DNA from: Sedimenticola sp.
Lineage (GTDB): Bacteria; Pseudomonadota; Gammaproteobacteria; Chromatiales; Chromatiaceae
DNA length: 64,000 bases
Reading direction: 5' to 3'
Assembly: GCA_002869585.1 (NCBI GenBank)
Contig: PKUO01000033.1
Location: 53,162-117,161, forward strand
Shown here: positions 1-64,000 of the stretch, one piece after another
How the letters are laid out: each line of letters opens with the position of its first letter
Position numbering within the stretch: the first letter of the stretch is position 1
Translations under genes and position numbers: made by a program
Notes under the pieces: generated by a model
Told to the model about the DNA's origin: nothing
What the model saw: only the letters and a program-made list of their open reading frames with translations
Databases searched by the model: none

Positions 1-210
1 CAGCTTGAAAGGTGTATCCAGTCGGATGCTGCGAAAGGTACGCCCTGATCTCCAGCAAAGATATTACAAGGGTGTCCTATGGTCGCCATCGTACTTTGCA
101 GCCTCCTGCGGGGGAGCGCCAATCAGCATCATTCGCCAGTACATCGAACAGCAGCAAACTCCCGGATAGCTGATCGCGCCTTATATCCCCGCCCTGAACG
201 ACGGGGCTTT
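1..210 (+). mobile_element. IS200/IS605-type element, right end only
   Basis: The window opens inside an insertion sequence. It holds the 3' end of a Y1-type tnpA gene (2-169), then about 40 bp of non-coding right end. That end contains a subterminal hairpin at 187-206 (CCCCGCC / GACGGGG, one mismatch) followed by GCTTTACGGCGC, the usual layout of IS200/IS605 right ends, which transpose as single strands and have no terminal inverted repeats. The exact right boundary is uncertain, anywhere from about 207 to 235. No tnpB follows, so this is either an IS200-like element with tnpA alone or one with tnpB on its unseen left side. Confidence 0.75.
2..169 (+). CDS. tnpA: IS200/IS605 family transposase TnpA, C-terminal part (partial)
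   Basis: Read in frame from base 2, this gives 55 codons ending in TAG at 167-169. The peptide includes SRMLRKVRPDL, GVLWSPSYFAASCGGAP and IIRQYIEQQ. This is the conserved C-terminus of Y1 (HUH) transposases of the IS200/IS605 family, which cut and rejoin single-stranded DNA. The Tyr of QYIEQQ sits where the family's nucleophilic tyrosine lies; the HUH motif would be upstream, outside the window. The 5' part is missing only because the window starts here, so whether the whole gene is intact cannot be judged. Confidence 0.8.
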   Translation, partial: SLKGVSSRMLRKVRPDLQQRYYKGVLWSPSYFAASCGGAPISIIRQYIEQQQTPG

Positions 211-254
211 ACGGCGCATTGGGTAAAAGCATAATTTTAAAAATTTGATTTTTT

Positions 255-557
255 ATGTCGATCGATAATTTTCATTGTCCCTCTTGCAATCAAAGGATTG
301 ATGGCTGGATTGTACGGCGCAGTGAATTCGACTGCCCGGCCTGTGGCGCAACGTATGAGTCAAACTACAAAGTATCGTTGCGCAGAGCGATCTGGGCTGG
401 GCTTAGCGGCTGGCTGTTGGGTCTGCTGTTAGCTTGGTTCGTTACTGGAGTCTGGCAAAAGGCGCTTGTTGTGGCCCTGGAACTGGGTGTGCTGGGTGCT
501 CTTGCGCTTGCCGTGCTTGTTAATCGGTTCTCTGTGAAAATTACAGCGGTTGAATAA
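255..557 (+). CDS. Small zinc-ribbon membrane protein of unknown function
   Basis: 100 aa. The first 35 residues carry two CxxC pairs (CPSC near residue 8 and CPAC near residue 28), a typical zinc ribbon. Two hydrophobic stretches follow (about 47-66 and 71-90), so a cytosolic zinc ribbon on a two-helix membrane hairpin is likely. The stop lies 3 bases before the ArfB start codon, so the two genes are probably cotranscribed. I do not recognise the family; role unknown. The region just upstream (210-254) is AT-rich and may hold its promoter. Confidence 0.6.
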
Positions 558-562
558 TCCCC

Positions 563-979
563 ATGCTGCAACTATCTGAACAGGTGGAAATTCCCGATAG
601 TGAGATCGAGATCAATGCCATTCGCGCCCAGGGGGCGGGTGGCCAGAATGTCAACAAGGTCTCATCGGCGGTCCATTTGCGGTTTGATATCAACGCCTCA
701 TCGCTGCCGGATTTCTATAAGGAGAGACTGCTGGCACTGCGTGATCGGCGTATCTCCAGCGATGGTGTGATTGTCATCAAGGCGCAGAAATTTCGTACTC
801 TTGAGAAAAATAGGGATGATGCCCTGGAGCGTCTCAGACTATTTGTGAAAAGTGCTACGGTCATCAAGAAGGCGCGAAAACCGACCCGGCCAACCAAGGC
901 GTCTCAGCGGCGGCGTCTGGACAGTAAGATAAAGAAGGGAAGGCAGAAGGCCCTCAGAGGCAAGGTGGGGCAGGAGTGA
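563..979 (+). CDS. arfB: Peptidyl-tRNA hydrolase ArfB (YaeJ), ribosome rescue
   Basis: 138 aa, the usual ArfB length. The N-terminal domain has the release-factor motif GGQ in GAGGQNVNK (about residues 25-33). The last 35 residues are rich in Lys and Arg, as in the ArfB tail that enters the empty mRNA channel of stalled ribosomes. ArfB hydrolyses peptidyl-tRNA on ribosomes that lack a stop codon in the A site, as a backup to tmRNA. It starts 5 bases after the stop of the zinc-ribbon gene. The lack of a codon-recognition domain separates it from true release factors. Confidence 0.9.
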
Positions 980-1003
980 TAATGTTAAAGTGGCCTAAAT
1001 AAA

Positions 1004-1029
1004 AAAGCCCCGCCTATTGGCGGGGCTTT
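1004..1029 (-). terminator. Rho-independent terminator of the cold-shock gene
   Basis: A perfect 11-bp stem AAAGCCCCGCC / GGCGGGGCTTT with a TATT loop. On the minus strand it is followed by a run of T (six A at 1001-1006 on the plus strand), so it terminates the csp gene read leftward. The symmetric stem may also stop arfB transcription. Confidence 0.85.
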
Positions 1030-1050
1030 CATTACGCAAATTCGTTGTTA

Positions 1051-1254
1051 TTACTGTGGAATAACGTTGACTGCGCTAGGACCTTTCGGGCCTTTTTCAG
1101 TTTCGAAGGATACGGTCTGTCCTTCGGTCAAGGTCTTGAAGCCGCTTGCCTGGATTGCGGAATGATGAACAAATACGTCATCACTACCATCTGAAGGAGC
1201 GATAAAACCAAAACCTTTACTGTCGTTAAACCACTTTACTGTTCCTGTAGCCAT
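1051..1254 (-). CDS. CspA-family cold-shock protein
   Basis: 67 aa, one cold-shock domain (five-stranded OB-fold). Both RNA-binding motifs are visible: RNP1 as KGFGFI (about residues 13-18) and RNP2 as VFVHHSAI (about 27-34). Such proteins bind single-stranded RNA and melt secondary structure. Transcribed leftward with a strong terminator just after the stop. A stretch of about 290 bp without genes lies upstream; many csp genes have long regulated 5' leaders, but no cold box was identified here. Which paralog (A, C, D, E) cannot be decided from sequence alone. Confidence 0.95.
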
Positions 1255-1456
1255 TACGGTTACCTCATTAAATTGTTAAGTTGAATTAGCATGTAGATTG
1301 CTGTTGAGAAATCCGGACGGGATGGCGCTACGCTAATTACTGCGAGGTGCTACCGGAACTACATCATGACAAAAAACTACAATGTTACGGAAGTTAGGAT
1401 AGACCATACGCAAATAAATATCCAGACTTTTTTATAGCGGTATATTTCCGGGTAAT

Positions 1457-1486
1457 GATTCCTGGCATGCCGCAATGCCAGGAATC
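1457..1486. repeat. Perfect 12-bp hairpin in the csp-dctM gap
   Basis: GATTCCTGGCAT pairs exactly with ATGCCAGGAATC around a 6-base loop. It lies 60 bases past the dctM stop (minus strand) and upstream of csp. There is no T run on either side, so it is a terminator-like or mRNA 3'-end hairpin rather than a classic intrinsic terminator. The rest of 1255-1546 shows only AT-rich sequence that may hold the csp promoter and leader. Confidence 0.55.
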
Positions 1487-1546
1487 GTGCTGAGATACCG
1501 ATTTTCCAGAGACTGGCAGGTGTTATCAACCCATTTTTTCTGTGGA

Positions 1547-2938
1547 CTAGCGGCCATATATGACATTGGGCAGCCAGGTTGCCAACTGCGGCCAGAGTGC
1601 CAGCATGCCCAGCGTGATCAGCTGGATGAGGATAAACGGGGCGACACCGAGATAGATGTCGGTGGTCTTGATCTCCACCGGCGCGACCCCCCGCAGGTAG
1701 AACAGCGAGAAGCCAAAGGGTGGTGTCAGGAAGGATGTTTGCAGGTTGAGGGCGATCATCACCCCCAGCCAGACGGGATTGAGCCCCATCGCCAGCAGTA
1801 CCGGTGCAACCAGCGGTACCACCACGAAGGTGATCTCGATGAAATCGAGGATGAAACCGAGAAAAAACATGATCAGCATGACGGTGATCACCGCACCGAC
1901 AACACCGCCAGGGAGATTGCTCAGGATCTCCTGCACCACTTCGTCACCGCCGAATCCCCGAAATACCAGGGAAAACACCGATGCCCCGATCAGGATCAGA
2001 AAAACCATGCTGGATACTTTCGTGGTGCCGCGTATCACCTCTTTGAGAATGGCGAGATTGAATTGCCTTTGCGTGATCGCCAGGAGTATTGCGCCAGCGG
2101 CCCCGACTGAAGCGGCTTCCGTTGGTGTTGCCAGTCCGCCGAGGATCGAGCCTAGAACCGCGACGATCAGAAACAGTGGCGGAAACAGCACCTTGAGTGC
2201 GCGAATGAACAGCTCCTTCTGGTTGATTGCATGGCGCTCCCCTTCCGGGATGGGGGGGACAGCGGAAGGAATGAAAATCGCCACGCCAACGAGATAGAGA
2301 ATATAGAGTCCCACCAGCAGCAGGCCAGGTAGCAAAGCCCCGGCGAACAGATCCCCCACCGAGACGGTATCCGGTGAGTAGATACCCATATCCAGCTGCG
2401 CCTGTTGGTAGGCGGATGACATCACATCACCCAGCAGTACCAGGACAATGGATGGCGGAATGATCTGTCCAAGGGTTCCGGACGCACAGATTGAGCCGGT
2501 AGCAACCTTCGGGTTGTAACCGCGTTTCATCATGGTGGGCAGTGACAGCAGCCCCATGGTGACAACCGTTGCCCCGACAATGCCGGTACTGGCGGCGAGC
2601 AGCATACCCACCACCATCACCGAGATCCCGAGCCCTCCGCGCAGCGGACCGAACAGCATGGCCATGGTGTCGAGCAACTGCTCGGCCACCTTTGAGCGCT
2701 CGAGAGTGATCCCCATGAAAACAAACAGGGGCACCGCTATCAGGGTTTCATTGGTCATTATGCTGTAGAGGCGGTTGGGAATCGCTTCCAGAAATGCCGA
2801 GTCGAATGTGCCGGTCATAATGCCGATAACCGAGAACAGAAGGCCGGTACCCGCCAGTGCAAAGGCCACCGGATAGCCGGATAGCAGCACGATGAATACA
2901 GACCCGAAAAGAATCAGTGGCATGAGTTCAGTCATCAT
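1547..2938 (-). CDS. dctM: TRAP transporter large permease (DctM family)
   Basis: 463 aa, strongly hydrophobic with about a dozen membrane segments, as expected for the DctM subunit that carries the Na+-coupled transport path of tripartite ATP-independent periplasmic transporters. Recognisable parts are SGYPVAFALAG near the N-terminus, the repeated GGLATPTEAASVGA-type motif mid-protein, and the NLQTSFLTPPFGFSLFYLRG block near the C-terminus. Its start codon overlaps the stop of dctQ, so the two are translationally coupled. No periplasmic binding protein gene (dctP) is present on either side, so the substrate cannot be inferred; dicarboxylates, other organic acids or mannitol-like solutes are all possible. 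Confidence 0.92.
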   Translation of the reverse strand: MMTELMPLILFGSVFIVLLSGYPVAFALAGTGLLFSVIGIMTGTFDSAFLEAIPNRLYSIMTNETLIAVPLFVFMGITLERSKVAEQLLDTMAMLFGPLRGGLGISVMVVGMLLAASTGIVGATVVTMGLLSLPTMMKRGYNPKVATGSICASGTLGQIIPPSIVLVLLGDVMSSAYQQAQLDMGIYSPDTVSVGDLFAGALLPGLLLVGLYILYLVGVAIFIPSAVPPIPEGERHAINQKELFIRALKVLFPPLFLIVAVLGSILGGLATPTEAASVGAAGAILLAITQRQFNLAILKEVIRGTTKVSSMVFLILIGASVFSLVFRGFGGDEVVQEILSNLPGGVVGAVITVMLIMFFLGFILDFIEITFVVVPLVAPVLLAMGLNPVWLGVMIALNLQTSFLTPPFGFSLFYLRGVAPVEIKTTDIYLGVAPFILIQLITLGMLALWPQLATWLPNVIYGR

Positions 2939-3504
2939 CAGATCTCCCCCATCTCTGGATCAGTCGGATAAGGGAGTTTGCCAGTCAGATAAAACAGGTT
3001 GGTGAGAAAAATGACAAAACCCTGCAGGGTGAGCAGTACCGCCATCACCATGATCACGGTCTTGAGCAGAAACACCGCTGGAATACCGCCTGCCTCCTGG
3101 GAGGATTCCATCACCGACCATGCGGCAGCGACGTACTCCCAGCTGATCCAGGTGATGAAGATGCACACCGGCAGCAGCAGAAAAAGTGTGCCCAGCAAGT
3201 CAACCCAGGCCCGAAAGCGAGGCGTGTTGTCGCGATAGAGGATGTCCACCCTGACATGCCCTTCGTGCTTCAGGGTATAGGCGGCGCCCAGCATGAAGAC
3301 CAGTGCATGCATGTAGGTAATGGACTCCTGCATGGCAATCCAGCCGATATTGAACAGGTAGCGGAGGACGACAACGACAAAGGTGACGATCACCATGAGC
3401 AGGGTCAGCCAGGAGATGGCGCGGCCGATCGACTCATTGAGGTTGTCTATCAGTGTCACAATGCGGGGCAGCCCGCCAGATGGTTCTGATGCCTGGTCCA
3501 TCAT
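2938..3504 (-). CDS. dctQ: TRAP transporter small permease (DctQ family)
   Basis: 188 aa with four predicted membrane segments and the family's usual middle region (LFNIGWIAMQE, followed by Y-M-H-A-L-V-F-M-L-G-A-A-Y). DctQ supports DctM and docks the solute receptor. It is the first gene of the dctQM pair and is divergent from hemW, with about 110 bp between the two starts. Another in-frame ATG lies one codon downstream of the chosen start. Confidence 0.9.
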   Translation of the reverse strand: MMDQASEPSGGLPRIVTLIDNLNESIGRAISWLTLLMVIVTFVVVVLRYLFNIGWIAMQESITYMHALVFMLGAAYTLKHEGHVRVDILYRDNTPRFRAWVDLLGTLFLLLPVCIFITWISWEYVAAAWSVMESSQEAGGIPAVFLLKTVIMVMAVLLTLQGFVIFLTNLFYLTGKLPYPTDPEMGEI

Positions 3505-3615
3505 TGCTCCAACATGTTATGTGTTTTTTTGTAGTATGGTTATCGGGTTCTCTGAACCGCTATATCTTAGCAGACCTTTGCGGTTTGTCGGGTCATTTGA
3601 GGTATATTGTTTTGC

Positions 3616-4764
3616 ATGACATTTTTACCAGATCTGCCGCTCTCGCTGTACATCCACATACCCTGGTGTGCGCGTAAATGCCCCTATTGTGATTTTAATT
3701 CTCATCAGATAGAGGGATGCCCCGATGCCCTCGGTTATGTGCGGGCGCTGTTGGTCGATCTGGAGTTTGAGGTGAAACTGATCGGCAGGCGCCAGGTGTC
3801 GACCATCTTTATCGGCGGTGGAACGCCCAGCCTGTTTCCGCCAGAGGCGATACGGACACTGCTGCTGGGGGTGGCGCAACGGGTCGATCTCGCGGCGGAC
3901 GCCGAGATCACCATGGAGGCCAATCCCGGGGCTGTGGAAAAGGAGTGGTTCGACGGATTCCGTGCTGCGGGGGTGAACCGGCTGTCGATCGGTATTCAGA
4001 GCTTCAACGATGCCGCGCTCCTGCAACTGGGCCGAATTCACAACGCCGAGCAGGCCTGTGCAGCCATAGAGCAGGCCGCAAAGAGCGGCTTTGACAGTTT
4101 CAACCTGGACCTGATGTTCGCCCTGCCGGGGCAAACGCCGCCGCAGGCTCTGGAGGACCTGCAGCTGGCGATCGGTTTTTCGCCCGCACACATCTCCTAC
4201 TATCAGCTCACCCTTGAGCCCAATACCCTGTTTCATGCGCAGCCACCGGTTCTGCCCGAGGATGACGATAGCGCCGAGATGCAGGAAGCAGCTCAGCAGC
4301 TGTTGAGCGATGCAGGCTATGCCCAATACGAGGTTTCAGCCTATGCGCGGGCGGGAAAGCAATGCCTGCACAATCTCAACTACTGGCTGTTCGGGGACTA
4401 TCTTGGGATTGGCGCTGGGGCGCATGGCAAACTGTCCGATGCGCAGGGTGTCAGGCGGCGTTGGCGAATCAGGCATCCCCAGGCGTATCTCGACGCTGCA
4501 GGTGATCCGGCGGCTGTTGCCGGCGAACGCATCCTGGCGCGCAATGACCTGATCCTGGAATTCATGATGAATGCACTGCGACTGAATCAGGGCTTCACGA
4601 CCGATATCTTTCATGCCCGCACCGGAATTTCGTTCCGGGAAATCGAGCCATTACTGGATAGGGCGCTGGAGCGAAAACTGCTCTGCATGGATGGCGACAA
4701 AATTATGACAACTCCAGATGGGCAGCTCTATCTCAATGATTTACTGGAAGATTTCTGTTTGTAA
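3616..4764 (+). CDS. hemW: HemW, heme chaperone (radical SAM; coproporphyrinogen III oxidase-like)
   Basis: 382 aa from ATG 3616, chosen over an in-frame TTG at 3607 because LPLSLYIHIPWC is the usual N-terminus. The radical SAM motif CARKCPYC (CxxxCxxC; Cys18, 22 and 25) binds the 4Fe-4S cluster; GGGTPSLF follows in the SAM-binding region. HemW proteins resemble HemN but lack its extra N-terminal segment, and are heme chaperones rather than proven oxidases. The C-terminal HemN-C domain is present. Monocistronic between divergent dctQM and the DUF3135 gene. Confidence 0.92.
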   Translation: MTFLPDLPLSLYIHIPWCARKCPYCDFNSHQIEGCPDALGYVRALLVDLEFEVKLIGRRQVSTIFIGGGTPSLFPPEAIRTLLLGVAQRVDLAADAEITMEANPGAVEKEWFDGFRAAGVNRLSIGIQSFNDAALLQLGRIHNAEQACAAIEQAAKSGFDSFNLDLMFALPGQTPPQALEDLQLAIGFSPAHISYYQLTLEPNTLFHAQPPVLPEDDDSAEMQEAAQQLLSDAGYAQYEVSAYARAGKQCLHNLNYWLFGDYLGIGAGAHGKLSDAQGVRRRWRIRHPQAYLDAAGDPAAVAGERILARNDLILEFMMNALRLNQGFTTDIFHARTGISFREIEPLLDRALERKLLCMDGDKIMTTPDGQLYLNDLLEDFCL

Positions 4765-4870
4765 TTGGTCATTAAGTGTAGGATAGGAATCTCTGTCTGC
4801 GACAGGGCCAATCGCTTTATGCTAGGCTCTGAGTGTGTACTCGGACAACGCTGTAGAGGAGGTCTTTCAG

Positions 4871-5242
4871 ATGCAGAAAGATCCAGCATTTGATCTGGCG
4901 GAGATGGATTTCAAAAAGTGGTCTGATCTTGCAAAAAACGACCCTGAATCCTTCGAGGTCATGCGCCAGGCGGCTATTGAAGAGGTTATCCAGGGTGCTC
5001 CAGCCAGCCAGCAGTCAAGGCTCAGAGGCCTGCAGTGGCGCATTGACCAGGAGCGGCGCCGGGCTGCCAATCCCCTTGCGGCCTGTATGCGAATCTCCAG
5101 CATGATGTGGAATGCCCTGGTGGGATCCGGCGGTTTGCTTGAGAATATGCGCGAACTCACCCTGGATAGTGATGCCCCGATTCAACCGAAACGCCAGCAG
5201 GCAAAGGGTAAAATTCTTGAGTTCTGCCGGTCTGGTGAATAA
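4871..5242 (+). CDS. DUF3135 domain protein
   Basis: 123 aa from ATG 4871. The start was chosen for the strong ribosome site AGAGGAGG (4855-4862) and because the family begins close to [24 protein letters not shown] start at 4835 is possible but has no such site. A small, helix-rich cytosolic protein found mainly in gammaproteobacteria; function unknown. A short Arg-rich stretch (QERRRAANP) could touch nucleic acid, but this is only a guess. Confidence 0.75.
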
Positions 5243-5342
5243 TCTCCAAAGGGCTTGCGAACCGTCAGAAACTGATCTATCATGCGCCGTTTTCCCGCCG
5301 TCATTGGGACGGACGGAAGGTTCTGGTTTTATAGAGGCTACC

Positions 5343-5546
5343 ATGAAAGCGGACATTCACCCCAATTACACCGATATCAAAGTTGTCTGCAGCTGCGGTA
5401 ATGAATTCATGACCCGTTCCACAATGGGCGAGGATCTGCACGTGGAAGTTTGCTCCGCCTGCCATCCCTTTTATACCGGCAAGCAGAAAATGCTCGATAC
5501 GGCAGGTCGTGTAGACAAGTTCCGCAAGCGTTATTCACGCGGATAA
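5343..5546 (+). CDS. rpmE: 50S ribosomal protein L31
   Basis: 67 aa from ATG 5343. An upstream open frame in phase (from 5112) is not part of the protein, since L31 starts with MKADIHPNY. Four cysteines in two pairs (Cys16/18 and Cys37/40) make the zinc-binding C+ type; zinc-starved cells would use a C- paralog, not seen here. L31 bridges the 50S and 30S subunits. A GAGG ribosome site lies a few bases before the start, and a strong intrinsic terminator follows. Confidence 0.97.
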
Positions 5547-5580
5547 TATCTCAGGGGTCAGCGCGGTTGACCGCACCCTG

Positions 5581-5607
5581 AAAAAGGCACCTTACGGGTG
5601 CCTTTTT
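5581..5607 (+). terminator. Rho-independent terminator after rpmE
   Basis: An 11-bp stem AAAAAGGCACC / GGTGCCTTTTT with a TTACG loop, ending in a T run. It separates rpmE from the malic enzyme gene. Confidence 0.92.
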
Positions 5608-5657
5608 GTTTTCCAGCCCATGGATAATCTGGCAAAAGAGTTTGGGAGAGAGAATCG

Positions 5658-6932
5658 ATGACCGAGAAAGATGTGCCCCAGCATGCAGACAGTGCAATTA
5701 ACGAGGCGGCTCTGAAATATCATGCCGAACCTCGTCCCGGGAAAATCAGTGTAACGGTTACCAAGCCAACGGATACTCAGCGAGATCTGGCCCTGGCTTA
5801 TACCCCGGGTGTCGCCGAGCCTGTCCGGCAGATCCACAAGGATCCCGAGGCGGCCTATCTGTATACCGCCAAGAGTAACCTGGTTGGGGTGATCACTGAT
5901 GGCACTGCAGTCCTGGGTCTGGGCAATGTGGGCGCTCTGGCGGGTAAACCGGTCATGGAAGGCAAGGGCGTCCTGTTCAAGAAATTTGCCGATATCGATG
6001 TATTCGATATCGAGGTCAATGCCGATCACCCCCAGGAGTTCATCGAAACGGTGATGCGGATTGCCCCTACCTTTGGCGGCATCAATCTGGAGGATATCGC
6101 TGCGCCCCATTGCTTTGAGATTGAAGCGGCGCTGATCGAGCAGCTCGACATCCCGGTTTTTCACGATGATCAACACGGTACCGCGATCATTATCGCGGCT
6201 GGCCTGCTGAATGCATTGGAACTGCAGGGCAAGAAGCTCGAAGATTCCAAGATAGTAGTGCTGGGTGCGGGGGCTGCGGGGATTGCCTCGGTACGTCTGC
6301 TGATGGCCATGGGGGCACATAGAAAAAACATCTATGTTGTTGATAGGAATGGGATTATTCATGTTGCTCGCAAGGACCTGAACCCCTACAAGTGGGGTGT
6401 GGCCGCGGATACTGAAAGGCGTACTCTGGCTGACGCTATGCAGGATGCGGATGTCTTTATCGGTGTTTCCGGTCCTGATCTGGTCAGTCCCGAAATGATT
6501 GCGGCGATGGCGCCAAAACCGATCGTGTTTGCCTTGTCGAACCCGGTGCCGGAGATTCGTCCGGAAGTAGCGAACAAGGTGCGTGATGACATCGTCATGG
6601 CCACCGGTCGCAGCGACTATCCCAATCAGGTCAACAATGTGCTTGGTTTCCCCTTTATCTTCCGTGGCGCGCTGGATGTGCGGGCGTCAAGAATCAATGA
6701 GGATATGCAGATCGCCACGGTCAATGCCCTGAAGGAACTGACTCATCAGGCGGTGCCGCAATCCGTGCTGGATGCCTATGGCCTGGAGCATCTGGAGTTC
6801 GGTCCTGACTATATTATTCCCAAACCGCTTGATCCCCGCCTGAAGCAGGCCATTTCCGCTGCGGTGGCTAAGGCTGCCGTCGAGTCTGGCGTGGCGCGTC
6901 TGCCCTACCCCGCTGACTATCCCAGTAGTTAG
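5658..6932 (+). CDS. Malic enzyme, short form (malate to pyruvate + CO2)
   Basis: 424 aa. Decarboxylates malate to pyruvate with NAD or [15 protein letters not shown] (about residues 48-58) is the N-terminal catalytic region; [10 protein letters not shown] (about 170-179) is part of the metal/substrate site; [10 protein letters not shown] (about 199-208) is the dinucleotide-binding loop. It lacks the C-terminal phosphotransacetylase-like domain of long MaeB enzymes (about 750 aa). Its coenzyme cannot be told from sequence. It stands alone between two intrinsic terminators, 320 bp before citrate synthase. It could supply NAD(P)H and pyruvate from succinyl-CoA made by the methylmalonyl-CoA genes at the window's right end. 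Confidence 0.92.
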
Positions 6933-6942
6933 TTAATTGCTG

Positions 6943-6975
6943 TAAATAAGGCGTCGGATAAAGACGCCTTATTTA
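6943..6975 (+). terminator. Hairpin terminator after malic enzyme
   Basis: Perfect 13-bp stem TAAATAAGGCGTC / GACGCCTTATTTA with a 7-base loop. The 3' arm carries the T-rich stretch expected of an intrinsic terminator. The rest of 6976-7184 shows no gene; it becomes AT-rich toward the gltA promoter. Confidence 0.8.
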
Positions 6976-7184
6976 CTCTGTTTGGTGTTTTCTTGTCTTG
7001 GCGGTTGCCTGGGTCGCGCCACCCTCCCGGGTTTGTCTCCCTCCAGAGTTGGTCTATTATTGCTGTTTACTAAGTTGCTGCCGGACCTGTGGGTTTTTGG
7101 CTGTGAAGTTGTTTTCATCGTGCAATGCCCATTAAAACAATTCTAAAAATAATTGGATAATTGTCCTAATATATTTTTTCGGGG

Positions 7185-7213
7185 TTGTTTGGTGCTATCC
7201 TGTCTGTTATAAA
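7185..7213 (+). promoter_or_regulatory. Candidate sigma-70 promoter of gltA
   Basis: TTGTTT (7185-7190), 17 bases, then TATAAA (7208-7213). Transcription would start near 7220, leaving a leader of about 35 bases to ATG 7255. This also argues against translation from the in-frame ATG at 7213, which lies inside the -10 box. Confidence 0.5.
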
Positions 7214-7254
7214 TGCACTCCCGGTCGCTGTTTATGGTAGGAGAAAATATTTTT

Positions 7255-8550
7255 ATGGCTGACAAAACATTAACACTGAAGAACAACGGCAACGGTAAAT
7301 CAACTGAGCTGCGGCTGATCAGCGGTACCGAAGGGCCGGATGTGATGGATATCTCCTCTCTCTACCGGGAAATGGGCATTTTTACCTATGATCCGGTGTT
7401 TGTCGCAACAGCCAGTTGTCATAGCTCGATCACCTATATCGATGGTGATGAGGGTATTTTGCGCTATCGGGGTTATCCCATCGAACAACTGGCGCGCAGC
7501 AGTAACTTTCTCGAAGTGGCCTACCTGTTGTTGTACGGTGAATTGCCTTCAGAGTCGCAGTTCAATGAGTTTCAGGAGATCATTCGCTATCACACCATGA
7601 TCAAGGAGACGCTGAAGAGCTTCTTTGACGGCTTCCATTACGATGCCCATCCGATGGGAATCATGGTCGGTGTAGTCGGTTCGTTGTCCGCCTTCTATCA
7701 CGATTCACTGGATATCCATAATCCGCGGCACCGGGAAATCTCGGCACACCGCATGATCGCGAAGATGCCGACCATAGCCGCCGCCAGCTACAAGCATAAT
7801 ATCGGGGAACCCTTCATGTACCCGCGCAATGATCTGGATTATTGTGGCAACTTTCTGCACATGATGTTTGCCACCCCGTGCGAGGATTATGAGCCTGATC
7901 CGATTGCAGTGAAAGCGATGAATCTGCTGTTCATTCTGCACGCCGATCACGAACAGAATGCCAGTAACTCAACGGTTCGTCTCTCGGGCAGTTCCCAGGC
8001 CAACCCCTTCGCCTGTATCGCTGCCGGTATTGCCTCCTTGTGGGGGCCGGCCCATGGCGGGGCCAACGAGGCGGTGCTGAATATGCTGCAGGAGATCGGT
8101 GATGTTTCGCAGATCGACAAATACATCGCCAAGGCTAAGGATAAAGATGACAGTTTCCGCCTGATGGGATTTGGTCATCGGGTGTATAAGAACTTTGACC
8201 CGCGCGCCACGATTATCCGCGAAGTCTGTCACGAGGTGCTGGAGAAACTCGCGGACAGCAATAATCCGATGTTCGAACTAGCGCGACGCCTGGAAGAGGT
8301 GGCGTTGGAGGATGACTACTTCGTCGAGCGCAAGCTCTATCCCAACGTCGATTTCTACTCAGGCATCATTTACCGCGCACTGGGTATCCGCAACAACATG
8401 TTTACGGTGATGTTTGCGATCGCACGTACGGTAGGTTGGGTCGCCCACTGGATGGAGATGATGTCCGATCCGGAGCAGCGTATCGGTCGGCCAAGACAGA
8501 TCTATACCGGCGCAGGCGAGCGAGACTATGTGCCGTTCTCCAAACGCTGA
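7255..8550 (+). CDS. gltA: Citrate synthase (type II)
   Basis: 431 aa from ATG 7255 (MADKTLTL), close to the E. coli length of 427. Condenses oxaloacetate and acetyl-CoA to citrate. The catalytic His regions are visible in [11 protein letters not shown] and [13 protein letters not shown], with the catalytic Asp in the C-terminal part. The N-terminal extension with a beta-domain is typical of the hexameric, NADH-inhibited type II enzymes of gammaproteobacteria; allostery itself is inferred. Its last 25 bases overlap the 3' end of the convergent gene at 8526. Confidence 0.96.
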
Positions 8551-9149
8551 TCACTCTCCTCCAGCAGATTCTGCAGATTAGCCAGGGACGCCCCTTTATC
8601 CGGGCGTCCGTGCAGACTGCTCAAGGGCGGGTTTTTAATGGCGTTATACGCCAGAACAATCAATTCTATTGCAATATCTCCGGCCCTGAAGCTGAAGCAT
8701 GGATGCTTAAGGGAGCGGCCTTTGGGATAGTGCAGCACCACCTCTGACTCCTTCCAGGTGATTTTCTGATCAAGCAAAAAGAAGATCACCTCTTCCGCTG
8801 AATCGCAGAACAGAAAAAGCTGCACCGGGCTCTGTTCATCTGCCGTGCCACTGAGTACATCCCCGGTCAGTCTGGGTTGAAATCTCTCCAGCATCTGCAT
8901 GGCGTTGACTGCCTGTTGCCGGAGTTTTCGCAGGGCGTTGGGTTGCCGATCGGACTGAAAGATCGCCTGATACTCTTTCAGGGCCAGCTCTATCTCCTGG
9001 TTGTCCGGCAGATTGCGGCGATTATTGTCTGCGCCCAGGTGCCGCGCGGCCTTGCTACGCGCCTCGTCATAGCTGAGATAACGCTGCTCGGCGAGTATGC
9101 GTGCCGCCTGCAGAGCGATCTGGTGGCGCAGATCTGAGGTTCTTGACAT
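8526..9149 (-). CDS. Conserved protein of unknown function next to PBP1A
   Basis: 207 aa from ATG 9149; homology-like sequence begins at [18 protein letters not shown], and upstream in-frame codons overlap PBP1A. The start lies 10 bases past the PBP1A stop, so it is probably cotranscribed with it. The N-terminal half is Arg/Gln-rich and helical ([16 protein letters not shown]); the C-terminal half alternates strands and helices. No catalytic motif was recognised. Its 3' end overlaps gltA by 25 bp tail to tail. Similar proteins of unknown function seem to accompany sulfur-oxidising gammaproteobacteria, but this is recollection only. Confidence 0.65.
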
Positions 9150-9159
9150 GACCAGGGTC

Positions 9160-11616
9160 TCAGAACAGCTCTTGAACCGGATTGCGCTGTCCATTGCCAG
9201 AGCCCGGGCTGGCGATCTCTCTGTTGGAAGCGGTTTCCATCGGTGCGTTCTCAGAACGAAAGACCTCAAATATGGCATCGCTTTGCCCGGCCTGTGCCCG
9301 CTTGCCGGTGGTCGGGTCGATTTTTACAGTGACAATGCCGGGAGGCATCTGCAGCGGAATCTCTTCGACCCCTTGCAGGGCCTCCTCCATGAAATACATC
9401 CAGGCAGGAAGCGCTGCCCTGCCCCCGACCTCGCCCCGACCGAGAGGCTTGGATGAATCGAAGCCGACCCAGGCGATCGCCACCAGGGAACGGTTGAAGC
9501 CATTGAACCAGGCATCTCGCTGATCATTGGTTGTGCCGGTCTTTCCGGCCAGATCATTACGCCCTAGGCGTCTGGCGCGGGTGGCTGTGCCGTGGTTGAT
9601 GACGTCGCGCATCATCGAGTTCATCAGGTAGTAATTTTGCCGGCTGATCGCGCGCGGAGCGATGCGTGGTTGGTTCGCAGTTTCGAGTGTCTCGGTCTCA
9701 GCGGCATTGGCTGGGTCCGGCAGTTCACTGGTCTGGTCTGCGGGCGTGTCAGGGCACTGTTCACAAACCACGGGTGGATTCGCCTTGAATATCTACTGAT
9801 TCTGGTGGTCGAGAATTCGGGTGATGTAGTAGGGCTCTACCCGATAGCCGCCATTGGCCAGAATGGCGTAGGCGCTGCTCATCTGTAGCGGGGTAACCGC
9901 GGCGCTGCCCAGGGCGAGTGAGAGGTTATGGGGCAGTTCATCCGGGTCGAAGCCGAAGCGTGCGGCATGCGCGAGGGCGTGCTGGATGCCCATGTCGCGT
10001 AGCAGGCGGATTGACACCAGGTTACGCGATTTGGTCAGGGCGTAGCGCAGTCGGGTGGGTCCAAAGAACTTGCCGCTGTAGTTTTCCGGCCGCCACGCAC
10101 TTTCGAGGCTTGGATCGTTGAACACCACAGGGGCATCGTTGATCAGACTCGCTGGGGTATAGCCCGCATCCAGTGCGGCGGAATAGATGATCGCCTTGAA
10201 ACCTGATCCAGGCTGTCGTTTAGCCTGGGTAACCCTGTTGAATTTACTGAGAAAAAAATCATAGCCTCCGACCAGTGCGGAAATTGCACCGTCATCCGGC
10301 CTGATGGAGACCAGCGCCCCTGCGGCCTGGGGAATCTGCGCCAGCCGCCAGAATGAGCCCTCTTTTTTCTGTTGTCCCAGGATGCGGATTAGCGCCCCTG
10401 GTTTGAGTATCTCCTGTGCCGATTTTGGCGGATTACCCTTCCTGTTTTCACTCTTATAAGGGGCTGCCCAGCTGAGTCCCTCCCACTCGATGGTTATTCG
10501 TTGACTGTCAGCCGTGAGGACGTTGACTGATTTATCACCGACCTCGAGGACAATGGCAGGGAGCAGGTCTCCATAGACGGGGGCGTCTTTGAGTCTCCGA
10601 ATCAGGGTCTCTTCTATCGCGTCCGCAGGCAGATCGAGTTGCTGCTCAACCCCGCGATAGCCGTGGCGCATGTCGTACTCCTGCAGGGCAAGTCTGACGG
10701 CCCGGTTCGCTGCGGTCTGTAGTCGGCTGTCTAAGGTGGTGTATACGGTATAGCCATCGGTGTAGGCGTTGGCGTCATATTTTTCGAACAGCTCGGCCCG
10801 GACCATTTCGGCAATGTAGGGGGCTTCCACCTCGGATTGCGCAGAATGGATGCTGGCCGAAACGGGTTGGGCTTCCCCTTCAAGTTGCTGTTGCGGGGTG
10901 ATGTAATTTAGCGATGCCATACGCCCCAGGACGTAATTTCTGCGGGTCAGCGCCCGTTCCGGGTCAGTAATAGGGTTGTAGCGGGAGGGGGCTTTGGGCA
11001 GGCCGGCGATCATGGCGATTTGCGCGAGATCGAGTTCGTCGACGTTTTTACCATAATAGACTTGGGCGGCCGCGCCCACCCCGTAGGCTCGATGGCCGAG
11101 ATAGATCTTGTTCAGGTAGAGTTCGAGAATCTCTTCCTTGGAGAGGTCTTTTTCGATCTTCAGGGCCAGCAGTATTTCGTTGATCTTGCGGGTGAAGGTT
11201 TTTTCGCTGCTGAGGTAGAAGTTACGCGCCACCTGCATGGTGATGGTGCTGCCGCCCTGACGTCGCTCGCCGGTCATGGCCAGTTGTACGGCGGCCCGGA
11301 GAATGCCCTGATAATCGACGCCGGGATGTATGAAGAAGCGGTCGTCTTCGGCGGCAAGAAATGCCTGGATCATCCGTTCCGGCACCTGGTCGTAGCGCAG
11401 GGGTATGCGGCGTTTTTCGCCAAACTCGGCAATCAGTTTCTCATCTGCCGAATAGACCCGTAGCGGCACCTGGAACTGCACATTTTTCAGGTTTTCGGTA
11501 TCCGGCAACTGGGGGGTCAGGTAAAAATAGGCTAGAGCAACGCCAGCCAAACCGACTAACAATCCGATAAGTACGCCCCAGAGGAGGAGTTTCAGCAGTT
11601 TATTTATCCACTTCAT
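9160..11616 (-). pseudogene. mrcA: Penicillin-binding protein 1A, cut by an in-frame TAG
   Basis: A bifunctional class A PBP that polymerises (glycosyltransferase) and cross-links (transpeptidase) peptidoglycan. Codons 1-607 are open, codon 608 is TAG (9793-9795), and the same frame then stays open for 210 more codons; the full product would be about 818 aa, the normal PBP1A size. A membrane anchor lies at residues 9-32. Glycosyltransferase motifs are EDDRFFIHPG (catalytic Glu90) and GGSTITMQ. Transpeptidase motifs are SGFK (Ser471) and SRN (530-532) before the stop, but KTG (692-694) only after it. The truncated protein could still polymerise glycan but not cross-link it. A GTG at 9771 could in principle restart the tail. 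Divergent from pilM, the normal position of this gene. Confidence 0.85.
9793..9795 (-). other. In-frame amber codon inside PBP1A
   Basis: On the coding strand the sequence reads AAT CAG TAG ATA TTC AAG GCG AAT CCA. The frame continues on both sides with family-like sequence (DHQNQ before, IFKANPP after), so there is no frameshift. A single change such as CAG, AAG or GAG to TAG explains it. Confidence 0.9.
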
Positions 11617-11735
11617 GCGCTAGTTCACGGTTTTAGTCTAAGGTTGGCAGCCAGAATGTCGTTACATAATTCAGGTATACTAACAAATTATGGGTGCGGG
11701 ATTCAGATCTTAACAAAATTTAAAGAGTAAAAGGC

Positions 11736-11764
11736 TTCACAAAAAAATCATTTACTGCTATATA
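11736..11764 (+). promoter_or_regulatory. Candidate sigma-70 promoter of the pilMNOPQ operon
   Basis: TTCACA (11736-11741), 17 bases, TATATA (11759-11764), in a very AT-rich stretch between divergent mrcA and pilM. It would give a leader of about 65 bases. No factor-binding site was recognised. Confidence 0.4.
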
Positions 11765-11765
11765 G

Positions 11766-12914
<1,149 letters not shown>

Positions 12915-12915
12915 T

Positions 12916-13479
12916 ATGGCACGCATCAATCTACTGCCGTGGCGGGAAAATTTAAGGAAAGAGCGACAGCGCGAGTTCGGCATGATGGCGCTGGCTGCTG
13001 TTCTGGTTTCCGCTGCGGTCTGTCTGGGTGTTCACCTTTTTATTAACGGGATGATTCAGTATCAGGAGTCGCGCAACAACTTTCTGAAAAGCGAGATCGC
13101 CGTTGTCGACCGACAGATCAAGGAGATCAAGGATCTGGAAAAGACCAAAGCCAACCTGATTGCCCGGATGAATGTTATCCAGGAGTTGCAGATCAGCCGG
13201 CCCCAGATCGTGCATCTGTTCGATGAAATGGTGGCCACCATTCCGGATGGTTCCTACCTGACCAAGCTCAAACAGCTGGGTGGTAGTCTGACTGTAGAAG
13301 GTCGTGCCCAGTCGAACGCGCGGGTTTCCGCCTACATGCGTAAAATCGATGCCTCGAAGTGGATCGGCAGTCCCAACCTGCAAGTCATCTCAACCCCAAA
13401 GTCTGATGTAGCGGGAATGAATGATTTTATCCTGAATGCGAAACAGCTAACCAATGATAACGGGGAGAGTCAGCAATGA
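12916..13479 (+). CDS. pilN: Type IV pilus inner-membrane protein PilN
   Basis: 187 aa from ATG 12916. The start MARINLLPWRE is the conserved cytosolic tail that PilM grips, so the upstream in-frame TTG at 12907 is rejected. One membrane helix (about 21-43) is followed by a coiled coil and a ferredoxin-like periplasmic domain. Pairs with PilO. Its stop overlaps the pilO start (ATGA). Confidence 0.95.
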   Translation: MARINLLPWRENLRKERQREFGMMALAAVLVSAAVCLGVHLFINGMIQYQESRNNFLKSEIAVVDRQIKEIKDLEKTKANLIARMNVIQELQISRPQIVHLFDEMVATIPDGSYLTKLKQLGGSLTVEGRAQSNARVSAYMRKIDASKWIGSPNLQVISTPKSDVAGMNDFILNAKQLTNDNGESQQ

Positions 13480-14090
13480 ATCTCCAGGATTTGAATGAAC
13501 TGGATTTCAACAATATCGGAATCTGGCCTGGCCCGGTAAAGGCAGTCCTGATTTTGATTCTCTGCGCCGCGGTGCTTGGTGGCTGGTACTACATGAACAC
13601 TCAGGATCAACTGGTGGCTCTGGAGTCAGTGGAGAAAAAAGAGGTTGAGCTGAAAATCGAATTCGAGAGGAAGCAGGCCAAGGCTGCAAATCTGGAAAAA
13701 TATAAAAAGCAGCTGGAAGAGATGCGTCAGTCGTTTGGCGCCATGCTCAGGCAACTGCCCAACAAAACCGAGGTGGCTGACCTTCTGGTGGATGTTTCCC
13801 AGACCGGTCTTGCGGCTGGATTGGAATTTGAACTCTTCGACCCCCAAGCGGAAGTCCCCAAAGAGTTTTATGCAGAGCTGCCAATCAATATCAAGGTACA
13901 TGGAACCTATCATGAGTTCGGCGACTTTATCAGTGGCATTGCCGCATTGCCGAGAATTGTGACCATTCACAATGTCACCGTGTATCCGAAGGCTACCGGA
14001 AAAGGTAAAGAGGTATTGGACGAAAATCCTCTGATCATGGAAGCGGTTGCCAAGACCTATCGTTATCTTGACGAGGAGGCAGGACAATGA
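13476..14090 (+). CDS. pilO: Type IV pilus inner-membrane protein PilO
   Basis: 204 aa. A short cytosolic N-terminus, one membrane helix (about 22-38), a coiled coil rich in Glu/Lys (about 50-85) and a ferredoxin-like domain. Dimerises with PilN and binds PilP, forming the periplasmic bridge between the motor and the PilQ secretin. It overlaps both neighbours by 4 bp, indicating translational coupling. Confidence 0.95.
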   Translation: MNLQDLNELDFNNIGIWPGPVKAVLILILCAAVLGGWYYMNTQDQLVALESVEKKEVELKIEFERKQAKAANLEKYKKQLEEMRQSFGAMLRQLPNKTEVADLLVDVSQTGLAAGLEFELFDPQAEVPKEFYAELPINIKVHGTYHEFGDFISGIAALPRIVTIHNVTVYPKATGKGKEVLDENPLIMEAVAKTYRYLDEEAGQ

Positions 14091-14623
14091 AGCTGATTGC
14101 CAAGCCTTTTCTAAGTAAAATCAGTATATTGGGATTATCGCTGCTGGTTGGTGGCTGTCTTAACAATGACATGACCGATTTGACCAATTATGTGAAAGAG
14201 GTCAAATCAAGAAAGCAGGGGGACATTGAGCCGCTGCCTGAGATCAAGCAGATAGAGACCTTTACCTATGCATCGGCTGGTCGTAGAAGCCCGTTTGTTC
14301 CCGAAGAGCGGCAGGACGAACCAACGGTTGCCAACGAAGGTAACGGCCTGATGCCCGATCCAAACCGCAGAAAAGAGGAGTTGGAGGGCTATGAACTCGA
14401 CTCCTTGAGGATGGTTGGCACACTGGAACAGTTGGCTGAAACCTGGGCGCTGGTCAGGACCCAGGAAAACACAATATACCGGGTAAAATCTGGCAATTAT
14501 CTGGGTAAAAATCATGGTCAGATTACCAAAATTGCCGAAAGTAAAATCGAGCTAACAGAGATAATTCCAGACGGACAGGGAGGTTACCGTGAACGTCAGG
14601 CCTCTTTGGCGTTGAGTGAGTGA
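14087..14623 (+). CDS. pilP: Type IV pilus lipoprotein PilP
   Basis: 178 aa. The signal peptide ends in LLVGGC, a lipobox that predicts lipid attachment at about Cys24. A disordered linker (SRKQGDIEPLPEIKQ) leads to the beta-sandwich HR domain that contacts the PilQ N-domains; GRRSPFVP (about residues 65-72) is typical for PilP. Overlaps pilO by 4 bp. Confidence 0.95.
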   Translation: MKLIAKPFLSKISILGLSLLVGGCLNNDMTDLTNYVKEVKSRKQGDIEPLPEIKQIETFTYASAGRRSPFVPEERQDEPTVANEGNGLMPDPNRRKEELEGYELDSLRMVGTLEQLAETWALVRTQENTIYRVKSGNYLGKNHGQITKIAESKIELTEIIPDGQGGYRERQASLALSE

Positions 14624-14639
14624 ATCAGGGGTGGAAAGA

Positions 14640-16817
14640 ATGAAAATTATGGTCGATAAATGTACGCAGGGCAGACAGGACAATGGGAGTTGTCCGTCCA
14701 ACCGTATAACAACCCCGGTTCTCAGGCTCGCGTTGGCGCTGATGCTGTTGCTGGTTCCATTCAGCGGATTCTCGGCGGAGAATGCGCTGAAGGATATAAC
14801 ATTCAATGCCCTACCGGGAAATAATGTCCAGATTATTATGCAGATGGAGGGACCGGTAACTTCACCCCGCTCCTTCTCAACAGACAATCCTGCAAGGATC
14901 GCCTTGGATTTTACCGATACCGCCAATCGCTTCGGGCAGAAAAATCAGCCTGTTGGTGTCGGTCAGGTGAGGAGCGTTACGGCGATCGAAGCCAGTGGCA
15001 GGACCCGCGTGGTCGTGAATCTGGTCAGCAGCGTGGAATACAATATCGCGGTGGATGGATCACAAGTGGTGCTGAATATCGGTGGGGGTAATGCCGTCGC
15101 CAGTGCTCCGGTCCCGGCGGTTGCCATGTCTAAGCCGGCTGCACAGGTATCTGCCGTAGCCGCCCAGCGATCAGTCACCAATGTTGATTTCAGAAGGGGC
15201 GAGACCGGCGAAGGCCGTGTCCTGATCGAACTCAATGATGCCTCCGCCGTGGTCGATATGCGGGAAGAGGGTGGACGCATTGTGCTGGATATCATCGATA
15301 CCACAGTGCCTGTCAATCTGGAGCGGAAATTTGATGTCAGTGATTTTGCCACTCCGGTAAAGATGTTCGAGGTTTCCGCCCAGGGGCAGAAGGCTCATGT
15401 TGAAATCACCACCGTTGGTGAATACGAACACCTCGCTTACCAGGCGGATGAACTCTATACCGTCGAATTCAGACCCCTGACCAAGGCGGAAAAGGAAGAG
15501 TTGCGCCGCAAGCAGGAGACCTTTTCCGGCGAGCGCCTGTCGCTCAATTTCCAGGACATCGAAGTACGCTCAGTACTTCAGTTGCTGGCGGATTTTACCG
15601 GTCTGAATCTTGTTACCTCTGATACGGTCACCGGCAGAATAACCCTGCGGCTCAAGAATGTGCCCTGGGATCAGGCGCTGGATATTATCCTCAAGACGCG
15701 TGGCCTGTCGATGCGCCAGAACGGCAATGTGGTTCTGATTGCCCCGACGGAAGAGATTGCTGCCAGGGAAAAGCTTGAGCTGGAATCACAGAAACAGATC
15801 GAAGAACTGGCGCCCCTCTATTCTGAGTACATCCAGGTCAACTATGCCAAGGCCAAGGATATTCAGGAACTACTGAAAAGCGCAGACAATCAGTTACTGA
15901 CCCCTGAAAGGGGCAATGTGACTGTGGATGAGCGCACCAACACCCTGCTGGTCAGGGATACGGCCGCCAAACTGGACGACATCCGTCGCCTCATTGAGAG
16001 GCTGGATATCCCGGTTCGTCAGGTGTTGATTGAATCCAGGGTTGTGGTTGCCAATGATGACTTTGCCAAGGATGTGGGCGTGCGCTTCGGTGCTAATACT
16101 GATGCTACATTTGGGGCCGATAACTTTGCCGTCCTCGGCGGTGGCATGCCTGGTCATCTGGGTGGAACCTTTGGTCTGGCTCCCGGCATAGAGAATCCTG
16201 ATGGCTCGGGGCAGGAGGCATTGCTGGTCAATCTGCCGCAGACCCTCTCCTCATCCCGCGGTGGAGCGCTGAACCTGGTGGTTGGGCGCATCGGCTCATA
16301 CCTGTTGCAATTGGAACTCTCAGCCATGCAACAGGAAGGGCGTGGTGAGATCATTTCCAGTCCACGTGTCATCACCTCGGATCAGCATAAGGCGACCATC
16401 AAACAGGGTATTGAGATCCCCTATCAGGAGGCCTCCTCCAGCGGTGCAACCTCGGTATCCTTCAAGGAGGCCGTGCTGAAGCTGGAAGTGACGCCACACA
16501 TTACCCCGGATGACCGTGTCATCATGGATCTGGTGATCAACAAGGACAGCCCGGATTTCACCCGGGCGGTACTGGGCGTGCCTCCTGTGGATACACGTCA
16601 GGTGGAAACCTCTGTGTTGATCGACAATGGCGAGACCGTGGTGCTGGGCGGCGTGTTTGAAAGAACCGAACAGTTCAACAAAGAGAGCATTCCATTCTTC
16701 GGTGACCTCCCCTATGTCGGTGTGCTGTTCAAGCAGCAGCAGAAGAGGGATGAAAATAAAGAGCTTCTGATCTTTGTTACACCCAAGATTCTCAAAGAGT
16801 CATTAAGTGTTCGCTGA
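14640..16817 (+). CDS. pilQ: Type IV pilus secretin PilQ
   Basis: 725 aa from ATG 14640; a GTG at 14616 inside pilP is in frame but gives an unlikely N-terminus. A long signal peptide (hydrophobic core RLALALMLLLVPFSGFSA) is followed by two AMIN domains that bind peptidoglycan, an STN/N0 domain (LSLNFQDIEVRSVLQLLADF), an N1 domain and the secretin barrel (VGRIGSYLLQLELSAMQQEG, EIISSPRVITSD, VLIDNGETVVLGGVFE). It forms the outer-membrane channel for the pilus. Last gene of the operon, followed by a strong terminator. Confidence 0.96.
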   Translation: MKIMVDKCTQGRQDNGSCPSNRITTPVLRLALALMLLLVPFSGFSAENALKDITFNALPGNNVQIIMQMEGPVTSPRSFSTDNPARIALDFTDTANRFGQKNQPVGVGQVRSVTAIEASGRTRVVVNLVSSVEYNIAVDGSQVVLNIGGGNAVASAPVPAVAMSKPAAQVSAVAAQRSVTNVDFRRGETGEGRVLIELNDASAVVDMREEGGRIVLDIIDTTVPVNLERKFDVSDFATPVKMFEVSAQGQKAHVEITTVGEYEHLAYQADELYTVEFRPLTKAEKEELRRKQETFSGERLSLNFQDIEVRSVLQLLADFTGLNLVTSDTVTGRITLRLKNVPWDQALDIILKTRGLSMRQNGNVVLIAPTEEIAAREKLELESQKQIEELAPLYSEYIQVNYAKAKDIQELLKSADNQLLTPERGNVTVDERTNTLLVRDTAAKLDDIRRLIERLDIPVRQVLIESRVVVANDDFAKDVGVRFGANTDATFGADNFAVLGGGMPGHLGGTFGLAPGIENPDGSGQEALLVNLPQTLSSSRGGALNLVVGRIGSYLLQLELSAMQQEGRGEIISSPRVITSDQHKATIKQGIEIPYQEASSSGATSVSFKEAVLKLEVTPHITPDDRVIMDLVINKDSPDFTRAVLGVPPVDTRQVETSVLIDNGETVVLGGVFERTEQFNKESIPFFGDLPYVGVLFKQQQKRDENKELLIFVTPKILKESLSVR

Positions 16818-16842
16818 TTCCAGGGCAGACTAGTCACAACGG

Positions 16843-16876
16843 AAGGGGTTATGCAGAGATGCATAACCCCTTTTTA
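16843..16876 (+). terminator. Rho-independent terminator after pilQ
   Basis: Perfect 12-bp stem AAGGGGTTATGC / GCATAACCCCTT, 6-base loop, T run to 16875. Ends the pil operon, though the following aroK start is only about 40 bases away. Confidence 0.9.
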
Positions 16877-16917
16877 AATGGTTGCGGGGATGGCCAGAAT
16901 CTGGCATACCACTCTGT

Positions 16918-17436
16918 ATGAAGCAAGCTAGCAAAATCTTTCTTATCGGTCCGATGGGGGTGGGAAAGAGCACCATCGGCAAGCAGCTGGCCGCCCTACT
17001 GAACTATAATTTCCAGGATACAGATTGGGAAATTCAGCGCCGTACAGGCGTGGATATCCGTACCATTTTCGATTACGAAGGTGAAGAGGGGTTCCGCAAG
17101 CGGGAGAAGACGGTTGTCGATGACCTGTCGCAGTCTGACCAGCTGGTGCTGGCGACCGGTGGTGGCGTGGTGCTTGATCAGGACAATCGCAAGGCGCTGA
17201 CCTCCAGAGGGGTTGTGGTCTATCTTCACTGCTCTCCCGAACAGCAGTTTGAACGAACCCTGAAAGATAAAAAAAGACCCCTATTGCAGATTGAAAACCC
17301 ACTGGAGCGATTGATTTCGCTCATGAGCGAGCGTGAACCCTTCTACCGGGAGATGGCGGATCTGGTCGTGAGCACAGAAAGAAGGAGCGCTCTGACGGTC
17401 GCGAAAGAGATTGCACGCAGACTGCGCCAAGAGTAA
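16918..17436 (+). CDS. aroK: Shikimate kinase
   Basis: 172 aa from ATG 16918; the family begins close to IFLIGPMGVGKST. Phosphorylates shikimate at O3 in the chorismate pathway. The P-loop GPMGVGKST is at about residues 10-18, the shikimate-binding D-T-D and R-x-x-G-V-D-I pieces follow, and GGGVVL (about 81-86) is the conserved glycine motif. No good ribosome site is visible. The aroK-aroB pair after pilQ is the standard gammaproteobacterial order. Confidence 0.95.
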   Translation: MKQASKIFLIGPMGVGKSTIGKQLAALLNYNFQDTDWEIQRRTGVDIRTIFDYEGEEGFRKREKTVVDDLSQSDQLVLATGGGVVLDQDNRKALTSRGVVVYLHCSPEQQFERTLKDKKRPLLQIENPLERLISLMSEREPFYREMADLVVSTERRSALTVAKEIARRLRQE

Positions 17437-17505
17437 CTGATAAAACAATTCGACCTGAGTATAATCGCTCCCATTCCATATGAAATTGCACCAATCTTCG
17501 GTTAA

Positions 17506-18606
17506 ATGAAAAAACAGAACAAAACATTGCGGGTGGAACTGGGAGAGCGCAGCTACCCTATCTATATCGGGCCTGGGCTGCTGGCTGATGCGGAAATCTA
17601 TCGCCGCCATATTCATAACCGACAGGTGATGATAGTTACCAACGAAACCGTGGCTCCCCTGTATCTGGCGCAAGTGCAGGGCGCCCTGCAATCCTTTGTG
17701 GTGGAAACCGTTGTATTGCCCGACGGCGAGTCGTATAAAACCCTCGCGATCTGGGACAGAATCTTCGACAAGCTGCTGAGCAGCCGTTTTGGCCGGCAGA
17801 GCACCATCATTGCTCTGGGTGGCGGCGTGATCGGTGACATGGCCGGATTTGCAGCCGCCTGTTATCAGCGCGGGGTGAATTTTGTGCAAATCCCGACCAC
17901 CTTGCTGGCCCAGGTGGACTCGTCTGTGGGTGGAAAAACCGGAGTGAATCACCCGGCCGGCAAGAACATGATTGGCGCCTTTTATCAGCCAAAATGCGTG
18001 ATTGCCGATACAGATACCCTGAACACTTTGGACGATCGCCAGCTGTCGGCGGGAATCTCCGAAATCATCAAATACGGGTTGATCGATGATCCCAGCTTTT
18101 TTCGCTGGCTTGAGGCGAACATGGATGCTTTGCTGGAGCGCGATCCGACGGCCTTGACGTTTGCCATAGAGCGATCCTGCCAGGACAAGGCCAGAGTGGT
18201 GGCGGCGGATGAGCTGGAGGCGGGCAGTCGCGCGTTGCTGAATCTTGGCCACACCTTTGTTCACGCAATTGAGGCGGGTCTCGGATATGGAGAGTGGCTG
18301 CATGGTGAGGCGGTTGCCGCCGGCATGTGCATGGCAGCGGATCTGTCGCGACGGATCGGCTGGTTATCGGCAGAGGAGCAGGAGCGGATTGTTACACTCA
18401 TCAAACGTGCGAGGCTGCCCCATGAACCGCCTCGGAGCATAACCGCTGAGCAATTTCTTGACCTGATGGCTGTGGATAAAAAGGTGATGGATGGACGGGT
18501 TCGCCTGATCCTGATGAAGGCGGTCGGTGAATCGGTGATCACCGATGAGTTCGATTCAGTCAAATTACTCGAAACACTGAACGAATATAGATCTGACGAC
18601 CTATGA
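17506..18606 (+). CDS. aroB: 3-dehydroquinate synthase
   Basis: 366 aa. Converts DAHP to 3-dehydroquinate, using NAD and a divalent metal. Motifs are DGESYKTL (about 74-81), [14 protein letters not shown] (about 105-118), the [20 protein letters not shown] block (about 130-149) and the metal ligands in [10 protein letters not shown] and [10 protein letters not shown]. 69 bp after aroK and 13 bp before the damX-like gene. Confidence 0.97.
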
Positions 18607-18619
18607 TTGCGGTGTCTAC

Positions 18620-20278
18620 ATGTTAGATCAAAACGATGTATCAGTAAGTACAGCCATTGACGAGGATTACTTTGCCTCAGCGGAGCTGACGCAGAAGATG
18701 AATCTGCTGCTGCATCTGACTGAAAACGGTGACCGCATCGCCTTAATCAAAGGGCTGGTCAACAGCGGGAAATCAGCATTTCTTCAGCAATTTATCCGAA
18801 TGTCTCCAGGCAACTGGCTGCTCTGCCGGATTGATGCCAACCCCCTGTTACAGCCCGATCAGCTGTTCGATAAGCTCGGCAAATGCTTCGATGTTGATAT
18901 CAAGGCCGATGAGATCGATTATCTGCTGCAACGCTTCGAGTATTTACAGCTGACCGGCCAGATGCCGGTAATCGTCGTTGATGATGCCCACCAACTGCCA
19001 GTCGCCAGTGTGATTGCGCTGTTTCGGCTTTTTGAACGCCGGGTCCAGAATACCGCCCTGGTGAAATTGCTGTTGTTTGCCTCGCCGGAGATGGATGCCT
19101 ATCTGCGTACCCCGCAGATGCAGGCAATGAATCTGCAACTGTTACAGATCATGGAGATGCCTGTTCTGACCAAGGAGCAGACCGAGGAGTTTGCCGGGTT
19201 TATATTTTCCAGGGAGGGGGTGAAGCACCGGATCAAGCTGAGTGTTGCGGAGATCGACAGGCTGTATCGTGAAAGTGCGGGTAAGATCGGTGAGGTCGAG
19301 GCTGCGGTGGGGCGAATTCTCAAGGGCAAGAGTAAGAGTGTCAAGCCGGCGGAGAAACCACAGCGGGCCAAGGTCGCCCTCTGGTCCGATATCCCGCTTG
19401 GTGCTGTCATCGGCGGGGGACTGGTTGCCTTGCTACTGATTCTGGCCTTGCTGTTCCAGGATGATATCAACACTCTGTTTACCGGCGAACCCGTTGCAGA
19501 ACCGATGTCGGAAGAGCCGTCGATGGCGAATGAGCCGGAACTGCCCATTCCCGTTACGGCCGATGAGGAGCCGGTTGGCAATAGCGGGTTAGCCAGTCAG
19601 GATCAGCCATTGCGGGAGATCGGATCTGCGCCTCCAGTCATGGCCTTGTCGTTACCGGAAATCGGCAAGGAGGAGAGACCTGAGTCCGGTACAGCAGACA
19701 CTGAAGAGCTGGTCACTGAGCCAATCAGTACGCCAGAACCCGTCCAGGAAGAGCTACAGGAGGAGATTGCTGCAGCCATAGTCCCGGCTAATGCAACCCC
19801 AATGGAAACGGAGCAAATCATTCGCGAGGTGCCACCCCCGCAACAACCGGTTGTGCTGTCCGAAAGTCTCAAAAACCGGCAGTCTGACCAGGGGGCTGTT
19901 GATGCCAGACCGAAGAGTCCGGTAAGTGAAGCGAAAAAACCGCTGGTCAAATCCGAGAAAACCTCGAAAGGCGGTATCTCCCCAGGCGAAAAATACCTTC
20001 TCGATCAAAAAGCCACGGCATATACCCTGCAATTGATCGGAGTGTATGAGGCGAAGGCTGCAGAAGCATTCATCAAACGCTATGGCCTTGAAAATCAGGC
20101 AAAATACTTTCGTACCACCCTGAACGGTCGGGACTGGTATTCGGTCGTGTATGGTGTCTATCCCAATCGTGATGCAGCTGCCGTGGCGAAAGCGACATTG
20201 CCCAAGTCATTGACTAACCGAGATATTTGGCCGCGTCCGCTGGCTTCGGTTCAGAGCGCTATACGGCAGAGAAAATAG
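18620..20278 (+). CDS. damX: DamX-like protein: ATPase domain, membrane helix, SPOR domain
   Basis: 552 aa. The N-terminal AAA/ExeA-like ATPase has Walker A GLVNSGKS (45-52) and Walker B VIVVDDAHQL (about 115-124). A membrane helix follows (about 259-280), then a long acidic, Pro/Glu-rich periplasmic linker, then a C-terminal SPOR domain (about 470-548, YTLQLIGVYEAKAA). SPOR domains bind glycan strands stripped of peptides at the division septum. E. coli DamX lacks the ATPase part, but fused forms are common in other gammaproteobacteria. The location between aroB and gltB supports the name. The first start codons after aroB include ATG 18620. Confidence 0.88.
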   Translation: MLDQNDVSVSTAIDEDYFASAELTQKMNLLLHLTENGDRIALIKGLVNSGKSAFLQQFIRMSPGNWLLCRIDANPLLQPDQLFDKLGKCFDVDIKADEIDYLLQRFEYLQLTGQMPVIVVDDAHQLPVASVIALFRLFERRVQNTALVKLLLFASPEMDAYLRTPQMQAMNLQLLQIMEMPVLTKEQTEEFAGFIFSREGVKHRIKLSVAEIDRLYRESAGKIGEVEAAVGRILKGKSKSVKPAEKPQRAKVALWSDIPLGAVIGGGLVALLLILALLFQDDINTLFTGEPVAEPMSEEPSMANEPELPIPVTADEEPVGNSGLASQDQPLREIGSAPPVMALSLPEIGKEERPESGTADTEELVTEPISTPEPVQEELQEEIAAAIVPANATPMETEQIIREVPPPQQPVVLSESLKNRQSDQGAVDARPKSPVSEAKKPLVKSEKTSKGGISPGEKYLLDQKATAYTLQLIGVYEAKAAEAFIKRYGLENQAKYFRTTLNGRDWYSVVYGVYPNRDAAAVAKATLPKSLTNRDIWPRPLASVQSAIRQRK

Positions 20279-20326
20279 GCCAAACTGCACCAATTTGGGG
20301 CGATTTCCCGACTTAACAGCGAGTCC

Positions 20327-20352
20327 TTTCCCTATGGGCTTTCCCTATGGGC
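20327..20352. repeat. 13-bp tandem duplication upstream of gltB
   Basis: TTTCCCTATGGGC occurs twice back to back, in the 247-bp gap between damX and gltB. CCCTATGGG is itself nearly palindromic. It may be slippage or a paired protein site; nothing else in the gap was recognised apart from the gltB ribosome site. Confidence 0.6.
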
Positions 20353-20525
20353 TGGCCTGATGATAAATTCTCCAGTATCCTACGCGGTTCCGTTTGCCGA
20401 CTTGTGCGCAAGGCACAGGTCCGTTTTGGTGGCCCCTACCCAGAGATGTCGGGGGTCGTGCAACAAACAACTTGGTAGGAAGCCGGATGTTGTGGCTTTC
20501 CTCCCTGATAAGAAAGAGGTTTACG

Positions 20526-25169
<4,644 letters not shown>

Positions 25170-25171
25170 TC

Positions 25172-26626
25172 ATGGGTAAGCCAACAGGTTTCATGGAGTA
25201 TCCGCGTCAGGACCGCAGTTACCAGCCGGTTGCCGACCGTATTACGCATTACAAAGAGTTCAGCATCAACATCAGCGATGAGGAGCTGGCGCTGCAGGGC
25301 GCCCGCTGCATGGATTGCGGAATTCCGTTCTGCCACGAGGGTTGTCCGGTGAATAACATCATTCCTGACTGGAATGATCTGGTCTATCACCAGGACTGGA
25401 AGGCCGCGATGGATGTGCTGCACTCCACCAATAATTTTCCCGAGTTCACCGGGCGTATCTGTCCCGCACCCTGCCAGGAGGCCTGTACCCTGAACCTTCA
25501 GGATCAGCCGGTGACCATCAAGAACATCGAGCTGTCGATTGTCGAGAAGGCCTGGGAAGAGGGCTGGATTGAGCCGTTGATCGCCAAGCACAAGAGCGGC
25601 AAGTCGGTCGCGGTGGTGGGTTCCGGACCAGCCGGTCTGGCGGCTGCCCAGCAACTGGCGCGCGCCGGTCACGAGGTCTCGGTCTACGAGCGCCAGGATG
25701 ATGTCGGTGGTTTGCTGCGCTACGGCATTCCTGACTTCAAGCTGGACAAGAAGATGATTAACCGCCGGCTGGGTCAGATGAAGGCCGAAGGCGTGCGTTT
25801 CCACGTCAACACCCATATCGGGGTCAACTACCCGACCCAGCGCCTGTTGCAGGAATTTGATGCGGTAGTTCTTACCGGCGGTTCAGAACAACCCAGGGAC
25901 CTGCCGATTTCGGGACGTGAGTTCAGTGGTGTGCATTTCGCCATGGACTTCCTGCGCGCCAACAGCAAGGTTGTGCAGGGCGTGCCGGGGGCCGCGGAGG
26001 GGTTGATCAGCGCCGAGGGCAAGCATGTGGTGGTAATCGGTGGCGGTGACACCGGTTCGGACTGCATCGGCACCGCCAACCGCCACGGCGCGCGTTCAGT
26101 GACCCAACTGGAGATTCTGCCAAGACCCCCTGAGAAAGAGGATAAAGGCACCACCTGGCCCTACTGGCCGAATAAGATGCGCACCTCCAGCTCCCAGGAA
26201 GAGGGTTGCGAGCGCATGTGGAGCGTGGCTACCAAGGAGTTCATCGATGATGGCAAGGGTAATGTCAAGGCCATTCGCTGTATCAAGGTTGAGTGGGCCA
26301 AGGATGACCAGGGTAACTGGAAGATGAGCGAGGTTGAGGGTTCGGAGTTCGAACTCAGGGCCGACCTGGTGACACTGGCGATGGGCTTTGTCCATCCTGT
26401 GCATGAGGGGATGCTCAAGGAGCTGGGAATAGGCCTTGATCCGCGTGGCAACGTCAGCGCAAACACCGAAGGCAGTCAGGCCTACAGGACCTCCATTGAT
26501 GGCGTATTTGCCGCCGGTGACATGCGCCGCGGTCAATCGCTGGTGGTCTGGGCGATCCGTGAAGGTCGCCAATGCGCGAGCGCGGTGGATGAGTATCTGA
26601 TGGGGAACTCTGAGCTACCGCGCTGA
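25172..26626 (+). CDS. gltD: Glutamate synthase small subunit
   Basis: 484 aa from ATG 25172, two bases after the gltB stop; an in-frame TTG at 25166 is less likely. Carries electrons from NADPH through FAD and two 4Fe-4S clusters to GltB. Cluster cysteines lie in [16 protein letters not shown] and in [15 protein letters not shown] loop [11 protein letters not shown] is at about residues 149-159, and the NADPH loop GGGDTGSDC at about 290-298. A terminator follows. Confidence 0.97.
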
Positions 26627-26653
26627 AAATCTTTGGCATGGGTTGGCAAAGGG

Positions 26654-26682
26654 AAGGGACGGCCGTCTGGCCGTCCTTTTTT
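26654..26682 (+). terminator. Rho-independent terminator after gltD
   Basis: GGACGGCC / GGCCGTCC stem with a GTCT loop, flanked by A-rich sequence on the left and TTTTTT on the right. Closes gltBD. Confidence 0.9.
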
Positions 26683-26794
26683 ATCATTCGGGTTGCGCTG
26701 TTGGCGTGATCTGCATCCGGTGTTTCGGGACGTAAATCGGTGTAAAATCGCCCTGAACTGAAAATATGATCTGCAAGCTGAAGGGGAAAACATC

Positions 26795-27889
26795 TTGTCC
26801 AGCCTGAAAAATGACCGTTTTCTGAGAGCGCTGTTGCGCGAGCCGGTAGATATGACCCCTGTGTGGATGATGCGCCAGGCCGGTCGCTATCTGCCCGAAT
26901 ACCGCGCAACGCGCAGCAAGGCCGGCAGTTTCATGGATCTGTGCATGAACCCGGAGCTGGCCTGCGAGGTGACCCTGCAACCGTTGGACCGGTTTCCACT
27001 GGATGCGGCCATTCTGTTTTCGGATATTCTGACCATTCCGGATGCCATGGGCCTGGGTCTCTACTTCACCGAGGGCGAAGGCCCCCGCTTCGAGCGTCCG
27101 GTGCAGGACGAGGCCGCGGTTGCCGCGCTGGGTGTGCCCGATCCCGAGCAGGAGCTGGGTTATGTGATGGATGCGGTGCGTACCATTCGTCGTGAGCTCG
27201 ATGGACGAGTGCCCCTGATCGGCTTTTCCGGCAGTCCCTGGACCCTGGCTACCTACATGGTGGAAGGTGGCGGCACCAAGAATTTCGCCCAGGTCAAGGG
27301 AATGATGTTCGATCGCCCCGACCTGATGCACCAGCTCCTGGAGAAGGTGTCCGCCTCGGTCACCAGCTATCTCAATGCCCAGATCGCTGCTGGCGCCCAG
27401 GCGGTGATGATCTTCGATACCTGGGGCGGTGTATTGAGTCCGGCGGACTATCGAAAATTCTCCCTGGATTACATGAAGCGCATTGTCGATGGGCTGGTGC
27501 GTGAAAGCGAAGGTCGAAAGGTGCCGGTCATTCTGTTCACCAAGAATGGCGGTCAGTGGCTGGAGCAGATGGCCGCCACCGGCTGTGACGCCCTGGGGGT
27601 CGACTGGACCACCGATCTCGCGGATGCCCGGGTGCGGGTGCGCGACAGTGTGGCCTTGCAGGGCAATATCGACCCCTGTGTGCTGAATGCCTCGCCGGAG
27701 CGTATTCGGGATGAGGTCGCCAAGGTGCTGGCCAGTTACGGCCATGGACCAGGTCACGTCTTCAATCTGGGTCACGGCATCCACCCCAACGTCAACCCGG
27801 AGCATGCGGGCGTGCTGGTCGATGCGGTACATGAGCTGAGCAAGGCCTATCACAGCCCGGGCGTGAAGGGTGAGAAGTGGGGTGACTGA
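26795..27889 (+). CDS. hemE: Uroporphyrinogen decarboxylase (TTG start)
   Basis: 364 aa. Removes four carboxyl groups from uroporphyrinogen III to give coproporphyrinogen III. The start is TTG 26795: AAGGGGAA lies 6 bases upstream, and [21 protein letters not shown] is the conserved N-terminus, so the first ATG (residue 20) is too late. Active-site motifs are [11 protein letters not shown] (about 27-37) and [13 protein letters not shown]. The gene stop overlaps the start of the next gene by 8 bp. Confidence 0.95.
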
Positions 27890-28745
27890 CCCCCTGCACC
27901 GGATTGGCGTGCTTGGGCTCGGGCTGATGGGAGCGCCCATTGCCCTGCGCCTGATGGCAGAGAATTTCAGCGTTACGGGCTGGAATCGGGGGGCTGAGCG
28001 CGCGGACGCCGCGCGCGCCCTTGGGATTCAAGTCAATGCTGATCTCCAGGTCGTTACCGCATCTTCACAGGTGCTGTTGCTGACCCTCAGCGATGCAAAC
28101 GCCATTCAGGCTACCCTCGCGCCGCTCGAACTTTCCAACAAGATCATCCTGCAAATGGGCACCATTGGCCCTTCCGAGAGCCGTGCTATCGCCCTGCAGG
28201 TGCGGGAAGCCGGCGCTCTGTATCTGGAGGCGCCGGTGCTGGGCAGTATCCCGGAGGCAAAAACCGGCAGGTTGATTATCATGGCTGGCGGTGACGAAGT
28301 GCTGTTCAATCGCTGCCTGCCGATCCTCAAGGCGCTGGGTGAGGCGCCGGAATGGGTCGGTGCTATCGGCCAGGCCGCAGCGTTGAAACTGGCGATGAAC
28401 CAGTTGATCGCCTCGCTTACGGCGGGATTCTCCCTGAGTCTGGGCCTGGTTAGGAAAGAGGGGCTGGACGTGGAGCGTTTCATGGCCCTGCTCAGAAAGA
28501 GTGCGCTCTACGCTACCACCTTCGATAAGAAACTGGCCAAGATGCTGGCCCATGACTATGCCAATCCCAATTTTCCTCTGAAACACCTGATCAAAGATGT
28601 TGAGCTGTTCCGGCGTGCCGCCGAGGAGAATGGTATTGATGCCTCTCTGCCAGAAGGCATGAACCGTATCTTTGAAAAGGGCTGTGACAAAGGTCTTGCC
28701 GATCAGGATTACTCCGCGCTCTACGAGGCGATCAATCCTGAATAA
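27882..28745 (+). CDS. NAD(P)-dependent beta-hydroxyacid dehydrogenase family oxidoreductase
   Basis: 287 aa from GTG 27882, overlapping the hemE stop (GTGACTGA). The Rossmann loop [13 protein letters not shown] lies at about residues 8-20. The substrate signature is [17 protein letters not shown], and the catalytic Lys lies in [14 protein letters not shown]. The family includes 3-hydroxyisobutyrate, tartronate semialdehyde and glyoxylate/succinic semialdehyde reductases; the substrate cannot be told here. An alternative GTG at 27870 lies inside hemE. Confidence 0.85.
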
Positions 28746-28764
28746 GGCGATATCGGCCTATACT

Positions 28765-28977
28765 TCAATAGTGTGGTGGGGGTGGCTCATTGCCGGCGTT
28801 ATCGGTTTCAGGTGGAGTGATCTGCTTCATCTGCTGGCGCAGTTCGGCCAAACCTTTTTCCAGTACCTCAATACGTTTCTGCTGGGCGATCACGGTGTCG
28901 TTCAGTACCTCGATCGTGTGCGCCTGAAAAGCGACCTTGGTTTCCAGTTCAATGAGTTGTTCGTTGAAATCTGACAT
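28765..28977 (-). CDS. slyX: SlyX family protein
   Basis: 70 aa. A heptad-rich coiled coil (residues 5-50) and the family's C-terminal PPPPHY end. SlyX is widespread in gammaproteobacteria but has no settled role. It starts 5 bases after the zapE stop and is therefore cotranscribed with it, rather than next to slyD as in E. coli. Confidence 0.88.
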   Translation of the reverse strand: MSDFNEQLIELETKVAFQAHTIEVLNDTVIAQQKRIEVLEKGLAELRQQMKQITPPETDNAGNEPPPPHY

Positions 28978-28982
28978 GGTTT

Positions 28983-30089
28983 TTAGGCTCGGTGTTCTTG
29001 CGCCAGATAGGCGGTGGATTGCATCTCCTGCAACCGGCTGATGGCGCGCTGGAAGTCAAAGGCCAGGCGTTCGCCCTGGTAGAGTGTTTCCGGTGGTGAG
29101 GCAGCGCTGATGATGAGCTTCACGTTACGGTCATAGAACTCGTCGATCAGGTAGATGAAGCGTCGGGCGACGTCGTCCAGCGATGGGCCGAGTACCGGGA
29201 TGTTGGACAGCAGCACGGTGTGGAAGCGGCGCGCCAGTTCAAGGTAGTCGCTCTGGCTGCGCGGTGGTCCGCACAGGGCCATGAAATCAAACCAGACCAC
29301 GTCATCGGCCAGCCTCCTGACCGGTATATCACGGTTGTAGATATGGATGCTGCCGCCGAGGCGACCCTCTTCTGGCGCGAGCTGGGTAAACTCCTTCACC
29401 AACTGCTCGTCCACATCCGGGCTATGGGGGGTGTGATAAACGGTTGCCTGTTCCAGGTAGCGCAGCCGGTAGTCGGTGCCGCTGTCCAGCCGCAGCGATC
29501 GGGTGTGTTCCTTGAGCAGAGCGATGGCAGGCAGGAAACTGGCGCGTTGCAGGCCGTCCTGATAGAGATTGTCCGGTTCGGTGTTGGAGGTGGTGATCAG
29601 GGTGATGCCGCGGCTGAACAGCGCCTTCAGCAACTGCGCCAGGATCATCGCGTCACCGATATCGGTGACGATGAACTCATCCAGGCAAAGCACCCGGGTT
29701 TTACCGGACAGCCGTTCGGCAACGCTAGCAAGGGGATTGGCCTGACCCTTCAACTGTTGCAGTTCAGCATGGATCTGATGCATGAAGTGGTGGAAGTGCA
29801 GGCGCAGCTTTTCCTCGATCGGCAGTTGGTTGTAAAAGATGTCGACCAGCCAGGTCTTTCCGCGTCCCACCCCGCCCCAGAGGTAGAGCCCCTTGATGGG
29901 CCGGATCGATGTGGGCGCTCTGTTTTTCTGCAGCAGCCGGCCCAGCAGACCGGGTCTTGTGCTGTGGCTGGCGGGGGTCAGGAGTCGGTCATGTACATCC
30001 TGCAGTGCTTCAATGGCCTTTGCCTGGGCAGGATCAGCGATGACATCACCGGTATTCAGCAGTTGTTGATAATACTCGAGTGTCGTCAT
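28983..30089 (-). CDS. zapE: Cell division ATPase ZapE (AFG1 family)
   Basis: 368 aa. An AAA-type ATPase with Walker A GGVGRGKTW (about 72-80) and Walker B VLCLDEFIVTDIGDA (about 134-148). In E. coli ZapE binds FtsZ and is needed for division under heat or low oxygen; the mitochondrial homolog AFG1 acts in respiratory complex turnover. Followed at once by slyX. Confidence 0.92.
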   Translation of the reverse strand: MTTLEYYQQLLNTGDVIADPAQAKAIEALQDVHDRLLTPASHSTRPGLLGRLLQKNRAPTSIRPIKGLYLWGGVGRGKTWLVDIFYNQLPIEEKLRLHFHHFMHQIHAELQQLKGQANPLASVAERLSGKTRVLCLDEFIVTDIGDAMILAQLLKALFSRGITLITTSNTEPDNLYQDGLQRASFLPAIALLKEHTRSLRLDSGTDYRLRYLEQATVYHTPHSPDVDEQLVKEFTQLAPEEGRLGGSIHIYNRDIPVRRLADDVVWFDFMALCGPPRSQSDYLELARRFHTVLLSNIPVLGPSLDDVARRFIYLIDEFYDRNVKLIISAASPPETLYQGERLAFDFQRAISRLQEMQSTAYLAQEHRA

Positions 30090-30173
30090 GGTTCGGCAAA
30101 GGGGCGGTCATGCCCCGCCCGGGGCAGTAGTTTCGGCGGGATTGAAATGGTGGTGATTTTACAATCGGGCTAC

Positions 30174-30449
30174 TCAGTCATCATCATTGGGTGGGTAGTA
30201 ATCGTTCAGATTGGTAGGGCAGAGAACATTGCGCATGGTGCCGATCAGGGTCAGCAATTGACTGTTGCGAATCCGGTAGTAGATGCGGTTGGCATCTTTG
30301 CGCGACACCAGGATGTTCTTGTTCCTGAGCTGCTCCAGATGCTGGGAGATGTTGCTCTGGGATGTGCCGGTGCGCTCCACGATCTCACCGACCGAGAGTT
30401 CTGAATCCCCCAGCGAACAGAGTATTTTCCAGCGCAGTGGATGGGCCAT
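30174..30449 (-). CDS. ArsR-family regulator, sulfide-sensor-like, N-terminus interrupted
   Basis: 91 aa from ATG 30449. A winged helix-turn-helix repressor of the ArsR type: SVGEIVERTGTSQSNISQHLEQL is the recognition region (given here as residues 19-41) and RKDANRIYYRI the wing. There is no metal site of the ELCVCD kind. It has only two cysteines, Cys11 (KILC) and Cys77 (NVLC), 66 residues apart and placed like the two persulfide-sensing cysteines of BigR/SqrR. The true start is probably ATG 30518, with a strong AGGAG 8 bases before it; that frame (MTEHS, stop, PEIPNEDTVL...) is cut by TAA at 30501-30503. From ATG 30449 the protein would lack its first helix. Probably cotranscribed with the kinase/regulator genes upstream. 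Confidence 0.75.
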   Translation of the reverse strand: MAHPLRWKILCSLGDSELSVGEIVERTGTSQSNISQHLEQLRNKNILVSRKDANRIYYRIRNSQLLTLIGTMRNVLCPTNLNDYYPPNDDD

Positions 30450-30500
30450 CGCCTTCAGGGCATTGGCGGTCAGGACAGTATCTTCATTGGGGATTTCGGG

Positions 30501-30503
30501 TTA
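30501..30503 (-). other. In-frame ochre codon at position 6 of the arsR reading frame
   Basis: From ATG 30518 the frame reads ATG ACC GAA CAT AGC TAA CCC GAA ATC CCC AAT GAA, then joins the arsR frame without a shift. AGGAG at 30527-30531 (minus-strand sense) marks ATG 30518 as the intended start. No ATG, GTG or TTG lies in frame between the stop and ATG 30449. Confidence 0.75.
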
Positions 30504-30540
30504 GCTATGTTCGGTCATGGTTGGTTCTCCTGACTACTAT

Positions 30541-31416
30541 CTAAGAGCCTTGATCAGCAGTTAGCTTTTCCTGAGTGTCCGGCTCAGTTCTGACATAGCC
30601 GGACATATCCTTGGCTATACAGATGATATCGCTAATTTCGCCCTGATGGTCAGTTATTGCGGTACGGGAAAAGAGTATGGGTACCCTGCGGCCATCTTTG
30701 GCAATGAATCTGGCTTCAATATTCTTCAAGGCGCCGACGCGGATCAGCGCTTCCAGCCAGGTGCCCATGAAGGCGCCTGCCTGTTCGTCCTCCTGTTCCT
30801 CGAATACATCGCCGATCTGCATGCCGGTCAGCGATGAAGGGGTATAGCCAAGCATCTGACAGGCCGCTGGATTGGCCTGGATGATGCGCCCCTGTGGGTC
30901 GAGCACCAGCAATGCTTCGCCCATGTGGGTGATGATGTTCTCCAGGTGCTGCTTGGCCTGGGCGAGTTCGGCGGTGCGCTCGGCCACCTTCACCTCCAGG
31001 ATTATGTTCATCTCCCGCTCTTTTTCAATCAGGCGGAAGTAGGTGCTGATCTTGTTGATCAGCTGATGGTCATCAATGGGTTTCAGTAGATAATCCACTG
31101 CGCCCACCTCATAACCTTTTTGCTGGAACTCTTCGGTCTTGAAAGCGGCGGTGAGAAAGATGATGGGGATATCGCGGGTCTTCTTGCGGATTTTGAGCAT
31201 GGAGGCGGTCTGGAAGCCATCCATCTCCGGCATCTGGATATCGAGAATGATCAGGTCGAGGCCCGGCTCCTTCTGGGCGATATCCAGCGCCTGTTCGCCC
31301 GACAGCGCCTCGAAGATCTCCACATCCATATGCTGCTGAACCAGGGTCCGCAAGGTGTAGAGATTGTGTTCATGATCATCGACGATCAGGAGTTTAAATC
31401 CGCTGTATCGCTTCAT
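30541..31416 (-). CDS. Response regulator with C-terminal PAS domain
   Basis: 291 aa. Receiver domain 1-125 with a complete phosphorylation site: Asp13/14, Asp59 (LDIQMPEMDG) and Lys in LLKPID. A coiled coil (about 130-165) leads to a PAS domain (about 165-285, ending in IICIAKDMSGY). There is no DNA-binding, GGDEF or kinase output, so it probably acts by protein contact, perhaps feeding signals back to the kinase. It starts 11 bases after the hybrid kinase stop; the two form an operon. Confidence 0.88.
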   Translation of the reverse strand: MKRYSGFKLLIVDDHEHNLYTLRTLVQQHMDVEIFEALSGEQALDIAQKEPGLDLIILDIQMPEMDGFQTASMLKIRKKTRDIPIIFLTAAFKTEEFQQKGYEVGAVDYLLKPIDDHQLINKISTYFRLIEKEREMNIILEVKVAERTAELAQAKQHLENIITHMGEALLVLDPQGRIIQANPAACQMLGYTPSSLTGMQIGDVFEEQEDEQAGAFMGTWLEALIRVGALKNIEARFIAKDGRRVPILFSRTAITDHQGEISDIICIAKDMSGYVRTEPDTQEKLTADQGS

Positions 31417-31427
31417 CGCTCACATTT

Positions 31428-33746
31428 TTATGCGGTCCCGGGAAGATGTCTTACAAGCACGGCTTCCAGGGACTCGGTGTCTATCGGTAGAGTGATAAGA
31501 TCGTCAGCGCCAGCCGCCAGGGGCGCTTCCCGGTCAAAGCCCGCTGCATCCGTGATCATGGCGATGACGACCATCTCCCGATGCCGGGTTTTCAGTTGCC
31601 TGATCGTATCATAGCCACTGGTGCCGGGCATCATGGTGTTGACAAAAATCAGGGAGACCGGTGCATCTTCTTCAATCACCTCCAGCGCCTCTTCACTGTC
31701 ATCAGCCGCACTGACCTTGAGTCCGCACTGCTCGAGAGCTGGCGTCAGCCGCATCAGGCTCTTCATGTCGCAGTCGACCAGCAGTATGTGATGGCCGGTA
31801 AAATCCAGTTTCGATGCCTGCTGCGGTTGCTGTGCAGGAGCCGTATCCTGGGGTTTATGATGGTTTATCTGCTCGGCATCGATATTTCTGCCATCAAAGG
31901 CGAGCGGCAGCAACAGGGAGAAGGTTGAGCCCTGGCCCGGTGTGCTGGTGAGTTCGATATGGCCGCCCAGCAACTGCGCCAGTTGCTGGCTGATGGTAAG
32001 CCCCAGGCCGGTGCCGCCGTATTTGCGGTTGGTGGCGCCATCCGCCTGCTTGAAGGCCTCGAAGATATGCCGCTGCTTGTCCTGGGGTATGCCGATGCCG
32101 GTATCGCGGACGCGAATCGCCAGATCGCACTCGCAGGGCGGAGTGTTTTCAATCGGACCGAGTATGATCTGTACCTGGCCCTGTTCTGTGAACTTGACCG
32201 CGTTCGACAGAAAATTCTTGATCACCTGGCGTATCTTGTCAGGATCCGAGATGATTCTGTCTGGCGTTCCCGCTTCAATCACCAGTTGCAGGTCGATACC
32301 CTTGGCGTCGAATTGTGGCTGCATGATGGTCTTCAGCTCGGCGAGCATCGCCGGGATGTCGATGCTCTCGATGTTGAAGGTGGTTTTTCTCGCCTCGATG
32401 CGCGACAGGTCGAGGATGTTGTCGATCAGAGAGTGCAGGTCGGTAGCCGCCTCATGGATCACCTTGGCCTGCTTGGCCTGTTCTGCGGCGAGACCGTTTT
32501 TCTTATCCGCCAGCAGCTTGGAGAGCAACAGAATCGAGTTCAGCGGGGTGCGCAGTTCATGGCTGACATTGGCCAGAAACTGGGATTTATAGCGGTTTGA
32601 CTCCTCCAGTTCCTGGGCGTGGGCGCGCAGGTTACGGGTATTGCGTCCATGCTGTTCCGACAGGCGGGTCAGATTTTCCCCCAGCTTTTTCAGCTCCTGC
32701 GGGCCATTCCAGTTGAACTGCACCGGATTCTCTGTTTCCAGCACCTGCTGGATGCCCTGGGTCAGATCGCTGCTCAGGCGGTCCGCTCGCTGGGCGAACA
32801 TGCGCGCGATGAACCAGATGGCGAGGATCAGGGCGAAGACGATACTCAGTACGCGCAGGGTCAGGGCGTTGCGGAATTCGGCAATCGGCGAGGGGTCGAC
32901 CTGACGTCCCACCCAGAGGGCGCCGGCCTTCTCGGTATGGAACAAGGGCAGCCACATGATCTGCTGACCATTGCCTTCCCAGAGCGCCGGTTTGCCTTGC
33001 ATGAAAATGCTCTCGAGACCATTGAAACGCTCAAAGGCGCTGCCCTGGGGTGCATCGGGACCGGCATGTTGGAGAAAGTCGCCGTTATCATGCACCCACT
33101 GGGTGTTACGGTAGTAGCGCGCCATGCCGCCCACATCGATCGCAATCATCACGCCGCCGAGGGCCTGGCTGTTGTTGTGATGTATCGGGCTGATCAGGCG
33201 CAGGTTCATGAAGCGTCTTGGGTCATCGGCCCCGGCGATCGGATCGAGAGATATCGGGCTGATCAAGACCCGGCCCGGTTCGGCCTGCAGACCCGATTTG
33301 AGAAAATCTTCCGGCGGGCGGGCAGGTCGTTGTATGGTCGGTTGCCACTGTTGCGTGACCTTGTCCCGGTCAAGCCAGAAGCGCTCCAGCTGGTTGTCGT
33401 CATAGAAGACAATCTGCACTATGTCGAGCTGATCCTCGAGGATCTGATTGATCCAGTAGGTGTACTGGGCGCGTGCCATGTCCATGGATTCGGTCGACTG
33501 TCCTTCGTTCTCGCCGAGGATGGTGCCCGGCTCCGGCAGCTTCGCCAGCAGGCGGACCATCTCATCGCGGCTGGCCAGGTGCTGGTCGAGATCGCGGAAA
33601 TCGGCACGCAGGTTCTGCAGGTGGGCCTTGTGATAGAAAAGCTCCATGCGCTCCAGCACCAGTGGCAGATTGATCACCACGGCGATCAGCAGCGGAGCCA
33701 GCGCAAACAGGAAAAAGAACAGGAGTATCTGGGTGCGTAGTTTCAC
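31428..33746 (-). CDS. Hybrid sensor histidine kinase with degenerate receiver domain
   Basis: 772 aa. Membrane helix 1 (about 8-26), a periplasmic sensor of about 260 residues (Cache-like), membrane helix 2 (about 297-315), HAMP-like linker and coiled coil. Then HisKA with phospho-His in NVSHELRTPLN, HATPase with N-box NFLSNAVKF, G1 DTGIGIP and G2 GGTGLGL. The C-terminal receiver (652-772) has Asn703 (VNTMMPG) where the phosphate-accepting Asp should be, Cys659 for the second acidic residue and Leu753 in place of the invariant Lys. The kinase core looks active, so phosphate probably passes straight to the separate receiver protein downstream. Confidence 0.9.
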   Translation of the reverse strand: MKLRTQILLFFFLFALAPLLIAVVINLPLVLERMELFYHKAHLQNLRADFRDLDQHLASRDEMVRLLAKLPEPGTILGENEGQSTESMDMARAQYTYWINQILEDQLDIVQIVFYDDNQLERFWLDRDKVTQQWQPTIQRPARPPEDFLKSGLQAEPGRVLISPISLDPIAGADDPRRFMNLRLISPIHHNNSQALGGVMIAIDVGGMARYYRNTQWVHDNGDFLQHAGPDAPQGSAFERFNGLESIFMQGKPALWEGNGQQIMWLPLFHTEKAGALWVGRQVDPSPIAEFRNALTLRVLSIVFALILAIWFIARMFAQRADRLSSDLTQGIQQVLETENPVQFNWNGPQELKKLGENLTRLSEQHGRNTRNLRAHAQELEESNRYKSQFLANVSHELRTPLNSILLLSKLLADKKNGLAAEQAKQAKVIHEAATDLHSLIDNILDLSRIEARKTTFNIESIDIPAMLAELKTIMQPQFDAKGIDLQLVIEAGTPDRIISDPDKIRQVIKNFLSNAVKFTEQGQVQIILGPIENTPPCECDLAIRVRDTGIGIPQDKQRHIFEAFKQADGATNRKYGGTGLGLTISQQLAQLLGGHIELTSTPGQGSTFSLLLPLAFDGRNIDAEQINHHKPQDTAPAQQPQQASKLDFTGHHILLVDCDMKSLMRLTPALEQCGLKVSAADDSEEALEVIEEDAPVSLIFVNTMMPGTSGYDTIRQLKTRHREMVVIAMITDAAGFDREAPLAAGADDLITLPIDTESLEAVLVRHLPGTA

Positions 33747-33806
33747 GTTGCTATCAGGGTCTCTTGTCTACTCTGTGATTCGGGTAGAACCCGGTATCAT
33801 GTGTCG

Positions 33807-34523
33807 ATGGAAACATTTCCGATACTTTATCGCGATGACCGCTATATCGCCATTCACAAGCCGGCCGGGTTGCTGGTTCATCGCAGCGCCATCTCCGAGG
33901 ATAAACGTTTTCTCCTGCAACTGCTGAGAAATCAGCTCGGCCAGTGGGTCTACCCGATTCACCGGCTGGACCGTCCCACATCCGGCATAATCCTGTTCGG
34001 GTTCGACCCGGACGCCGCCCGGCAGCTGGTTGCCGAGTTCGAGCTGCGCCGCGTGGTGAAGCGATATATTGCCGTGGTGCGTGGCTATACCGAGGAGTCC
34101 GGCCAGATCGACTATGCGTTGCTGGAGGAGGAGGGCAAAATGCGCCAGGAGGCGGTCACCGCGTTCAATCGCCTGGCCACCGTGGAGCTGCCCATTGCGG
34201 TGGGACGCTATGCACAATCCCGCTACTCGCTGATAGAGGTCTATCCCCAGACCGGGCGCATGCATCAGATCAGAAAACATATGAAGCATATCTTCCATCC
34301 GATTGTCGGTGATACCACCCACGGCGATGGCCGGCACAACCAGATGTTCCGCGATCAGTTCAACAGTCACCGCCTGCTGCTGATGGCGGCCGGCCTGCGT
34401 TTTCGCCATCCGTTCTCGGACGAACAGCTGACCCTTGAAACCGAGCTAGATCCGGAGCTGAATGGGCTGTTCGCCGCTCTCGGCTGGGACCCGTCGGCCA
34501 CGCGCTGGTGTGAACCTGCTTAG
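33807..34523 (+). CDS. truC: tRNA pseudouridine(65) synthase TruC
   Basis: 238 aa from ATG 33807 (GTG 33801 is also in frame). RluA-family pseudouridine synthase with catalytic Asp in HRLDRPTSG (about residues 51-59) and no S4 domain. The N-terminal ILYRDDRYIAIHKPAGLLVHRS and the length fit TruC, which modifies U65 of some tRNAs; rRNA synthases of the RluA/RluC groups are usually longer or carry S4. It runs toward bcp. Confidence 0.82.
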   Translation: METFPILYRDDRYIAIHKPAGLLVHRSAISEDKRFLLQLLRNQLGQWVYPIHRLDRPTSGIILFGFDPDAARQLVAEFELRRVVKRYIAVVRGYTEESGQIDYALLEEEGKMRQEAVTAFNRLATVELPIAVGRYAQSRYSLIEVYPQTGRMHQIRKHMKHIFHPIVGDTTHGDGRHNQMFRDQFNSHRLLLMAAGLRFRHPFSDEQLTLETELDPELNGLFAALGWDPSATRWCEPA

Positions 34524-34558
34524 CTTGTCCTGATCAGATCCAGCACGGACTGGGCGTG

Positions 34559-34984
34559 TCACTTGGGTTTGACGTCATAGATCGCGTGGGCGATCTTGCC
34601 TGCCTTGTCGATGATAAAGGTGGAGCGCAATATCCCCATGCGCTTCTCGCCGTGGGCCTCTTTTTCACGCCAGACGAAGTAATCCTCGCAAAGCGTTCCA
34701 TCGATATCCGACACCAGGCGGATGGTCAGGCCATGCTTGTCGCGGAAATTGCCGTGGCTGAGACAGTTGTCCCGGCTTACGCCAACGATATCGGTATCGA
34801 GCTTTTCGAACTCATCGAGAAGATCGGAAAACTCCAGCGCCTCTATGGTGCAGCCTGGTGTGTCGTCCTTGGGATAGAAATAAAGAACCAGGTTCTTTTC
34901 ACCTGTGAAATCCGCCAGCCTGGTCACTTCAAAATCCGCGTTCGGCAATTCAAAATCCGGCGCTGGATCACCCGGTTTTAGCAT
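34559..34984 (-). CDS. bcp: Peroxiredoxin Q / BCP
   Basis: 141 aa. Thiol peroxidase that reduces hydroperoxides. The peroxidatic Cys lies in DDTPGCTIEA (about Cys45). The resolving Cys five residues on, present in E. coli BCP, is absent (GCTIEALEF), so resolution must use another thiol: the Cys of SRDNC or of TLCEDY, or glutathione/thioredoxin directly. Convergent with truC. Confidence 0.93.
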   Translation of the reverse strand: MLKPGDPAPDFELPNADFEVTRLADFTGEKNLVLYFYPKDDTPGCTIEALEFSDLLDEFEKLDTDIVGVSRDNCLSHGNFRDKHGLTIRLVSDIDGTLCEDYFVWREKEAHGEKRMGILRSTFIIDKAGKIAHAIYDVKPK

Positions 34985-35158
34985 AGATCTCCTCCAATGG
35001 TTCTAGATTGATCGCTTATTATTATGGCCAGATGGTGATGCGATAACATATCTGTATGCTGGGAAATTTATTGTTGATTATGGAGATCGTCAACAAAAAA
35101 AACAGCTATTCTTTCACATGCTTTTTGTGGTATCCGCAGGTGTAGCGGTTATGGCGGA

Positions 35159-35186
35159 GGAGCGGGGCGGATTCCGCCCCGGCTCC
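35159..35186 (-). terminator. GC-rich hairpin after metH
   Basis: GGGGCGG / CCGCCCC with an ATT loop, extended by GGAGC / GCTCC across a one-base bulge. Lies 12 bases past the metH stop. No T run, so it may act as a 3'-end hairpin or a Rho-assisted stop. Confidence 0.55.
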
Positions 35187-35197
35187 AGCGGTTTGAT

Positions 35198-38100
35198 TCA
35201 GTTGGAGGCGGGATCGTAGGCGAGATTCGGTGCCAGCCAGCGTTCGGCCTGTTCCAGGGTGAGGGATTTTCTTCGGGCGTAATCCTCCACCTGGTCGCGA
35301 TTGATCTTGCCCACACTGAAGTAGTGCGCCTGGGGGTGGCTGAAGTAGAGGCCACTGACCGAGGCCGCTGGCAGCATGGCCTTTGATTCGGTCAGCAGTA
35401 TGCCGGTTTGGTCATGCACCTTGAGCAGATCCCAGAGCAGATCCTTTTCACTGTGGTCGGGACAGGCCGGATAGCCCATGGCTGGACGAATCCCCTGGTA
35501 GGTCTCTTCGATCAGCGCATCATTATCAATGGCTTCATCACGGGCGTAGCCCCAGTACTCCTTGCGCACCTGCTGATGCAGCATCTCCGCCAGGGCCTCG
35601 GCCAGGCGATCGGCCAGGGCCTTGAGCATAATGGCGCTGTAGTCGTCGTGGTCGGCCTCGAATTGCGCGACCTTTTCATCAATACCCAGACCCGCTGTGC
35701 AGGCGAAAGCGCCAATGTAGTCGGCCAAGTCGGGGGCCACCAGATCGGCCAGGCAATCGTTCGCCTTGCCGGTCGGCTGCTTGCCCTGTTTGCGCAGGAA
35801 GTGGAAGGTGGCGAGCGCCTGCTGGCGCGCCTCATCCTGATAGACCTCGATATCATCACCCTGGCTATTGGCCGGGAAGATGCCGATGATGGCGCTGGCC
35901 TTGAGCCATTTTTCAGCAATGATCTGTTTCATCATGGTCTGGGCATCGTTGAACAGCTTGCGCGCCTCCTCACCCTTCTCGGCATCATCGAGGATTTTTG
36001 GATAGCGTCCCTTCAGCTCCCAGGCATGGAAGAAAAAGGTCCAGTCGATGTAGGGGACGATGCTCTCCAGGGCAATATCCTGAAAGAGGTGAACGCCGGG
36101 AGATTGCGGCTGGGGCGGCTGATAGCTGTCCCAGTCGATGCTGATGGGGTTCGCGCGTGCCTGTTCTATACCGATCAGGTTGCGGTTCTCCTGCTGTGCC
36201 GCGCGCCGTTCACGGGCGGCGGCGTATTCAGCGCGCAGTTGGCTGATAAATCCGTCACGCTGTTCATCGGACAGCAGGCTGCTGGCAACGCCAACGGCGC
36301 GTGAGGCATCCGCCACGTAGACCGCCGCACCCGTGTATTCCGGGGCGACCTTGACCGCGGTGTGGATCAACGAGGTGGTCGCGCCGCCGATCAGCAGCGG
36401 AACGCTCATGCCCAGGCGCTGCATCTCCTTGGCGATATGCACCATCTCGTCCAGCGACGGAGTGATCAGTCCGGACAGGCCGATGATGTCGGCATTGATC
36501 TCCCGCGCCTTCTGCAGGATGGTCTCGGCCGGAACCATGACTCCCAGGTCAACTACCTCGTAGTTGTTACACTGCAGCACCACGCCGACGATATTCTTGC
36601 CTATGTCGTGGACATCGCCCTTGACTGTAGCGAGCAGGATTTTCCCTCGGTTCTGAATATCGCCTTCGGCCTTCTCCGCCTGGATATAGGGCTCCAGGTA
36701 GGCCACCGCCTTCTTCATCACCCGCGCGGATTTGACCACCTGGGGCAGGAACATCTTGCCTGCGCCGAACAGATCCCCGACCGTGTTCATGCCGTCCATC
36801 AGCGGACCCTCGATCACGTCTAGCGGACGCGCCGCCTCGCTGCGGGCGCTTTCGGTGTCGGCCAGGATGTATTCGGTGATGCCTTTGACCAGGGCATGTG
36901 CCAGGCGTTTGCGCACTGGCCATTCACGCCAGGCGAGATCCTCCTTCTGCTCGCTGCTGCTGCCGTCGCCGCGGTATTTTTCGGCGATTGCCAGCAGGCG
37001 CTCGGTGGCATCGTTGCGGTGGTTGAGAATCACATCCTCAACCCGTTCCCGTAACTCTTTCGGCAGATCATCGTAGATCGCCAGCTGCCCGGCATTGACT
37101 ATGCCCATGTCCAGCCCGGCGGTGATCGCATGGTAGAGAAATACCGCGTGAATTGCCTCCCGCACCGGGTTGTTGCCGCGGAACGAGAAGGATACATTGG
37201 AGATCCCGCCGGAGACCAGGGCGTGCGGACACTGCCGCTTGATCTCGCGGGTCGCCTCGATGAAATCCACGCCGTAGTTGTTGTGCTCCTCAATGCCGGT
37301 GGCGACGGCAAATACATTGGGGTCGAAGATGATATCTTCCGGCGGAAAGTCCACCTGCTCGGTGAGAATCGTGTAAGCGCGGTGGCAGATCTCGACCTTG
37401 CGCTGCAGGGTATCGGCCTGGCCGGTCTCGTCGAAGGCCATCACCACAGCCGCGGCGCCGTAGCGGCGAATCAGGCGCGCCTGTTCCAGGAATTTCGCCT
37501 CTCCCTCCTTGAGCGAGATGGAGTTGACTATCCCTTTGCCCTGAATGCACTTCAGGCCCGCCTCCAGCACCTCCCACTTGGAGGAGTCGACCATCACTGG
37601 CACGCGCGCGATCTCCGGCTCGGAGGCCACCAGATTGAGGAAGCGCACCATGGCCGCCTTGGAGTCGAGCATCGCCTCGTCCATGTTGACGTCGATCACC
37701 TGGGCGCCGTTCTCCACCTGCTGGCGGCAGACATCCAGTGCCTCTTCGTATTTCTCCTCCATGATCAATCGCTTGAACTTGGCCGAGCCGGTCACATTGG
37801 CGCGTTCGCCAACGTTAACGAACAGGCTTTCGGCGCTGATGTTGAAGGGTTCCTGTCCGGCCAGGCGGCAGGCGGGTGGATTTTTCGGTGGCTGGCGCGG
37901 TGGCTTGTTCTGCACTGCCGCGGCGATGGCGCGGATGTGCTCCGGCGTGGTGCCGCAGCAGCCGCCTACGATGTTCAGAAAACCGCTGTCCGCCCACTCG
38001 GCGATATACTCCGCCATGTGCGCGGCATCCAGATCGTACTCTCCGAACTCATTCGGCAGGCCAGCGTTGGGATAGGCGGAGACGTAGGTTTCGGCGATGC

Positions 38101-38884
38101 GCGATATCTCCTCCACGTACTGGCGCAGCAGGTCCGGTCCGAGGGCGCAGTTCAGCCCGATGGAGATCGGCTTGGCGTGGCGCAGGCTGTTGTAGAAGGC
38201 CTCCGTGGTCTGGCCGGACAGGGTGCGCCCGGAGGCGTCGGTGATGGTGCCGGAGATCATCACCGGCAGAGACCTGCCGATCTCATCGAAGACCTGTTCG
38301 CAGGCAAAGACCGCCGCCTTGGCGTTGAGGGTGTCGAAGATGGTCTCGATCAGCAGCAGATCCACACCGCCCTCGATCAGTCCACGAGCCGCCAGCGAGT
38401 AGTCGCTGACCAGTTCGTCAAAACTGACAGCGCGGGCGCCCGGGTCGTTGACATCCACCGACATGGAGGCAGTCTTCTGGGTCGGGCCGAGACCACCGGC
38501 TACGAAACGCGGCTTCTCTGGCGTGCTCCAGGCGTCAGCGGTCTCGCGCGCCAGACGCGCTGAGGCGAGATTGATTTCGTAGGCGTAATCCTGCAGCCCG
38601 AAGCGCTCCAGATCCTTGGCGGTAGCGCCGAAACTGTTGGTCTCGATGATGTCGGCGCCGGCCTCCAGATACTCCTCATGTATGCCACGGATGATTTCGG
38701 GGCGGGTGATCACCAGCAGATCATTCATCCCCTTGAGATTGATCGTCCAGTCGGCGAAGCGCTCGCCGCGGTAGTCCTCTTCCGCCAGGCCATGCCGCTG
38801 AATCATGGTCACCATGGCGCCATCGAGGATCAGGATACGTTGCTTGAGAAGCGCTGCAAATTCAGCTGAACGGTTGTTTGCCAT
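35198..38884 (-). CDS. metH: Cobalamin-dependent methionine synthase
   Basis: 1228 aa from ATG 38884 (E. coli MetH: 1227); an upstream TTG at 38905 is in frame but less likely. Four modules in order: homocysteine-binding domain (1-330, zinc Cys in GLNCALGP and [10 protein letters not shown]), methyltetrahydrofolate domain (about 355-650, [11 protein letters not shown]), cobalamin domain (about 660-900, DVHDIGKNI with the cobalt-ligating His) and SAM-binding reactivation domain (about 925-1228). Needs vitamin B12 and flavodoxin-type reductants. No cobalamin riboswitch was recognised upstream; a pair of palindromic sites lies in the shared divergent promoter region. Confidence 0.97.
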
Positions 38885-38972
38885 AACGGGGTTCCGAAAA
38901 ATCAAAATGGAAAACCGGGCATTATATAACTTACTGCGTGTTCAGGGAAAAATAGTGAAAATGTGGTTATTG

Positions 38973-39015
38973 CCACCGGGTTGCGAATTATCAATGCACC
39001 TGCACAACCGGGTTG
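38973..39015. promoter_or_regulatory. Paired palindromic sites between metH and the octaheme cytochrome gene
   Basis: CAACCGGGTTG (39005-39015) is a perfect 11-base palindrome. CCACCGGGTTG (38973-38983) differs at one base, and its centre lies 32 bp away, about three helical turns. A third core, AAACCGGGC, occurs near 38914. This spacing suits two dimers of one regulator in the divergent promoter region. No known regulator box was matched; chance is not excluded. Confidence 0.35.
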
Positions 39016-39128
39016 ATTAGGCTATCCGAGTACCGCTAGCCGTAGAAAACTCGAATACACTGAGTAGTTACAGTAATGCAGGACCTGTCGGGCATTACGG
39101 CTGAAACCACTCTCATCAGGGTCGACGC

Positions 39129-40826
39129 ATGTTATTACTCAACAGATTGAACCTGTTCAGCCGGGTTGTGCTGTCCGTTAGTGTCCTGTCATTTGCCACG
39201 CTTGCCGCCCAGGCGAACGAAGAGGCAAAGCCCGCCGGTGCGGCGGTCGACAGCGATATGAATTTCCGCATTGTCACCGACACCAAGCCGAGTATTCGTG
39301 ATGACGGCGAGTCCACCGCCGATCACAGCAAATTCGAGGTATTGCAGGGGCCGTTCGAGGATGGCCCGTCTGTCACCAAGGCCTGTCTCAGCTGTCACAC
39401 CGAGGCCGGCCGCCACTTCATGAAATCCATCCACTGGACCTGGGAGTATGACCATCCCACTACGGGCCAGAAACTGGGTAAGAAGACCCTGATCAACACC
39501 TTCTGCACCAATGCCAAAGGCAATGAGGGGATGTGCGCCCAGTGTAACGCCGGTTATGGCTGGAAGGATGAGAGCTTCGATTTCACCAACCAGAGCAATA
39601 TCGATTGCCTGGTCTGCCATGACCGCTCCGGCGGCTACTACAAGACACCGAACTCGGCCGGCAACAAGGCCTGTTCTGTGATGTTCGAGGGCAAGCAGCC
39701 GATCCAGTGGGACAAGGTGGCCCAGAGTGTCGGTCTGCCGGGGCGTGAAAACTGCGGTGCCTGCCACTTTTACGGTGGTGGTGGCGATGGGGTGAAACAC
39801 GGCGATCTGGATTCATCCCTGAAACGCCCCGACCGCAAACTTGATGTCCATATGGATGCCGAAGGGCTCAATTTCGCCTGCACCACCTGTCATGTCACCC
39901 GCCAGCACCTCTGGGCGGGCAGCCGTTACAATGTCATGGCTCATGATACCGAGGGGTTGGGACTGCCGGGTGAGCGCCGCGACGTGGCGACCTGCGAATC
40001 CTGCCATAGCGAGGCGCCCCATCCGAAGACCGAACTGGTGGGGATCAAGCTCAATGGCCATGTCGACAAGATAGCCTGTCAGACCTGTCACATACCCACC
40101 ATCGCCCGGGGTGGCGTGGCAACCAAGACCGACTGGGACTGGCGCACCGCCGGCAAGACCAAGAACGGAGAGGGTTACAAGGAGAAGGAGTACACCCAGG
40201 CCAACGGCGAGCATCGCGCGACTTACAAGTCGATCAAGGGTAGTTTCAAATATGGTGAGAACCTGGTGCCCTATTACGACTGGTTCGATGGTCAGATGGT
40301 CTATACCACCATTGAAACCCAGTTTGATCCGGCCAGCGGTCCGGTGGAGATCAACGGCTTCAAGGGCGATGCTGATGATGGTGTCTCACGCATCTGGCCA
40401 TTCAAGCGCATGCATACCGTGCAACCCTATGACAAGGGCAACAACACCATGGTCTACATGCACCTCTGGGGTGAAGACGACGATGCCTACTGGGGTAACT
40501 ATGACTTTGGCCGGGCGATCAAGGCGGGCATGGAGAGGAACAGTATCCCCTACAGCGGTGAATACGATTTTGTCGAGACCTACTCCTTCTGGCCGATAAC
40601 GCACATGGTGGCACCCAAGGAAGACGCCATCTCCTGCGATGAATGTCACAGCAAGCAGGGACGGCTTGATGGACTGGACGGTTTCTACATGCCGGGAAGA
40701 GACAGTTTCAGCTGGCTCGATATTCTCGGCTACCTGGTACTGGGAGGCGCGCTGCTTGGCGTTCTGCTGCATGGCCTACTTCGCAAACTGTTCAGCAAAA
40801 AATATCCGCATGGAGAAGAGTCATGA
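39129..40826 (+). CDS. Membrane-anchored octaheme c-type cytochrome (OTR-like)
   Basis: 565 aa. Signal peptide 1-29 and a C-terminal membrane helix (about 532-553). Seven CxxCH heme motifs, at Cys86, 160, 209, 251, 289, 317 and 503, plus one CAQCN at 136-140 in second place. Eight sites with an odd second site match octaheme tetrathionate reductase (OTR), whose active-site heme is known for a lysine ligand; Lys146 (GWKDESF), just after CAQCN, is a candidate. OTR-type enzymes reduce tetrathionate, nitrite or hydroxylamine in vitro; the physiological substrate is open. The membrane anchor and the cytochrome b gene overlapping by 4 bp imply electron exchange with the quinone pool. Confidence 0.88.
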   Translation: MLLLNRLNLFSRVVLSVSVLSFATLAAQANEEAKPAGAAVDSDMNFRIVTDTKPSIRDDGESTADHSKFEVLQGPFEDGPSVTKACLSCHTEAGRHFMKSIHWTWEYDHPTTGQKLGKKTLINTFCTNAKGNEGMCAQCNAGYGWKDESFDFTNQSNIDCLVCHDRSGGYYKTPNSAGNKACSVMFEGKQPIQWDKVAQSVGLPGRENCGACHFYGGGGDGVKHGDLDSSLKRPDRKLDVHMDAEGLNFACTTCHVTRQHLWAGSRYNVMAHDTEGLGLPGERRDVATCESCHSEAPHPKTELVGIKLNGHVDKIACQTCHIPTIARGGVATKTDWDWRTAGKTKNGEGYKEKEYTQANGEHRATYKSIKGSFKYGENLVPYYDWFDGQMVYTTIETQFDPASGPVEINGFKGDADDGVSRIWPFKRMHTVQPYDKGNNTMVYMHLWGEDDDAYWGNYDFGRAIKAGMERNSIPYSGEYDFVETYSFWPITHMVAPKEDAISCDECHSKQGRLDGLDGFYMPGRDSFSWLDILGYLVLGGALLGVLLHGLLRKLFSKKYPHGEES

Positions 40827-41530
40827 GCGCCAATGGCAACCTGAATCTCGAGAATGCCAATGTGAAAAAACGCGGCGGCAAACACTATGTGATGATCTAC
40901 ACCCGCTACGAGCGCTTTTGGCACTGGTCACAGGCGCTGCTGATCTTCACCCTGTTCTTTACCGGTCTGGGCCTGCACGGCACCCACACTATGCTGGACT
41001 TCCGTACCGCAGTCGTAATCCACACCTATGCGGCGCTGGTGTTGATCGTGCTGTGGGTGTTTACCACCTTCTGGAACTTCACCACCGGGCAGTGGCGTCA
41101 GTATCTCTTCAAGGAAGGGGTGTTCAAGGTGATCCGCTTCTATGCCTATGGCATCCTGGTGGGCGAACCCCATCCCTATCGCAAGGGTCTGCAGCGCAAG
41201 CAGAATGCCCTGCAATCACTGGCCTATATGGGTTTCATGATCTTTATCGGCCCCGCCCTGTGGGCATCCGGTATCGTCTATCTCACCTATGATCTGTGGA
41301 GCGGCTACAGCTGGGCGGGCACCGGCCTGATGCTGATCGCCTTCGTACACACGGCGGCGGCGTTCATCATGGGGGCGTTTGTGATCATTCATGTCTACAT
41401 GACCACTACCGGCAAGACCCCGACCCACTACATCAAGACCATGATCTCCGGTTACGACAATATTGAACTGACCGAGGCGGAAGAGGCCTACATCCGCGAG
41501 ACTCATGCGGTGGCCATGAAGGACGATTGA
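40823..41530 (+). CDS. Cytochrome b (b561/HydC-like), partner of the octaheme cytochrome
   Basis: 235 aa with about four membrane helices. Candidate heme-b ligands are the histidines in FWHWSQ, VVIHTYA, FVHTAA and VIIHVY, spaced as in the diheme b subunits of formate dehydrogenases and Ni-Fe hydrogenases. GKTPTHYIKTMISGY at the C-terminus is typical of that group. It overlaps the octaheme gene by 4 bp and probably oxidises or reduces quinone on its behalf. A hairpin follows the stop. Confidence 0.9.
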   Translation: MSANGNLNLENANVKKRGGKHYVMIYTRYERFWHWSQALLIFTLFFTGLGLHGTHTMLDFRTAVVIHTYAALVLIVLWVFTTFWNFTTGQWRQYLFKEGVFKVIRFYAYGILVGEPHPYRKGLQRKQNALQSLAYMGFMIFIGPALWASGIVYLTYDLWSGYSWAGTGLMLIAFVHTAAAFIMGAFVIIHVYMTTTGKTPTHYIKTMISGYDNIELTEAEEAYIRETHAVAMKDD

Positions 41531-41538
41531 TCCTGGTT

Positions 41539-41565
41539 CCGATCGGCGGCTGAGCCGCCGATCGG
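41539..41565. terminator. Hairpin between convergent genes
   Basis: Perfect 12-bp stem CCGATCGGCGGC / GCCGCCGATCGG with a 3-base TGA loop. Placed between the cytochrome b stop and the stop of the convergent methyltransferase gene; no T run. Probably a shared 3'-end hairpin. Confidence 0.6.
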
Positions 41566-41582
41566 ATCCTTCCATAGCTCCC

Positions 41583-42122
41583 CTACGTCTGCTGCTGGCG
41601 TGTGTATTCATACATCACGATCGACGCGGCAACACTCACATTCAGGCTTTCGGTCTGACCGAATTGCGGAATCGATACGCGTTCAATCTCAGGATGGTCC
41701 GCGGGATTGAAGCTGAGGCCGCGCTCCTCATGGCCGAAGATGAAGGCGCATTTCTCCGGGAAATGGACATCGAAGAGTGACACGCCGCTGGTCGCTTCAA
41801 GCGTAAAAAGCGTGTAGCCCTCTGTCTTCAATTGTTCGAAACAGGTTGCGAAGGTTTCATGAAAGCGAGTGGGAACGCGCTTGAACCCCCCTTTCGCGGG
41901 CGCCGGATCAAACGGGCCGATGTTGATCAGGTGCACGGCCTGGGCGCTGAAGACATCGGCGCTGCGGAAGATCTTTGCGACATTGAACCCCGCCTTGAGG
42001 TGGTCGAGCACCACGGCAAACTGATGTTTTCCAGGCTGGGCCAGGAGGTTCTGGTTGCGATGATTGTGGTATCTGAGCAGTGCTTCGTTGCGTGATCTTC
42101 GTTTGGATTTCCGTAGTGGCAT
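41583..42122 (-). CDS. SpoU/TrmH-family RNA 2'-O-methyltransferase
   Basis: 179 aa. A SPOUT methyltransferase with a trefoil knot: motif 1 as KAGFNVAKIFRSAD (about 43-56), motif 2 as FIFGHEERGLS (about 128-138) and motif 3 as QTESLNVSVAASIVMYEY (about 156-173). The N-terminus is short and basic. It methylates a ribose in tRNA or rRNA; which nucleotide is not clear, and a TrmL/TrmH-like role is possible. Confidence 0.85.
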   Translation of the reverse strand: MPLRKSKRRSRNEALLRYHNHRNQNLLAQPGKHQFAVVLDHLKAGFNVAKIFRSADVFSAQAVHLINIGPFDPAPAKGGFKRVPTRFHETFATCFEQLKTEGYTLFTLEATSGVSLFDVHFPEKCAFIFGHEERGLSFNPADHPEIERVSIPQFGQTESLNVSVAASIVMYEYTRQQQT

Positions 42123-42278
42123 GATTTTTGGGACAAGAAATTAAATTTTGATCATGTCATCATATGTTTAGCGCAGCTGTCAAAACGGGCTGCGCTGCTG
42201 GTGTATCGCCAGGAAATATTCGGATCGAGGTGTCTCAACGGGATTCCTCTGAAACTTTGCAATGAGAGGAGTTCATCT

Positions 42279-42707
42279 ATGACACAAGCCACAGCGGGCA
42301 ATACAGTAAGAGTTCATTACGTCGGGACATTCGATGATGGTAGCGAGTTCGATTCCTCAGTGGGCGCGGAGCCCCTTGAGGTGACGCTTGGCCAGGGCCA
42401 GGTGATTCCGGGCTTCGAGCAGGCGCTGGAAGGAATGGCCGTCGGGGACAAAAAGGCGGTGCAGATTCCCGCTGAAGAGGCCTATGGGGAATATTCCCCC
42501 GAGATGATTCAGGAGATAGACCGCGCCAACATACCCGATGATATCGAGTTGGAGGTCGGCCTTCAGTTGCAGGCCCAGGGTCCGGAGGGCCACACCTTGC
42601 TGTTGGTTGTCAAAGAGGTGACAGAGAACACCGTAACCCTGGATGGCAATCATCCACTGGCGGGCAAGGCGCTGAATTTTGAGCTGGAGATGGTGGAAAT
42701 TGCCTGA
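42279..42707 (+). CDS. FKBP-type peptidyl-prolyl isomerase (SlpA/SlyD-like)
   Basis: 142 aa from ATG 42279, with GAGAGGAG 8 bases before it; an upstream in-frame start at 42201 is unsupported. FKBP domain with VHYVGTFDDGSEFDSS and GQVIPGFEQALEGM, interrupted by the insert-in-flap (IF) chaperone segment, ending at ALNFELEMVEI. It lacks the His/Cys-rich metal tail of SlyD, so it is closer to SlpA (FkpB). Cytosolic folding helper. Confidence 0.9.
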   Translation: MTQATAGNTVRVHYVGTFDDGSEFDSSVGAEPLEVTLGQGQVIPGFEQALEGMAVGDKKAVQIPAEEAYGEYSPEMIQEIDRANIPDDIELEVGLQLQAQGPEGHTLLLVVKEVTENTVTLDGNHPLAGKALNFELEMVEIA

Positions 42708-42760
42708 ACTGGACAGGGGGTGGGCGCTGTTTGAGCCGCCTCCCCTGTTTCTGACGGGCA

Positions 42761-43948
42761 TTGGTGCGACCCGGGGGTTATCCTGCGTTGGTTCTTCCTG
42801 ATTATACCGGTGGTGGCATCGTCAATCTGATGTCGTCCATCTGCGCAGCCCTGGGTGCTCCGGAAAACGGCTATCCCCAGGCGAATCTGCTGACGGACAC
42901 ACGGCTTGGCTCGGCCAGGAACATTCTCCTGCTGGTGATCGACGGACTGGGTTATGAGTACCTTCGTACCCGGGGCGACGGCAGCGTCCTGAGTCGCTAC
43001 ATGCGCGGCAAGCTCACATCGGTCTGCCCGTCCACCACCGCATCGGCGATTCCCACCTTTCTCACGGGTGTCGCCCCGCAACAGCATGGTTATACCGGCT
43101 GGTTCACCTATTTCAAAGAGCTGGCCGATGTTCTGGCGGTGCTGCCCTTTCGACCAAGGCACGGCGGCGAATCTCTCGCCTCTGCAGGTTTTTCGCCCAC
43201 CGGGCTGTGCGGCGCCCAGCCGCTCTTTTCACGCCTGGATGTGGAGAGCACGGCGATTATGCCCGCCTGGATTGCCGACTCCGACTTTAATCGAGCGTTC
43301 AATGGCCCGGCTGCCAGTCGTCCCTACAGTGATCTGAAGGGGTTTTTCAAGGCGATCAAGGCCAGCATCAAGCGCAACAGCAAACGCCACTATATCTATG
43401 CCTACTGGCCGCAGTTCGATTCCCTGGCGCACGCATACGGTGTGGGCAGTGAGCAGGTTTACCAACATTTTCAGCAGCTGGAAACGGGGTTGGCGCAACT
43501 GTTGCGGGCTTTGGCCGGTTCGGATACGGCGCTCATCCTGACGGCGGATCATGGCTTCATCGATACCACGGAAGAGCGGACCATCTACCTTCACGATCAC
43601 CCCGAATTGCAGCAAACGCTGTTGTTGCCGCTGTGTGGCGAGCCGCGGCTGACCTTCTGCTACGTGCACCCGCACGCCGAAGAGCGCTTCAAAGACTATA
43701 TCGAAACGGAGCTCTCCCATGGCATGACACTGCTGCCGAGCAGTCAGTTACTCGACGAGGGGTGGTTCGGCGCGGGAGAGAGATTTTCTGCGCTCAGTGA
43801 TCGCATCGGGCATTATACGCTGGTCATGAAAGAGAATTATAAGATCAAGGACTGGATAATGGGCGAACGACAGTATATTCACCTCGGGGTGCATGGTGGT
43901 GTATCGTCCGCGGAGATGTATGTCCCGCTGGTCTATTGCGAACTTTAG
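42761..43948 (+). CDS. Alkaline-phosphatase-superfamily phosphodiesterase/pyrophosphatase-like protein
   Basis: 395 aa if read from TTG 42761; GTG 42764 is equally possible and ATG 42830 would give a shorter form. It has the metal and nucleophile signature of type I phosphodiesterase/nucleotide pyrophosphatases: LLVIDGLGYE (metal Asp), CPSTTASAIPTFLTG (Thr nucleophile), an Asp/His pair in QFDSLAHAYG, ADHGFID and a late His in GVHGG. No signal peptide, so probably cytosolic. The substrate (nucleotide, phosphonate or phospholipid head group) is unknown. 53 bases after the FKBP stop. Confidence 0.82.
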   Translation: MVRPGGYPALVLPDYTGGGIVNLMSSICAALGAPENGYPQANLLTDTRLGSARNILLLVIDGLGYEYLRTRGDGSVLSRYMRGKLTSVCPSTTASAIPTFLTGVAPQQHGYTGWFTYFKELADVLAVLPFRPRHGGESLASAGFSPTGLCGAQPLFSRLDVESTAIMPAWIADSDFNRAFNGPAASRPYSDLKGFFKAIKASIKRNSKRHYIYAYWPQFDSLAHAYGVGSEQVYQHFQQLETGLAQLLRALAGSDTALILTADHGFIDTTEERTIYLHDHPELQQTLLLPLCGEPRLTFCYVHPHAEERFKDYIETELSHGMTLLPSSQLLDEGWFGAGERFSALSDRIGHYTLVMKENYKIKDWIMGERQYIHLGVHGGVSSAEMYVPLVYCEL

Positions 43949-44056
43949 TACAGGGGTTAATGGTGAGAGATTTGCTCTGTTGTCAATTTACTGCCCGGCT
44001 TGGGCTGTGTCTGCCACGTCATCCGATAGGGAATGCAGTAGTGAAGGCGCTTGTGT

Positions 44057-45160
44057 ATGGATGATCTTCAACAGCTCAGGCAGGCCTTGTCCGCTCTCGA
44101 TGTGCAACTGTTGGAGATGGTGGCCAACCGGCAGAAGATAGTCGCCGAAATCGGCCGGGTGAAATCGGCCGCCGGTAGGGTCACGCGGGATTTTGCCCGG
44201 GAGAAGGTGGTGCTGGAACTGGCGCGCAAGACGGCGGTCAGTGCGGGCTTGGATGCGTCGATCGGCGAAGAGCTGTTTCGCCTGCTGATCCGTATTTCGC
44301 TGGCCGCCCAGGAGCAGGATATGGTGATGGCCTCGGACGCTGGTGGCGGCCAACGTGCATTGGTGATTGGTGGTGCCGGGCAGATGGGGCAGTGGTTTGT
44401 GCGCTTTCTCTCCAGCCAGGGCTACGAGGTGGAAGTCTGTGACCCGGCGGGCGCCCTTCCCGGTTATCGGCACTATACGCACCTCGGTGCGCAACCTCTC
44501 GATCAGGAACTGATCGTGGTTGCCGCCCCGGTCAGGGAGACAATTGCGATACTGCGTCAACTGGCGGTCTTGAAGCCATCCGGGGTGATATTCGATATCA
44601 GCTCGGTCAAGGGACCGCTGGCCGAACCGATCCAGGAGTTGATGGCCGCAGGCTGCCAGGTCACTTCCATACATCCCCTGTTTGGTCCGGATGTCGAGCT
44701 GTTGTCGGGGCGCAATGTCATCTTCGTGGATATCGGCGACGGGCAGGCCAGGGAGCGTGTGCGTGGTCTGTTTGCCTCCACCATGGCCGAGCAGGTGGAT
44801 ATGTCGCTCGAGGCCCATGATAAGGTGATGGCCCATGTGTTGGGTCTGTCGCATGCGGTGAATATCGCCTTCTTCAACGCCCTGTCGCAAAGCGGTGAGG
44901 ATGCCGGGGCGCTGGCCAGGCTCTCAAGTACCACTTTTGATGCCCAGTTGGATATCGCCAAGCATGTGGCCCAGGAGAACCCTTATCTCTATTTTGAAAT
45001 TCAGTCACTGAACGAGCACAGCCCGCGTGCACTCTTTGCTCTGCTCAATGCGGTAACTCAGGTTGCCGGTAAAGTGGTCGATAAGGATCAACAAGGTTTT
45101 GTGGAAATGATGGAGCAGGGTAAGCGCTTTCTGGAAGGGCGCCCGGAGACCAGGCCATGA
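44057..45160 (+). CDS. tyrA: Bifunctional chorismate mutase / prephenate dehydrogenase (T-protein)
   Basis: 367 aa from ATG 44057 (TTG 44051 also in frame). The N-terminal AroQ-type chorismate mutase (1-90) has LRQALSALDVQLLEMVANR and the later catalytic Lys/Arg. The prephenate dehydrogenase domain has the NAD loop VIGGAGQMGQW (about 103-113), with the catalytic His in SIHPLFGPD. It makes 4-hydroxyphenylpyruvate, the tyrosine precursor. Fused T-proteins are typical of enteric bacteria and relatives. Feedback inhibition by tyrosine is usual for this family. Confidence 0.93.
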   Translation: MDDLQQLRQALSALDVQLLEMVANRQKIVAEIGRVKSAAGRVTRDFAREKVVLELARKTAVSAGLDASIGEELFRLLIRISLAAQEQDMVMASDAGGGQRALVIGGAGQMGQWFVRFLSSQGYEVEVCDPAGALPGYRHYTHLGAQPLDQELIVVAAPVRETIAILRQLAVLKPSGVIFDISSVKGPLAEPIQELMAAGCQVTSIHPLFGPDVELLSGRNVIFVDIGDGQARERVRGLFASTMAEQVDMSLEAHDKVMAHVLGLSHAVNIAFFNALSQSGEDAGALARLSSTTFDAQLDIAKHVAQENPYLYFEIQSLNEHSPRALFALLNAVTQVAGKVVDKDQQGFVEMMEQGKRFLEGRPETRP

Positions 45161-45203
45161 TTGATGTGATAATAACGATTGAGATTGCTGTGAAGGAGCT
45201 GTC

Positions 45204-46505
45204 ATGAAACTGAAAACCCTGTTCCTGGTGCCGATGGTGGCCGCTGTTGTCATCTACGCGTGCCTGAAGGGCTATATCTATTTCAAGGTCAAGGGCAACC
45301 TGGACGAGTTGGCGCGAATGGCCGCACCCTTTGCTACCCTGTCCTACGGCGGTATCGGTTCCGATCTGCGCGGCAAGGTAAGTGTCGAGAATGTTAAGGT
45401 CACGCCGGTGGGCACGACCGTGGATTTCAACGTGGGAGAGATTCTGGTCGAGGGTCCGGACCTGGAATTTCTGTTGGCAATGAGTGGCGGTTTCAAGGAT
45501 GCAGAGCCACCACGCTACGCCTATCTGCGCTTCAAGCGCGCGGAGATTCCCGCCGGAGAGGATGTGATGTCGCAGTTGAACCAGATTTCCGGCCTCTCCG
45601 CTTCGCAGGCCAAGGGGTATATGCCTGAGGTCTGTTCCCTGGGGGGTATTTTTCAGCATGTTGGCATGGATAACATTGGCTACGGCGAGCTGATCGCCGA
45701 TTTCTCCATGGGCTACAAGCTCTACCAGCAGTCCGGCGAGATGGAAATATCAACCGATTACAGCGTGGAAGGTCTGGAGGCCTTTGAGATGGAGATGATG
45801 CTCAAAGGCATACCTCAACTGGGTGCGGTGATGACCGGTAGCGTACCGAATCTGGGGCGCATGGAGGCGAGTTATCGCGCCGAACCTGCCTACATGAAGG
45901 GCATGGTGGATTACTGCGCCAAGCAGTCGGATGTCACGCCACAGGAGTACGTTGACGGCCTGCTCAGCCAGAGCGATGGATATTATGCGCGCAATCTCGG
46001 CTTCATTCCCGGTGCGGGTATTCGCACGGCGATGAGGTCACTACTGACCCAGGCCGGTGAAATGCGTTTCAGCGCCTATCCGACCACGGATATATCGGCG
46101 CAGCGTCTGGCCGCCTATAGCCCCCAGGATCTGATCTCCCTGCTCGGTGTGCAGATGAGTGTCAATGGCCAGAATGTCTCTGACATGAGCTTTACCATCC
46201 CGGAAAACCTGTCGGCCTTTGCCGATGCTGAAACGGGTGTGATTTCCGATGAAGTCGATGGGGAAGAGCAGCGTGAAAGGCTGAAACCCAGGCGCTTCAT
46301 AAAAACCGAGGTCTCTGCGCTGAAAGAGTATCTGGGCAAGGATGTGCGCCTGGTTATGAAGGATGATGGGCGCGTCAAGCAAGGCATGCTGGACCGCATC
46401 ACCGATGGCGTGGCCAGCGTGCAGCAGAGCGTGTATGGCGGAAAATTCACCTCGCATATCCCCCTGGATTCCATAGCGCGCGCCGAGGTATGGCGCAGGG
46501 ACTGA
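45204..46505 (+). CDS. Anchored periplasmic protein of unknown function
   Basis: 433 aa. One N-terminal membrane helix (about 5-22, LFLVPMVAAVVIYACLKGY) without a clear cleavage site, so probably an inner-membrane anchor with the rest in the periplasm. The body alternates beta-rich stretches (VSVENVKVTPVGTTVDFNVGEI) and helices, somewhat like AsmA/DUF945-type repeats, but I do not recognise the family. The C-terminal 70 residues (DVRLVMKDDGRVKQGMLDRI ... ARAEVWRR) resemble an Sm-like small beta-barrel. 43 bases after tyrA; a long hairpin follows. Confidence 0.65.
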   Translation: MKLKTLFLVPMVAAVVIYACLKGYIYFKVKGNLDELARMAAPFATLSYGGIGSDLRGKVSVENVKVTPVGTTVDFNVGEILVEGPDLEFLLAMSGGFKDAEPPRYAYLRFKRAEIPAGEDVMSQLNQISGLSASQAKGYMPEVCSLGGIFQHVGMDNIGYGELIADFSMGYKLYQQSGEMEISTDYSVEGLEAFEMEMMLKGIPQLGAVMTGSVPNLGRMEASYRAEPAYMKGMVDYCAKQSDVTPQEYVDGLLSQSDGYYARNLGFIPGAGIRTAMRSLLTQAGEMRFSAYPTTDISAQRLAAYSPQDLISLLGVQMSVNGQNVSDMSFTIPENLSAFADAETGVISDEVDGEEQRERLKPRRFIKTEVSALKEYLGKDVRLVMKDDGRVKQGMLDRITDGVASVQQSVYGGKFTSHIPLDSIARAEVWRRD

Positions 46506-46533
46506 TCCAGGCCCTGATCGCATCTTCCAGGCA

Positions 46534-46570
46534 GACACCCCGCGTAGCACACAAAGCTATGCGGGGTGTC
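46534..46570. terminator. Long hairpin between convergent transcription units
   Basis: GACACCCCGC / GCGGGGTGTC continued by GTAGC / GCTAT (one G-U pair), 15 bp in all with a 7-base loop. It lies between the unknown anchored protein and the convergent DUF411 gene. No T run. Confidence 0.65.
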
Positions 46571-46621
46571 TATTCAAGCGTATCCGAAAATCAACGACTG
46601 CGATTCTGCAGGTCAACCCGT

Positions 46622-47113
46622 TCAGCGTTTTGCATAGACCCGGCTTGAGCCGTTTGCCTGGAAGGTGACCACATCGTAGGGGTCCTTTCTATTGCCCTCC
46701 ATGCCGGGGGAGCCCATCGGCATGCCCGGTACGGCCAGCCCCATGACCTTGGGTTTCTCCTCCAACAGACGGGTAATCAGATCGGCGGGGACATGCCCCT
46801 CGATAACGTAGTCGCCCACCTTTGCCGTGTGGCAGGATTGCAGATCCGTCGGTACGCCAAATTCGGCCTTAACCGGGCTCATGTTGGTTCTGTCGTGAGT
46901 TTCCACCGAAAAGCCGTTGGCCTCCAGGTGCTCGATCCAGCTTTTGCAGCAGCCGCAGGTCGGGCTTTTGTAGACGACGATATCCGCCGCCCTGGAGGGT
47001 TGCTGGTTGATCAGTATGCCGCCGACGATCAGGGCCAGGCCGGTCAACAGGGCGGCGGCAAGTTTCATGGGAAGGGATTTGTTTTGCTGTTTTGCGGTAC
47101 TTTTTTTCGTCAT
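46622..47113 (-). CDS. DUF411 metal-binding protein
   Basis: 163 aa with an N-terminal membrane/signal segment (about 17-33). The DUF411 core starts at VVYKSPTCGCCKSWIEHL, with the CGCC motif near residues 53-56 in a thioredoxin-like fold. Family members are periplasmic and are often found beside copper-resistance genes; they may bind or reduce Cu. Third gene of a minus-strand group with a c-type cytochrome and a Cys-rich protein. Confidence 0.88.
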   Translation of the reverse strand: MTKKSTAKQQNKSLPMKLAAALLTGLALIVGGILINQQPSRAADIVVYKSPTCGCCKSWIEHLEANGFSVETHDRTNMSPVKAEFGVPTDLQSCHTAKVGDYVIEGHVPADLITRLLEEKPKVMGLAVPGMPMGSPGMEGNRKDPYDVVTFQANGSSRVYAKR

Positions 47114-47143
47114 GTTAGGTCTCTCGTAATCTGTGTATTGGGG

Positions 47144-47656
47144 TTACTGTTCCGCTCTTGCAATCGGCTGAAGCGGGTTGCCTGCCTGTCTGTTGCGCTC
47201 ATCCCAGACGAGATAGATCTGATCTGACCAGTGGGACTGGATCCAGGCCAACAGGTTGTCGATCTCCTGATCGCTGAGCTTACCGGCAAACGCCGGCATG
47301 CTGCCGCCGAGCGGGATACCGCCCATCCTGACCGTTCTGCGCAATGCCGGGAGCGGGTGGTGCCAGGTGTGAGCCGTGCCATTGAGTGGCGGCGGGGGAT
47401 ACTTGTCATCGGCGGTCATCTCCTTCCAGTTGGCGCTGCCAGAGGCGTCGGGCTTGTGACAACTGGCGCAATGCGTTTGGTAAAGCGGTTCTCCCCTGAC
47501 AACCATGTCGCCGCTGTACCAGCGTTCAATTGCTACTGTTCGTTCGGATGGGACCGTTGTCTTTTGGATATGCATGCCCGACTCCTGACGGTTATCACAA
47601 CCGGATAAACCTGCAAGGCTGACGACCAACAGGAGGTGCAAGGATCGAAGTGTCAT
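47144..47656 (-). CDS. Monoheme c-type cytochrome, lipoprotein
   Basis: 170 aa. The signal peptide ends in LAGLSGC, a lipobox (Cys20), so it is probably a membrane-bound lipoprotein. One heme motif CASCH (about residues 63-67), with the distal Met likely in GSMPAFAG. Class I cytochrome c fold. 30 bases upstream of the DUF411 gene; this pairing suggests electron transfer in copper oxidation or reduction, but that is inference. Confidence 0.88.
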   Translation of the reverse strand: MTLRSLHLLLVVSLAGLSGCDNRQESGMHIQKTTVPSERTVAIERWYSGDMVVRGEPLYQTHCASCHKPDASGSANWKEMTADDKYPPPPLNGTAHTWHHPLPALRRTVRMGGIPLGGSMPAFAGKLSDQEIDNLLAWIQSHWSDQIYLVWDERNRQAGNPLQPIARAEQ

Positions 47657-47762
47657 TGCCTGTTCCCGAAATCTACGGTGAATGATCGCTGCATGTCAGA
47701 TGCCAGACCACGGGGTCATGGATTGCCGACATTGTGCGCAATTGCTGATCTACTGACGGGTG

Positions 47763-48137
47763 TCAGGCAATGGGAGGGCGAAAGTGGCTGGGTGGAGGTT
47801 GGGATGTCAGATAATGGGTAGCTTCTCGCCAGGCGAAAACCAGATTGAACTCAATGGCTCGGGCAAGCAGCGACGGCGTCAGTGAGGCCGGAGTGGATGT
47901 GCATTGGTGGGACGAACAATCCAGGCTATTGCATGTTGCGCCGCTTTCGCAGCGTGTGCAGTTGTGGGTGTTCTGGCTGCTGTCCATCGCCTGATGATAA
48001 TGTGCCGCGTTCATGGGTTGTCCGGTTTGAACAGGAGCACCTGCCGAGACAATGCCAGCCAATGCGCTGGTGACCGGGAGAAACCCCAGAATCAGCGCAA
48101 GAAATACGGGCAGTAGCTTGTCGGTTAAACGGTGCAT
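47763..48137 (-). CDS. Small secreted Cys/His-rich protein, possible copper binder
   Basis: 124 aa. A signal peptide (cleavage probably after TSALA, about residue 26). The middle part has six cysteines within 21 residues (NCTRCESGATC, DCSSHQC) plus several His, and the C-terminus is Pro/His-rich. I do not recognise the family. The composition and position ahead of the cytochrome and DUF411 genes fit a periplasmic metal-binding protein. A 106-base gap separates it from the cytochrome gene. Confidence 0.6.
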   Translation of the reverse strand: MHRLTDKLLPVFLALILGFLPVTSALAGIVSAGAPVQTGQPMNAAHYHQAMDSSQNTHNCTRCESGATCNSLDCSSHQCTSTPASLTPSLLARAIEFNLVFAWREATHYLTSQPPPSHFRPPIA

Positions 48138-48326
48138 AAACCCAACTATAAGTTAAAAATGTGCTTGTTCAATCTCTTTTTGGTCAGATTGTGATCAGGA
48201 TAGTTCCCTGAAATTCCAACAGTCTCTAATACCCCTTTGGTCTTCTGGTAAATATTTTCTGGGAAGGCAAAGGCCTGTAAAAATCAATCCCTTTGTTAAT
48301 GTCGGGTTATCGGTATAGGGGAAAAC

Positions 48327-48380
48327 ATGAATACATCACTTCTTCTGCAAGCAACTACAATCAAACCGACAGCACAATAA
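48327..48380 (+). CDS. Possible 17-codon leader ORF before the hydrolase gene
   Basis: ATG AAT ACA TCA CTT CTT ... CAA TAA encodes 17 residues (MNTSLLLQATTIKPTAQ), preceded by AGGGGAAAAC, a good ribosome site. It ends 7 bases before the hydrolase reading frame. It could be a leader peptide, or just a chance ORF. No attenuator hairpin was found. The remaining 48138-48326 stretch shows no gene. Confidence 0.3.
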   Translation: MNTSLLLQATTIKPTAQ

Positions 48381-48387
48381 AAAACCA

Positions 48388-49029
48388 TTGGAGGAGATCA
48401 TTAAACCCTTTATTACCCTGGTCTTACTGAGTTTTTTTGTATCCTCTGCCCTTGCGGAAGTGAAGGGCGAGGCGGTTGAATACAGGGCCGGAGATAAAAC
48501 CCTCAAAGGCTTTGTGGCTTACGATGCAGGCGCCTTTGCCGGAGAGGTGCGCAGCAACATGGATCAGGCCGAGGCGCGCTTCAATGCCGGCGTCGATCTG
48601 CTGAAAGGCCATGCCACGGTCAATAGTGACCAGATATCCGCCATCGGCTACTGCTTCGGTGGTGGCATTGTTCTGGAGATGGCCAGACGAGGGGTGGATC
48701 TGGATGTCGTGGCCAGTTTCCACGGCAGCCTGAATACCGCACAGCCGGCTGCACCTCAGAGTCTCGTGGGCAAAAAAATACTGGTGTTCAATGGCGCGGC
48801 AGATCGCATGGTGAAGCCGGAACATGTCGAGGCGTTCAAAGCGGAAATGGCCGTATCCGGTGCGGATATGACCTTTGTCGACTATCCGGACACCCTGCAC
48901 GCCTTCACCAATCCCGATGCCGACGAGTATGGTCAGCGCTTCAACATACCCCTGGCCTACAACCCCGAGGCGGATAAAGACTCCTGGCAGGGCTTGAGCG
49001 ACGGCCTGAAACAGGCCTATGGGCGATAA
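48388..49029 (+). pseudogene. Dienelactone hydrolase family protein with internal deletion
   Basis: Up to 213 aa, read from TTG 48388. A signal peptide (cleaved near ALA, residue 23) is followed by GEAVEYRAGDKTLKGFVAYD, the normal family start. The sequence then jumps at about residues 46-48 straight to AFAGEVRSNMDQAEARF, so the usual 55-60 residues with the VVHEWWGLN-type oxyanion-hole region are missing, without loss of frame. The catalytic Cys (GYCFGGG), Asp (GAADRMV) and His (TLHAF) remain. The start is also odd: GGAGG (48390-48394) lies 5 bases before ATT at 48400, where family members would begin (KPFITLVLL), and no ATG is present. Probably a decaying gene. The downstream dsbA-like gene overlaps its end. 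Confidence 0.7.
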
Positions 49030-49633
49030 TTCCAGGCTCTACTATATCCATGACCCGATGTGCTCCTGGTGCTGGGCCTTTCGTCCGGTGTGGGCGGAGA
49101 TCACCCGGCGCCTGCCGGGGCATATCCTGACCAGCCGCTTGCTGGGTGGCCTTGCCCCTGACTCTGATGAGCCCATGCCGATGGAGATGCAGGATAAACT
49201 GCAAACCATCTGGCGGACTATCCAGCGCAAGGTGCCTGGCACTGAATTCAATTTCGATTTTTGGAGTCGATGTGCGCCGCGCCGTTCCACCTATCCTGCC
49301 TGCCGTGCGGTAATCGCCGCGCGCAGACAGGATGCCGGGTTTGAAGAGCCGATGATCGAGGCCATACAGCGGGCCTATTATCTGCAGGCCAGAAACCCGT
49401 CGGATGCGAGTACCTTGACCGCGCTTGCAGGTAAGATCGGTGCCGATGCAGAACGCTTCGCGCTGGATTTGCGCTCAGCGGAGACGGAAGCGGAGCTGAT
49501 GCGGGAGATCCGCCAGGGGCAGTCGATGGGCGCCACAGGATTTCCAAGCCTGGTGCTGGAACAGAGGGGTAACTATCGCCTGCTGCAATACAGCTATACC
49601 GATGCCGATCTACTGCTGGCGCAACTGGAGTGA
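49019..49633 (+). CDS. DsbA-family protein, FrnE-like (CSWC)
   Basis: 204 aa, no signal peptide, so cytosolic. Thioredoxin-like fold with a helical insert. The active site CSWC is at residues 15-18 (DPMCSWCWAF), and the cis-Pro loop is ATGFPSLVL near the C-terminus. CSWC with this layout is seen in FrnE-like oxidoreductases tied to oxidative stress. The start codon overlaps the hydrolase stop (ATGGGCGATAA), implying coupled translation. Confidence 0.88.
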   Translation: MGDNSRLYYIHDPMCSWCWAFRPVWAEITRRLPGHILTSRLLGGLAPDSDEPMPMEMQDKLQTIWRTIQRKVPGTEFNFDFWSRCAPRRSTYPACRAVIAARRQDAGFEEPMIEAIQRAYYLQARNPSDASTLTALAGKIGADAERFALDLRSAETEAELMREIRQGQSMGATGFPSLVLEQRGNYRLLQYSYTDADLLLAQLE

Positions 49634-49636
49634 GGG

Positions 49637-50572
49637 TCAGTAACCCAGGTCTCTATTCACTGCATTTTCAACGGGCCGCCCTGAAAGCCGCCGCTGATAG
49701 TTGGCCAGCACCTGTTCGGCCACCACCAGCGGATCACTCAGGCTGGAGATATGCGGGGTGATGGTGATGTTTTTTGCCGTCCAGAGTGGGTCGCTGGCGG
49801 GTAGAGGTTCGCTGGCAGTGACATCCAGACAGGCCCCGGACAGCTGGCCGCTGTTGAGTGCCTGGACCAGGTCTTCCTCCAGGAGATGACCGCCGCGCCC
49901 GACATTGATCAGGTAAGCGCTAGGCTTCATCTTCAGGAACAGGTCGCGGTTGAGTATGCCGCGGGTCTCTGCCGTCAATGGCAGCAGGCAGACCAGGTAA
50001 TCGGCACTGGCAGCGAGTTGCTCCAGGCCATGTGTGCCGGTGTGAGAGATGATGCCATTGACCTGTTTCTCGGTGCGGCTCCAGCAGTGGACGGTAAAGC
50101 CGTTCTCCACAAGCGACCGGGCGACCGCCTCGCCAAGTTTCCCTAAGCCGAGAATGCCCACACTGTTTCCCGGCACGCGCTCGGCCGCCTGCCAGAGCAT
50201 CTCTTGCTGCTGTTGCCAGTAGGTCTGCATGGCGAAGCGCCGGTTGAGGATGATGCACTGCAGGTATTGACACATCTGGCTGGCAAGCCCGGGATCGACC
50301 ACCCGGCAGATAGGGATGTCCACAGGCAGGGCGTTGTCTTGCAGCAGGTGGTCGACGCCGGCGCCGAAGGAGTGGATCAGCGTCAGGTTGTTAAACTCGC
50401 GCAGCAGGCCGTGGGGATGATTCCAGGTGACGGCGCAGCGAATCTCATCCGGATCTCCCTGCTCGGGCCAGGCGCGTATATCAAGACCCGGAGCCAGTTT
50501 GCGCAGGTGTTGTTGCAGGGCGCTGCTGTCGCGCCCAGGCATGATGATCAGGATTGCCAAGAAGGCCTCCAT
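49637..50572 (-). CDS. D-2-hydroxyacid dehydrogenase (GhrA-like)
   Basis: 311 aa. NAD(P)-binding loop VGILGLGKLGEAVA (about 138-151). Catalytic Arg in NVGRGGHL, Glu in the DVTASEPLP region and His in ITPHISS. Closest by layout to glyoxylate/hydroxypyruvate reductase A. The substrate is probably glyoxylate or hydroxypyruvate, but related enzymes act on other 2-oxoacids. Convergent with the dsbA-like gene, only 3 bases apart. Confidence 0.88.
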   Translation of the reverse strand: MEAFLAILIIMPGRDSSALQQHLRKLAPGLDIRAWPEQGDPDEIRCAVTWNHPHGLLREFNNLTLIHSFGAGVDHLLQDNALPVDIPICRVVDPGLASQMCQYLQCIILNRRFAMQTYWQQQQEMLWQAAERVPGNSVGILGLGKLGEAVARSLVENGFTVHCWSRTEKQVNGIISHTGTHGLEQLAASADYLVCLLPLTAETRGILNRDLFLKMKPSAYLINVGRGGHLLEEDLVQALNSGQLSGACLDVTASEPLPASDPLWTAKNITITPHISSLSDPLVVAEQVLANYQRRLSGRPVENAVNRDLGY

Positions 50573-50602
50573 CGATGAATATTACGCATGGTGTTACAGG
50601 CC

Positions 50603-51259
50603 CTAGAACCTCAGCTGGTCAACCGCCTCGGGGTCATCGATGAAGCGATTGCGCGTGCCCTGTATGCCGGCGATGATGTCATTGCGGCGTTGCTCTTCGG
50701 CGTCCGGCGGATCTTCCCGGTTCCACTGTTTGAGGATTTTTGCCTGCCGGTTGAAAATCTTCAGGCCATAGGTGTCGTGCATGTAGAACATGGCGCGGGC
50801 AATGTTTCCGCGGCTGGCCGGACGTGGTTCGACAATACGCGCACGCCGGTCGACTTCAAAATCACAGCGGCCGAACTCCCTGCGCTCGCCCTTGATATAA
50901 CCGAAAGAGTGGCTGCCGCGCGTCTTGTTGATCTCCTTGTTTGACGGGTAGAAGTTGTGCATGTCCGCTTCGATCTGGTTGAAGCGGTTGCTTGTGTCGC
51001 GGCATTCATCGCGGCTGCGGCAGTTCTCCTTGTTCATCGCCCAGGCCATGGGCAGCACATGTTCGATATTGATATCCCGTCCCTTTCTCGATCCGAACCG
51101 GGTGCCGCAGTAGAGGGTTTCGCCACCCTGGGGATAGACCTCGTCCCAGAATACCGGCAGGGCATCGAAGTAGTTATCGAATGCCTGTTGCCCGTTCTGC
51201 CCGGCAGTGCAGGAGAGCGGGAGTGTGCTTAGCAGCAATACAATAAGCCTGTGTTTCAT
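50603..51259 (-). CDS. endA: Periplasmic endonuclease I
   Basis: 218 aa. Signal peptide (1-19). The nuclease core is INIEHVLPMAWA (about 87-98), which holds the catalytic His of the beta-beta-alpha metal fold, followed by NRFNQIEADMHNFYPS, the metal Asn/Asp region. Cuts double-stranded DNA in the periplasm. Pairs of Cys (YCGTRF, NCRSRDEC) suggest disulfide bonds. 30 bases upstream of the D-hydroxyacid dehydrogenase on the same strand. Confidence 0.92.
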   Translation of the reverse strand: MKHRLIVLLLSTLPLSCTAGQNGQQAFDNYFDALPVFWDEVYPQGGETLYCGTRFGSRKGRDINIEHVLPMAWAMNKENCRSRDECRDTSNRFNQIEADMHNFYPSNKEINKTRGSHSFGYIKGERREFGRCDFEVDRRARIVEPRPASRGNIARAMFYMHDTYGLKIFNRQAKILKQWNREDPPDAEEQRRNDIIAGIQGTRNRFIDDPEAVDQLRF

Positions 51260-51388
51260 TCCGGTATTACATTAATGGCTGACAGGCGTAAGTTAACAGA
51301 TAGCCCTCTTGGGAGCTAATGCGCAACCTGGGGAAGAGGTAATATTGTGTTACGCCTTCCCCGGCTGATGAATAGACCGGATCACTGT

Positions 51389-51817
51389 TCAGGTGCTGAT
51401 GTAATCGCGCAGGTACTTGACCTCAACCGAGACATCCCTGAGCTTGGCCTTGACCAGATCGCCTATCGAGATCAGGCCAATGGCCTTGCCGCCGCGCATC
51501 ACCGGGAGGTGGCGGAAGCGGTGTTCGGTCATCAGTGACATTGCCTCGTCCAGGGAGTAGTCGGGGCTGGCGACGATCAGATCACGGGTCATCACCTCAT
51601 CGATCAGGGACCGCTCGATGATTCCCTGGTTGGCGGTACAGTAACGCAGGATATCCCGTTCGGTGGCAATCCCGAGGAGCCGGCCGTCATCGGACTCGAC
51701 CAGGATGGAGCCGACACGATGCTTGCACATGGTCTGCATCGCCTTGAGTACGGTGTCCGAGGCTCTGACGTAGATTAGATCCACAGGCCTGCTCTGTAAT
51801 ATCTCTTCAAGATTCAT
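51389..51817 (-). CDS. CBS-domain pair protein
   Basis: 142 aa from ATG 51817, chosen for the strong GAGGAGG ribosome site 9 bases before it. Two CBS domains (about 10-65 and 75-130: VGSILVESDDGRLLGIATERDIL and HLPVMRGGKAIGLISIGDLV, here cited by their ends only) with nothing else. CBS pairs bind adenine nucleotides and act as energy or redox sensors for partner proteins. The partner is unknown; neighbours give no hint. Confidence 0.88.
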   Translation of the reverse strand: MNLEEILQSRPVDLIYVRASDTVLKAMQTMCKHRVGSILVESDDGRLLGIATERDILRYCTANQGIIERSLIDEVMTRDLIVASPDYSLDEAMSLMTEHRFRHLPVMRGGKAIGLISIGDLVKAKLRDVSVEVKYLRDYIST

Positions 51818-52000
51818 CTCTGCATCCTCCTCGCAGGGTGTAATACCTCGTGTATTCGTCAAGTATAGGCAGGAAAGCTGTTTTTTGTGGATGCCTATAA
51901 TTATTAAGTAGAAACAATAGGTTATTCTGTCTATATTGAGTAGGGATGCCTTTTGCCGGGTTCGGTGAAGGGGTGTGCCGCTGAGAATCAAGGAGTTTGC

Positions 52001-52876
52001 ATGGCTGTTTTTGCAGTGCGACCGGATATGAATACCTCAACCCTGATCGGTATATTGACCGGTGTTTTACTGATTCTGGCCTCGGTGTTTCTCTCGGCCG
52101 ACGAGCCCGGACTCTTCCTCAATCTGCCGGGAATGCTGATCGTCGTTGGCGGCACCATCGCCGCCATGTTCATCAGTTACCCGATGAAGGAACTGCGCAA
52201 GGTCTACCGCAGTTTCACCTTGATCTGGAAACACCATGAGCTGTCGGTGGACGACGAGATCGAGGAGATTGTGCGCGTCTCCATGCTGCTCGGTCGCGGA
52301 CAGCTGTCCAAGGTTGAAGATGAGCTGGCCAAGACCCACAATCCGTTTCTGCGCACCGGTGTGCAGCTGGTGATAGATCGCACCCTGCCCGAGGATATTG
52401 ATGCCTTGTTGAAATGGCGCATCTTCAAGCTGCGACGCAGCGAGCAGGCCGAGGCGCAGGTGTTTCGCAGCATTGCAAATTATGCACCGGCATTCGGCAT
52501 GGCGGGTACCTTGCTGGGGCTGGTGAATATGCTCTACGCCATGGGCGATTCAAACTTTGAGATCATCGGCCGCAATCTCGGCATCGCCCTGACCACCACG
52601 CTCTATGGAATAGTCCTGGCCAATCTGTTTCTGCGCCCGATTGCCATCAAGCTGGAACGGCGCACCGAACAGCGGGTGATGCTGATGTACATGGTGCTGG
52701 AGGGTATCAATATGCTGGGGCAGAAGCGTACTCCCAGTTTCATCCGCGAGACGCTCAACTCCTTTGTCGCCCAGTACGAGGATGAGATACGTTCCCCCTC
52801 CTTGGAGCAGATTGAGGAGGATGTCGATCGTAAAATCGGCAGCCGCGCCGGCAAGACAGAACCGGCCGAATCATGA
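52001..52876 (+). CDS. MotA-like stator protein
   Basis: 291 aa from ATG 52001, with AAGGAG 5 bases upstream. Four membrane helices: two N-terminal (about 11-28, 33-52) and two central (about 150-172, 182-202; the TLLGLVNML and LYGIVLANL segments), with the large cytosolic loop between. MotA/PomA family ion-channel subunit. It overlaps the MotB-like gene by 4 bp. No flagellar genes are nearby, so it may serve a flagellum encoded elsewhere or a non-flagellar rotary machine. Confidence 0.88.
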   Translation: MAVFAVRPDMNTSTLIGILTGVLLILASVFLSADEPGLFLNLPGMLIVVGGTIAAMFISYPMKELRKVYRSFTLIWKHHELSVDDEIEEIVRVSMLLGRGQLSKVEDELAKTHNPFLRTGVQLVIDRTLPEDIDALLKWRIFKLRRSEQAEAQVFRSIANYAPAFGMAGTLLGLVNMLYAMGDSNFEIIGRNLGIALTTTLYGIVLANLFLRPIAIKLERRTEQRVMLMYMVLEGINMLGQKRTPSFIRETLNSFVAQYEDEIRSPSLEQIEEDVDRKIGSRAGKTEPAES

Positions 52877-53667
52877 TCAGACGTACACTGATGCCGCCAC
52901 CGACCTGGGAGGATGGCGACCGTCGCCAGGACCCGGATCGCGATGCCTGGCTGCTGATCTACCTCGATGTGTTTACCCTGATGCTGAGCGTCTTTGTGAT
53001 GCTGCTCTCCTACACCACCTTTTCACCGGAGAAATTTAAGGCCCTTACCCAGGCGCTTTCCAGTCAGCCGCTGGAGGCCGCGCAACAGGCTGAATCGGTC
53101 ATTGCCGAACCGATTGAGTTGAAGGCCCAGGAGCCAGCGGCCGTCGAGGTTCCTGCACCTCTGAGCGAAGAGGGTGAGAAGGAGACGGTGGCGGTTATTG
53201 AAAAACCGGCTGAGGCCGCCACCGAACAGCTGCGCGATGAATTCCAGAGGGCGCTGCTGAATCAGCAACTGGAGGATCAGGTTGAGGTGACCATTGAGTC
53301 GAACCGGGTCAATCTGCAGATCCGCGAGAGCATCCTGTTTGATCTGGGACAGGCGGATCTGAGTCCCGGCGGTGAGGGGGTGTTGGCGCGGCTGGTGGCG
53401 CTGCTCAATTCCGGTGCCAACAATGTCTCGGTCGAGGGGCACACCGATCCGACCCCGATCAGTAACCAGCGCTTCCCTTCCAACTGGGAACTGTCCACGC
53501 AACGCGCCACGAGGGTGTTGAGATTCCTGGCGGCCCAGGGGGTTCCGGCTGAGCGCATGCGTGCGATCGGCTATGCCGATACGCGCCCGATTGCCGATAA
53601 CACCACGCCCGAGGGGCGGGCCAGAAACCGGCGGGTTTCCCTGGTGGTGCATCTGTTGGAAGAGTAG
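52873..53667 (+). CDS. MotB-like protein with OmpA peptidoglycan-binding domain
   Basis: 264 aa. N-terminal cytosolic stretch, one membrane helix (about 29-47) with the ion-binding Asp32 (LLIYLDVFTLML), at the same number as E. coli MotB Asp32. A long acidic linker (about 65-120, Glu/Ala/Pro-rich) precedes a C-terminal OmpA-like domain (about 150-260: ILFDLGQADL, VEGHTDPTPIS, NRRVSLVV). It anchors the stator to peptidoglycan. Confidence 0.9.
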   Translation: MIRRTLMPPPTWEDGDRRQDPDRDAWLLIYLDVFTLMLSVFVMLLSYTTFSPEKFKALTQALSSQPLEAAQQAESVIAEPIELKAQEPAAVEVPAPLSEEGEKETVAVIEKPAEAATEQLRDEFQRALLNQQLEDQVEVTIESNRVNLQIRESILFDLGQADLSPGGEGVLARLVALLNSGANNVSVEGHTDPTPISNQRFPSNWELSTQRATRVLRFLAAQGVPAERMRAIGYADTRPIADNTTPEGRARNRRVSLVVHLLEE

Positions 53668-53679
53668 GGCGGGAATGCA

Positions 53680-53713
53680 AAGGCCCGGACTCGATGTTTC
53701 GAGTCCGGGCCTT
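53680..53713. terminator. Long perfect hairpin between convergent genes
   Basis: A 15-bp perfect stem, AAGGCCCGGACTCGA / TCGAGTCCGGGCCTT, with a TGTT loop. Between the motB-like stop and the stop of the convergent TonB receptor gene. Symmetric enough to end both transcripts; no T run. Confidence 0.75.
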
Positions 53714-53741
53714 GGTTCATACAGGCTTTCCGGTGGCTTAC

Positions 53742-55742
53742 TTAAAAGCTGTAGGTGGCGTTGACATAGAAGTAACGGCCCGGCTCGTTCATCAACATGA
53801 TGTCGCTGCCAGCCGCGAGCAGGGTCAGATCCCGATAGGTGTTGGATACCGCGTAGGTGCGGTCGAACAGGTTGTCCACGCCGGCGGTGATGCCGAAATT
53901 GTCGGTCACTGCATGATCGAGTTTCAGGTTGACCACGGCATAGCCGTCGATCTCCTGCTCGCCATTGTCACCATCGAAATCATCCCAGCTGTTGGCCGCG
54001 ATCAGTTCAATGCGTGCGCTGCTCTTGGGCGCATAGTCATAGTTAAGCGCCAGATTGGCCTTTACGGGTGGAATTTCGGCCAGATCCCGGTCGGTTTGTC
54101 CCGCCAGTGCCTCATCCTTCTTGCCGCGTTGACCGGCCAGGCCGAAATCGAGATAGAGCTCGTCGGTCATGAAGTAAGAGCCGGAGACCTCCACGCCATA
54201 GATGGTTGCATCGATATTTTCGAAGGCATTACCCATCATCGCCTTGCTGGCGTTGTAATAGATGTAGTCGCTCAGCCAGCTGTGGAACAGCTTGGTCTTC
54301 AGGGTGAGATTCTCGTAGTTCTTCTCAACGCCCAGATCGATCTCCACATTGGTCGTCTGGTCGAGGGTTGGTGTTCCGATCAGGACACCGCTGCTGCTCT
54401 TGAAGTAGAGCTCCCTGGCGTCAGGCACACGGGAGGCCTTGCCGATGCCGCCAAAAAACTTGGTGCTGTCATCGGTGCGGTAACTGCCGAAGGCGAAGGC
54501 GCTGAGGGCGATGTAATCATTTGACGCCAGTCCGGAGATGCTGGATGGGTCGATCGAGGTGTCGTCATAGCGCATCCCGGCTTTCAGGCTGAGGTCGCCA
54601 AAGTCCTTGTTCAGCTCGGCGAACATGGCCCGGTTCTTGGTATCGACATCGTCGATGCTCTTATTGCCGGTGATCATGGCCATCGTGCCTTCGCCGGTAT
54701 AGGTGCCGTTCCAGTTACGCTTGCTGGTATCCAGGCCGATGATCATCTCGGTGGTGCTGTCCAGATCGAAGGCATTTTTGATCTTCAGCCCCTGCATGCG
54801 GGTGTCCAGCTGGCTGACCACCTCGTTGACAGAGTCTGGACCCGATGAGTTGCGATAAAAGGTGGACATCGGGTGATCGACGCTGGAGTCGTAGTACTGA
54901 ACATTCAGTTCCTTGGAAAAGGCACCGATGTTGCGAACCGCATAGTCCAGGCTGAAGATGTCGGAATCGTCGTACAGGGCATCCATCTTGCTCGACGGGT
55001 AGAGTATGTCGTCGCTTCGGTTGGCGGTGAAGCTCAGTTTAAGCGCCTGGTTCTCCGAGAAGTCGAAATAGAGCTTGCCCATGAAGGTTTTCTTGTCATA
55101 GGCATCCATGTCGGCGTACTGATCCTTGTAGTGGACCGGGGTCATGGTCGGCGCGAAATTGGCGATCTGCTCGGCAAAGGTGTTGCCGTCGCCGTCTTCA
55201 TACTGCTCGCTGCTCTCTTTCGATGCGCTGAGCAGAAATCTGACGGCCTGGTTGCCGCCGCTCAGGGTGGCCCCTGCCTTGCGATAGCCCCAGCTGCCGG
55301 CGTTCAGGTTGACTTCACCGTTGAGTCCTTCGGATGGCTCCTGGGTGGTGATCTTTACCGCTCCGCTAAGGGTGCCAAAGTTCTGCACATCGTAGGGTCC
55401 CTCGGTAATCTCGATATCCTGGATATTGTTGGTCAGGATGTGCGAGGTGGGCGGGTCCATGCGGTTCGGGCAGGCGCCGTAAATCTTCGCGTCATCCACC
55501 AGGATGTTGATGTTGTCCTTTTTCTGGCCACGCAGGATGATGTCGTTGGCGATACCACTGCGACGGACCAGGGAGACGCCGGGGACCTTCTTGATCAGGG
55601 CCTCGGCCAGGTCGGCGGATTTCACCTCTTCACCGCTGACGTCGCTGAGTTTGGTGCTCTCAACGGTGATCGACGGGATGTCAATCTCTGCGGCCTGCAA
55701 TTCGGCAGCGCAGAACAGTAACAGACAGGCTGTTTTCTTCAT
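53742..55742 (-). CDS. TonB-dependent copper receptor, OprC/NosA type
   Basis: 666 aa. Signal peptide 1-18 (ends LQAAE). Plug domain 25-135 (VESTKLSDV, then VRRSGIANDIILRGQ), followed by a 22-strand barrel ending in the aromatic residue of NATYSF. The plug has YGACPNRMDPPTSH with CxxxM (Cys91, Met95), and barrel loop 4 or 5 has DHPMST with HxM (His290, Met292). This CxxxM-HxM set is the Cu site described for Pseudomonas OprC. Imports copper across the outer membrane using TonB. No Fur box was recognised; a CACCTG / CAGGTG inverted repeat lies 40 bases upstream. Confidence 0.88.
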   Translation of the reverse strand: MKKTACLLLFCAAELQAAEIDIPSITVESTKLSDVSGEEVKSADLAEALIKKVPGVSLVRRSGIANDIILRGQKKDNINILVDDAKIYGACPNRMDPPTSHILTNNIQDIEITEGPYDVQNFGTLSGAVKITTQEPSEGLNGEVNLNAGSWGYRKAGATLSGGNQAVRFLLSASKESSEQYEDGDGNTFAEQIANFAPTMTPVHYKDQYADMDAYDKKTFMGKLYFDFSENQALKLSFTANRSDDILYPSSKMDALYDDSDIFSLDYAVRNIGAFSKELNVQYYDSSVDHPMSTFYRNSSGPDSVNEVVSQLDTRMQGLKIKNAFDLDSTTEMIIGLDTSKRNWNGTYTGEGTMAMITGNKSIDDVDTKNRAMFAELNKDFGDLSLKAGMRYDDTSIDPSSISGLASNDYIALSAFAFGSYRTDDSTKFFGGIGKASRVPDARELYFKSSSGVLIGTPTLDQTTNVEIDLGVEKNYENLTLKTKLFHSWLSDYIYYNASKAMMGNAFENIDATIYGVEVSGSYFMTDELYLDFGLAGQRGKKDEALAGQTDRDLAEIPPVKANLALNYDYAPKSSARIELIAANSWDDFDGDNGEQEIDGYAVVNLKLDHAVTDNFGITAGVDNLFDRTYAVSNTYRDLTLLAAGSDIMLMNEPGRYFYVNATYSF

Positions 55743-55782
55743 GATTTCACGGCTCCTAGTTTTAACTCGATTCGGTATTTAC

Positions 55783-55802
55783 CACCTGATAAATCACAGG
55801 TG
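55783..55802. promoter_or_regulatory. Inverted repeat upstream of the copper receptor gene
   Basis: CACCTG, 8 bases, CAGGTG. It lies 41-60 bases before the receptor start, where a repressor or activator of this gene would bind. It does not match a known Fur, CueR or CopR box. The rest of the 311-bp gap 55743-56053 shows no gene and no other clear signal. Confidence 0.35.
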
Positions 55803-56053
55803 CTGCATTGCGTATGAATCTTTGATGCGCCATTTTAAAGGCTATCGGTTGACGGGAGCGGCGACGTTTGGATCTGACTGGCCGATTTTGGACCGGAGGG
55901 GAGATTTCGCCTGTTTGTTATGAGATTTCACCTTGAGGGTGTGTCATATCCCGCATAATTTCTTGCTTTATCCTGCCGACCAGGCTGTTATCTGAAAAAT
56001 TGCGGGTTACCACACTATTTTTAGCTGGGCTTTTCATAAGGTGTTCGGCAAGA

Positions 56054-56920
56054 TCAACGGTTTCGGGGATAGCTCTCCAGCAGACGATCATACTCATCGA
56101 ATCCTACTGTCTGGCGCAGTTCGGCAAAGTCGAGCATCTGTTCCGGGGTCTTTCCTTCTTGCAGGTTCTGCAGGGCCGTGCGCATGGCATGCGCAGCGGC
56201 GCTGATCAGGGTCAGCGGATAGGCGGCAATCTTGTAACCGATATCCTCCAACTCGGACGGGGAGAGTATCGGGGTGTCGCCCTGCTCGACCATGTTGGCC
56301 ATTTTGTATCCTGGCGTTTGCCTGCAGAACTGTTCCATTTCCTGACGGTCATGGGGCGCTTCAAGAAAGATGATATCCGCCCCGAGATCGGCAAACGCCT
56401 GGCAGCGCCAGAGCGCCTCCTTCATGCCGTGGCTGTGGCGCGCATCGGTGCGGGCCATGACGAGAATATCGCTGCCGGCATCGCGTTCATCCACTGCCGC
56501 CCTTATCCGCGTCAGGGCCTGATCGCGGTCAACAATACTTTTTCCGCGGGTGTGTCCGCAGCGTTTCGGCGCCTCCTGATCCTCAATCATGGCGCAGGCG
56601 AAACCGGCAGCGGCATAGCCACGAATGGTGCGTCGGATATTGACGGCATTGCCATATCCGGTATCGGCATCGCCGATCACCGGGATAGTTACAGCAGAGC
56701 AGATGTTTCTGCCCTGGTCCAGCATCTCGCCATAGGAGATCAGCCCGGTATCGGGGAGTCCCAGGCGTGCGGCGGAGACGGCGAAGCCACTCATGAAGGT
56801 CAGGGGGAAGCCGGCCTGCTCGATCAGTTTGGCGCTGAAGGCATCGAAGCAGCAGGGCATGGTGATGATGCCGGGGCGGGCCAGCAGTTCACGGAGTTTT
56901 TTGGCCGGGGAGTCGGGCAT
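56054..56920 (-). CDS. Isocitrate lyase/PEP mutase family enzyme
   Basis: 288 aa from ATG 56920; AAGGG lies close before it and the family starts at SPAKKLRELLARPG. (beta/alpha)8 barrel with the metal Asp in GDADTGYGN (about 83-91) and the signature KRCGHTRGK (about 119-127), whose Cys is the catalytic acid in lyases. Possible activities are 2-methylisocitrate lyase, 2,3-dimethylmalate lyase and oxaloacetate decarboxylase. It lies next to propionate genes but is divergent from them, and no methylcitrate synthase is present, so a methylcitrate role is not assured. Confidence 0.85.
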   Translation of the reverse strand: MPDSPAKKLRELLARPGIITMPCCFDAFSAKLIEQAGFPLTFMSGFAVSAARLGLPDTGLISYGEMLDQGRNICSAVTIPVIGDADTGYGNAVNIRRTIRGYAAAGFACAMIEDQEAPKRCGHTRGKSIVDRDQALTRIRAAVDERDAGSDILVMARTDARHSHGMKEALWRCQAFADLGADIIFLEAPHDRQEMEQFCRQTPGYKMANMVEQGDTPILSPSELEDIGYKIAAYPLTLISAAAHAMRTALQNLQEGKTPEQMLDFAELRQTVGFDEYDRLLESYPRNR

Positions 56921-57036
56921 GGGTATTTCCCTTGGGGGTGCATTGTGATGAGATTGCATTTATACCGTCTAACGCCTGCTGTGATCCAGGACTAACCGGT
57001 TCAGACACTTTGGTTATTATCGGACAGGGAGTTGCG

Positions 57037-57510
57037 ATGTCGAAATCCGAAAAAGGTGGCGCCCTGGGCGAACAGCTGGGCGATGCGGCCGAGAACTATT
57101 TCAAACAGGGGCTGTGCTGTTCAGAGGCGATGCTCAAAGCGGCGGTGGATGTCTATGCGCCCGAACAGGGAGACCAGGTGGTGCGATTCGCCAGTGCGCT
57201 CTGTGGTGGGATGGGGAACAACAAGGCTACCTGCGGGGTGTTTACCGGCGGTGCGCTGGCCCTGTCGCTGTTCACTGATGGCGCGGTTGGCAAGCAGCGC
57301 GATACCCGGATAAAGCCGGCGTCTGCGGACTTTCAGGAGCGCCTGGCGGCGGAAGTCGGAGGGCATGTCTGCGAGGAACTGCTGTCCAACATGGGCATGC
57401 TGAACTGGAACAAGCGTATGTGCCGGCTGCTGACGCGGCACGGCGCGGAGGTTCTCGCCGAGGTTATTGATCAGTATCATTTATCTCCAGATAAAAATCC
57501 TTCTAAATGA
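57037..57510 (+). CDS. C_GCAxxG_C_C family protein
   Basis: 157 aa from ATG 57037, with AGGGAG 8 bases upstream. It has the conserved cysteines that name the family: GLCCSEAM (about 22-29), LCGGMGNNKATCGVFTGG (about 54-71), VCEEL and MCRLL near the end. Such proteins are redox-active, often in electron-transfer clusters, but no activity is established. It is the first plus-strand gene before prpE, though 329 bases separate them. Confidence 0.85.
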   Translation: MSKSEKGGALGEQLGDAAENYFKQGLCCSEAMLKAAVDVYAPEQGDQVVRFASALCGGMGNNKATCGVFTGGALALSLFTDGAVGKQRDTRIKPASADFQERLAAEVGGHVCEELLSNMGMLNWNKRMCRLLTRHGAEVLAEVIDQYHLSPDKNPSK

Positions 57511-57839
57511 GCTCTCCCTGAGCGGGGTGCAGGTGTTTTGGTTTTCTATGCCGGGTTGTCGCCGAAAGTGGCTATAGTTATAGGTTGCCGGCGTTCAATC
57601 CCGACTGTTTCGCTTTGCATTCCCGGACCTAAAAAGTAAATAAATTAGCAAATATTAGGGATTTCCAGAACATATTCTGTTTTCTGACAAAATATCCTTT
57701 AAAAATAGATAGTAACAGTGATTTTTGTGCTTTACGAAGTTGTCATTATTGGGTAACAATTGAAAGACTTTGCAATTGGCCTCGAATAAATCAGCGTTTT
57801 CGGGGGCAGGTCATAACCGCCAACTGTGGAAGAATAACG
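57511..57839. other. AT-rich intergenic region before prpE
   Basis: No ORF or RNA gene recognised. The centre (57635-57790) is much richer in A/T than its surroundings and probably holds the prpE promoter. CAATTG occurs twice (57759-57764 and 57775-57780) with ten bases between. No sigma-54 box of the prp type (GG-N10-GC) was found. GGAAGAA before ATG 57840 is the ribosome site. Confidence 0.5.
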
Positions 57840-59735
57840 ATGAATTACAAAGACACCTATGCACGTTCAATGGATGATCCGGAAGGTTTCTGGGGCGATG
57901 CCGCCGCCGATATCGATTGGTACAAGCCCTGGGATAAAGTGCTGGATAGCTCCAACAAGCCCTTCTATCGCTGGTTCAGCGGTGGTGAGTTGAACACCTG
58001 TTACAACGCCATTGACCGGCATGTGCTCAACGGTCGCGGTGATCAGTTGGCGCTCATCCACGACAGCCCGGTCACCGACAGCCAGACCAGGTACACCTAC
58101 AGCGAACTCCTTGATGCCGTGGCGAAATTCGCCGGTGTTCTGGCCGAGCAAGGGGTGGTGAAGGGTGACCGTGTCATCGTCTACATGCCCATGATTCCCG
58201 AGGCGGCGATCGCCATGTTGGCCTGTGCCCGCCTGGGCGCCATCCATTCCGTGGTGTTTGGCGGCTTTGCCGCAAAAGAGCTGGCGACCCGTATCAACGA
58301 CGCCAAACCTAAAGTAATGGTCAGCGCCTCCTGCGGTATCGAAGGCAAGCGGGTAATCGAATACAAGCCCCTGCTGGATGAGGCGATCGAACTGTCCGAA
58401 CACAAGCCGGACAAGAGCGTGATCTTTCAGCGTCCCCAGGCTACCGCCGCGATGCAGGAGGGGCGCGATGTGGATTGGGCCTCCGCCGCCCAATCTGCCG
58501 CCGCTGCCGACTGCGTGCCGGTGGCGGCAACCGATCCGCTCTATATCCTCTACACCTCGGGCACCACCGGCGTGCCGAAAGGGGTGGTGCGCGATAACGG
58601 CGGACATGCTGTCGCCATGAAGTGGAGCATGAAGAACATCTACAACGTCGATCCCGGCGATGTCTTCTGGGCGGCCTCGGATGTCGGCTGGGTAGTGGGC
58701 CACTCCTATATCGTCTATGCCCCGCTGCTGCATGGCTGCACCACCATCATGTTCGAAGGCAAACCTGTGGGTACGCCTGACCCCGGCGCTTTCTGGCGGG
58801 TCATCTCCGAGCACGGGGTGAGCGTGATGTTCACCGCGCCCACGGCCTTCCGCGCCATCAAGCGCGAGGACCCGGAGGCGGAGTATCTGAAGAAATACGA
58901 CATGTCGAAATTCAAGGCCCTGTTTCTGGCGGGTGAGCGTTGTGACCCGGACACCCTGGCCTGGGCGCAGAACACCCTCAAGGTGCCGGTCATCGACCAC
59001 TGGTGGCAGACCGAAACCGGCTGGGGAATCGCGGCCAACTGCATGGGTATCGAAGAGCTGCCGGTCAAACCCGGATCGCCCACCTGCGCGGTGCCCGGCT
59101 ATGACGTCCAGATCCTTGATGAAAATGGCAACGAAGAGACACCCGGTCAAATCGGGCGGATCATGATCAAGCTGCCCATGCCGCCCGGCTGTCTGCCGAC
59201 CCTGTGGCAGAACGATGATCGCTATGTGGATTCCTATCTCAGCGCCCAGAAGGGCTACTACCTGACCGGCGATGCCGGTTACAAGGATGAGGACGGCTAT
59301 CTGTGGATCATGAGCCGCATTGACGACATCATCAATGTCGCCGGCCATCGCCTCTCCACCGGCGGTATGGAAGAGGTGCTTTCATCCCATCCGGATGTGG
59401 CTGAGTGCGGGGTTATCGGCGCTGCCGATCAGCTCAAGGGCGAACTGCCAGTTGGTCTGGTGGTGCTCAAGGCCGGGGTCAATCGTGACGATGACGAAAT
59501 CGTCGCTGAACTGGTGTCGTTGGTGCGTCAGAAAATCGGCCCCGTCGCCGCCTTCAAGAAGGTGGTGGTGGTGGATCGCCTGCCGAAGACACGCTCCGGC
59601 AAGATCCTGCGCGGCACCATGAAGAAGATCGCCGACGGCGAGGCCTACAATATGCCCGCCACTATCGATGACCCGACTATTCTCGATGAGATCACCGAGG
59701 CTCTGTTGCGCATCGGTTACGCCCAGAAACATTGA
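57840..59735 (+). CDS. prpE: Propionate-CoA ligase
   Basis: 631 aa. Activates propionate with ATP to propionyl-CoA via an adenylate. AMP-binding motif YTSGTTGVPKG (about 238-248), then WWQTETGWG (about 386-394), GDAGYKDEDGY (about 475-485) and the acetylatable Lys in PKTRSGKILR (about 582-591). The N-terminal ACAS domain (MNYKDTYARSMDDPEGFWGDA, quoted in part) and the length fit PrpE better than Acs (about 650 aa). It heads the propionyl-CoA to succinyl-CoA cluster. Confidence 0.92.
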   Translation: MNYKDTYARSMDDPEGFWGDAAADIDWYKPWDKVLDSSNKPFYRWFSGGELNTCYNAIDRHVLNGRGDQLALIHDSPVTDSQTRYTYSELLDAVAKFAGVLAEQGVVKGDRVIVYMPMIPEAAIAMLACARLGAIHSVVFGGFAAKELATRINDAKPKVMVSASCGIEGKRVIEYKPLLDEAIELSEHKPDKSVIFQRPQATAAMQEGRDVDWASAAQSAAAADCVPVAATDPLYILYTSGTTGVPKGVVRDNGGHAVAMKWSMKNIYNVDPGDVFWAASDVGWVVGHSYIVYAPLLHGCTTIMFEGKPVGTPDPGAFWRVISEHGVSVMFTAPTAFRAIKREDPEAEYLKKYDMSKFKALFLAGERCDPDTLAWAQNTLKVPVIDHWWQTETGWGIAANCMGIEELPVKPGSPTCAVPGYDVQILDENGNEETPGQIGRIMIKLPMPPGCLPTLWQNDDRYVDSYLSAQKGYYLTGDAGYKDEDGYLWIMSRIDDIINVAGHRLSTGGMEEVLSSHPDVAECGVIGAADQLKGELPVGLVVLKAGVNRDDDEIVAELVSLVRQKIGPVAAFKKVVVVDRLPKTRSGKILRGTMKKIADGEAYNMPATIDDPTILDEITEALLRIGYAQKH

Positions 59736-59802
59736 TCTTCAGTCGCAAGGAATCAAACCTCTGGCTTCCGGTTAGCTGAATTACTGACGGCAGGATGCTT
59801 TT

Positions 59803-59849
59803 GTAGGAGCGGGTTTATCCGCGAATGTCGCGGCTGAAGCCGCTCCTAC
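59803..59849. repeat. REP-like palindrome between prpE and mcm
   Basis: GTAGGAGCGG / CCGCTCCTAC form a perfect 10-bp outer stem, with a further CCGCGA / TCGCGG stem inside. This is the common REP-type palindrome (GTAGGAGCGG...) scattered through many gammaproteobacterial genomes. A shorter relative lies at 62101-62126. It may protect mRNA ends within the cluster. Confidence 0.75.
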
Positions 59850-59941
59850 TGGGGTTTTCCAAGCCGGGTTTAATACATAACCGGTACAGGGGCAACTAAG
59901 AGTCCTGGCAGGTAGCGCCTGCCGTTCAGGAGTGATTTACC

Positions 59942-62089
59942 ATGGCCAATACGCCAAAACCAACTCTAGATGACTGGAAAAAACAGGCGGAGAAGGAGCT
60001 GAGAGGCCGTCCGCTGGAGTCCCTGAACTGGAATACCCCGGAGGGGATCCAGGTCAAGCCGCTCTATACCGCAGCCGATCTCGAAGGTCTGGCACAATGC
60101 GACAGCCTGCCTGGTTTTGAGCCCTTTATGCGTGGCCCCAAGTCCACCATGTACGCGGGTCGTCCCTGGACCGTTCGGCAATACGCCGGTTTTTCCACGG
60201 CGGAAGAGTCCAACGCCTTCTACCGGCGCAATCTGGCGGCGGGCCAGCAGGGTCTGTCGGTGGCCTTCGACCTGGCCACCCATCGCGGCTATGACTCGGA
60301 CCATGAACGGGTGGTGGGGGATGTCGGCAAGGCGGGTGTCGCCATCGACTCTGTCGAGGATATGAAAATCCTGTTCAACGAGATCCCGCTGGATCAGGTG
60401 TCAGTATCCATGACCATGAACGGCGCTGTGCTGCCGGTGATGGCCAGTTACATCGTCGCCGCCGAAGAACAGGGGGTGAAGCCCGAGCAACTCTCCGGCA
60501 CCCTGCAGAATGATATTCTGAAAGAGTTCATGGTGCGTAACACCTATATCTATCCGCCCGAGCCGTCGATGCGCATCGTGGCGGATATCATCGGCTATAC
60601 CGCCGAGAAGATGCCGAAATTCAACTCCATCTCCATCTCCGGCTATCACATGCAGGAGGCCGGGGCGACCAATGTCCAGGAGTTGGCGTTCACTATCGCT
60701 GACGGTCTTGAATACGTGCGTGCCACCATCGCCAAGGGACTGGATGTGGACAAGTTCGCGCCGCGCCTGTCGTTCTTCTTCGCCATCGGTATGAACTTCT
60801 TCATGGAGGCCGCCAAGCTGCGTGCGGCGCGCCTGCTCTGGGCACAGCTCATGGAGAAGCACTTTCAGCCCAAGGACACGCGCTCCAAGATGCTGCGCAC
60901 CCACTGCCAGACCTCCGGCGTGAGCCTGACTGCGAAAGATCCCTACAACAACATCATGCGCACCACCATCGAGGCGATGGCCGCGGTGCTGGGCGGTACC
61001 CAGTCGCTGCACACCAACTCGTTTGATGAGGCGCTGGCGCTGCCCACTGATTTCTCGGCGCGCATTGCCCGCAACACCCAGCTGGTGATCCAGGAAGAGA
61101 CCGGCATCACCAACGTGGTCGATCCCCTTGCCGGTTCCTACTATGTGGAGAGCCTGACCAACGCGCTGGTCGAGCAGGCCATGCAGCTGATCGAAGAAGT
61201 CGAAGAACTGGGCGGCATGACCCGGGCGGTTGAGTCGGGCATGCCCAAGCTGCGTATCGAGGAGGCGGCCGCACTGCGCCAGGCGCGTATCGATCGCGGT
61301 CAGGAGGTGATTGTTGGCGTCAACAAGTATCAGCTGGCCGAAGAGCCCCAGATCGAGGTTCTGGATATCGATAACACTGCAGTGCGCGAGGGACAGATTG
61401 CCCGTCTGCAACGTATCCGCGCCTCGCGCGATGAGGCCGCCTGCCGGCAGGCACTGGACGCCCTGACCGCAGCGGCGCAGGACGGCTCCGGCAATCTGTT
61501 GGATCTGGCGGTTGCTGCCGCGCGGGTGCGTGCGACCGTGGGCGAGATATCAGATGCCCTGGAGACTGTCTATGGCCGCCACAAGGCGATTACCCGCTCA
61601 GTTGCAGGGGTCTACGCCTCGGCCTACGAGGGAGATGATACCTTTGTGAATATCAAGACTGAGATCGAGGCATTTGCCAGGGAAGAGGGACGGCGTCCAC
61701 GCATGCTGGTGGTCAAGATGGGCCAGGACGGCCATGACCGCGGTGCCAAGGTGATTGCCACGGCCTATGCCGATATGGGTTTTGACGTGGACATCGGGCC
61801 ACTCTTCCAGACCCCGGAAGAGGCGGCGCGCCAGGCCGTTGAAAATGACGTGCACGTGATCGGTGTTTCGTCACTGGCGGCCGGGCACAAGACCCTGGTG
61901 CCGCAGTTGATCAAGGCCCTCAAGGATGAAGGCGGTGAGGAAATTCTGGTGGTTTGTGGTGGCGTAATCCCGCCGCAGGACTATGATCAGTTGTTGAGCC
62001 AGGGCGTTGCTGCCGTCTATGGACCCGGTACCAACATCCCCAAGGCGGCAGCCGAGATGCTGAAGTTGATCAGGGAAAGACGCGGTTAA
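59942..62089 (+). CDS. Methylmalonyl-CoA mutase
   Basis: 715 aa, the size of the single-subunit, homodimeric enzymes (E. coli Sbm is 714). Needs adenosylcobalamin to convert (R)-methylmalonyl-CoA to succinyl-CoA. N-terminal barrel with [18 protein letters not shown] (about 75-92), Tyr radical region and [12 protein letters not shown] (about 357-368). C-terminal B12 domain with DGHDRG (about 601-606), whose His ligates cobalt, and GVSSLAAGH. Ribosome site AGGAG lies before the ATG. It could be called scpA or mcm. No epimerase or MeaB gene is seen in the window. Confidence 0.94.
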
Positions 62090-62100
62090 TGAACGAAATC

Positions 62101-62126
62101 GTAGGAGCGCCTGAAGGCACTCCTGC
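62101..62126. repeat. Short REP-like palindrome between mcm and pccB
   Basis: GTAGGAG / CTCCTGC outer stem (one G-U pair) and GCC / GGC inner stem around TGAA. It has the same outer arm as the palindrome at 59803-59849 and lies 12 bases past the mutase stop. Confidence 0.6.
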
Positions 62127-62183
62127 AATGCTGAATCAATAAAAACGCCTGTACGGCAAGTTGGGCTATCAGAGGAGAGATCC

Positions 62184-63716
62184 ATGCAGGAAATTATTCG
62201 CCGTCTCGAGGAGAAACGCGCCGCCGCGCGCCTCGGTGGTGGTCAGACCCGTATCGATAAGCAGCATGCCAAGGGCAAGCTGACGGCACGCGAACGTATC
62301 GAGCTGTTTCTCGATCCTGATACCTTCGAAGAGTGGGATATGTTCGTGGAACACCGCTGTTCCGATTTCGGCATGGAAGAGCAGAAAACCCCGGGTGATG
62401 GTGTCGTTACCGGCTATTGCATGGTCAATGGCCGCCTGGTTTTCGTGTTCAGCCAGGATTTTACCGTGTTTGGCGGCTCGCTCTCGGCAGCCCATGCCGA
62501 CAAGATCTGCAAGGTCATGGATCATGCCATGAAGGTCGGTGCGCCGGTGATCGGACTGAACGACTCGGGTGGCGCGCGCATCCAGGAAGGGGTGGATTCC
62601 CTGGCCGGTTATGCCGATGTCTTCCAGCGCAACGTGATGGCCTCCGGTGTGATCCCGCAGATCTCCATGATCATGGGACCCTGCGCCGGTGGTGCTGTCT
62701 ACTCGCCGTCGATGACCGATTTCATCTTCATGGTGAAAGACACCTCCTACATGTTCGTCACCGGCCCGGATGTGGTCAAGACCGTGACCCACGAGACCGT
62801 GACCGCAGAGCAGTTGGGTGGCGCCGTCACCCACACCACCAAATCCGGTGTCGCCGACCTGGCGTTTGAGAACGATGTCGAGGCGCTGCTGATGCTGCGC
62901 CGCTTCGTCAACTTCCTGCCGGCCAACAATCGTGAAAAGCCCCCGTTCTGGCCGACCGAGGATCCCACGGATCGCAAGATACCCTCGCTGGATACGCTGA
63001 TTCCGGCCGACCCGAACCGACCCTATGACATGAAGGAGTTGATTCAGAAGATCGTCGATGACAACGACTTCTTCGAACTCCAGAGCACCTATGCGGCAAA
63101 TATCATCACCGGCTTTGCGCGCATGCAGGGCTCGACGGTGGGTATAGTGGCCAACCAGCCGATGGTGCTGGCCGGCTGTCTGGATATCGACTCTTCAAAA
63201 AAGGCCGCGCGTTTTGTGCGCTTCTGCGACGCCTTCAACATCCCGATCATCACCCTGGTGGATGTGCCCGGTTTCCTGCCCGGCACCTCCCAGGAATACA
63301 GCGGCATTATCAAGCACGGCGCCAAGCTGCTCTACGCCTACGCCGAGGCAACGGTGCCGAAGATCACGGTGATCACCCGCAAGGCCTATGGTGGCGCCTA
63401 CGATGTGATGGCCTCCAAGCACCTGCGCGGCGACGTCAACCTGGCCTGGCCGACCGCCGAGATCGCGGTGATGGGCCCGAAGGGCGCGGTGGAGATCATC
63501 TTCCGTGCCGACATGAAGGAGCCGGACAAGATCGCGGCGCGAACCGACGAGTACCGCGAGAAATTCGCCAATCCGTTTGTCGCCGGCAGCCGTGGCTTTA
63601 TCGACGATGTGATCATGCCGCACAGCACGCGCAAGCGTATCTGCCGGTCGCTGGCCATGTTGCGTGATAAGAAACTGGAAAACCCCTGGCGCAAGCACGG
63701 GAACATCCCATTGTAA
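62184..63716 (+). CDS. pccB: Propionyl-CoA carboxylase beta subunit (carboxyltransferase)
   Basis: 510 aa. Transfers CO2 from carboxybiotin to propionyl-CoA. Two crotonase-like halves: the N half has [19 protein letters not shown] and [15 protein letters not shown] (oxyanion loop), the C half [13 protein letters not shown] and [11 protein letters not shown]. The layout is that of propionyl-CoA carboxylases (PccB) rather than the separate AccA/AccD. An Asp near residue 420, which favours propionyl-CoA, was not checked. Ribosome site GAGGAGA before ATG. Followed by pccA at 58 bases. Confidence 0.93.
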
Positions 63717-63773
63717 TTCCAATGAAACAACAACTGGATTACAGCACCTATAACGAAATAAACGGGATCTGCA

Positions 63774-64000
63774 ATGTTTGAAAAGATACTCATTGCCAAC
63801 CGCGGCGAGATCGCCTGTCGGGTTATGAAAACCGCCCGTAAGATGGGCATCAGGACCGTCGCGGTTTACTCAGATGCGGATAAAGACGCCCTGCATGTGC
63901 AGATGGCGGATGAGGCTGTGCATATCGGCGCCTCTGCATCTTCTGAAAGTTACCTGGTGATGGATCGCATCATCCAGGCCTGCAAGGACACCGGTGCCCA
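63774..64000 (+). CDS. pccA: Propionyl-CoA carboxylase alpha subunit, 5' part (partial)
   Basis: Runs off the window after 75 codons. The start is [20 protein letters not shown], the typical N-terminus of biotin carboxylases, and [25 protein letters not shown] is the first Rossmann-like strand set (given in shortened form). The ATP-grasp and biotin domains would lie outside. Could also be a 3-methylcrotonyl- or acetyl-CoA carboxylase alpha subunit, but the gene order after prpE-mcm-pccB supports propionyl-CoA. The ribosome site is weak. Confidence 0.88.

Follow-up and report, generated by a model that had tools for sequence, protein, structure and literature searches.

An OTR-family octaheme cytochrome c and its cytochrome b in Sedimenticola sp., with a heme-2 CxxCN motif that is probably a base error in the assembly

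The octaheme tetrathionate reductase (OTR) of Shewanella oneidensis (SO4144, 1SP3) is a soluble protein whose electron donor, STC, is in turn fed by CymA (PMC4484225). According to a review OTR carries eight CXXCH motifs, yet its active-site heme is ligated by a lysine (PMC12285233), and this lysine is described as highly conserved (PMC11024163). BOGUAY_2386 of an orange member of the Beggiatoaceae is 582 aa long, has a helix predicted at either end and is followed by a cytochrome b gene; the protein purified from E. coli showed activities of 22 and 93 umol/min/mg with tetrathionate (two preparations) and 1.3 with nitrite (PMC6449678). Reduction of tetrathionate and nitrite is thus the activity on record for the assayed OTR relatives (PMC6449678, PMC4484225). 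A distant relative of OTR, MmcA of Methanosarcina (TIGR04314), is a heptaheme protein described as having neither the heme-2 motif nor the lysine (PMC11024163).

A further OTR-family protein and its cytochrome b are encoded in the window, which is the whole 64,000-nucleotide stretch of Sedimenticola sp. DNA analysed here. It was compared with a sample of 277 OTR-like proteins, 247 of them distinct including that of the window, drawn from the matches listed and from 100 stretches; the sample is skewed to Proteobacteria close to the window and contains three divergent members (L030, L139 and L140). The parts of the gene pair are:

39129..40826, + strand: OTR-family octaheme cytochrome c, 565 aa (TIGR04315, PF11783, 1SP3, hydropathy)
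39534..39548, + strand: heme-2 attachment site CAQCN, residues 136-140, with codon 140 AAC at 39546-39548
39564..39566, + strand: K146, candidate ligand of the first-pass annotation (Lys in 172 of 247 sequences)
39795..39797, + strand: K223 in GGGGDGVKHG, probable proximal ligand of heme 2 (aligns with K153 of 1SP3)
40716..40784, limits approximate, + strand: C-terminal transmembrane helix with HxxxR (H548, R552), from hydropathy and predicted structure
40823..41530, + strand: diheme b561-type cytochrome b, PF01292, 235 aa (open reading frame, Pfam match, four invariant His)

Direct reading of the 565-residue frame confirms the seven CxxCH sites (first Cys at 86, 160, 209, 251, 289, 317 and 503) and the single CAQCN (136-140) of the first-pass annotation. 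Its C-terminal membrane helix is borne out by hydropathy, with a mean of 2.03 for the top 19-residue stretch within the last 60 residues, and so is the 4-bp overlap between the cytochrome b frame, which starts at 40823, and the stop of the OTR gene. The N-terminus is a hydrophobic segment and likely a signal peptide. The cytochrome b matches PF01292 with 90.2 bits (cut-off 30.1) and the PhsC thiosulfate reductase cytochrome b model NF011582 with 114.6 bits, which is under the cut-off of 204; its four His (H34, H67, H176 and H190) are present in each of 162 distinct sequences, that of the window being counted.

On its sequence the octaheme protein is firmly placed in the OTR family, as the first-pass annotation had proposed. 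The TIGR04315 model (tetrathionate reductase family octaheme c-type cytochrome) matches over its whole profile and scores 613.6 bits, the cut-off being 375, and since E = 2.1e-184 the pattern lies far beyond chance; PF11783 matches with 226.3 bits. In a sequence search 1SP3 is the sole strong relative among solved structures (E = 6.7e-105, next E = 0.67). It is also the only good fold match: an AlphaFold model built from 26 sequences, without hemes and of modest confidence (pLDDT 59.6, pTM 0.62), finds 1SP3 first in Foldseek (E=1e-34, TM 0.68 by target and 0.54 by query) and the next structure at E=2. The sequence contains no CxxCK, PF02335 (NrfA/ONR-type nitrite reductases) is absent from its Pfam matches up to E=0.001, and no HAO chain occurs among its sequence matches to solved structures up to E=1 or among the 18 fold matches of the modest-confidence model up to E=10. 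The MmcA model TIGR04314 scores 23 bits, where the cut-off is 250. With S. oneidensis OTR the protein shares the fold, the eight heme-attachment Cys pairs and the GGGGDxVKHG motif which holds residues 150 and 153, whereas it differs from that soluble enzyme in its C-terminal anchor and cytochrome b and in having CAQCN in place of CTSCH at heme 2. A quick tree without bootstrap but with SH-aLRT supports was calculated for 156 rows, 1SP3 having been added and L030, L073, L077, L088, L160 and 87 near-copies at >=86% identity having been omitted from the 247. The window protein falls in a 4-row clade with L035, L042 (a clam symbiont by record title) and L216 (SH-aLRT 100), nested in a 75-row clade (100). 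By identity L203 and L205 are nearest (~89%), and among the matches listed the closest titled records are L034 (Candidatus Thiodiazotropha) and L035, both at 81%.

The first-pass annotation had set the protein apart from the soluble Shewanella enzyme by its C-terminal anchor and cytochrome b; the wider sample does not sustain the view that these are peculiar to it. Helix and cytochrome b were tallied over loci with near-copies retained. A helix test (hydropathy 1.6 within the last 60 residues), applied to the 270 proteins whose end lies inside the locus, was passed by 246, all of which have HxxxR within the helix. Most of the 24 that failed are barely under the threshold and possess the same helix; the divergent L030, L139 and L140 are without it, L118 is apparently frame-shifted there and L088 ends early. 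Where 600 nt or more of downstream sequence is available (175 loci), a cytochrome b follows in 172, the exceptions being the three divergent loci, and at least 150 of the 210 genomes of the window's GTDB family contain an OTR match above the cut-off. BOGUAY_2386 is a published example of an anchored OTR, is of similar length and comes, like the window protein, from a gammaproteobacterial sulfur oxidiser; its locus differs in having extra thiosulfate-reductase genes downstream (PMC6449678). The pairing of OTR anchor and cytochrome b is therefore already known, and the two genes of the window encode a respiratory enzyme that is ordinary for sulfur bacteria. The pair, common in the loci examined, offers in its near-invariant K223 and its anchor HxxxR two features suited to a structural test. 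The HxxxR (40770-40784 in the window, H548-R552) places a His within the membrane that may contact the cytochrome b or sit at a quinone site.

In S. oneidensis OTR the heme 2 ligand is said, in a 2004 paper by Mowat, to be Lys153, with Asp150 nearby. A direct count shows that residues 150 and 153 of 1SP3, which are taken here to be this Asp150 and the ligand Lys153, are the D and K of GGGGDAVKHG; in the alignment their counterparts in the window protein are D220 and K223. The K223 column is Lys in 246 of the 247 sequences, the exception being the divergent L030. Going by this alignment and the residue number given for the ligand, K223 is probably the equivalent of Lys153 and hence the proximal ligand of heme 2. 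The literature searched did not mention Lys153 of tetrathionate reductase. The first-pass annotation had pointed instead to the close-by Lys146 as ligand; this column is Lys in only 172 of 247 sequences, and the presence or absence of the residue (labels from the alignment column) changes at least 22 times on the 156-row tree, on which grounds K146 was rejected as the catalytic lysine. Among the 247 sequences the K172 column has K in 232, R in 14 and V in 1, and the K426 column has K in 243; both residues were also considered, and K223 is preferred over them because Asp150 and Lys153 of 1SP3 both fall on its motif. The idea of a ligand swap, in which either His or Lys is lost but never both, was dropped once K146 had proved not to be the ligand. 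In a 24-row, mostly alphaproteobacterial clade (L079-L110 and L267) position 146 is Thr, Asp, Glu or Gln, and K223 is present in 24 of 24.

The other first-pass claim concerning heme 2 was that the missing motif His fits OTR. Position 140 is however His in 246 of the 247 distinct OTR sequences and Asn solely in the window, therefore the missing His is no OTR feature; the aligned site of 1SP3 reads CTSCH, and the eight CXXCH motifs described for OTR (PMC12285233) likewise speak against the claim. Codon 140 is AAC in the window versus CAT (131) or CAC (115) in the other 246. Over 77 near-invariant columns the window protein deviates at this one (H140N) with the remaining 76 intact; 208 of the 247 sequences show no deviation over these columns and 23 show one. 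The literature searched described no CXXCN heme site. That the motif His is retained in 246 of 247 sequences although it is not the iron ligand in OTR supports its retention for heme attachment, and the Asn, if real, would be a natural test of this role.

The CxxCN is probably a base error in the assembly, a C to A change in the His codon, and not new chemistry. The actual protein would then probably carry CAQCH at heme 2, which makes eight attachment sites of the ordinary kind. Elsewhere in the window genome (G000) rpoB contains an in-frame TAA at a position that is Glu in 12 of 12 reference genomes, and rplA contains one where 10 of 12 references have Glu and the other two Thr and Pro. A truncated rpoB is incompatible with the life of a cell, so the assembly must hold base errors. 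A coding-potential scan for stops within coding stretches covered 312,936 bases of the window genome and 280,000 bases of four relatives and returned 23 candidates in the former versus 5 in the latter. Inspected by eye, most of the candidates looked like antisense frames or gene ends, four in the window genome appeared to interrupt genes (rpoB, a permease, a HAMP-domain receptor and an ABC ATPase), and none of the five in the relatives resembled an interrupted gene. Together with rplA, the stops lie at:

L346:4923 (G000:C39): rpoB
L346:1822 (G000:C39): rplA
L326:4174-4176, - strand: permease
L329:5756: HAMP-domain receptor
L362:4919: ABC ATPase

On read-through the permease and HAMP models cross the stop. 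In the ABC ATPase the stop lies beyond the end of the ABC_tran model and is crossed by a weaker AAA_21 match, and in rplA the ribosomal L1 model begins just past it. An ABC-domain search for interrupted copies found no stop among the matches listed, a result that is uninformative. The permease and receptor stops are on the window's own contig (C76). Each of the five stops would result from a G to T change in a GAA or GAG codon, and G to T is the complement of C to A; the original Glu of the permease, receptor and ATPase stops is read purely from context.

The same type of change is seen in a second OTR of the genome (L001:1393-2994), which is 51% identical to that of the window and has its own cytochrome b. 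It too deviates once over the 77 near-invariant columns, at a unique H260N where 245 of 247 sequences have His and one has a gap. Its codon is AAT and that of the window's H140N is AAC, and both need C to A from CAC or CAT. As H140N and H260N share the G:C-to-T:A change with the five stops, they are counted toward the error reading. Private changes number 12 in the window OTR gene (3 of them G>T or C>A) and 13 in L001 (3), compared with 1-10 in ten relatives of the former and 0-17 in eight relatives of the latter; this comparison is suggestive only, since close pairs among the relatives lower their counts. Against the error reading, the rpoB operon shows no missense excess, with 15 private changes (columns where a single genome deviates) in G000 versus 9 to 164 in 12 relatives, therefore errors are not dense throughout. 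Of the one-step changes there, 4 of 13 in G000 and 60 of 268 in the relatives are G>T or C>A. Synteny with G555-G558 covered 2,363 of the 64,000 window bases and 417 bases of L004, too little for an error count. The heme-2 CxxCN is a probable false lead, now removed. The base errors of the assembly bear on other findings from the window genome as well.

That the Asn is real, whether in an eight-heme CxxCN enzyme or in an MmcA-like seven-heme protein, is rather unlikely when both forms are taken together. The eight-heme form, in itself unlikely, would hold that heme 2 is still attached, the His being free to change because Lys ligates the iron and Ccm accepting CxxCN. K223 and the other near-invariant positions are indeed intact (76 of 77 columns without deviation), but a His found in 246 of 247 OTR sequences is hardly free to change, and the title of a 2005 paper by Allen is said to state that the His of CxxCH is essential for heme attachment by E. 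coli Ccm. Heme 2 of OTR is Lys-ligated despite its CXXCH, and in S. oneidensis CcmF with CcmI can apparently serve CXXCK without NrfEFG (PMC12285233). Against this, the window genome has one CcmF-sized open frame with PF01578 (666 aa, the others being 299 and 276 aa), so that a second, NrfE-like lyase is not evident, and its assembly contains base errors. Were it true, a natural CxxCN site would exist in which the remote K223 replaces the motif His under plain Ccm, separating the role in attachment from iron ligation. The seven-heme form, judged quite unlikely, would see in the Asn a recent loss that leaves heme 2 unattached, so that the protein is a heptaheme carrier or a dying copy with the second OTR (L001) as backup. 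It can draw on that second OTR with its own cytochrome b, on the unique His-to-Asn change in each of the genome's two OTRs and on the precedent of its relative MmcA, which has seven hemes and lacks both the second motif and the Lys (PMC11024163); however, K223 is kept where MmcA lost motif and Lys both, and neither the window OTR nor its cytochrome b shows any further near-invariant deviation.

The reading that is likely to be correct is a standard membrane-bound OTR complex with a Lys-ligated heme 2, its CAQCN being the base error. In such a complex the diheme cytochrome b would take electrons from quinol and hand them to the anchored octaheme subunit, whose seven bis-His c-hemes would carry them to heme 2, the site on the periplasmic side at which tetrathionate (two electrons), and in vitro also nitrite, would be reduced; the proximal side of heme 2 would be ligated by K223 and not by K146. 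For the window enzyme we infer the link to quinone, what the anchor does, the physiological substrate and the direction. The two-gene, quinone-linked complex for sulfur or nitrogen compounds suggested in the first pass is upheld in its pairing with cytochrome b (172 of 175 loci), while its quinone link is presumed and its sulfur or nitrogen oxyanion chemistry is drawn by analogy with assayed relatives. That the enzyme works instead as a thiosulfate or hydroxylamine oxidase is quite unlikely, for although many sulfur oxidisers by title (purple sulfur bacteria, clam and tubeworm symbionts) are among the matches listed and cytochrome chains are reversible in principle, the assayed relatives reduce tetrathionate and nitrite (PMC6449678, PMC4484225).

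Further multiheme cytochromes accompany OTR genes at some of the loci compared. The cluster at L098:2525-8282 comprises a five-CxxCH cytochrome, OTR, cytochrome b, an eight-CxxCH cytochrome and a four-CxxCH cytochrome which appears NapC-like by eye; the OTR locus L099 has an eight-CxxCH frame resembling that of L098, and L115 and L118 have shorter six-CxxCH frames. The OTR of L015 possesses an N-terminal extension with extra heme sites, giving 11 CxxCH in a 644-aa frame. The window genome itself also encodes a 421-aa eight-CxxCH cytochrome (L366:1231-2496, - strand, G000:C17) with weak matches to PF02335, the NrfA family, of 29.1 and 19.9 bits.
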